Of a DNA stretch of 25,259 bases, positions 1 through 25,259 are shown in pieces. The stretch is from a virus. The position numbers were made by a program, and so were the translations under genes. The stretch lies in the IMG/VR virus record IMGVR_UViG_3300033553_000830, positions 1 through 25,259 of that record; one strand, given 5' to 3'. The notes under the pieces are model-generated. The model saw only the letters and a list, made by a program, of their open reading frames with translations, ran no database searches and had not been told where the DNA came from. Position 1 is the stretch's first letter. Each line of letters starts with the position of its first letter.

Positions 1-390
1 TCACTCACGCTTAACCAAATCAAAATCACCTTGCAACTCAATTGAGTAGTCCGTGAGTAGTTCGTTTTCATATCCAAGTAAGTCGTGTCCTTTTGCCAGG
101 TATTCCTTTAGCCACTCCACCGCTTCAGTAATGTATTGGTCAATTTCTTTTTTCGTATACAGGAACCGGATCAGGAGCGGCAACACGTAATATAAACGCT
201 CTACTACCAGGGCGTATTTCAGCTCACCCGTCCCGGACCCCAGGGCCTTCTCTGCTTGCACCACCAGTGACAGGATGATCATCTTCACCTTATCACGATG
301 GCCGGCCTTTAAGAGCAAGGCTAGTACCAGCACAAACAAAATCACAATGACGAACAGCAACCAATTGGACAACACAAAATCATATATCAT
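1..390 (-). CDS. LLH-family phage holin (probable)
   Basis: Probable holin of 129 aa that would form the inner-membrane lesion releasing or timing the endolysin. One strongly hydrophobic segment spans about residues 7-28, followed by a charged cytoplasmic region. A VVQAEK motif (about 44-49) and TKKEIDQYITEAV (about 79-91) resemble the LLH holin family (Phage_holin_6_1), which has one N-terminal membrane segment and this type of amphipathic tail. The length fits that family. The ATG at 390 follows a strong AGGAGG Shine-Dalgarno site, and the TGA stop is the last three bases of the window on this strand, so the gene is complete. It is the last gene of a lysis cassette, 14 nt after the PG-binding/glycosidase gene. 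The family call is from motif memory. A non-holin membrane protein is the main alternative. Confidence 0.75.
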   Translation of the reverse strand: MIYDFVLSNWLLFVIVILFVLVLALLLKAGHRDKVKMIILSLVVQAEKALGSGTGELKYALVVERLYYVLPLLIRFLYTKKEIDQYITEAVEWLKEYLAKGHDLLGYENELLTDYSIELQGDFDLVKRE

Positions 391-404
391 ATTCTCCTCC
401 TTAT

Positions 405-1220
405 CTACCAGGCTATAACTGAATATAGCCGCCTAGTCGTTCTGTGTCTTATTTTTCCATCTGCTACAAAGATAGTGCTGCCTCCGGCATCGAGGGTGAT
501 TCCTCTGTCACATCCCAGGTTCCGGAGGGTGTCTTGCCCTCGTTGTATTGTGCTGGCTGGCCTGACGGCCATGATCGCTTTCCGGATTGTGGGATTATAC
601 CCGATCACCGGTCGTGGTGCTTCCCTTCCTATGTCGGCAAACTTCCCTACAAATCCTGCAGATACCATCTTTATGGATGGCAGGATAGTGCACCCTGAAA
701 CAGCAAACTTGACACTGTACTCTCCCTGGATGGTTAGCAGCTCCTTCACGGCCACATCACCGTTCCAGTAAACAATAAAGGTTCCAGCCGGCTTACCATG
801 CGGCTGCCGGTCGCTGATCACTCTTCCCTCTTCCACAAGGATTCCCAGTGGATATGAAACACCATCGTCATGGTGCCACTGGTAACCGCTCGTCATGAAG
901 TTGTCCAACTGGATCTTGTCCGCTCGTTTGTCCTGGACGGAGTGGAACAGCTCCAGTGGATCCTTGGTGTAGACGTGGGTGCTGCCTATCAGTCTGTAGC
1001 CGTTATCTGGAGGGGGCTGGGGTTTAGGTGCCGGTACATTCTGGAAGCTGGCCCATGTTTGGGGTCCGACAATTCCATCAACACCTATGCTATGGTTGCG
1101 CTGCCATATCCTGACAGCGCTTTCGGTTTTAGGCCCGAAGATACCGTCAGCTGTAAGATCCAGCATTCGTTGAAGTTTCTGGACCCACTCGCCACGACTC
1201 CCCCTTTTGATCATTGACAT
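405..1220 (-). CDS. Peptidoglycan-binding + phosphodiester glycosidase (NAGPA-like) protein
   Basis: Two-domain protein of 271 aa. Residues about 5-60 form a PG_binding_1 domain, with two half-repeats carrying LTADGIFGPKTESAV and IGVDGIVGPQTWA, which would anchor it to the cell wall. After a Pro-rich linker (about 63-71), residues about 75-271 resemble the phosphodiester glycosidase / NAGPA domain: a PRPVIGYN segment, then LDAGGST at about 243-249, matching the family's LDGGGSS-type turn near the C-terminus. That family removes a sugar from a sugar-1-phosphodiester. In a lysis cassette the substrate could be wall teichoic acid or another phosphodiester-linked glycan (inference). ATG 1220 has GGAGG 7 nt upstream and lies one base after the stop of the M15 peptidase, so the two are translationally coupled. 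There is no signal peptide, so export would depend on the holin. The PG-binding domain is confident and the catalytic call moderately so. Confidence 0.78.
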   Translation of the reverse strand: MSMIKRGSRGEWVQKLQRMLDLTADGIFGPKTESAVRIWQRNHSIGVDGIVGPQTWASFQNVPAPKPQPPPDNGYRLIGSTHVYTKDPLELFHSVQDKRADKIQLDNFMTSGYQWHHDDGVSYPLGILVEEGRVISDRQPHGKPAGTFIVYWNGDVAVKELLTIQGEYSVKFAVSGCTILPSIKMVSAGFVGKFADIGREAPRPVIGYNPTIRKAIMAVRPASTIQRGQDTLRNLGCDRGITLDAGGSTIFVADGKIRHRTTRRLYSVIAW

Positions 1221-1221
1221 G

Positions 1222-1671
1222 CTAATACCTCCATTCTGCCGGAGTGTCTCTTACATCTACATGGATAAAATCAGTGCCAATTCCAATGCCAGTGAACCCA
1301 ACCTCACGAGCGACCTTTGCAAGTTGATCACCACTAAAACCCGAAACCTTGATATCAGCACCAGTACCAAGCATATGTTGGCTGTCGATAGCCCCGCCAA
1401 CCGACGAGTTATGCTCGGGTGTTCGATATCCGCTGGTGATCACAATGGCCCGGCCTAACTTGTCACGCATGACCTGTAATCTTGATATAAGGCGTCGGTC
1501 AATCAAAACAGTCAAAGCACCGTCTTTAGATTTAAACTCGCCCACAGTGAAGTTCTTTGCAACCTTTGCCGACCAGTCATTTTTTTTATAAAAAACCATT
1601 AAGTGCTGGTCACACACATGGCTTTCGATGGCTTTAGCTATTGCCCTTAAATTATCAGCCTGAATTTTCAT
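1222..1671 (-). CDS. M15-family peptidase endolysin (DD-/LD-carboxypeptidase type)
   Basis: Zinc peptidase of the M15 (Peptidase_M15_3, hedgehog/DD-peptidase fold) family, 149 aa, expected to cleave peptidoglycan stem peptides during lysis. Visible motifs are SGYR at 80-83, SQHMLGTGADI at 97-107 (His99 and Asp106 as zinc ligands) and FIHVDVR at 135-141 (Asp139 catalytic or His137 ligand, following the family pattern SxHxxGxAxD and HxD). It is a single-domain enzyme with no obvious wall-binding module; the next gene supplies one. I chose ATG 1671, not the earlier in-frame start at 1692, because it follows AGGAGGGGAAGCA and overlaps the upstream TGA as ATGA. The upstream neighbour is a 57-aa Cys-rich protein. 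Confidence 0.88.
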   Translation of the reverse strand: MKIQADNLRAIAKAIESHVCDQHLMVFYKKNDWSAKVAKNFTVGEFKSKDGALTVLIDRRLISRLQVMRDKLGRAIVITSGYRTPEHNSSVGGAIDSQHMLGTGADIKVSGFSGDQLAKVAREVGFTGIGIGTDFIHVDVRDTPAEWRY

Positions 1672-1841
1672 TGCTTCCCCTCCTGTTCGCATTCATATGC
1701 ACAATCCTTACACGTCATCCCCTGACAATCCATTTTTATGACAATCTCACAATCATGACACTCGACAACCAGCGGATCGACGTGCAGCACATCAAATTTT
1801 TCAGGATTTGAAAAGTAGTTATGACTACATTGACAGGTCAT
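1668..1841 (-). CDS. Cys-rich small protein, probable zinc ribbon (57 aa)
   Basis: Small ORF found by reading the sequence between the XhlA-like gene and the endolysin. It has eight cysteines: CQC at 3-5, CHDC at 28-31, then C39, CKDC at 44-47 and C51. This is a pattern of paired cysteines suited to one or two zinc sites. It is tied to both neighbours by ATGA overlaps: its ATG (1841-1839) overlaps the upstream stop and its TGA overlaps the endolysin start. Gapless coupling and the preserved frame support a real gene. I do not recognise a family. Similar-sized Cys-rich proteins are common in phage accessory slots, but the role here is unknown. Confidence 0.7.
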   Translation of the reverse strand: MTCQCSHNYFSNPEKFDVLHVDPLVVECHDCEIVIKMDCQGMTCKDCAYECEQEGKQ

Positions 1842-2152
1842 AGCCCTACACCATTAGATAAGTACGGCATCAATTGGGTGATCAGGAACAAGATCACGGC
1901 GGCTGCGATCGCTAACTGTTTTCCGTTCATTTTGTCAATTCCGGATTTTACTTCCTCTAAAATTCTAAACTGCGTCCGGTTCTGTTCGAGCAAGGTTGTT
2001 GTCAGCGTTTCAAGCAACCTTATCCGGGTTTCGTGGTCCGCCATAATTCGTGAGTGTGATTCGTGCATGGTGCAATTATCCTCTCGCCTTTCAATACGGC
2101 GCACGCCTTGAGAGTCTCTGTAGGTGTCTACTTCGTTTTTTTGTATCTCCAC
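1838..2152 (-). CDS. XhlA-like lysis-associated membrane protein
   Basis: Protein of 104 aa with a charged, helical N-terminal two thirds (residues about 15-75, heptad-like, with HETRIRLLETL and LLEQNRTQFRILEEV) and one C-terminal membrane segment at about 80-96. That is the hallmark of the hemolysin XhlA / holin-accessory family, in which a coiled coil is tethered to the membrane beside the holin. The GTG start at 2152 has an excellent AGGAGGTGA site. It begins the lysis cassette and overlaps the following Cys-rich gene by 4 nt. XhlA normally works with a holin, here presumably the LLH protein at the end of the cassette. A tail- or membrane-anchored protein of other function cannot be excluded. 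Confidence 0.68.
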   Translation of the reverse strand: MEIQKNEVDTYRDSQGVRRIERREDNCTMHESHSRIMADHETRIRLLETLTTTLLEQNRTQFRILEEVKSGIDKMNGKQLAIAAAVILFLITQLMPYLSNGVGL

Positions 2153-2178
2153 GCTGTCACCTCCTGATTGCTTTTAAA

Positions 2179-2394
2179 TTAAACTTCTTGTGAAACCATA
2201 CAGAATAAGTCGTTACATGTTTTTGTATAGAAAAACCCGGCCATTTTTTCCGGTGAATCCGTTGCAAAATTAATGCCACAACTGCATTTCATTTCCTTGT
2301 CGTCTTTGTTTGATCCGTTCAAACATCCATGCCTGAGCCAGAGCAAACGCCGAAGCTCTGCATTTTCTTTGGTAAGTTCCGTCCAGCCTTTCAT
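2179..2394 (-). CDS. Conserved-looking small phage protein (71 aa)
   Basis: Small protein of 71 aa starting at ATG 2394 behind a strong TAGGAGGTCGG site. The N-terminal part (residues about 8-24, with ENAELRRLLWLRHGC) is helical. It is followed by a Cys pair CSCG at about 38-41. This layout, an ELRRLLWLRHGC-like helix then an acidic stretch and a short Cys motif, recurs in small hypothetical proteins near the tail and lysis genes of Bacillota phages. C24, C38, C40, C60 and C65 could bind metal. No function is assigned. Confidence 0.7.
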   Translation of the reverse strand: MKGWTELTKENAELRRLLWLRHGCLNGSNKDDKEMKCSCGINFATDSPEKMAGFFYTKTCNDLFCMVSQEV

Positions 2395-2537
2395 TTTACC
2401 GACCTCCTATATAAACAGATAGCGACGGGTCACGGCAGGACTCCGTCTGTGGAACGACGCAAATAGCTCCATGACCCAGTGAATGCTTGCCCCGCTACCG
2501 CCGCCATCCGTCTTGAAAGGTTTATAGATACAATAGA

Positions 2538-2567
2538 AAAGAGGCCGTTCGTTAGAACAACCTCTTT
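2538..2567 (-). terminator. Intrinsic terminator at the end of the tail operon
   Basis: On the minus strand an AAGAGG / CCTCTT stem encloses an inner GTTC / GAAC stem (tetraloop TAAC), and TTTTCTATT follows. The stop codon of the hub-like gene (2552-2554) lies in the loop. It separates the tail operon from the lysis genes, though some read-through is likely because the U-tract is interrupted. Confidence 0.6.
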
Positions 2568-3973
2568 GTCTGCCTTTGCCCTGCTGATCCTTTCGTCATT
2601 TGCTTGATATAGTCAGTGATCATCGGCTTACCCATCCTGCCACCAGAATCAACCCTGAACTCTGTTGCGTACCCAACCTTACCGAAACGGTTATCAATGG
2701 TGGTGATTGTCCCCAGCAGATGCGCCCCGGTGTCGGATGTGATCTCCGCTTCATCGCCTATAAGAAGATACGGCCTGAACGGACCGATAAAGGTTTCGAT
2801 GGTCCCAGCTGTCGCCAATCTGTCGGCTATGTCTGCCGCCATTGCCTGCATTTCCAGTAATGGGGTTTCGTCAGCTACCTGGACATACAATGTTTTCTTT
2901 GGTGGCAGCTGCCAGTTAATGTCTGCCAGTGTTACCTCTGCATAAGCGAACTGTTCAAGCTCTTCTTCTGTCACTGGGTCGATATACTTCGAAGCCACGC
3001 ATACCCGGCTGTAGCTGTCCATATCGTCCCGCTCAATGGATCGGCTGAAAACGTCTGTACCTCGATTAAATGTGTACTTGCTGTTAGTCGGAAGCTCGCT
3101 GGTGAAAGACACTGTGGATCCAACAACGATCTTGCCATCTGTTCTCTCCACTACCGTCCAGTTGAGACTTGTCTTAATCCATTCGTTCAGAGCTTCAAGA
3201 TAACTGATGTCATTCGGAAACTGCATACCAACCTGATAAACTGACGTAGGCTGCACGATGAAATCGTCCGTTTCAACAAGCCCGGCGCTAACCATCATGG
3301 AGGTGATGTTACTACTCAACAGATCAATCGGATAAAGAGTTGCCTCATCAAGCGACTGGTCTTTCATAAGCTTACCGATCTTATTGCGCCCTTCAACCGT
3401 TGCGTCCTGTCCAGGCACCATCGTCTGCGCTCTGTCTGCAAAGTAGGTACCCATTGGGTACGGATCACTGTCACCAGCTGTAAATTCAAGTTCAATTTCT
3501 GCCCCCGGATGGAACAGGCTTTTTTCTTCGCCAACGAAAGCGCCATCAGGGTTCTCGAACCGGAGTGTCAACTGTGCGATGGGTGATTCTTTGCGATAGG
3601 TTAAAGTCCCCTCTATGAGATAATCCGAAGGGTCAAACCCACCCTCCCAGATGGCCAGCCTGTGACGCTCAGGTGTGACCACTTGGCTGTTATCGTCCAG
3701 CACCGGGTCTTGATGCCACACACCATAAATGCCGAGCCTGGGAACGTTTTTGAAACGCACCAGGCTCATGTTTTGGTCGGCGGTGACAATCGCAAAGTCT
3801 GCCAGCTCAAAAGCTGAATAATCAATGTCACCGGGTCCATGCTCGATGTTTGAACCTTCCAGCCTGCCATCTACCACCCGGAATCCCCAGATTGAGTTAT
3901 CAGGCATGTGGACAGCGGTTGGGTTTATCATGTCTGTGCTTATCACTGTTGCATCAATAAAATCTAATTGCAT
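2552..3973 (-). CDS. Baseplate hub / tail-tip (gp27-like, late control D-like) protein
   Basis: Protein of 473 aa that probably forms the central tail-tip hub. Regions suggesting this are a beta-rich section at about 120-180 (ESPIAQLTLRFENPDGAF, then YPMGTYFADR), a GRNKIGKLMKDQSL segment at about 197-210, an LEALNEWIKTSLNWTVVE helix-strand at about 259-276, and DMDSYSRVCV at about 317-326. Together these resemble the gp27/gpD-type fold found in hub proteins of siphoviruses and contractile tails. ATG 3973 follows AAGGCGGTGATACC. It sits at the 3' end of the tail operon, after the fibre genes, although a hub more often comes before them. The domain call rests on the pattern, not on catalytic residues. 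Confidence 0.6.
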   Translation of the reverse strand: MQLDFIDATVISTDMINPTAVHMPDNSIWGFRVVDGRLEGSNIEHGPGDIDYSAFELADFAIVTADQNMSLVRFKNVPRLGIYGVWHQDPVLDDNSQVVTPERHRLAIWEGGFDPSDYLIEGTLTYRKESPIAQLTLRFENPDGAFVGEEKSLFHPGAEIELEFTAGDSDPYPMGTYFADRAQTMVPGQDATVEGRNKIGKLMKDQSLDEATLYPIDLLSSNITSMMVSAGLVETDDFIVQPTSVYQVGMQFPNDISYLEALNEWIKTSLNWTVVERTDGKIVVGSTVSFTSELPTNSKYTFNRGTDVFSRSIERDDMDSYSRVCVASKYIDPVTEEELEQFAYAEVTLADINWQLPPKKTLYVQVADETPLLEMQAMAADIADRLATAGTIETFIGPFRPYLLIGDEAEITSDTGAHLLGTITTIDNRFGKVGYATEFRVDSGGRMGKPMITDYIKQMTKGSAGQRQTKRLF

Positions 3974-3988
3974 GGTATCACCGCCTTA

Positions 3989-5557
3989 TTAAACCGGATT
4001 GTTATATCCAAACAAAAAAGTCATATCTATGTCAAACATATGGTCTGTATCTTTGTGCAAATAGTATATCTTAAAATCAGCAGTTATAACTGAAGCGTTT
4101 GCTACTGGGCTTGCAAATTCAAACATGTTTTTTCTTGTGTAAAACTCAACACCTCTGAATGTACCCGTAACTGCCACTGTTACTCTTATATATCTAAAAG
4201 GTATATCAGGTACAGTGTCGAGTTCAACACCACCTATATCCATAGCTGTTGAGGTTGAAATAGTGGTCCATGTAACCTTATCTTCTGACACAGCATATGT
4301 TAGTCTTGCACTTCCAAGCCCGGACATGCTACCGATAGCCCATTTCTTGTTTTCGCCCATATCAAATACAACATAATCTCCTGCATTGACAGTAGGAGTA
4401 AAATTACTATGATTGTTAAACATTATATTGGTATATGGCTGGGTATCCGGCAAGACAAAGCCGCTTACTTCGTTTATGATATATCCTTCCCCAACATCTT
4501 CTCTTGTAGGGGTGTACATCATCAAAGAGTTTCCTGCGTTTATGTTCGTATTGTAAGGCAATGGATAGTGTTCAAAATCAACGCCTTCCGTTACTGCTGT
4601 CCCATCTACTTTTAAGACAAGATTCTTCGGGTCACGCATTACCATGTTAAAATCAGTTTCAACCCCATCACCTGTCCCAACAGGTACACCAGTCTTTACT
4701 ATTCCATCCCATATAGCACTTGGAAGTTTTTCCAGCACCATTTTTACTGCATTTCCTCCGGAGTTGAAGTCCAAGTATATTGAACCTATATTGTAATTGT
4801 TCGCATCAGCCGATTCTAACCTGCCTGTTTCAAATACTATTCTGTCCTTCAAGTTGTTTGACCTTGCCATATATCTAGCATAAGATATATAAGAACTAAA
4901 CAAATAGGCAAATGTTCTGCTTGTCAAGACTTCAGGTGGAACAGCCATCCTATCTTCAGAAACTGCATAATCTCCAATTCTTCTGTTAGAGGAACACTCT
5001 CTTTGAGTTAAAAACGTGTTGGTCATACCTGTCCCGAAGTGCATTCCATTGGAACCATCTAGCCCATTCAAAACTTTATAAAAAACTGTTGCGTAAAACG
5101 TGATTTCCTGAGTGTCAGTCTTTGGACCAATAGTGATTGGATTGCCTTCTGAATCCTCAATCAATGCATGGGTGCAAATATAAGTGTTGACTGTAGATGA
5201 TTCTAATGTTAGTCCAACTTCGGTAAATGTAACTCCTATATGTTCAGCAGGCAGAACAACAACCTTGAAGGTTGATATTGCATAACCATTTACCTTGTCC
5301 AACGAACTTTCTACAAAAGTACCTTTTTTACCCCCGATACGATTAAACATTGTGGTCCTTGCAACATCAAGAGTGCCTGTTCCAGAACCATAGTTTATAC
5401 CCTGCATTTCATAGCCGGCTGTTTCGTTTGCCATAACCTGATTAAACTTATTCAAAACAATATTATAAGCGTATGCTTCCTGAACTATTTCGTCTTTTTC
5501 TGTATCTCTTACAACAATCTTAAACTCATTATGGTACCCTTTGAAATTTTTACTCAT
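3989..5557 (-). CDS. Tail fibre / receptor-binding-type minor tail protein
   Basis: Protein of 522 aa, beta-rich and without catalytic motifs. The N-terminal part (about 1-130) looks like a virion-attachment domain. The centre (about 285-345) has a short motif of the kind in phage fibre modules (GTGDGVETDFNMV, then LKVDGTAVTEGVDFEHY). The region at about 365-475 has a discoidin/F5-8C-like look: WAIGSMSGLGSARLTYAVSEDK followed by a VPDIPFRYIRVTVAVT strand, typical of carbohydrate-binding sandwiches. The ATG at 5557 has AAAAGGAGGG upstream. The gene is visibly richer in A+T than the capsid and packaging genes, and its codons favour ATA, AAT and TTA, so it may be a transferred host-range cassette. 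Its position between repeat-bearing tail genes and the hub supports adsorption. The exact receptor is unknown. Confidence 0.62.
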   Translation of the reverse strand: MSKNFKGYHNEFKIVVRDTEKDEIVQEAYAYNIVLNKFNQVMANETAGYEMQGINYGSGTGTLDVARTTMFNRIGGKKGTFVESSLDKVNGYAISTFKVVVLPAEHIGVTFTEVGLTLESSTVNTYICTHALIEDSEGNPITIGPKTDTQEITFYATVFYKVLNGLDGSNGMHFGTGMTNTFLTQRECSSNRRIGDYAVSEDRMAVPPEVLTSRTFAYLFSSYISYARYMARSNNLKDRIVFETGRLESADANNYNIGSIYLDFNSGGNAVKMVLEKLPSAIWDGIVKTGVPVGTGDGVETDFNMVMRDPKNLVLKVDGTAVTEGVDFEHYPLPYNTNINAGNSLMMYTPTREDVGEGYIINEVSGFVLPDTQPYTNIMFNNHSNFTPTVNAGDYVVFDMGENKKWAIGSMSGLGSARLTYAVSEDKVTWTTISTSTAMDIGGVELDTVPDIPFRYIRVTVAVTGTFRGVEFYTRKNMFEFASPVANASVITADFKIYYLHKDTDHMFDIDMTFLFGYNNPV

Positions 5558-5576
5558 TTGGCCGCCCTCCTTTTAA

Positions 5577-5801
5577 CTATACTGCCTGACTATATGTCAA
5601 TGATAACTCGACATTTATAGTTGGCGTTTCTGTTCCAGAATAACCAATGGGCCTCTCAATGGTCACGTACTCAAGTGTTGGTTGAACGTCTATTGTTGGA
5701 ACTTCATAATTCGTGTAATCAGGACGTTCCATTTCTTCCCACGGTTTTGATTCTTTTGCTTTTTTCTTTCCTAATAAAACAAACTGAATGAGTCTATTCA
5801 T
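5577..5801 (-). CDS. Short EVPTIE-repeat tail protein (74 aa)
   Basis: Small protein of 74 aa. Residues 1-20 form a hydrophobic then lysine-rich leader, and the rest consists of the same repeat found at the C-terminus of the preceding gene. One 25-residue unit runs 33-57 (beginning EVPTIDVQ) and a partial unit runs 58-74 (beginning ETPTINVE). Residues 22-32 look like the tail of a previous unit (compare EEMERPDYTNY with IEMERLYGHSPE upstream). The ATG at 5801 has AGGGAGGTATTGCA. It lies 12 nt after the larger repeat protein, suggesting duplication and splitting of a fibre segment. It could be a small fibre subunit or a detached remnant. No family is recognised. Confidence 0.6.
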   Translation of the reverse strand: MNRLIQFVLLGKKKAKESKPWEEMERPDYTNYEVPTIDVQPTLEYVTIERPIGYSGTETPTINVELSLTYSQAV

Positions 5802-5813
5802 TGCAATACCTCC

Positions 5814-7196
5814 CTACACAGGGTCGCCATTCAAGTCGGTTAAAGTTAGACCTATTTCAACTTCAATGGTTGGAACTTCTTCTGGGCTGTGCCCATACAA
5901 TCTTTCCATTTCTATATACTCAACGCCTAACTGAACTTCTATTGTTGGAACTTCATCGGGTGTATAACCTACTGGTGGTTCACCTTCCAATAAAGCTGTA
6001 AAACTGTTAAGCAACCGTCTGCAAGTATCTGAACCATAAAGTCTTAACCTGCCTAATGTTTCATCGTAAGCTAAATCAATGTCAAGCGAACTATCAACCG
6101 AATTGTGATTTATGGTAATAATATTACCCGCTGAAGTCATACTACTTATTGTCAATGGATTCCCACTTACTGTTTCGGTCATGGTCCAGCCTGATTCGCT
6201 TCCTGCAACGTTTATCGGAGGCAGGTTAATTTCAATCTCCGATTCTGTTTCCGATATACGTCTTACTTCAACTAAGGCAGGAATCGGTATACTGATATGA
6301 CAATATTCCAAACCTTCTAATATAGTTTCAATAGTCGGAACTTCAGTTGGTGAATAAGTATCAATATATTCAATCGGCGTGTATGTCAATCCTAACTGAA
6401 CTTCTATTGTTGGAACTTCAGGATATAAACTCATGCCCGCCCAATTTCTTGTAGTCACTGTCATGTGTGCGTTGTCTGAAGCATCTCTACCGAGTACCCC
6501 AATTCGGAAGTCGTTTGTTCTGAATAAGGCTATGTCTGTCAAGCCTGAAGGTAATTGAGTTATCTCTTGTTCTGTTTCCCACAGATATGTCGTGCCATCG
6601 CTTTGCAGACAATAATTCCGGTAGTAGGCTACTCCACTTTTCAGGTAAGCGACTATCAAACCCTGGTCTGATGTATGATCTGCTTGTGCTGGAAGCCATC
6701 CACGTATGGTGCATATTCTTCCGACGCCTGTTGCAAGTTCCAGTGATGTCCCGTCCCAATACTGAGCTGTTAGGCTTCCGCTGTTTTGTTTAAAAACCCA
6801 AGGATATTCATCAGCCACGAAGTTAAACCTTTTGCTCACCTGGTCCCGTTCCCAGTAGCCGTTGAACTCAATGGCGATGTCTGACGCTGATCCAGCTGTG
6901 AATTCTGCGTCCCATGGGACCGTTTCGTCATACGGTAAGTCTTTGCTTATCACATAAGAAACGCCATCCTCGATATAGATGGCGTATAGCTTGTTCGGCT
7001 CTGCTTCAGCTGTCTCCCTTTTGGCGGTTACATCAATCCGGTCAATGTCCGCTTTGTTGTGGATTGTGTAAACGGTGAAAAGTTCGTTCCATCGGCTGTT
7101 ATATACAAATATTTTCATGTGAGGGTTTGCATTTTCATAAAGGGTTTGGTGTGCTTTCTCGATGCGTGTTTTTAATTCTGTTGGTATTGATCGCAT
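5814..7196 (-). CDS. Tail-tip / fibre protein with C-terminal 25-aa EVPTIE repeats
   Basis: Protein of 460 aa. Residues 1-90 look like a virion-attachment domain (helical start, then strands around IDRIDVTAKRE and LYAIYIEDGVSYVI). Residues about 90-255 are beta-rich with WXXG-like strands suggestive of a propeller or sandwich. Four repeat units follow: 260-284, 285-about 297, 415-439 and 440-460, each starting EVPTIE. The two blocks are separated by a beta-rich insert at about 300-405. Unit length is 25 residues (75 bp), and two of the units share a 30-bp identical DNA stretch (5926-5955 and 6391-6420). The base composition shifts to A+T-rich from about 6470 downward, so the C-terminal half may have been acquired by exchange. 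ATG 7196 has AAAGGGGGCGG. It probably acts in adsorption. Confidence 0.6.
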   Translation of the reverse strand: MRSIPTELKTRIEKAHQTLYENANPHMKIFVYNSRWNELFTVYTIHNKADIDRIDVTAKRETAEAEPNKLYAIYIEDGVSYVISKDLPYDETVPWDAEFTAGSASDIAIEFNGYWERDQVSKRFNFVADEYPWVFKQNSGSLTAQYWDGTSLELATGVGRICTIRGWLPAQADHTSDQGLIVAYLKSGVAYYRNYCLQSDGTTYLWETEQEITQLPSGLTDIALFRTNDFRIGVLGRDASDNAHMTVTTRNWAGMSLYPEVPTIEVQLGLTYTPIEYIDTYSPTEVPTIETILEGLEYCHISIPIPALVEVRRISETESEIEINLPPINVAGSESGWTMTETVSGNPLTISSMTSAGNIITINHNSVDSSLDIDLAYDETLGRLRLYGSDTCRRLLNSFTALLEGEPPVGYTPDEVPTIEVQLGVEYIEMERLYGHSPEEVPTIEVEIGLTLTDLNGDPV

Positions 7197-7237
7197 GGTC
7201 CGCCCCCTTTACTTCGTTTTTCTATCTATTCGCTTCA

Positions 7238-7531
7238 TCAAAACGCACCTTGCCAGCGTACTGTTCCGGTTCCTTCGATTGCTTTCACGTTGAAGCTGGT
7301 CACTCTGAAGATGATCGGTGTGACTGTAGTTGCCGGCAAAAAGACTTCTTTCGTTGATCCGTTGAATTTCGCCAGACTGTCAACATCTACATACATCAGC
7401 GCATTGATCAGCGGATTAGCAAGTTCTACGTCTGCCACCAGATAATCTATTGTGGTGCTTTCGCTACCAGCATCATATTCGTCTAAGTAAAGTCCCCACT
7501 GTTTTCTAGTCTCTCTCAAACCTTGATCCAT
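7238..7531 (-). CDS. Small tail protein (97 aa), function unknown
   Basis: Protein of 97 aa between the tape-measure-linked gene and the fibre genes. I chose ATG 7531, not the GTG at 7540, because the AAAGGGG site is 8-9 nt upstream of the ATG but almost touches the GTG. The sequence is predicted beta-rich (TTIDYLVADVELANPLINALMYVDVDSL, then VTPIIFRVTSFNVKAIEGTG; described in parts, residues about 25-90) with no Cys. In many siphoviruses this slot holds a distal tail or collar protein, but no family signature is seen. Confidence 0.65.
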   Translation of the reverse strand: MDQGLRETRKQWGLYLDEYDAGSESTTIDYLVADVELANPLINALMYVDVDSLAKFNGSTKEVFLPATTVTPIIFRVTSFNVKAIEGTGTVRWQGAF

Positions 7532-7547
7532 ATAAGACACCCCTTTC

Positions 7548-7898
7548 TTATCCTTTTTCGCTTACGTACATGTTGAAAGCCGCTTGATATAGCCTGTTTG
7601 ACTTTGTAAAACCTCGTGTGTGCTGTTCTGAAATGGGTTGCGCCCTGATAATTCCGTCAAAGTACATACCGTCAAAATCTACATTGATAGGGATGGCGCT
7701 TGCAGCAGCAGCCACAAGGTTTTCCCATTCATCGTAAGTACAAAGCGCCTTAACGTTGGCTACGTCAGGCGCTGTCCCGATTTCCTGTATATGGTACCGC
7801 CCGTTGATTGTCTTTTGCTCAATCCGGTTGGGGTCTTTGTTTGGGATCACTGAAAGCACACGATGAGCGCATGTGTTGTTATACGCATCTTTTATCAC
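7548..7898 (-). CDS. Small tail protein downstream of tape measure (116 aa)
   Basis: Protein of 116 aa whose GTG start overlaps the tape-measure stop by 4 nt, with AAGGGAGCTGAGA upstream. The sequence mixes strands and short helices (YDEWENLVAAAASAIPINVDF at about 75-95 can form a helix then a strand). Position just after the tape measure and before the tip genes suggests a tail-tip assembly component such as a distal-tail-like protein. I recognise no motif. Confidence 0.65.
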   Translation of the reverse strand: MIKDAYNNTCAHRVLSVIPNKDPNRIEQKTINGRYHIQEIGTAPDVANVKALCTYDEWENLVAAAASAIPINVDFDGMYFDGIIRAQPISEQHTRGFTKSNRLYQAAFNMYVSEKG

Positions 7899-9715
7899 AC
7901 TCTCAGCTCCCTTCTGAATTCGTTCATAAAGGTTTCCGTTGACGCCACAAGCTCGCCCCGGTCGTTGACCCCTTCATGCCGGATCACGCCTGAGTGCAAC
8001 ATCTGGTTTGTGTAACCTCCGGAAAGAGTTCCCATTGCTGCTGATCTTGACATGGTTGCCGCCGATTGTTCAACAGCTCTCTTTGTGCTTTCAAGGCCTT
8101 TGGCAAACCCTTTGCCCGTGAAGCCTCCTATGGATTCAAATACTTTCGATGGTGATCGGATACCAAGTACACCTTTAACTGAATCAGTGATCCCGCCAAA
8201 GAATCCGCCCACTTTTTCTTTTATCCAAGAACCCATGCTTTTGATTCCTTCCCAAATTCCGGTGACAAGGTTTTTTCCTATCTCTTTGAAACTGGTTATA
8301 AGTTCAGCTCCTGATGAAACAAGGTCTGAGAAAAACTCTTTTATTCTTGTAACAACTTTGCTTATGGTTTCCTTTACCGAACTGAATACTGCTGATGCAG
8401 TTTCCTTGATCTTGTCCCAGTTTTTGTATAGTGCGATGCCAATCACAATGGCTGCCGCTATTGCAGCAATAGCAATTGCAAACGGAGCTACCAGCGCTGC
8501 GACACCTACACCAGCTGTCGATGCTGCCAAAGTCAATCCTCCAAGTCCGCTTATGATCGGACCAAGAATAGCCAGAAACGGTCCAACGGCTGCAAGTACA
8601 CCAAGCGCTATAAGGATCATGTTTTGCATTTCAGGACTTAAACCGGTAAATGCCCCCATTAACCCTACAACCGCTTCTTTTATCGCTGTCATCACCGGTT
8701 CCAAGGTTGCTCCAATTTCAGAAAGCTCCTGCATAAATTCAAATTGTGCATCTTTGCTTTCTATAAGCGCCTCATTTGATTCCTTATAACCTTTTGTAAC
8801 TTCTGAAAGCCCTAGATTATTTAACTGTTGCAAAGCATAATTTGTATCATCGCCAGTCTCTGCTGCAGCTGCCAAGCCTTCATTGAACGCTTCAATGTCA
8901 ACACCAGATCTTTCCAGCAGTTCTGCAAAGGGTCCAATGGCTTTACCTGTCGCAAGTGTTTCTTGTAATCCATCAGCTAATCCCTCAATTTTTAAAGTAT
9001 CAGGAAATTTGATAACAGCACCCGATAAGTCATCAACGGCTTGGGTCAGTGCATTTCCTGTGATACCTGAAGCCATAAGGTTTGATAACGCTTCAATGTT
9101 ACTGTCAGTTTCATCTGATATTTGGTTTAAGTTTTTAAGCGCGGCCTCTGCCTCGCCAACACCAGCGCCTGCTTGTTGTGCGTTGGTTTCTAATCGCGCC
9201 ATATCTTCCCGTAGTTCTCTGGTGCTCTCAACCGCTAATGTCATCCCACCGACAATAGGTGCCGTAACCCTGGATGTCATCTTACCTCCGATGTCAGACA
9301 TTTTGTCTCCGACCTTTTTCATTCCTGTTCCAATGTCTTTCCATTTATCGTTAGTGTCTTTCAACTTTTTATCAAGGTTTTTGAGGTCCTGTTCAGCTTT
9401 AACAATTTCTCTTTGAATGGCTCGGTACTGTTCCTCACCAACTTCACCACGCTGAAACTGCTGCTGAACCTGTTTTTCAGCATCACGGAGAGTCTCAAGT
9501 TTTTCTTTTGTACCATCTATTGCATCACCAAGCAACTTCTGCTTCTGTGCAATCAGTTCTGTGTTTTTAGGGTCAAGTTTAAGCAGCCGGTCAACGTCAC
9601 GCAGTTCCTTTTGAATATCCCTTGTCTGCTTGTTAACCTCGCCCAGGGCTTTATTTAATCCAGTGGTTTCACCACCGATCTCTATGGTTAAGCCTTTTAT
9701 TTTGTTAGCCGCCAT
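7895..9715 (-). CDS. Tape measure protein
   Basis: Tail length-determining protein of 606 aa. Residues about 1-140 form long helices with coiled-coil character (TRDIQKELRDVDRLLKLDPKN onward). A PhageMin_Tail-like core follows at about 140-320. A strongly hydrophobic Ala/Gly/Ile-rich region at about 360-430 could insert in the membrane at DNA ejection, and near the C-terminus LGIRSPSKVFESIGG (about 520-534) is a motif common to many tape measures. I chose ATG 9715, preceded by GGGGAGGGTGGTGAAACGG; earlier GTG codons at 9727 and 9724 are less favourable. The tape is short, so a tail of modest length is expected from the usual rule of about 1.5 angstrom per residue (inference). It follows the chaperone pair as usual. 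Confidence 0.92.
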   Translation of the reverse strand: MAANKIKGLTIEIGGETTGLNKALGEVNKQTRDIQKELRDVDRLLKLDPKNTELIAQKQKLLGDAIDGTKEKLETLRDAEKQVQQQFQRGEVGEEQYRAIQREIVKAEQDLKNLDKKLKDTNDKWKDIGTGMKKVGDKMSDIGGKMTSRVTAPIVGGMTLAVESTRELREDMARLETNAQQAGAGVGEAEAALKNLNQISDETDSNIEALSNLMASGITGNALTQAVDDLSGAVIKFPDTLKIEGLADGLQETLATGKAIGPFAELLERSGVDIEAFNEGLAAAAETGDDTNYALQQLNNLGLSEVTKGYKESNEALIESKDAQFEFMQELSEIGATLEPVMTAIKEAVVGLMGAFTGLSPEMQNMILIALGVLAAVGPFLAILGPIISGLGGLTLAASTAGVGVAALVAPFAIAIAAIAAAIVIGIALYKNWDKIKETASAVFSSVKETISKVVTRIKEFFSDLVSSGAELITSFKEIGKNLVTGIWEGIKSMGSWIKEKVGGFFGGITDSVKGVLGIRSPSKVFESIGGFTGKGFAKGLESTKRAVEQSAATMSRSAAMGTLSGGYTNQMLHSGVIRHEGVNDRGELVASTETFMNEFRRELRV

Positions 9716-9733
9716 CCGTTTCACCACCCTCCC

Positions 9734-9954
9734 CTAAAAAACATCAAAATGAGCTTGTGTTGCTTCAATAATTTGTTCTTCATCACCGTCAGAATCGTTC
9801 CGGTTGTTATATTCAATAATAAAATCGATGATCATACCAAAGGTTAGAATTTCAAAATCATACAGGGTGAGGCCTCTTTCCAACGCTGCCGCCATCAGAG
9901 TTTCTGTTGTTATGTCAGAGGCCCCTGACCCTCCTGAATCAGTCTTTTTTTTTT
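9734..9954 (-). CDS. Tail assembly chaperone T domain, expressed only by frameshift (gpGT)
   Basis: The +1 frame relative to gpG continues past the A10 tract: Lys-Lys, a Gly/Ser linker (TDSGGSGASDITTETL), then a helical domain (MAAALERGLTLYDFEILTFG, about 53 aa from the Met) ending at TAG 9734-9736. The only internal ATG (9893-9895) has no ribosome site nearby, so entry by frameshift from gpG is the sensible model. This is the T part of gpGT chaperones, made at low frequency in long-tailed phages. The fusion would be 181 aa (+1 shift) or 182 aa (-2 shift). It lies 18 nt before the tape measure start. See the frameshift entry for the signal. Confidence 0.82.
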
Positions 9955-9976
9955 GAACTGTGCAAGCTTGAAGTAA
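9914..9976 (-). promoter_or_regulatory. Frameshift signal of the tail chaperone: A10 tract + hairpin
   Basis: The 0-frame of gpG runs TCA AAA AAA AAA GAC TGA. The T frame is open only after a TAA at 9979-9977, and gpG stops at 9941-9939, so slippage must occur in the 38-nt window, which contains the A10 run (9954-9945). The needed shift is +1 (or -2). Downstream a GTCAG / CTGAC stem (9929-9925 with 9918-9914) lies 15 nt after the run and could promote pausing. Transcriptional slippage on A10, dropping one A, would give the same product. Confidence 0.75.
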
Positions 9977-10280
9977 TTAGATCCTGAATTTCCGGTATGA
10001 TCTCCATCAAAGGAAACTCATCAAATGAATCAAGCCATGTCATTGGATCTGGTATGGATGGTTCCGCTGTTTTTGCAAGCGTCCACACAAGGTTATAAAA
10101 CACCTCAAGATCAACCATTTCAATGTTTTTAACTTCCTGTGTTTTTTCATCGAATGCTTCCATGATTTTCAGAATGTCTTTTATTGCATCACGTCCGAAT
10201 TGTGCTTTATACCTTAATAAAAAAGCACCAGTTGATTTGAATCTAATCTGGCGCCCATCAATGGTTAACGTTTTTTCCAT
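9939..10280 (-). CDS. Tail assembly chaperone gpG-like
   Basis: Short product of 113 aa between the tail tube and tape measure genes, the standard position of gpG-type chaperones that coat the tape measure before tube polymerisation. The protein begins with a beta-hairpin-like stretch (TLTIDGRQIRFKSTGAFLLRY, residues about 4-24). It then has helices with LEVFYNLVWTLAKTAEP (about 59-75) and ends Ser-Ser-Lys-Lys-Lys-Asp at the A10 slip site. The ATG at 10280 has AAGGGAGCTG upstream. A fraction of ribosomes should continue into the T domain. Lack of catalytic motifs and the neighbour pattern make the call firm even without sequence identity. Confidence 0.85.
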   Translation of the reverse strand: MEKTLTIDGRQIRFKSTGAFLLRYKAQFGRDAIKDILKIMEAFDEKTQEVKNIEMVDLEVFYNLVWTLAKTAEPSIPDPMTWLDSFDEFPLMEIIPEIQDLITSSLHSSKKKD

Positions 10281-10295
10281 CAGTTTTCAGCTCCC

Positions 10296-10865
10296 TTATC
10301 CTGCCGGAGGTGTGTAAGTTGGAACAGAGGTAAAGAATGTATCGTATGCGGTCGCAGCGCTTCCAAATGATCCTTTTACTATTCCTGAATCAGATGCAGG
10401 CGATGCTGTCATATCCATTGATTCTGTTTGCACATCGATGGATTCACTCTTAGTCGTACTCGAAACAGCAGGACGTGAAACAGTCACGTTATAAAAAACA
10501 TGACGTGTTGCATTTGCATCGCCGCTAAATTCAAACAACAGGGCGAATGCTTCAGGCAACGCCTCTGCATCCTCGTATAAACCGCCGGTTGTTACATCTT
10601 CAATAAACCCTAAAATATCTTTCTTAAATGTTTCCGGTATCAAGGCTACTTCAAGCGATCCTTCATACCCCTGGTTAGATTCAGCCACAAAGTAGGCTAC
10701 ATCATCAGCGTAAAACTCGGTTTTTTCGCCTTTTGCGTCCATTGTAAGGGCTACTCCACCAGGGATAGGTTTAGGTGTTCCATATGTCACTGCACCGGTT
10801 TCTGCATCTATTGTCAATTCACTGTAATGCACTTTCTTTAAACCGTATTTAACTTTATTAGCCAT
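10296..10865 (-). CDS. Major tail (tube) protein, phi13-like
   Basis: Protein of 189 aa, expected to form the stacked hexameric rings of the tail tube. The beginning (KVKYGLKKVHYSELTID), the LTMDAKGEKTEFYADDVAYF segment at about 40-59, the EGSLEVALIPETFKKDILG segment at about 68-86 and SRPAVSSTTKSESIDVQTESM at about 129-149 (given only as positions of matching blocks) follow the phi13-type major tail protein pattern. ATG 10865 has GAGGAAGGGG upstream. It lies after the gp10-like gene and just before the chaperones, a highly conserved order. Confidence 0.88.
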   Translation of the reverse strand: MANKVKYGLKKVHYSELTIDAETGAVTYGTPKPIPGGVALTMDAKGEKTEFYADDVAYFVAESNQGYEGSLEVALIPETFKKDILGFIEDVTTGGLYEDAEALPEAFALLFEFSGDANATRHVFYNVTVSRPAVSSTTKSESIDVQTESMDMTASPASDSGIVKGSFGSAATAYDTFFTSVPTYTPPAG

Positions 10866-10870
10866 TCACA

Positions 10871-11257
10871 TCAAACCCCTTCCTCAATTTCTTTTTTCAC
10901 AGCGTCAACCATTTGGTTGAGGCTTTCTTCATAAACCTTCTTAATGCGCCCTTTGTGCGGTGATTTTGAACCATATTCTAAAATGTTTGACAGCGGTATT
11001 TCGCCGCTTTTGCCTTGCACTGTTTTTGTATTGCCGACATACCGCCGCATCTTGTACTTTTTGCCCTTGCTTTTCCAAGCCTTCCTGTATTGCTTAGTTG
11101 TCCCTGCCGGGCTGTCAGCTTTCAAGTTAGCAATCAATATTTTTTCAGCCCTGGTCAACCCTTCCTCAGTGGCTTCATACACATCGTCCTCAAAGTCCCT
11201 TAAAATGTCGCCAATGCTAACCGCCAATTCATATGGATCAACTCTTTTACTACTCAT
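10871..11257 (-). CDS. HK97 gp10-like tail/head-tail joining protein
   Basis: Protein of 128 aa. An N-terminal helical region (about 10-50, EATEEGLTRAEKILIANLKAD) is followed by Ser-Pro-x-Gly-Thr-x-x-Tyr (SPAGTTKQYRKAWK, about 49-62), a basic stretch and a LEYGSKSPHKGRI motif (about 92-104), then a C-terminal helix. This is the typical plan of the HK97 gp10 family, which acts in neck/tail completion. The ATG at 11257 directly follows the preceding gene, with a GAGGGTGATG site. Its exact place in the virion (stopper or tail terminator) varies among phages. Confidence 0.82.
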   Translation of the reverse strand: MSSKRVDPYELAVSIGDILRDFEDDVYEATEEGLTRAEKILIANLKADSPAGTTKQYRKAWKSKGKKYKMRRYVGNTKTVQGKSGEIPLSNILEYGSKSPHKGRIKKVYEESLNQMVDAVKKEIEEGV

Positions 11258-11635
11258 TTACATCACCCTCGCGTAATCACATTCAAACACCGTCACCATA
11301 TAACCTATGTCGTCCACGTCGCCGGCATCAAATGGTCCAAATGGTACTTCGAACCCTGCAGTATTCAGCGCCGCTTCTATGGCTGTAATGCGTCCCTGTA
11401 TGCCCTGTCTGCTTGTGTAGGTATTGATGCGGTCGTCCCTATAATAATAATTGACTGTTACGCTGGCACTTTTAACCAGTGGCACATCATCGGCGAATTC
11501 CTCTGCAGCATCGCCGGCCATACGGTAAACGATATACTCGTTGGCGTCCGGTCCTGTTTTTCTTTGCCAGTGAGATAGTACCCCGTCATTATAAAGGGCT
11601 GTATCGAGCGCCGTCTGTAAAAGATTAAGAATCAT
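11258..11635 (-). CDS. Tail terminator / tail completion protein (gp17-like, DUF3168-type)
   Basis: Protein of 125 aa. The layout is a helical opening (ILNLLQTALDTAL), a YIVYRM strand at about 34-39, then SASVTVNYYYRDD at about 56-68, helices around IEAALNTAGF, and a VTVFECDYARV final strand. This is the usual alpha/beta architecture of tail terminators and DUF3168-type completion proteins, with the strand near residues 56-66 and the final strand pairing. The ATG at 11635 overlaps the upstream TAG by 4 nt (ATAGG-type junction) and has GAGGTATGAGGG upstream. It could be exchanged with the neighbouring gp10-like protein in function. Confidence 0.65.
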   Translation of the reverse strand: MILNLLQTALDTALYNDGVLSHWQRKTGPDANEYIVYRMAGDAAEEFADDVPLVKSASVTVNYYYRDDRINTYTSRQGIQGRITAIEAALNTAGFEVPFGPFDAGDVDDIGYMVTVFECDYARVM

Positions 11636-12033
11636 AGGCCCTCATACCTCCTGACAAGGAATTCAATATACTGGTTAGCCTCTTTCACATTGTCCACACC
11701 GCCCCACAGTTCGTACACGTTTGGATTGTTCTTATTCGGCTCACCTTCAACAAAGGCTGTGGCATCAGCGTTTTTAATGACGATTACATGGGTGGTTCTT
11801 AGTTTCTCATACACCGCCGGGTTGTAAAATGTTTTGATTGTAGCTGAATCTTTCACTCCCAGGGCCTGCGCTGACATGGCCCGATCACCAAAGCTTCCGG
11901 CCCATTCACAATAAAAAGAACTGTTTCCGTCAGTGACGATCGGCAACCACACAGTAGATTCACCCTGCCCAGATACATAGGCGGTCGTCTGTTCATACAG
12001 TTTTATTGGTGTCGTTGGGTTAAACTTCAACAT
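11632..12033 (-). CDS. Head closure / head-tail adaptor protein
   Basis: Protein of 133 aa, beta-barrel-like, predicted to plug the head after packaging (stopper). Blocks IKLYEQTTAYVSGQGESTVW (about 11-30) and VYEKLRTTHVIVIK (about 75-88) fit the head-tail adaptor (gp15/gp16-type) family in general, with a short loop and anti-parallel strands. ATG 12033 overlaps the connector gene and has GGTGGTGCC. Position between the gp6-like connector and the tail terminator is standard. Confidence 0.68.
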   Translation of the reverse strand: MLKFNPTTPIKLYEQTTAYVSGQGESTVWLPIVTDGNSSFYCEWAGSFGDRAMSAQALGVKDSATIKTFYNPAVYEKLRTTHVIVIKNADATAFVEGEPNKNNPNVYELWGGVDNVKEANQYIEFLVRRYEGL

Positions 12034-12295
12034 CTGGCACCACCGCCCGTCCCTGTGCGATAAACGACATTAGAACCGGATGATTAATCATTGCCAGCGG
12101 GTCTGTTGACTGTGCCATCTTGCAATAAAGCACGATAGCATCAACCGCCAAAGGCGAAGTACCATCCCCTACGTCCCACCCAGCATTTTTAAAGTATTCT
12201 TTTGCAGCATCAATCATGCCTTGCACTTCTGCATCTTTGCCTGTATCGGAGTAGAAAATACCGATTCTTGGTTTAACGGAATCAAGCAATGCCAT
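12020..12295 (-). CDS. Head-tail connector protein (gp6/gp15-like)
   Basis: Small mainly helical protein of 91 aa (DSVKPRIGIFYSDTGKDAEV start, MIDAAKEYFKNAGWDVG helix, ALMINHPVLMSFIAQGRAV end; positions about 5-24, 27-43, 70-85) with the topology of phage gp6-like head-tail connectors that bind the portal ring. The ATG at 12295 has GAAGGGGTGATG upstream. It is the first gene after the terminator that ends the capsid transcript, so it needs either read-through or a separate promoter. Confidence 0.7.
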   Translation of the reverse strand: MALLDSVKPRIGIFYSDTGKDAEVQGMIDAAKEYFKNAGWDVGDGTSPLAVDAIVLYCKMAQSTDPLAMINHPVLMSFIAQGRAVVPDVEV

Positions 12296-12314
12296 CCGAC
12301 ATCACCCCTTCAAG

Positions 12315-12341
12315 AAAAAGGAGAGGGTTATTGCCCTCTCC
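12315..12341 (-). terminator. Intrinsic terminator after the capsid / Ig-extension ORF
   Basis: GGAGAGGG CAATAA CCCTCTCC on the minus strand (8-bp perfect stem, loop 6) followed by TTTTTCTT. Strong by eye. It lies just after the stop of the frameshift extension (12349) and before the connector gene, so it would lower transcription of connector and tail genes relative to the capsid gene. Confidence 0.85.
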
Positions 12342-12348
12342 CGCCTGC

Positions 12349-12627
12349 TTATTCCGTCTTGGTTACTGTTACTGTGTACTGAGTTAAGCTTCCAACATCA
12401 ACTACAACCACATTTTCACCAGCCGCCCACGTGGCTGCTTCGCCACTTACATGAGGGCTAGCATCTACTGTGATTGTTACGTCCATTTCCGTGTCGGTCG
12501 CCGTAGCTGTGATTGCGTTTGTGGCATTAGTTGTTGCCGCTGTATACTCGTACACTTCCGGATCAAACTCCGGTACTAGAGTTAATGATCCGATAGTAAG
12601 CGACGCTAGGCTACTATCGGCTACGAC
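12349..12627 (-). CDS. Ig-like (cadherin-like beta-sandwich) domain, -1 frameshift extension of the capsid protein
   Basis: This 92-codon ORF is in the -1 frame of the MCP gene and has no good start of its own; its first in-frame GTG is at 12555 with only a distant GGAG. Read from the slip, it begins VVADSSLASLTIGSLTLV, then FDPEVYEYTA, and ends YTVTVTKTE, which closely matches the cadherin-like beta-sandwich / bacterial Ig-like repeat (PF12733-type: LxxLTLSxGxLxPxFxPxxxxY ... YTVTVT). Such domains are known on the outside of phage heads and tails, where they often come from frameshifted or fused structural genes and aid weak surface attachment. The fusion product would be 403 MCP residues + 92 = 495 aa. 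An alternative, a separate small protein from GTG 12555, would lose the first strand of the domain. Confidence 0.88.
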   Translation of the reverse strand, partial: VVADSSLASLTIGSLTLVPEFDPEVYEYTAATTNATNAITATATDTEMDVTITVDASPHVSGEAATWAAGENVVVVDVGSLTQYTVTVTKTE

Positions 12628-12633
12628 TTTTTT
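12590..12633 (-). promoter_or_regulatory. -1 programmed ribosomal frameshift signal (A AAA AAG + stem-loop)
   Basis: In the MCP frame the end reads GCA AAA AAG TCG TAG. The heptamer A AAA AAG (12633-12627) is the most efficient bacterial -1 slippery sequence known. Six nucleotides downstream a perfect 9-bp stem (12620-12612 with 12598-12590, CCGATAGTA/TACTATCGG, loop 13 nt) starts right after the 0-frame TAG. A second small stem (CCGGA/TCCGG, 12573-12569 with 12562-12558) lies further on. Slippery site, spacer and stem all have the classical arrangement. Confidence 0.9.
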
Positions 12634-13835
12634 GCCAGCGTTACCAGTGAGTTTTTGTCTACCACTTTACCGTCAACACTCATGACAGCTTTTGTCAGAT
12701 AATCTTCAGTGTCCCAGTCCTGCTTACGCTGGATGCCCATGTCGTATACGGTGTTCAGTGCATAATCTTCGAAATTGAAGATGAAGGCAAAGACTTTTCC
12801 GTCTGTCAGGTCTGTTGCAAAACTGTCGATGTAGTCGCAAAGGACAACATTTCTGCCAAGCAGCATGCGCTCAGGTTTTCCGCCCAAGCCGTAGTTCACC
12901 CGTGCAATAGGATGGCCATCAGTGTCAGTCATGCCGATGAATCCCATGAAGGTTTTCTTTGTCATACACCAAAGAGCGCCGGGTTCATACGCTGCAGGCA
13001 GAGCTGCTTCTGCTTCGACCAATGTGTTATAGCTAAGAGAAACATATTGAAGTGCTTGCCCGGTTACAGGTGTTTCTGCCAAGATACCTTTTGGTGAGGT
13101 TGTACCGTCGGCTGTGGAAACAATCGCGGTTTCAATAGCTTTCACCATCGCTTCAGTTACTTGGCGAACGAAAGCAGATTCAAATGCGCTTACTGCCAGT
13201 GCGCCAACTTCTGCAGACATGCTGATTTCACAACGGAGTTTAAAGCGTCCGAAAGTGATTGTGCCGGTGGTTTTCTTTTGACGGTCAGAGCTTGCACTTT
13301 CAGAAACCCATGTTGCAACAGGTTTCACGGACGAGGTAGGAATAACCACGCCGGATGCAAACTGTGTGCGCGTGATCAGTGGAAGGATCACGCCGACTGT
13401 TTCGAGTTTTTCCACAATACGGTTGATCACTGTGGTCGGTATAGCACTTCCAACATCAGTGGTCAGGGTGTTTGCGTCTACCCGAAGTTCTTCAGGGATA
13501 GGTGTACCACGTGTCACAAACTGCTGGAATGCTTTCCGGTATTCCATTTCGTCTGCATCAGCTGTACGCTGTTGAGTTGCGGCCATTGGTGCTGTTACCA
13601 TGCCAGGAGTGGCGGCATTAACAATCTGTGTGCGCTGGGATTCGCCTTCTCCGCCCTCGTCCTCTTCCAACTCGTCGATCATGGCCTGAACGCTTCGCAG
13701 TTCTTCGTTCACATTGTCGAGTTCAGTGTTGATGCTGCGTAGTTCTTCGATGCTCTCTGACTTCTCTGATTGTCTTACCAGTTCGGCTTTACGTTCGTTT
13801 TTAGCTTTCAACATTTTCATGAGTTTATTCTTCAT
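12621..13835 (-). CDS. Major capsid protein, HK97 fold
   Basis: Phage head shell protein of 404 aa. Residues about 1-70 are a charged coiled-coil delta (scaffold) domain (RQSEKSESIEELRSINTEL and INTELDNVNEELRSVQAMI stretches), followed by a linker rich in Gly/Thr/Ala where the phage protease would cut (near 80-110). The mature HK97 core follows: AIPTTVINRIVEKL at about 142-155, an E-loop region, KLRCEISMSAEV near 203, and LWCMTKKTFMGFIGM around 295-309. The ATG at 13835 has AAAGGAGCGATG. It comes two bases after the protease stop, in the standard order. Its last codons form the slip site, and it is followed by a terminator, consistent with high expression. Confidence 0.95.
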   Translation of the reverse strand: MKNKLMKMLKAKNERKAELVRQSEKSESIEELRSINTELDNVNEELRSVQAMIDELEEDEGGEGESQRTQIVNAATPGMVTAPMAATQQRTADADEMEYRKAFQQFVTRGTPIPEELRVDANTLTTDVGSAIPTTVINRIVEKLETVGVILPLITRTQFASGVVIPTSSVKPVATWVSESASSDRQKKTTGTITFGRFKLRCEISMSAEVGALAVSAFESAFVRQVTEAMVKAIETAIVSTADGTTSPKGILAETPVTGQALQYVSLSYNTLVEAEAALPAAYEPGALWCMTKKTFMGFIGMTDTDGHPIARVNYGLGGKPERMLLGRNVVLCDYIDSFATDLTDGKVFAFIFNFEDYALNTVYDMGIQRKQDWDTEDYLTKAVMSVDGKVVDKNSLVTLAKKS

Positions 13836-13837
13836 TT

Positions 13838-14509
13838 TTACATCGCTCCTTTGATTTTGGCTCTCAGTTTATAAAGTTCCAGCTCGTTCTTTTCGCTATC
13901 CAGCGTGGATCTGGCACTATCCAGCGCCATTTTGTCGGAGTTGTCCAACTCCCCATCCCCTCGAGCTTGTATGTTAGTCCCCGGATATGCGGGACTCCAT
14001 AACGCAGATATTTCGCCGATTTTACCAAGTTTGTAAATCTCCCTTGTCGGCATTTTTTTATCAAGTTCCAGCCATTTTTCTTCTTTGATCGTGAAAGCGT
14101 ATGACATCCCGGACACGTCACCCCGTTTAATAGCGGAGTACAGGCTTTTAGCTTCTGCATTGTTTTCAGCGTCCAGCTCTGCTCTGAAATGCAATCCTTT
14201 GTCATCCGGGGTCAATGTCATGGTGGATGATCCGTTGTTTCTCCTGGACCTTGCCAGAGGTATCTTATTTCGGTTATGGTGTATAAAAAGAGGAACGTCT
14301 GTCAGGTCTGCCCCGTCAAGCGCTCCACGTTTAACCACTTCATGAAACCAATCTCCGCCAATTTTTACTCGCTGTTCGTACACAATGGCATATCCTTCGA
14401 TGATGTATCCTTCATCTTCCGTTGGTTCAACTGCCCGAAGTTCAACAATTTCATTGGACCTGGAAAACTGTATTGTCTTTTTATCTGGCAAAATGAGTTT
14501 ATCCTTCAT
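13838..14509 (-). CDS. Prohead protease, HK97 gp4 family (U35)
   Basis: Serine protease of 223 aa that removes capsid delta domains after prohead assembly. Visible motifs are VPLFIHHNR (residues 72-80, catalytic His77 or His78), then GDVSGMSYAF (130-139, catalytic Ser133 or Ser136), and EISALWSPAYPGT (167-179), which matches the E-x-S-x(3)-x-PAY block of the family. The C-terminal 40 residues are charged and helical. ATG 14509 overlaps the portal stop and has GGAGGGATCAGAGG upstream. Three bases separate its stop from the MCP start. Length is typical. Confidence 0.93.
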   Translation of the reverse strand: MKDKLILPDKKTIQFSRSNEIVELRAVEPTEDEGYIIEGYAIVYEQRVKIGGDWFHEVVKRGALDGADLTDVPLFIHHNRNKIPLARSRRNNGSSTMTLTPDDKGLHFRAELDAENNAEAKSLYSAIKRGDVSGMSYAFTIKEEKWLELDKKMPTREIYKLGKIGEISALWSPAYPGTNIQARGDGELDNSDKMALDSARSTLDSEKNELELYKLRAKIKGAM

Positions 14510-15755
14510 CCTCTGATCCCTCCTTCACTCCTGCTTTATTTTTCTGGTATTCGTCTATCACGTCAATATTCATGTAGTTAAGGGACTGTAAGCGCCTATT
14601 CCCTTCCGGGAACGGTTCGATGCCAAACATTTCATTGATCTCATTAAGCTGCATGATCCCTGTCTCTTTGGCCAGGCTTGCCAGCTCCAACTTATCCTTG
14701 GTGGACATGTACCGAACTTTGCTGTAATAGCATTTCACCCGATGTCCGACGTCCTTCTCCCGGTCAGAAAAAAGAGCAGCGCTCATGGCCTGCTCAAACT
14801 GGATAATGAAGTCCTCGATAGTTGTCTGGTAAAATGCGCTGTGTTGTTCGCCGGTATAATCTCCGCTCAGTATGGCTGCTGATACACCGTACCGTTCATG
14901 GATCACTGCCTTCAGAAAATTAAGCGCCGTTTCTGGTATGTCAGCCGCCCTGATATTGACAGGTGTAAACTCACCCGCCAAATCAGTGGCTACCATGCCA
15001 GATTTGCTGACAGCTATGTGGCTTTCAAAATCTTCCCGGATTTTATTCAGCTTCTGCTGGTCTGCTAGTGTCTTGGCGTGGTACACCCCTTTGATTTGCA
15101 AACTCGCTTCAATCGATTTCGGCAGTCCTTGGATGGTTTTGTCCAGTGCGTCAATGGTACGGGTGATTTCATAATCATTCGCCTGTCCGTTATCGTCACC
15201 GCCACCCACAATGGTGTTAACTCCACGACGCCATTTCAAGTGAATCAATTCACTGTATGGCAGGATATAGCTTGATCCGTCAGCAAACTCAAACTTCACT
15301 TCCCACACTTGTCCGGTATGTTGGCCGATGTATATGGCTTGTGGGTTAAGCGGGTATAGAGCGGTGTATCTTTTTACTGACAAACCATTCGACAGAGTGA
15401 CCACTTCATACATTGGATAGATAAAAGCGTTCCTGTGTTTGCGCCTCAACCATTCAACATTCGACATAAAATCACTCGTTGTCTGCAGCGGGTTTGGTTG
15501 AAACCTGAAAAGTCTCGTTATATCGTCGTTCTCCACTTTTATGGAGTTTTTTCTTTCGGTAACGCTTTTGACTTCGATCTTTGACATCTCGGATGCTACC
15601 CGGTCGATGGCGTTGTTGATAAAATCTGACAAGTAAATGTTCTTTCCGAAGTCTGTAAAAATTGGCTGCGAGTTAGTGAACCAGGAGCGATAAAGGGCTG
15701 TCCTATTCACCGGTAATACAGTTTTTAAATAATCCATTAATCCGATTGTCTCCAC
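14499..15755 (-). CDS. Portal protein, HK97 family
   Basis: Portal of 418 aa that forms the dodecameric channel at one capsid vertex. Blocks typical of HK97-type portals are a TLSNGLSVKRYTALYPL strand near 120-136, then PYSELIHLKWRRG around 164-176, LQIKGVYHAKTLADQQ near 222-237, GMVATDLAGEFTPVNI around 258-273, and AAILSGDYTGEQHSAFYQTTIEDF near 296-319 (summarised by positions). The C-terminal part is helical, with MSTKDKLELASLAKETGIM. Start is GTG 15755; ATG 15737 is a real alternative. It follows the terminase after 3 nt. Confidence 0.94.
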   Translation of the reverse strand: METIGLMDYLKTVLPVNRTALYRSWFTNSQPIFTDFGKNIYLSDFINNAIDRVASEMSKIEVKSVTERKNSIKVENDDITRLFRFQPNPLQTTSDFMSNVEWLRRKHRNAFIYPMYEVVTLSNGLSVKRYTALYPLNPQAIYIGQHTGQVWEVKFEFADGSSYILPYSELIHLKWRRGVNTIVGGGDDNGQANDYEITRTIDALDKTIQGLPKSIEASLQIKGVYHAKTLADQQKLNKIREDFESHIAVSKSGMVATDLAGEFTPVNIRAADIPETALNFLKAVIHERYGVSAAILSGDYTGEQHSAFYQTTIEDFIIQFEQAMSAALFSDREKDVGHRVKCYYSKVRYMSTKDKLELASLAKETGIMQLNEINEMFGIEPFPEGNRRLQSLNYMNIDVIDEYQKNKAGVKEGSEDEG

Positions 15756-15758
15756 CCC

Positions 15759-17462
15759 CTACCCTATAAGGTCCATGTACTCTGATCTGTGCCATTCAAG
15801 TGTGGCGTACGCAATGATTTTGCTCGCTGTCCCGTCTATCCGTTTTGTTGGGTGCATCTTCGTTGGCATAATCCGCCCGAGTTTGTCTATCTTGATGCCC
15901 GTGTTACTGTAACACCAGAAACACACTGGGTTATTGTCATAGTTCACCAGTTTGTCCCGCATGTCAGCTTCCAAGGTCCGCATTGGATTGTTTAAGACTT
16001 TCGACTCCTGCGGTATGTTGATTGCCACTTTGTTTTTGCCGTTCTCGTCAAATATTTCATTGAAACGATTTGTATAGTCCTTTGCAAAACGGTTGTCATA
16101 TCCTGACTTGCATGGTTTCAGATCATATTCTTTCAGCAACTCAAACTGCCATTCAGCTATCAGTGATGTTTCAACTGCATTTCCTCCCACGATGGTCAGA
16201 TGCCCGGAACGTTCCCAGGCACGATAGTCTACATCGTCCGGACTGTTTTCCAGTTTGCTTTCTGGGATCCAGTACCTGGTATGCAGGTATGTTTTCCGGT
16301 CATTCGGTCGCTTCAGCAATATGGTTGAAGCACAAAGGTCTATTGTCTCTGCAAAGTCATTCCCGGAAATATAAAAACCTCCGCTGAAGTCTTTCAGATC
16401 GAAGGTTTCAATGTTGATGATGTCTGTTTGCTGTAACCATGCTGCAGCGTTTGATTGTTTCAGGTTGAAATCTTTCGCCAGGGCAAATGCTCTTGTGGAG
16501 CTGTTTGTTTTGGCTTCAGCAATCAGTCCGTCAAGGTAACTCCATTCTTTCGATACGCCCAGATTAGGGTTAGCCTTTACCCAGCTGGTGCGGTCCTGCC
16601 AGATCTCCGTTTCACTGTCCTGTGTGTATAGCCAGATCAGCCAGCGAGGTCTTTCCGCTTCACCTTTTAGTACTTGCCTTGCTTCCACCATTGTTTTATC
16701 CAAGTGGCCGTCTTGGGTGAATCCTTCGGTGGTGATCTCAATCATCAGCGGTTCTTTTTTCGATGACATGGACTGCTTCAGCGGCATGATCAAGCCATCG
16801 TCTTTCATTTCGTGGGTTTCATCTGCAATGACCACATCAAGGTTCCGGCCTTCCTTGCCGCCGGTCCTGGATGACAGTTTCTTAATCTTTGCTTTGTTCT
16901 GCCGGCTGAACTTTCCCTTTTTCTTTTTCTGTTTGGGGTTTCCCATGAAAATCCCTTTTATGTTTTTCCGGCTTACCTTTTCAAGTTTCCGGCTTTCTTC
17001 CCTCATGTTTGAAATCTCATCGAACAGTATGCCAGCCTGCTCATAGTCATTTGATGCACACATGATATTTGTTCCAGCATTGCCACAAAAGAACTCTGCA
17101 AGGGCCAGCGCTGAACACCAGCTGCTTTTACCGTTTTTGCGGCCGATAACCAGTAACAGTTCCGTGAAGCGTCGCCTTTGTTCTCCCTCTATTTCAACGT
17201 AAAAACTATACAGCGCTTCCATGAGTGCTTTCTGCCATAGTTCGAGCAGGAATGGCTTTCCGGCAAAAGGGCTTATGCTGTGTTTGCATTCAGATTCGAT
17301 GAAGGTGATCCGCTTGTGGGCTTCTGTGGTGTCGAATACATAGAGTTGGTTTTTTATGTCTGCAATCAGGATGTCCAACATGGCCATCAGTTCCCGGCCT
17401 ACTATGATTTCTCCTGATTTGCATTTTTCATGGTATTCAACCAGGTAACTACTCATACTCAT
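15759..17462 (-). CDS. terL: Terminase large subunit
   Basis: DNA-packaging motor, 567 aa from ATG 17462. Walker A is GRKNGKSS at 107-114 (a Lys/Arg-rich variant usual in this Terminase_1 family) and Walker B is VVIADETHE at 210-218. The Lys-rich insert between them (about 178-195) is notable. A C-terminal nuclease region with ISGNDFAETIDLCAS near 360-374 and later Asp-rich segments (GYDNRFAKDY) suits the RNase-H-like fold that cuts concatemers. I prefer ATG 17462 over the earlier start at 17486 because GAGGAAGG lies about 11 nt upstream; ATG 17456 is also possible. It overlaps the P27-like gene. It is probably the last gene of the packaging module. Confidence 0.96.
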   Translation of the reverse strand: MSMSSYLVEYHEKCKSGEIIVGRELMAMLDILIADIKNQLYVFDTTEAHKRITFIESECKHSISPFAGKPFLLELWQKALMEALYSFYVEIEGEQRRRFTELLLVIGRKNGKSSWCSALALAEFFCGNAGTNIMCASNDYEQAGILFDEISNMREESRKLEKVSRKNIKGIFMGNPKQKKKKGKFSRQNKAKIKKLSSRTGGKEGRNLDVVIADETHEMKDDGLIMPLKQSMSSKKEPLMIEITTEGFTQDGHLDKTMVEARQVLKGEAERPRWLIWLYTQDSETEIWQDRTSWVKANPNLGVSKEWSYLDGLIAEAKTNSSTRAFALAKDFNLKQSNAAAWLQQTDIINIETFDLKDFSGGFYISGNDFAETIDLCASTILLKRPNDRKTYLHTRYWIPESKLENSPDDVDYRAWERSGHLTIVGGNAVETSLIAEWQFELLKEYDLKPCKSGYDNRFAKDYTNRFNEIFDENGKNKVAINIPQESKVLNNPMRTLEADMRDKLVNYDNNPVCFWCYSNTGIKIDKLGRIMPTKMHPTKRIDGTASKIIAYATLEWHRSEYMDLIG

Positions 17463-17769
17463 CAAGCCCGTCGCCTTCCTCGTCATCGATGTTCAGATGT
17501 TTGCATAGCTTATCAATAATGTTCGTCAGGGATGCTGCGTGTCGGTTGATCTCGTTTGACACCGGCAATACCTTCTGGACAGTGTTGTCATCAGGATGGA
17601 CTTTCACCAGGCCGGTTTCCATTGCCTGGGCGTTCAACTTTTTGAGGTAGATGGTTTCATGAGCTGCCTGATTGATCAGCGCATCAAGCACGTTCAGTTT
17701 TGATTCGTCCACTCCCTCAAATTGTGCTTTCAGGCGGTCAATCTCGTTCTTTATATCCTGACTTTTCAT
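17449..17769 (-). CDS. P27-like small terminase subunit (candidate)
   Basis: Protein of 106 aa. A helical region with LDALINQAAHETIYLKKLNAQAM (about 29-48 onward), a short GLVKVHPDDNTVQKVLPV segment and a second helix (NEINRHAASLTNIIDKLC) are the pattern of the P27-family small terminase, which precedes TerL in many siphoviruses. It ends in an acidic tail. I chose ATG 17769, not the upstream in-frame codon at 17811, because GTAGGTGAC lies upstream. The gene overlaps TerL by 14 nt. A second protein with an HTH further upstream is also small-terminase-like, so the functional split is unresolved. Confidence 0.7.
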   Translation of the reverse strand: MKSQDIKNEIDRLKAQFEGVDESKLNVLDALINQAAHETIYLKKLNAQAMETGLVKVHPDDNTVQKVLPVSNEINRHAASLTNIIDKLCKHLNIDDEEGDGLDEYE

Positions 17770-17892
17770 GTTGTCACCTACTTTCGAAAGTTCTTGAAAA
17801 CTTAAAAACAAAAAGTCAAAATCTCGGTGTGTGTCTTAAATGGGCCCCCTCCCAGTAGGAGACCATCGTCTAAATCAGCACACCCCGGGGGG
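17770..17892. other. Intergenic GC-skewed segment, candidate cos/packaging site
   Basis: A 123-nt non-coding segment between the HNH-kinase gene and the P27-like gene, the position where cos often lies next to HNH and terminase genes. On the minus strand it starts with CCCCCCGGGG, then holds CTACTGGGAGGGGGCCC and a T-rich ATTTTGACTTTTTGTTTTTAAG run. These dyad-like G/C clusters stand out from the surrounding sequence. Nick positions cannot be told. It could equally be a leader with secondary structure. Confidence 0.3.
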
Positions 17893-18555
17893 CTATTCCG
17901 TGTATTTCTCCCACCAATCAGTGATATAGCCAAGCCACGCACCAGGCCTGCCGCTCGATTTAAAGCGCTCGATGCAATCATCTTGTGTACTGTCACAATA
18001 GATAAGATCGGCACCCAACATCTCAGCCATCCGTTCCCTCTCGTACTTATCAGACAGCGATGAGATAACATAAGCATCGTACCAATTCCCATACCTGGTC
18101 TTGATCTGGTCCAACATACAGTCTCTCAGCTTGAACACATTAAACCTGACGTTCTGTGGCTTGACGTGATCCGGCTGCAATGTGATTGCCTGCCACAATG
18201 CATCAATGTCCAGTACAATATCACCGTACTGCATGAGCTCCCGGACCAGTGTGTTCTTGCCTGACAGCGGTGATCCATACACGATGTATACCTTCTGGTT
18301 ATTACCGAACCGCCTGTGTTCCTTGTTGTGTTCATCAAAGCTTATGATCTCTATATGCTCTGGATTAAGTGCTATGTGTGGATCGTTGACGTTGTCCTCC
18401 GTTAACTCGATCTTATGATGTGCGATCAACTGACTCATATCGGTGAAGACTTTACCAGTGCGCTCACACTTACCGCCCCGCTCCACCTTTAACCGGTGAG
18501 ACAGATCACGCCAGTCTTTTCTGCAATAGAATCGATGAAGGATATCGGCAGCCAT
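17893..18555 (-). CDS. HNH endonuclease fused to P-loop kinase-like domain
   Basis: Fusion of 220 aa. Residues about 1-82 form an HNH nuclease: CERTGKVF at 30-37, HH at 46-47 (the metal-dependent His), then NDPHIALNPEHIEII around 57-71 and HNKEH at 76-80. The zinc Cys pairs of many HNH proteins are absent apart from C30. Residues about 88-220 form a P-loop module: YIVYGSPLSGKNT (90-102), with Asn in place of the usual Ser/Thr after the Walker Lys, then DIVLDIDALWQ (112-122) as a possible Walker B / acceptor Asp, and a C-terminal region with YCDSTQDDCIERF. This resembles AAA_33 or zeta/polynucleotide-kinase-like domains. Its ATG shares one base with the TerS-like stop. HNH proteins beside terminase often take part in cos cleavage; the kinase part is a possible end-repair enzyme (inference). 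Confidence 0.8.
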   Translation of the reverse strand: MAADILHRFYCRKDWRDLSHRLKVERGGKCERTGKVFTDMSQLIAHHKIELTEDNVNDPHIALNPEHIEIISFDEHNKEHRRFGNNQKVYIVYGSPLSGKNTLVRELMQYGDIVLDIDALWQAITLQPDHVKPQNVRFNVFKLRDCMLDQIKTRYGNWYDAYVISSLSDKYERERMAEMLGADLIYCDSTQDDCIERFKSSGRPGAWLGYITDWWEKYTE

Positions 18556-19001
18556 TAGAAGTTTTTCATCCTTTCCATCTCTTTCTTAAGTTCCAGCATC
18601 TCTCTGTCAAGGTCCAATTTTGCGGGATTATCTGACCAGTTACTTCGGTCTTTATTCTTAAGCAATATGGCACACGCCCCAACGTCTGGCGGTTGATACT
18701 TCTCGGTTTTTTCAGTGTATGTGACTTTCTTTCCGTCCTCATTTTTGATGTATGTTTTTGTCTCTTCGTACCTGAAACCAAGGGCTCTTTTCACCAGTGC
18801 GTTCTCGATTTCTGTCACACATGACTCTCTACCTCTTTTTATGGAGTCCAACATTTCTGGATAATTGTTTTTATATTTGTTCAGGGTATCGTGACTAATG
18901 CCCAGGTTCTTTGCAATCTGTTTCTCTGTGAGCCCGTCTCTGGCCCACTTTTCGATAAAGTGAATTTTGTCTTTGACCATAGGCCATTTGCTTTTAGCCA
19001 T
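18555..19001 (-). CDS. Small-terminase-like HTH protein
   Basis: Protein of 148 aa. An N-terminal HTH spans about 10-45 (WARDGLTEKQIAKNLGISHDTLNKY at about 19-43, a helix-turn-helix of the transposase/terminase type). A helical middle (ESCVTEIENALVKRALGF) and a loop with DVGACAILLKNKDRSNW at about 106-122 follow. The order HTH, central helices, then AxxxLLKNRxxxxW is common in phage terminase small subunits. The ATG at 19001 has AAGGAGGAAGTGATGATGT upstream. It could be the DNA-recognition subunit while the P27-like protein serves another step, or the reverse. The call as small-terminase-like is strong, and its unique role is uncertain. Confidence 0.78.
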   Translation of the reverse strand: MAKSKWPMVKDKIHFIEKWARDGLTEKQIAKNLGISHDTLNKYKNNYPEMLDSIKRGRESCVTEIENALVKRALGFRYEETKTYIKNEDGKKVTYTEKTEKYQPPDVGACAILLKNKDRSNWSDNPAKLDLDREMLELKKEMERMKNF

Positions 19002-19007
19002 ACATCA

Positions 19008-19142
19008 TCACTTCCTCCTTGGGCACTTCGGAAACAAACATACAAGTTTTGTTCCTGCGTCTTTGCTCCAAACGCACCGGAAACAAGCTGACGACTCAAT
19101 CTCTTTTCTGGCTCTCTCTGGATCATGCTTGACCTTGGCCAT
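19008..19142 (-). CDS. Cys-rich mini-protein at the start of the late operon (44 aa)
   Basis: Small ORF found by reading the sequence. The start ATG 19142-19140 has GGGGTGAATCC upstream. It encodes 44 residues with CFRC (20-23) and C35, C40, a pattern of four Cys that could bind zinc, and a basic C-terminus (PRRK). The stop is 6 nt before the HTH gene start, and its last codons double as that gene's ribosome site. It is better supported than the 89-codon ORF in another frame, which overlaps the HTH gene and lacks motifs. Function unknown. Confidence 0.65.
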   Translation of the reverse strand: MAKVKHDPERARKEIESSACFRCVWSKDAGTKLVCLFPKCPRRK

Positions 19143-19159
19143 GGATTCACCCCATTAGA

Positions 19160-19193
19160 AAAGCCAGGTTCCTCGTCGAAGGTTCCTGGCTTT
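19160..19193 (-). terminator. Inverted repeat / weak terminator before the late operon
   Basis: AAAGCCAGG ... CCTGGCTTT, perfect 9-bp arms around 16 nt that contain a further GG/CC pairing, followed on the minus strand by TTCTAATG. It can end early transcripts before the packaging genes. The U-tract is poor, so it may also work as a regulatory hairpin next to the first late ribosome site. Confidence 0.5.
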
Positions 19194-19318
19194 ATGTCTC
19201 ATAACCCTGAGACTGGGAGATTCTTGATCACCTCGCTTGGGAGCTGTGGTGATACTTCTACTAATTCAAGCCTAACACATTTTAAATTAATATTTTCCCC
19301 TCTTTTTCCCCTCTTTTT
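19194..19318 (-). promoter_or_regulatory. Probable late-promoter region with 11-bp tandem repeat
   Basis: A 125-nt gene-free segment between the ArpU-like gene and the packaging genes. On the minus strand it carries AGAGGGGAAAA twice in perfect tandem (19314-19304 and 19303-19293), one DNA turn apart, then an AT-rich stretch with TAAAAT (19284-19279) as a possible -10. No clear -35 is seen. This fits a late promoter driven by the neighbouring activator (inference). Confidence 0.4.
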
Positions 19319-19762
19319 TTATAATCCTAGAAACCGACCAACTTTCGTCACTACTTCATTTTTCATCCGGTAGAAGTGGCTTTTCTCATAACCCATAATC
19401 TGCATGCATTCCCTGGATGATTTTTCTAGGTTGTATTTCAGCCGTATGAGTTGCGCCTCACAGTCAGACAGTTTTTCAACGGCCTCATTAATCGCTTTGT
19501 GGTGCCTCTCCCTGACACATATTTCGTCCCTTAATGTCTTGCCCTTTACTGATTCGAATCGACTGATGGCGTTATTCTCCGGATGACTTCCTTCTCCTGA
19601 TCCACCAAGTTCAAAATCAAATATAATGGACGAGCTGCATGGAGTCATTAAATCATCCAGTTCTGCCTGGATCTCCGCCATGGCTGTTGCGTGGGTTTTT
19701 TGCTCATATAAAAGCCTTTCAACAAACCGATAGTCAGCCGGTCTCAGTTTATCGTTTGTCAC
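19319..19762 (-). CDS. ArpU/RinA-like late transcription regulator
   Basis: Protein of 147 aa with a helical N-terminus (RFVERLLYEQKTHATAMAEI), an Asp/Glu/Ser/Gly loop, and a C-terminal sigma-70 region-4-like half: SDCEAQLIRLKYN (about 98-110) and SSRECMQIMGYEKSHFYRMKNEV (about 113-135, an HTH). ArpU/RinA family proteins switch on the packaging and structural operon and sit at this exact place in Bacillota phages. GTG 19762 with GGGAGGCGATCCA is the start. It is the last gene of the early block, and the presumed target, the tandem repeat, follows it directly. Confidence 0.78.
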   Translation of the reverse strand: MTNDKLRPADYRFVERLLYEQKTHATAMAEIQAELDDLMTPCSSSIIFDFELGGSGEGSHPENNAISRFESVKGKTLRDEICVRERHHKAINEAVEKLSDCEAQLIRLKYNLEKSSRECMQIMGYEKSHFYRMKNEVVTKVGRFLGL

Positions 19763-19795
19763 TGGATCGCCTCCCGTTAAGTTATGTAATGCTTC

Positions 19796-20107
19796 TTACT
19801 CTCTTCCCGTCATATCCTTAACTGGCTTTCTTTCCATCTCCGCCCAGCGCCGCTCTATTTCACAGCCACCTTTTGTGCCATGTGATTCGAGTTCATCGCA
19901 TATGTACGAGATCGCCCTTCGACAAATCTTCATAATCTCTTCACGCTGCTCAGGCGTTTCGCTTTCCATCATGCTGAAAAGGTTCAGTGGTGAGAAGGGT
20001 ATGTTTCCTTCGGCCAGGATTCGTTTGGCTGCTTCTTCTGCTTTCCGTCTGTTTTCTTCTACTGTTCCCTCACTCATCAGCGGGTGCGATATAAAAATTA
20101 CTTTCAT
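19796..20107 (-). CDS. DUF4406-like protein, nucleoside 2-deoxyribosyltransferase fold
   Basis: Protein of 103 aa. The opening MKVIFISHPLMSEGTVEENRRK fits the first strand and Asn/Arg-loop of the nucleoside 2-deoxyribosyltransferase fold seen in DUF4406/DUF7768 proteins, with a PFSPLNLFSM turn at about 37-46 and KICRRAISYICDELESHGTKGGCEIERRWAE (residues about 60-90) carrying the conserved GCE/ER segment. Such proteins may act on nucleosides or nucleotides in phage DNA metabolism, but catalysis has not been shown for most. ATG 20107 has an excellent GGGAGGTAATCGG. Located in the early block between small hypothetical genes. Confidence 0.7.
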   Translation of the reverse strand: MKVIFISHPLMSEGTVEENRRKAEEAAKRILAEGNIPFSPLNLFSMMESETPEQREEIMKICRRAISYICDELESHGTKGGCEIERRWAEMERKPVKDMTGRE

Positions 20108-20126
20108 CCGATTACCTCCCAGTTAA

Positions 20127-20291
20127 TCATAGCTGGTCTCCTTGCTGCATCTTTTCACTCTTTTCCGATGGCTTTATGAATCCATTTTCCCTGGCAATTT
20201 TCTCTAGTCTGGATACGGTGGAGCCTCCGATCCCGTTACCTGTCCCTGACATCACTCTCAGGTGCTTTATGAACTCTTCCACTGATTTCAT
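20127..20291 (-). CDS. Small early phage protein (54 aa)
   Basis: Small ORF identified by reading the segment. The product is 54 aa, starts MKSVEEFIKHLRVMSGTGNG, and is helical and charged with a Gly-rich centre at about 16-23. ATG 20291-20289 is preceded by AAAGGGTGTG. Stop TGA is at 20129-20127, 19 nt before the DUF4406-like gene. No family is recognised. It fills an otherwise empty 230-nt gap in an operon with no other large gaps, which supports it being real. Confidence 0.6.
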   Translation of the reverse strand: MKSVEEFIKHLRVMSGTGNGIGGSTVSRLEKIARENGFIKPSEKSEKMQQGDQL

Positions 20292-20337
20292 CTACTTTCA
20301 CACCCTTTCGTATTTCGGATAATGGCAAAACTGTGCA

Positions 20338-20580
20338 CTATTGCTTTATGACTTTTACGTTTGTGCCAGTTACTTCTATATTGTAGAATGGAATTTCTGT
20401 TCCCCATGGAACCTCTTCGAACAGATCACTAAGCGCTGTATATTCAATAGCATCCATAGCATACAAACTCTCTGCTTTTATTGGCACAAAGTTACTCATG
20501 ATTTTCGAAAGTGTCTTTTGTGATGTTCTCTCAATGAAAATATGTGAGATTCTAAACTTTCCTATTTTTCTTTTGTTCAT
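20338..20580 (-). CDS. Small early phage protein (80 aa), unknown
   Basis: Protein of 80 aa from ATG 20580, which has AGAGGTG upstream and overlaps the preceding stop as ATGA. A longer in-frame ORF begins at 20691, but its extra residues have no ribosome site. Strands and short helices are seen (IGKFRISHIFIERT, residues about 5-18; final IPFYNIEVTGTNVKV). No motif is recognised. Part of the early operon. Confidence 0.65.
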   Translation of the reverse strand: MNKRKIGKFRISHIFIERTSQKTLSKIMSNFVPIKAESLYAMDAIEYTALSDLFEEVPWGTEIPFYNIEVTGTNVKVIKQ

Positions 20581-20888
20581 TTCTGCACCTCTTCCAGTAA
20601 ATCTTTTCCAATGATGTCCGGAGATCCCAGGTGACCACCTTCTCTTTCTTCTATCATGCCCTGGCGTGACAAGTGCATACACATGATCCACACTTCATCC
20701 ATGGTATTTTCCAGCTTGTCATTGGGTCTTAGATATTTGGCCATGTCTTTCAAGTTGAATCCTGACTTCCACATCATTGCCACTTTTATTAACTCTGATT
20801 TTGTGGCAGCAAGGTTCAGGTCATCACACAGCGGTATCATTTCTTCTTTTGGCCACCTATTTTTTACATCAAGTAATGTGCATGCCAT
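20577..20888 (-). CDS. Small early phage protein (103 aa), possible HTH
   Basis: Protein of 103 aa. I chose ATG 20888, which has AGAGGTGGAAGT upstream; an earlier in-frame GTG at 20969 overlaps the preceding stop but has no ribosome site. It looks helical and could hold a helix-turn-helix-like segment (SGFNLKDMAKYLRP around 41-54, then a wing-like LSRQGMIEEREGGHLG at about 72-87), which resembles winged-helix proteins. DNA binding is possible but not proven. It overlaps the next gene by 4 nt. Confidence 0.6.
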   Translation of the reverse strand: MACTLLDVKNRWPKEEMIPLCDDLNLAATKSELIKVAMMWKSGFNLKDMAKYLRPNDKLENTMDEVWIMCMHLSRQGMIEEREGGHLGSPDIIGKDLLEEVQK

Positions 20889-20968
20889 ACTTCCACCTCT
20901 TTCACTTTTTGGGTCTGGCCACTGTCGTCCGTGGTCAGTTTCTGCAATATTGGTTTTACGTTCTTGCA

Positions 20969-21370
20969 CTATATTTCCCGTTTATACTTAAACGTGTTTC
21001 CTCTTTCAATGTTGACGCCGCCTTTTGAATTTACTGAGATATACCCTTTGGTGCCTGTTTCTTCGTCTTCTATGGTGGCTTTCCTGATCTGGGAGCGGAT
21101 GGCTGCTTCTGCTAATTCTTTCATAATGGCGATGAAGCGCTGGTTCTGTAGCGGCTCTATGTGATGGTTCATCATTTCCTGGCCAAATAGTGCGTTGATC
21201 TGCTCATTGGCGTTTTGAATTTTCTCTTTCATGCGCTCTTCTCGTCTGAATTCGTGGCCTTCAGGACAATCACAGTTTAGTGTTACCTTGCTGTCCCTTT
21301 CTTCCGCCCCTGTCATCATGCCTGTTACCTGTGTCTGGCCGCAAAATCTGCATGCTCCTGTTTGTTCCAT
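20969..21370 (-). CDS. Zinc-finger phage protein (133 aa), unknown
   Basis: Protein of 133 aa whose first 40 residues hold CRFC (C7, C10) and CDC (C33, C35), a zinc-site pattern. Helices follow (REERMKEKIQNANEQINALF and later EAAIRSQIRKATIEDEETG at about 90-108). The C-terminal part is basic. ATG 21370 follows GGGGGAATTAACAA. It is 13 nt from the RecU-like gene and in the early operon, so a role in replication or recombination is plausible but unsupported. Confidence 0.65.
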   Translation of the reverse strand: MEQTGACRFCGQTQVTGMMTGAEERDSKVTLNCDCPEGHEFRREERMKEKIQNANEQINALFGQEMMNHHIEPLQNQRFIAIMKELAEAAIRSQIRKATIEDEETGTKGYISVNSKGGVNIERGNTFKYKREI

Positions 21371-21383
21371 TTGTTAATTCCCC

Positions 21384-21935
21384 CTATCCTTCAATTTGCA
21401 GGAATCTTATTATTCCGTTTTTATAGGGCACTTTATAACCTTTCAGTTCCTCTTCCAGGACGTAGTTTCTGCCGTATGCCTCTTTCATGTTTTTCCAGAT
21501 TACCCAGGGTATCATGTAATACCTTTCCAGCTGGAAGGAAACGAGTATGTAGGTGATGGCTCCCATCTGCCGGTAATTCTCCAGTGACTCTTGCTGTTGT
21601 TCTGATACTCTGGCGGATTCGATTCTGTCTTTGTCGGTGTGTTTTGCTTCCATGACGATGGTTTGTCCGCCTTTTATGGTGCCTTTATAGTCTGGCTGAG
21701 CTTTTTTCATGAAGCAGCAGATAAACTGGATGTCTTTTAATGGCCTGATCACTTTCATGGGTTCGGGTGTTTTTTCGATGATGGCCACGTTATGGTTTTG
21801 GTACCATCTGCAGCTGCCATCGATGATGGTTTCCATGAGGTTGCCTATCATGCGGTTCTGTTTGCCTCTGATTTGGTTCATGGTTTTGGTATGTGTCATG
21901 GGCTGTTTGTTCCTTTCTGGTTTCGGTTGCTTCAT
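21384..21935 (-). CDS. recU: RecU-like Holliday junction resolvase
   Basis: Endonuclease of 183 aa from ATG 21935, which overlaps the HUH gene stop as ATGA (an earlier in-frame ATG lies at 22001). Motifs of the RecU family are QPDYKGTI at 80-87 (metal Asp82), then VMEAKHT at 94-100 (Glu96 and Lys98, the PD-ExK active site), and SEQQQESLENYRQMGAITYILVSF (111-134, described by positions), matching the conserved Gln-rich helix and Gly-Ala strand. It resolves branched DNA in recombination or concatemer processing. In Bacillota phages this type replaces RuvC or RusA. The early-operon position fits. Confidence 0.85.
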   Translation of the reverse strand: MKQPKPERNKQPMTHTKTMNQIRGKQNRMIGNLMETIIDGSCRWYQNHNVAIIEKTPEPMKVIRPLKDIQFICCFMKKAQPDYKGTIKGGQTIVMEAKHTDKDRIESARVSEQQQESLENYRQMGAITYILVSFQLERYYMIPWVIWKNMKEAYGRNYVLEEELKGYKVPYKNGIIRFLQIEG

Positions 21936-22684
21936 TCCAATTTTCTCATTCTGATGTGAAGGTGTTTGGCGGCCGTTATATCGTTTATGGTGACGGTGCA
22001 ATCATTCAGGTGGTAGCCTGGATAAAGGGTGTGGAAGAGGTCTCTGTCTTCAGGCCGGCTGGCCATGGTGTCTATTTTCTTCCGCGTATATTTGTGATCG
22101 TTTACTTTGACTGTAGGCTTGGTAAGATTCTTGGAGGATACCCAGCGCTTCTTTCCTTTTGGGTCTTTTGATATGTACCTGGCCAGGCCTTCATATCCAA
22201 ACTCGTCCGCTTTTAACCTGTCGGCGTTAGCTCTTCCCCTGTTCCAGATCTCTTCAGCTGCATCCCGGTCCATCCCTGACATGACGATGTGGTGATGAAT
22301 GCGCTTTTTTTTCTTCCCAGAGTCCGGATCTTCTTCCTGGTGTTCGATCACTGCGATGTATTTCATTTCGGGTAGGTTGTTTTTCTGGCGGTATCGTTTG
22401 ATGCGTCTGATGTAATTCACCACGTCCTTTCTTGCCTGCTCTTCGTCGGGCAGCTGCTCATTGTCGTTATAGGTGAGGTGAACTGCCAGGTCTTTATCTG
22501 TGAAGTTGGTATTTAGTAGACGGGTTAGATGCTTCCTGGCGTTTTTATCGTTTAGATTCTTTTGTTTTGGTTTGCTGATCTTTGATTTTTTCTTTCTGGG
22601 CTCTTTTTGTTGTTTGCTGCTGATGGGGTACACTTCTATTTCCAGTATTTTTCCGGAGTAAATCTTTTTCTCTCTCCAGGGCAT
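21932..22684 (-). CDS. HUH-superfamily replication initiator (rolling-circle type)
   Basis: Protein of 250 aa from ATG 22684, with AGGAGGG about 13 nt upstream. Motif I-like AVHLTY is at 67-72, the HUH motif is at 130-132 (IHHHIVM), and the catalytic Tyr region is ARYISKD (Tyr170), all in the order typical of HUH Rep endonucleases that nick a DNA strand and stay bound through Tyr. The look is closest to the REP_ORF2-G2P-like family of small phages and plasmids. An earlier in-frame ATG at 22849 would add a hydrophobic leader, which is unlikely to be part of a nuclease. It overlaps recU. This implies nick-initiated rolling-circle replication of the phage or an associated replicon. Confidence 0.85.
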   Translation of the reverse strand: MPWREKKIYSGKILEIEVYPISSKQQKEPRKKKSKISKPKQKNLNDKNARKHLTRLLNTNFTDKDLAVHLTYNDNEQLPDEEQARKDVVNYIRRIKRYRQKNNLPEMKYIAVIEHQEEDPDSGKKKKRIHHHIVMSGMDRDAAEEIWNRGRANADRLKADEFGYEGLARYISKDPKGKKRWVSSKNLTKPTVKVNDHKYTRKKIDTMASRPEDRDLFHTLYPGYHLNDCTVTINDITAAKHLHIRMRKLE

Positions 22685-22869
22685 AGGGTTCTTTTTCCCT
22701 CCTGTCGTTTTGCGCCTTTTTTTGTATAAATATTCATGGTTGTACCTGATGGTTGAAAAGATAATACCTATTACAAGCGCGAAAAACCTTGGTTTTTTCC
22801 GCATTTTGCGCCATTCTGACAACTTCATATGGTATAATGTACTTGGCATAGCGGTTTATATTATTGTTA

Positions 22870-22903
22870 AAGCACATTACGCTTTGGGTGGCGCGATGTG
22901 CTC
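22870..22903. repeat. Inverted repeat upstream of the HUH gene (candidate origin or terminator)
   Basis: AGCACAT (22872-22878) and ATGTGCT (22897-22903) are perfect 7-bp arms. An inner CGC/GCG pair (22881-22883 with 22892-22894) gives an 8-nt loop. It lies 7 nt after the HTH gene stop and about 190 nt upstream of the HUH start. It could be a bidirectional terminator or the Rep recognition hairpin. Confidence 0.45.
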
Positions 22904-22909
22904 TTTTCT

Positions 22910-23251
22910 TTATGGGTTTTCCCGCTCATACTGGACGATCTTTTTTCTGATATATGATTTGTCCAGGTTAAAAACCCTTGCTATTTCTGTATACTTCATC
23001 CCATTCTGCCTCATTTCTGCCATAGTTTTTATTTCCTGTTCTCTTTCCAGCTTTCGTTCGATCACTTCTTCTTTTGTTGCTGGTTTGGGGGTTCTGGGCT
23101 TTGCTTTGTTTAAGTTCTGGATTGATTTCTCCATTTTGTTCCACTCACGTTTGGTGAGATTACCTTCTTCAATCCACTGCAGCGCTTTTTCTGGTGTCAG
23201 ATTTCCAATGATACTCAGGCTCAGGGCGTACCAGTTTTCAGCTGTTTCCAT
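22910..23251 (-). CDS. HTH protein, replication-module regulator (probable)
   Basis: Protein of 113 aa. An acidic helical N-terminus precedes a Lys/Arg-rich linker at about 50-68 and a C-terminal helix-turn-helix at about 78-108 (MAEMRQNGMKYTEIARVFNLDK, then SYIRKKIVQYE), similar to resolvase or sigma-like HTH domains. ATG 23251 has AGAGGTGATCAT upstream and follows the PcfJ-like gene by 22 nt. Its place just upstream of the HUH gene suggests control of replication genes (inference). Confidence 0.68.
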   Translation of the reverse strand: METAENWYALSLSIIGNLTPEKALQWIEEGNLTKREWNKMEKSIQNLNKAKPRTPKPATKEEVIERKLEREQEIKTMAEMRQNGMKYTEIARVFNLDKSYIRKKIVQYERENP

Positions 23252-23273
23252 ATGATCACCTCTTTTAATCCTC

Positions 23274-25259
23274 TTACATAGCCTCTTTCAGCTTTTCCAG
23301 TGGTGCAGTCAGCTTTTCTTTCTCAAACCTCTCCAGCAACCTTTTAATGTCTTTGTCTTGGTCTGTGGACTTGTTGCGCATCCCTCTGCACTGACGAATC
23401 TTTCCGTTGGCGATCTCCAGGGTATAAAAGGGAGTGTCGGGGTCTTCTTTTTTTCGTATAAACAGGATGATACATTCTCTTTTGGCTATGCGTGAAATGT
23501 AGTTACTGACACAGTGCTTCAGGTGGTGGCCTTCCTCTACGAGTTGATCAGCTGATTCCGGTGCTGTGATGATGTACTTTCCGATTTCCATGGCGTACTT
23601 CTCCATGATCTGTGGGTACAGCTTTTCAATCTTCTTCTGCTCCCGGCGTTCCCTGGCGGCTTCCGCTTTTTTCCGTTTTGCATCCCAGCGTTTAAAGGTT
23701 GTTTCGTGGGCCTCTTCCAGGTTTCGTGGAAATAGTATGAAATGGTTCGACAAGTCATATTTCAGTTTGCTACAGACTTCCACATAGTCGGCCCAGTTCT
23801 GGAAGGTTGTTTCTGTCTTCTCTTTTCCATGGGTCTGCTTTTCAATGTAGTTCATAATCTTTACCAGGCCGGCGTGATGCGCTGCTATTTTCAGTATGTC
23901 TTCCTCGAACTGTGTCATGCTTGCCAGGCGCTTGATCTGGTCCGGTACAATCTTCATGCCATAGTGCTTCATGCGCCGGTAAAAGAGCAGGGCATCTCTA
24001 CCGCCATCGATCTGTTTCAGCAGGCTTATTTCATCATTTTTAAGTGAGGTAAACTTGTCTGGTGTGTAGCCAATGCCTCCGCGCTCCATGCAATCGGCAA
24101 TGTAGTAACCCAGGCCTCTTTTCACCAGGTATTCAAGTTCTCTGTGAATCAGGTATACCGCTATATACTGATGGATATTGAAAGCAAATTCCGGACGGTG
24201 TATGGCGTACTTCTCTATGGCTGAATACTCGAAGGGTGTACCCTGTAGGGCTTCACTGATTCCTTCCGGGTAAAGTATGGTTTTGTCGATGGTTCTTTCG
24301 CCATATCCTCTGAAGCTGTACTCACACCATCTGACCTTACCGGTTTGTTTGAAAGCTGCCCAATCATAGGTTTCATATTCTGTTCCCTGGTGAATGGTGC
24401 GTGTTATCTCATAGTGATGTGTGGTTGAAGTGTGCATCAGTATTCCCTTGTCACCTTTAAAATCTCGGCAAACGTTAAAGAACCTGACAACAAATTCCGG
24501 TTTATCTTGTTTCTTTGTGGTGATGTCTGGCAGCATGGATTGGATCAGCGCCACGGTTCGCCATTCGCTCCACCTGCTGCCTGACATTTTGCCGGCGGCT
24601 TTGCAGGTGATGGTGATTTCACAGCTGGGGCATGTGCCGCTTTTGTCGTGGCGTGGTTCTGTGACGATCACGTCTTGACCGCACCAAGTACAGTGGCCAT
24701 TCATCTGCTTTTTGCCTTTCCGGTAGTTATACACGATGTACCGGCTGGATAAGAAGGCCTGTTCTTTCACCCATGGCATGAAATTGTCCGGGATGGGTGG
24801 CACTCTGTTCATCTGGGCATCGATGGCGTCTGTGATGGCTTTGTGTTTTATGGCCAGGCGTTGTTTCATGATATCTTCCTGGAGGTTATAAATCGCTTTC
24901 AGAGGCTCGGTGGAGCCGGTGAATTCTTCCAGCAGCTGTTGACTTTCAGCGTCGGCCACGGCGCATCTGCTGGCCCATTCCCAGCCGGGGTATCCGGAGA
25001 CCATGGATGAGATACTTCCTGTTTTCCATTTCCTGTCTTCGATGGTCTGGGAAATGTATTCGCTCTTGTTTATGAAAACCCTGAATACGGGGTTTAGATA
25101 CTCAGGCTGGTGGAACAGTAGATTTTCCCTTTTGTGAAAGTCCAGCTGCAGCAATTCATTTTCAGGTGTGAATTGATGGTGCCAGGCACAAACGAACCAT
25201 TTTGGCTGGGGTGTTCTTATGGCCAACCTGATTAAGTCATCTGTGGCTGACCATACGGG
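23274..25259 (-). CDS. PcfJ-like protein (5' end outside window)
   Basis: A frame open across the right edge; the visible part is 661 codons including the stop, and the first in-frame codon that could start is TTG 25226, which has no good ribosome site. The C-terminal section with EGHHLKHCVSNYI (about 566-578 of the TTG-start numbering) and then FYTLEIANGKIRQCRG matches the PcfJ-like family, known from conjugative plasmid and phage contexts. The centre holds a Cys4-type zinc ribbon (CTWC at 179-182 and CPSC at 199-202). Function of PcfJ-like proteins is poorly known. It is the first gene of the early block in this window. Confidence 0.82.
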   Translation of the reverse strand, partial: PVWSATDDLIRLAIRTPQPKWFVCAWHHQFTPENELLQLDFHKRENLLFHQPEYLNPVFRVFINKSEYISQTIEDRKWKTGSISSMVSGYPGWEWASRCAVADAESQQLLEEFTGSTEPLKAIYNLQEDIMKQRLAIKHKAITDAIDAQMNRVPPIPDNFMPWVKEQAFLSSRYIVYNYRKGKKQMNGHCTWCGQDVIVTEPRHDKSGTCPSCEITITCKAAGKMSGSRWSEWRTVALIQSMLPDITTKKQDKPEFVVRFFNVCRDFKGDKGILMHTSTTHHYEITRTIHQGTEYETYDWAAFKQTGKVRWCEYSFRGYGERTIDKTILYPEGISEALQGTPFEYSAIEKYAIHRPEFAFNIHQYIAVYLIHRELEYLVKRGLGYYIADCMERGGIGYTPDKFTSLKNDEISLLKQIDGGRDALLFYRRMKHYGMKIVPDQIKRLASMTQFEEDILKIAAHHAGLVKIMNYIEKQTHGKEKTETTFQNWADYVEVCSKLKYDLSNHFILFPRNLEEAHETTFKRWDAKRKKAEAARERREQKKIEKLYPQIMEKYAMEIGKYIITAPESADQLVEEGHHLKHCVSNYISRIAKRECIILFIRKKEDPDTPFYTLEIANGKIRQCRGMRNKSTDQDKDIKRLLERFEKEKLTAPLEKLKEAM

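Follow-up and report, generated by a model that had tools for sequence, protein, structure and literature searches.

A −1-type tail-chaperone frameshift module in a Bacillota prophage, with its T domain one base out of the family frame

The window analysed here, a stretch of 25,259 bases, contains what, judged by its genes, is a G/GT tail-assembly-chaperone module of a siphophage-type Bacillota prophage. The T domain lies in the +1/−2 frame relative to gpG, whereas nearly all relatives have it in −1. We consider this most probably (a probability of about 0.6) an ordinary −1 module that has been put one base out of frame, either by a recent indel that hit the A run at the end of gpG or its immediate flank, or in assembly. 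Frameshifted tail chaperones and the −1, −2 and +1 variants among phages are already known, and the unusual frameshift in the window does not so far amount to evidence for a new mechanism.

Results

The module is encoded on the minus strand in the order major tail protein, G, T, tape measure. The gpG-like open reading frame (9939–10280; phrog_709, E = 2e-39) specifies 113 amino acids ending in SSKKKD; upstream of it lies the major tail protein gene (10296–10865; phrog_88, E = 5e-48, and PF06488) and downstream the tape measure protein gene (7895–9727; phrog_58, E = 6e-77). The T frame (9734–9976) carries a Gly/Ser linker and then the T domain, and closes with a TAG stop at 9736–9734. What a sequence-only reading had described as a T-like domain behind this linker is a real conserved domain, matching the full 59-position phrog_3033 profile (E = 2.1e-14) and scoring 80 bits with a family HMM built in this analysis. 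Further, gpG is 45.8–46.7% identical to six Ruminococcus phage proteins that are annotated, by annotation rather than experiment, as tail assembly chaperones. Together, the gene order, the chaperone-annotated homologues and a conserved T domain in an overlapping frame bear out the same reading's identification of a G/GT pair. Both phrog_709 and phrog_3033 carry an unknown-function listing, and Pfam yielded no family matching G or T.

Structure comparison was less informative for gpG. Its AlphaFold model has a pLDDT of 86, and a Foldseek search with the model returned no match at E ≤ 0.001; the gpG profile, run against PDB sequences, gave a single match at chance level. VIA comparison aligned the predicted gpG with 3d8l (phage p2 ORF12; Z 3.8, rmsd 4.6 Å, 82 aligned) and 3fgx (Z 3.4, rmsd 4.9 Å, 81 aligned), both of which we take to be chaperones.

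The window is an integrated prophage, flanked on the left by host genes and cut off on the right by the end of the contig. Read by eye from their proteins, the left-flank genes appear to include a glycine reductase and a BCCT transporter. In the host flank (L238, 1920–3233, minus strand), two adjoining open reading frames resemble, again by eye, the two parts of a single glycine/betaine reductase subunit with an in-frame stop between them, the pattern that a selenocysteine codon would leave. The remaining structural genes of the prophage appear intact. Elsewhere in the window, one minus-strand protein (405–1220) combines a peptidoglycan-binding domain with an NAGPA phosphodiester glycosidase domain and adjoins an endolysin-type peptidase (1222–1692); two adjacent open reading frames (5577–7196, minus strand) share a repeated PTIEVQLxLTY-like motif, possibly from tail fibre or baseplate protein repeats; and a 650-residue protein near the contig end (23274–25226, minus strand) has a PcfJ-like domain at its C terminus.

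The gpG gene ends TCA AAA AAA AAA GAC TGA, and the run has exactly ten A (9945–9954, minus strand), with the heptamer A_AAA_AAA in register and G after it. This run is the sole A/T run of at least nine in the window; because shuffled sequences matched A9 1.6 times on average, its length by itself is not improbable. The sequence-only reading was right on the run, on a T frame that is +1/−2 relative to gpG and open from 9976 to 9734, and on a 38-nt overlap of the two frames that contains the run, which is the sole plausible slip site there. It was right, too, that the length of the run needs verifying and that the −1 frame stops early, and wrong in placing that stop 13 codons on: from the last A of the run (9910–9945, minus strand) the −1 frame has 11 sense codons and then TAA at 9912–9910. 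T lies one base off this frame, so an ordinary −1 slip in the window ends after 11 codons. Among the features of a −1 site, the window thus has the in-register heptamer and a 3′ stem-loop and lacks the downstream domain in −1; among those of poly-A slippage genes, it has an A run of at least about nine at the frame change.

We gathered gpG relatives from viral contigs, genome contigs, genomes and 10 of the 125 matching phage records. Before counting, we removed duplicate copies of the window's own locus, one duplicate relative (L162), the left-flank stretch and host poly-A loci. The 328 remaining loci, the window included, were then scored for G and T with two HMM pairs built in this analysis; the set is redundant, as overlapping copies of some contigs remain in it. 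T lies in −1 at 303 of the 318 scorable loci and in +1/−2 at 13, again including the window; two loci are broken, none has G and T fused, and ten are unscorable (T not found in eight, no G in two). Clustering at 95% gave 204 clusters, 192 of them purely −1, eight purely +1/−2 and four mixed. The Bacillota phages GBSV1, CBP1, phiRg519T2 and bIL285 resemble the window in having phrog_709 and phrog_3033 homologues with an A run at the junction; unlike the window, the phage records have T in −1 in all ten that were sampled.

Two of the 13 +1/−2 loci are doubtful and probably not real: L352, where the T frame opens 49 nt past the G stop, and L265, a damaged copy. Two others (L201 and L205) are identical across G and T, so the 13 do not represent as many independent events. 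At the two broken loci, copies of one contig (L064 and L245), T sits in a separate zero-frame open reading frame. There the frame break falls between the G stop and T; the near-identical siblings L058, L062 and L063 are −1, and the genome appears to carry several related prophages. Plasmid records gave three matches. No second copy of the window's phage was found among viral contigs with the exact pattern and a variable run, the T domain alone as query found no relative among viral contigs, and two genomes of the same genus contained no gpG match.

The slip signal of the family is highly uniform. Of the 235 distinct −1 loci whose run could be used, a count that leaves out L116, 231 have A_AAA_AAA, A_AAA_AAC or A_AAA_AAG in the zero-frame register, and a single one has A_AAA_AAT. 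Such a register lock is expected from tandem tRNA slippage and not from polymerase slippage. The family signal has the form of a classic −1 ribosomal site, and the −1 slippage is, we infer, translational. Runs in these loci are 6 to 10 A long. Because seven of the 235 have A10 with T in −1, A10 does not itself demand a +1/−2 shift. A10 is the longest run among the −1 relatives. At six of the seven loci that have it, the last A closes a codon and the next base is T, not the G found in the window; the window's missing base may therefore sit just 3′ of the run. No −2 or +1 motif was conserved among the ten +1/−2 loci compared, whose runs range from A7 to A10 in differing registers. A search of the open-licence literature found no description of an A-run site with a stem for phrog_709/phrog_3033, which is no proof of absence.

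Downstream of the run the minus strand is predicted to fold into a long stem. Its 5′ arm (9917–9932; AGGGT, a 2-nt bulge and GGGGCCTCT) starts 12 nt past the run, and its 3′ arm (9864–9877; AGAGGCCTC and ACCCT) lies over conserved ERGL codons. The hairpin that the sequence-only reading had placed at 9914–9929 does exist as a short competing pairing (GTCAG/CTGAC, minus strand); it is absent from the minimum-energy structure, in which the longer stem is the stronger element. A 101-nt stretch containing the stem has a minimum-free-energy z-score of −2.9. Across the family, the 3′ arm falls on T's Glu-Arg-Gly-Leu codons and the 5′ arm in the variable linker.

When the arms of 43 loci less than 90% alike were exchanged, own arms paired at a mean of −22.2 kcal/mol and swapped arms at −15.8 kcal/mol, and the observed sum was not matched in any of 20,000 permutations. 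The stem of the window is among the strongest of the 43 (own arms −28.4 kcal/mol, swapped mean −14.6 kcal/mol; own 5′ arm third best of 43). Against a synonymous-codon null, 36 of the 43 loci fold better at p ≤ 0.05 (mean z −2.9; p = 0.03 for the window), so the stem is not a by-product of protein coding. Nor is it universal, since the own arm pairs rank worst or near-worst at three loci (L164, L122 and L023). RNAalifold found no consensus structure in 31 aligned stretches, perhaps because the arms drift in register. On the same alignment, 88.4% of the cells of a named helix are paired and its covariation score is higher than in any of 500 shuffles, but the number of pairs changed on both sides did not clearly stand out, since 82 of the 500 shuffles had as many. 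The helix was picked on the alignment that was used to score it, so the case for the stem rests on the swap test and the synonymous null. The stem is apparently a frameshift stimulator of this phage family.

Relatives of the window show the same displacement by one base. L167 (A7, +1/−2) and L192 (A8, −1) are 97.9% identical and differ by one A; L188 (A7, +1/−2) and L170 (A8, −1), 94.9% identical, again differ by one A; and L319 (A7, +1/−2) sits in a cluster with five −1 copies. Two closer relatives of the window's gpG, L008 and L030, are +1/−2 with A8 and strong stems, their own nearest relatives having A9. Loss of one base from the family arrangement gives exactly the frame of the window, and gain of one base gives a fusion; the offsets are one-sided, with 13 of the loss type and no fusions.

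Runs of this length are not confined to the prophage. The 1.88-Mb host genome (G000) has four A10 and seventeen A9 runs and none of A11 or longer. Nine of the seventeen A9 runs are embedded in unbroken open reading frames of at least 193 amino acids, 100 nt or more from either end (two share one frame), and the three A10 runs elsewhere are found at gene edges or in intergenic DNA. Sequencing error was considered as the settled answer and set aside as unproven: the A9 runs that stay intact inside long open reading frames give no sign of careless assembly and, as far as runs of that length go, weaken the assembly-error version.

Discussion

Our results are best accounted for by an ordinary −1 module with a single base out of place. 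In the family, gpGT would arise when the ribosome, aided by the nearby downstream stem-loop, slips −1 on the A_AAA_AA(A/C/G) at the end of gpG and reads on into the T domain. In the window both signals are intact. The likeliest cause of the offset is that the resident prophage recently lost one base, from the A run or from directly 3′ of it, or that assembly introduced an equivalent one-base change. If the sequence is right, gpGT could still be made, in small amounts only, if RNA polymerase added or dropped an A or the ribosome slipped by −2/+1. The prevalence of −1 in the family, with the heptamer in register and the paired stem kept, favours this ordinary −1 module, and the recurrence of one-A offsets among near-identical relatives favours an indel, which in an integrated prophage need not meet counter-selection. 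Several observations count against an indel. No second copy of the phage turned up that would show the ancestral state of the window; the intact structural genes argue against general decay; eight clusters are +1/−2 with no −1 sibling, so some of them could work; and neutral errors would not clearly predict offsets that go one way and never give fusions. Deletion-biased mutation in runs would produce the same one-sided pattern.

The claim of the sequence-only reading that the phage is programmed for +1/−2 is not supported by this comparison: the relatives are overwhelmingly −1, the window keeps a −1 heptamer and stem, and the offset recurs as a one-A difference. We think the offset is probably recent. 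That the ribosome is programmed to shift by −2 (or +1) on A10, in the manner of phage Mu, seems improbable to us. The frame arithmetic fits it, the independent A8 relatives L008 and L030 share the frame and have strong stems, and tailed phages use −1, −2 and +1 shifts, according to the part of PMC5009743 available to us. The in-register A_AAA_AAA, however, should favour −1, which is a dead end in the window; the +1/−2 loci lack a common motif; and inspection of the sequence by eye revealed no Shine-Dalgarno-like stimulator upstream. If the sequence is right, polymerase slippage is a likelier rescue than a programmed −2/+1 slip. RNA polymerase on A10 would then yield mRNAs of varied A number, of which those with one A fewer or two more would be read directly into T, those with one more would reach T after a −1 slip, and faithful copies would give gpG. 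The A10 run is among the longest in the host genome, and slippage efficiency rises with A number in one tested gene group (7 A, 10%; 9 A, 40%; 11 A, 63%; accessible text of PMC3711429). A precedent is tssM1 of Citrobacter rodentium, which likewise has a long A run shortly before the stop and a longer product in another frame: as described in the portion of PMC4256274 that we could consult, its A11 run gives transcripts with 10 to 15 A, 20–25% are shifted, and both products are required. In that portion its authors report finding neither a stem nor any comparable signal, unlike the window, where the register lock A_AAA_AA(A/C/G) and the 3′ stem point to translation and neither is needed for slippage. 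We therefore hold functional transcriptional slippage to be unlikely.

It is very improbable that T is a separate protein made from an internal start, such as the in-frame ATG near 9895, with no frameshift needed. In about seven of the ten phage records, a small separate open reading frame is annotated between G and either the tape measure gene or genes next to it, but the ATG near 9895 has no well-placed ribosome-binding site, and the slip site and stem conserved in the family would be superfluous for internal initiation. A further, tentative possibility is that the A run is a frame switch that tolerates loss of a base: T would pass from −1 to +1/−2, enough gpGT would still be made, the same run and stem serving for polymerase slippage or for a −2 slip, and a G-T fusion would never be kept. 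In the available sections of PMC4493119, an engineered G-T fusion in TP901-1 gave complete-looking particles that were non-infectious. Fusions may accordingly be counter-selected and +1/−2 states tolerated, and the same observation could account for the absence of fused copies under programmed −2/+1 frameshifting.

The window shares its general plan with known chaperone pairs. In lambda and other tailed phages, as here, G lies between the major tail protein and tape measure genes, and reading into the T domain takes a change of frame where G ends; lambda, like the relatives of the window, uses −1, whereas the window has T in +1/−2 (lambda: PMC5009743, in its available part). Mu, which the same part of that source describes as using a −2 frameshift, has T in +1/−2 as the window does; the window, for its part, carries a heptamer and stem of the −1 type. 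The 17.5/17.5* pair of SPP1 is, like the window's, a Gram-positive siphophage chaperone pair with a putative frameshift, which unlike the window's is −1 on UUUUUUC, as far as the accessible text of PMC6316719 goes.

What the offset means for these phages depends on its origin. If it is a plain indel, a +1/−2 shift called at a homopolymer from a single prophage or metagenome copy should be checked against relatives and reads before it is termed programmed. If the phage works as sequenced, it would illustrate how a single step at one slippery run can give rise to the known −1, −2 and +1 diversity among tailed phages. Should the A run indeed act as a frame switch, the window, L008 and L030 would be living phages in a second state, and the frameshift direction of tail chaperones could change by one mutational step. 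The conserved stem past the A run offers a defined element for tests of frameshift control in Bacillota phages.

Follow-up and report, generated by a model that had tools for sequence, protein, structure and literature searches.

A putative -1 frameshift signal at the end of a phage capsid gene, predicted to add a cadherin-like domain to a minor form of the capsid protein

The stretch of viral DNA analysed here, referred to below as the window, is 25,259 nucleotides long and carries a tailed-prophage structural module, all of it on the minus strand. The terminase, portal, protease and major capsid genes are followed by genes for connectors, tail tube and tape measure, and the features of interest are collected in Table 1. 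The capsid protein combines a match to PF05065 with the HK97 fold; HK97-fold capsids and encapsulins head the list of about 300 PDB chains that match its AlphaFold model, and the capsid fusion described below matches the major head protein family PHROG 10 (7.7e-60). Elsewhere in the module, two neighbouring ORFs of the tail region (5577-7196, minus strand) repeat a motif of the type 'PTIEVQLGLTY', in the manner of fibre-like repeats.

Table 1. Positions in the window of the head genes and of the elements at the end of the capsid gene.
Feature	Position	Strand	Evidence
Terminase	15759-17486	minus	
Portal	14499-15755	minus	
Protease	13838-14509	minus	
Major capsid protein, HK97 fold, 404 aa + TAG (0-frame product)	12621..13835	minus	PF05065, 3e-35
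Slippery heptamer A_AAA_AAG, 0-frame X_XXY_YYZ register	12633..12627	minus	
6-nt spacer TCGTAG, holding the 0-frame stop TAG (12623..12621)	12626..12621	minus	
Putative stimulatory hairpin, perfect 9-bp stem, 13-nt loop	12590..12620	minus	Fold; pairing across 7 sequences
Stem arms CCGATAGTA and TACTATCGG	12620..12612 and 12598..12590	minus	
-1 frame extension, 92 codons, stop TAA (12351..12349)	12352..12627	minus	
PF12733 cadherin-like (Ig-like) beta-sandwich, extension residues 9-90	12358..12603	minus	E 2.4e-6

The 0 frame of the capsid gene ends with CTG GCA AAA AAG TCG TAG. An earlier note on this DNA had claimed that this end contains a -1 slippery heptamer and, 6 nt beyond it, a perfect 9-bp stem, and both are present: the heptamer lies in the 0-frame X_XXY_YYZ register, and the stem falls within the distance of about 5-9 nt at which a downstream stimulatory structure would lie. 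When the window hairpin was compared with 2000 synonymous recodings of the same stretch, P was ~0.007 for the minimum free energy and ~0.008 for the length of the stem. Across seven aligned sequences the stem cells are paired in 96.8% of cases, compared with 13-52% when the partner is moved by 1-3 columns. Some observations count against a frameshift. The per-sequence synonymous P values in the family that joins A_AAA_AAR to the cadherin-like domain are just 0.007-0.09, and the stem shows little compensatory change, with both sides altered in one pair, because the arms also encode conserved V-D-S-S and T-I-G residues. In addition, no Shine-Dalgarno-like stimulator was seen upstream of the window slip site, and inspection by eye revealed no conserved pairing between the loop and downstream sequence of the kind that would form a pseudoknot. 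The sole tRNA-Lys detected in the host genome by an Rfam tRNA search and ARAGORN has the anticodon UUU, in an assembly that is 75% complete and may thus also encode tRNA-Lys(CUU). In E. coli, a tRNA-Lys with the UUU anticodon slips readily on AAG.

Upstream, the -1 frame is shut by a TAA at 12669..12667, and from there it contains no ATG, GTG or TTG until a GTG at 12555, which falls within the cadherin-like domain. The extension is therefore an overlapping -1 ORF that lacks a start of its own, and it is conserved. Its 92 codons, together with the 403 residues read before the shift, give the 495-aa fusion that the earlier note had calculated, with the predicted junction peptide LAKKVVADSSLASL. 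The note had also described the extension as a cadherin-like or Ig-like beta-sandwich and had suggested a PF12733 search. This search returned 28.3 bits, above the Pfam gathering cut-off of 24.2, and positions 3-88/89 of the model, effectively its full length, are covered. An AlphaFold model of the extension is a nine-strand beta-sandwich (pLDDT 77), for which the best match among solved structures is 8yk1, a chain of a bacterial multidomain glycosidase (Foldseek E 3.5e-4, TMq 0.77). Among homologues of the extension, which share 54-63% protein identity and have frames open over their full length, dN/dS is 0.05-0.34, indicating purifying selection. A search of annotated phages (INPHARED) with the extension gave no match.

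We retrieved 109 loci with relatives of the capsid gene from IMG/VR and GTDB. The majority stop at the same point and have no extension. The layout of the window recurs in seven more viral contigs (L145, L154, L159, L160, L166, L245 and L161, the last being the same as L021), each with A_AAA_AAA GCG TAG, a hairpin and a homologous -1 extension, 94-100 aa long in the six that were translated. With the window included, A_AAA_AAA/G is kept in 8/8 members of the capsid family that carry the cadherin-like extension, and in the seven relatives the -1 frame has no ATG, GTG or TTG from its upstream stop to the domain. Lys-Lys is present within the last nine residues of 50 of 97 nonredundant capsid relatives, and in three of these 50 (L003, L021 and L093) it is encoded by A_AAA_AAR. 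All three with the heptamer, and none of the 47 without it, continue in a -1 extension that is at least 40 codons long and has no ATG (Fisher P=5e-5, window excluded). L093 is a distant capsid relative (46% identity); at L093:2290-2345 it has A_AAA_AAA/A_AAA_AAC, then a 7-bp hairpin across the stop (TCGGAGT/ACTCCGA), and its -1 extension is 50 aa long and rich in Lys and Arg.

A broader survey took in 1188 ORFs of the fetched loci and scored each for an A_AAA_AAR slippery site close to its 3' end and for a -1 ORF of 60 codons or more that has no start. Such an ORF accompanies 11 of 22 ORFs with the heptamer and 55 of the 1166 others (P=3e-9). Three of the 11 are capsid genes (L003, L021 and L123, the last being the window's own locus); the others look like the tail assembly chaperone gene, where frameshifting is known, and so provide a positive control. 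We count this recurrence of A-run -1 shifts in the chaperone gene of relatives in favor of a frameshift. In the window, the 3' end of the chaperone gene (9734-10280, minus strand) is an A10 run (TCAAAAAAAAAAGACTGA), and a continuation homologous to the T domain lies in the +1 (= -2) frame; L024, L027, L029, L038 and L070 need a -1 shift at this point. The frame in the window would be due to a -2 shift, to slippage during transcription or to an error in the homopolymer.

What follows the slip site is not always the same domain. L003, with a capsid identity of 68%, has A_AAA_AAA GCT TAG and then, in the -1 frame, CHB_HEX_C_1 (PF13290, 8e-23), which is non-homologous to the cadherin-like domain of the window. 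L155 and L163 have the heptamers A_AAA_AAA and A_AAA_AAC, respectively, followed by a Rho_N domain in -1. The slip site is therefore shared by these relatives, and the attached module varies. A Rho_N/SAP-like ORF behind the capsid gene is preceded by a slippery A run in L155, L163, L073 and L100 and has its own TAATG start in L048 and L060; this downstream ORF seems to be expressed either fused or as a separate protein.

It was also of interest to examine the cadherin-like domain in other settings, and a profile scan located it in 74 viral loci. In-frame fusions account for 48 nonredundant loci, and the carriers that were checked are HK97-type capsid proteins (L116, L117, L119, L120 and L184), a tail tube (L169) and another virion structural protein. 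L184 and L169 lie ~2 kb apart in the same prophage region of one bacterial genome (G166), so that capsid and tail tube both carry the domain in frame. Among the 74 loci, every out-of-frame copy whose carrier could be identified is in the -1 frame; L230 and L233, where the match sits in a separate downstream gene, were left out of this set. The carriers belong to several capsid families (PHROG 10, 544, 422) and to two tail-tube families, and the junctions are of several types: A_AAA_AAR..TAG, A_AAC_CCT_TAA (L110, L115, L225, L226, L271), shifty-stop-like (L252, L260) and GGGGGAATGA/TAA. A_AAC_CCT_TAA, a second putative -1 site found ~20-30 nt around the carrier stop, ends a different capsid lineage, and in most of its loci the domain begins with codons that form a hairpin. 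The junction GGGGGAATGA occurs in L217, L232 and L259, with GGGGGAATAA in L111, and spans all three capsid families; possibly it travels along with the domain. In L217, L232 and L259 an ATG in the -1 frame overlaps the carrier stop, and its presence in three of the four loci of this type suggests coupling or a shift on the G run. At L227:1960-2020 and L228:370-430 the capsid stop lies within a near-perfect 13-bp hairpin; the domain is in -1, and neither junction has a canonical slippery heptamer.

The in-frame and out-of-frame copies of this one domain provide a comparative test. When the folding energy at the start of the domain was compared with that of synonymous recodings, the median z was -1.9 for the 22 loci with the domain out of frame and -0.2 for the 45 with it in frame. 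The two sets differ in hairpin z with P=3e-5 (Mann-Whitney) and the stems are longer out of frame with P=5e-4, values that are somewhat optimistic since the loci are partly related and not statistically independent. This difference indicates a link between the hairpin and the need to shift frame. The hairpin arms vary between unrelated capsid lineages (GCGAACCTGTCT/AGATAGGTTCGC in L271, TAACGTCCCTGTC/GATAGGGACGTTA in L227), which suggests that hairpins of different lineages were selected independently.

The conserved slip site and hairpin, the lack of a start codon, the purifying selection and the exact association of slip site and extension together give the -1 frameshift proposed by the earlier note strong comparative support, and very probably the capsid gene ends in a programmed -1 ribosomal frameshift that yields a 495-aa minor form with a cadherin-like domain. 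The majority of ribosomes would terminate at the TAG and release the 404-aa capsid protein. Others would be stalled at A_AAA_AAG by the hairpin 6 nt downstream, tRNA-Lys(UUU) would re-pair one base back, and this fraction would continue in the -1 frame, appending the 92-aa beta-sandwich of Ig type. The minor form would then probably co-assemble at a low ratio with the domain projecting from the capsid, where it would probably bind glycans of the host surface or the environment weakly. The efficiency of the shift, the co-assembly and presence in virions, the display on the surface and the binding role are steps that we infer; we place the fusion in virions, displayed on the outside, because of the in-frame homologues and phages already described. 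The earlier statement that the fusion 'decorates the capsid' is likewise an extrapolation, one that the in-frame capsid and tail-tube fusions of the same domain support.

If the extension were instead a separate small protein, made by reinitiation after the TAG (translational coupling) and binding the capsid by itself, a slippery heptamer would not be needed, yet the slip site is strictly conserved; moreover no ATG, GTG or TTG precedes the domain in the -1 frame of the window or of the seven relatives from its family. Coupling is used or possible in the other capsid families in which an ATG overlaps the stop (L217, L232, L259), and some relatives have Rho_N-type ORFs that begin with TAATG. For the window, we regard such a separate protein as unlikely. 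Readthrough of the TAG was considered and rejected, the next 0-frame TAG being four codons further.

The homopolymer in which the signal sits, and the frequency with which this domain is fused in frame to virion proteins, might suggest that the A run was sequenced or assembled wrongly and conceals one in-frame 495-aa capsid protein. This explanation is nearly excluded: seven independent contigs keep both the out-of-frame state and the TAG, the frame relation is identical in the window (A6G) and its relatives (A7), and out-of-frame copies of the domain are enriched in hairpins. RNA polymerase is known to slip on long A runs, and the A7 of the relatives would allow the fusion to arise by transcriptional rather than ribosomal slippage. 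The run in the window is just A6 followed by G, which is short for polymerase slippage, and the hairpin spacing and the 0-frame codon register suit the ribosome, so that we consider a transcriptional origin very improbable. Finally, most capsid relatives lack the extension, as they might if it were a pseudogene remnant of a decaying in-frame fusion; this idea is already contradicted by conservation, given the dN/dS values, the protein identity and the full-length open frames of the family, and we assign it a negligible probability.

The window adds a case, clearly supported and phylogenetically conserved, in which frameshifting would control display on a phage head. A wider proposal, less certain than the window case itself, is that the domain acts as a portable out-of-frame display cassette. 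Tentatively, the domain would have been placed repeatedly in -1 behind different shift sites (A_AAA_AAR..TAG, A_AAC_CCT_TAA and shifty stops) in unrelated capsid and tail-tube families, with independently selected hairpin-forming first codons and a tuned copy number, and the module (cadherin-like, CHB_HEX_C_1 or Rho_N) would be exchangeable at one conserved slip site. Such exchangeable domains make the purpose of a low-copy decorated capsid subunit directly testable. Because ORF callers end the capsid gene at its TAG, the domain escapes them, and decorations of this kind are probably under-annotated in clostridial phages.

Frameshifts at the ends of structural genes are known from several phages, two of which the earlier note had cited as precedents. 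T7 gene 10A/10B does make a longer minor capsid form by a -1 shift, as the note stated, but its extension is not Ig-like (PMC5009743) and its signal differs. Listeria phage PSA, also a phage of Gram-positive bacteria, does recode the ends of structural genes, but in the +1 direction, at proline codons (PMC5009743); in Listeria A118 and A500 the coat gene shift is -1 (PMC5009743), and Listeria phages too are among those that gain Ig-like extensions in this way. Mycobacteriophages LeBron, Wildcat and Bxb1 have an Ig-like domain common to capsid and tail, comparable to L184 and L169, but the passages on them in PMC3029335 describe no frameshift, so that the domain would be on every subunit. The MTP-TpeX protein of lactococcal 936 phages also arises by a frameshift, which adds a putative carbohydrate-binding module to the tail-tube protein, but it differs in its +1 shifty stop and tail location (PMC4759559). 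The closer precedents, in place of T7 or PSA, are T3 and Lactobacillus phage A2, in which frameshift-added Ig-like domains on coat proteins are established (PMC5009743): as that source summarizes Fraser et al. 2006, a -1 shift near the 3' end of a major virion protein gene gives a minority of the subunits an Ig-like domain at the C-terminus. A literature search for a cadherin-like (PF12733) capsid domain added by frameshift found no description. A capsid frameshift with an Ig-like extension is thus already known, and the window is a further example, with PF12733 as the added domain; compared with T3 and A2, the window has this domain behind A_AAA_AAR and a hairpin formed by the domain's own first codons, and its relatives have CHB_HEX_C_1 or Rho_N behind the slip site instead.
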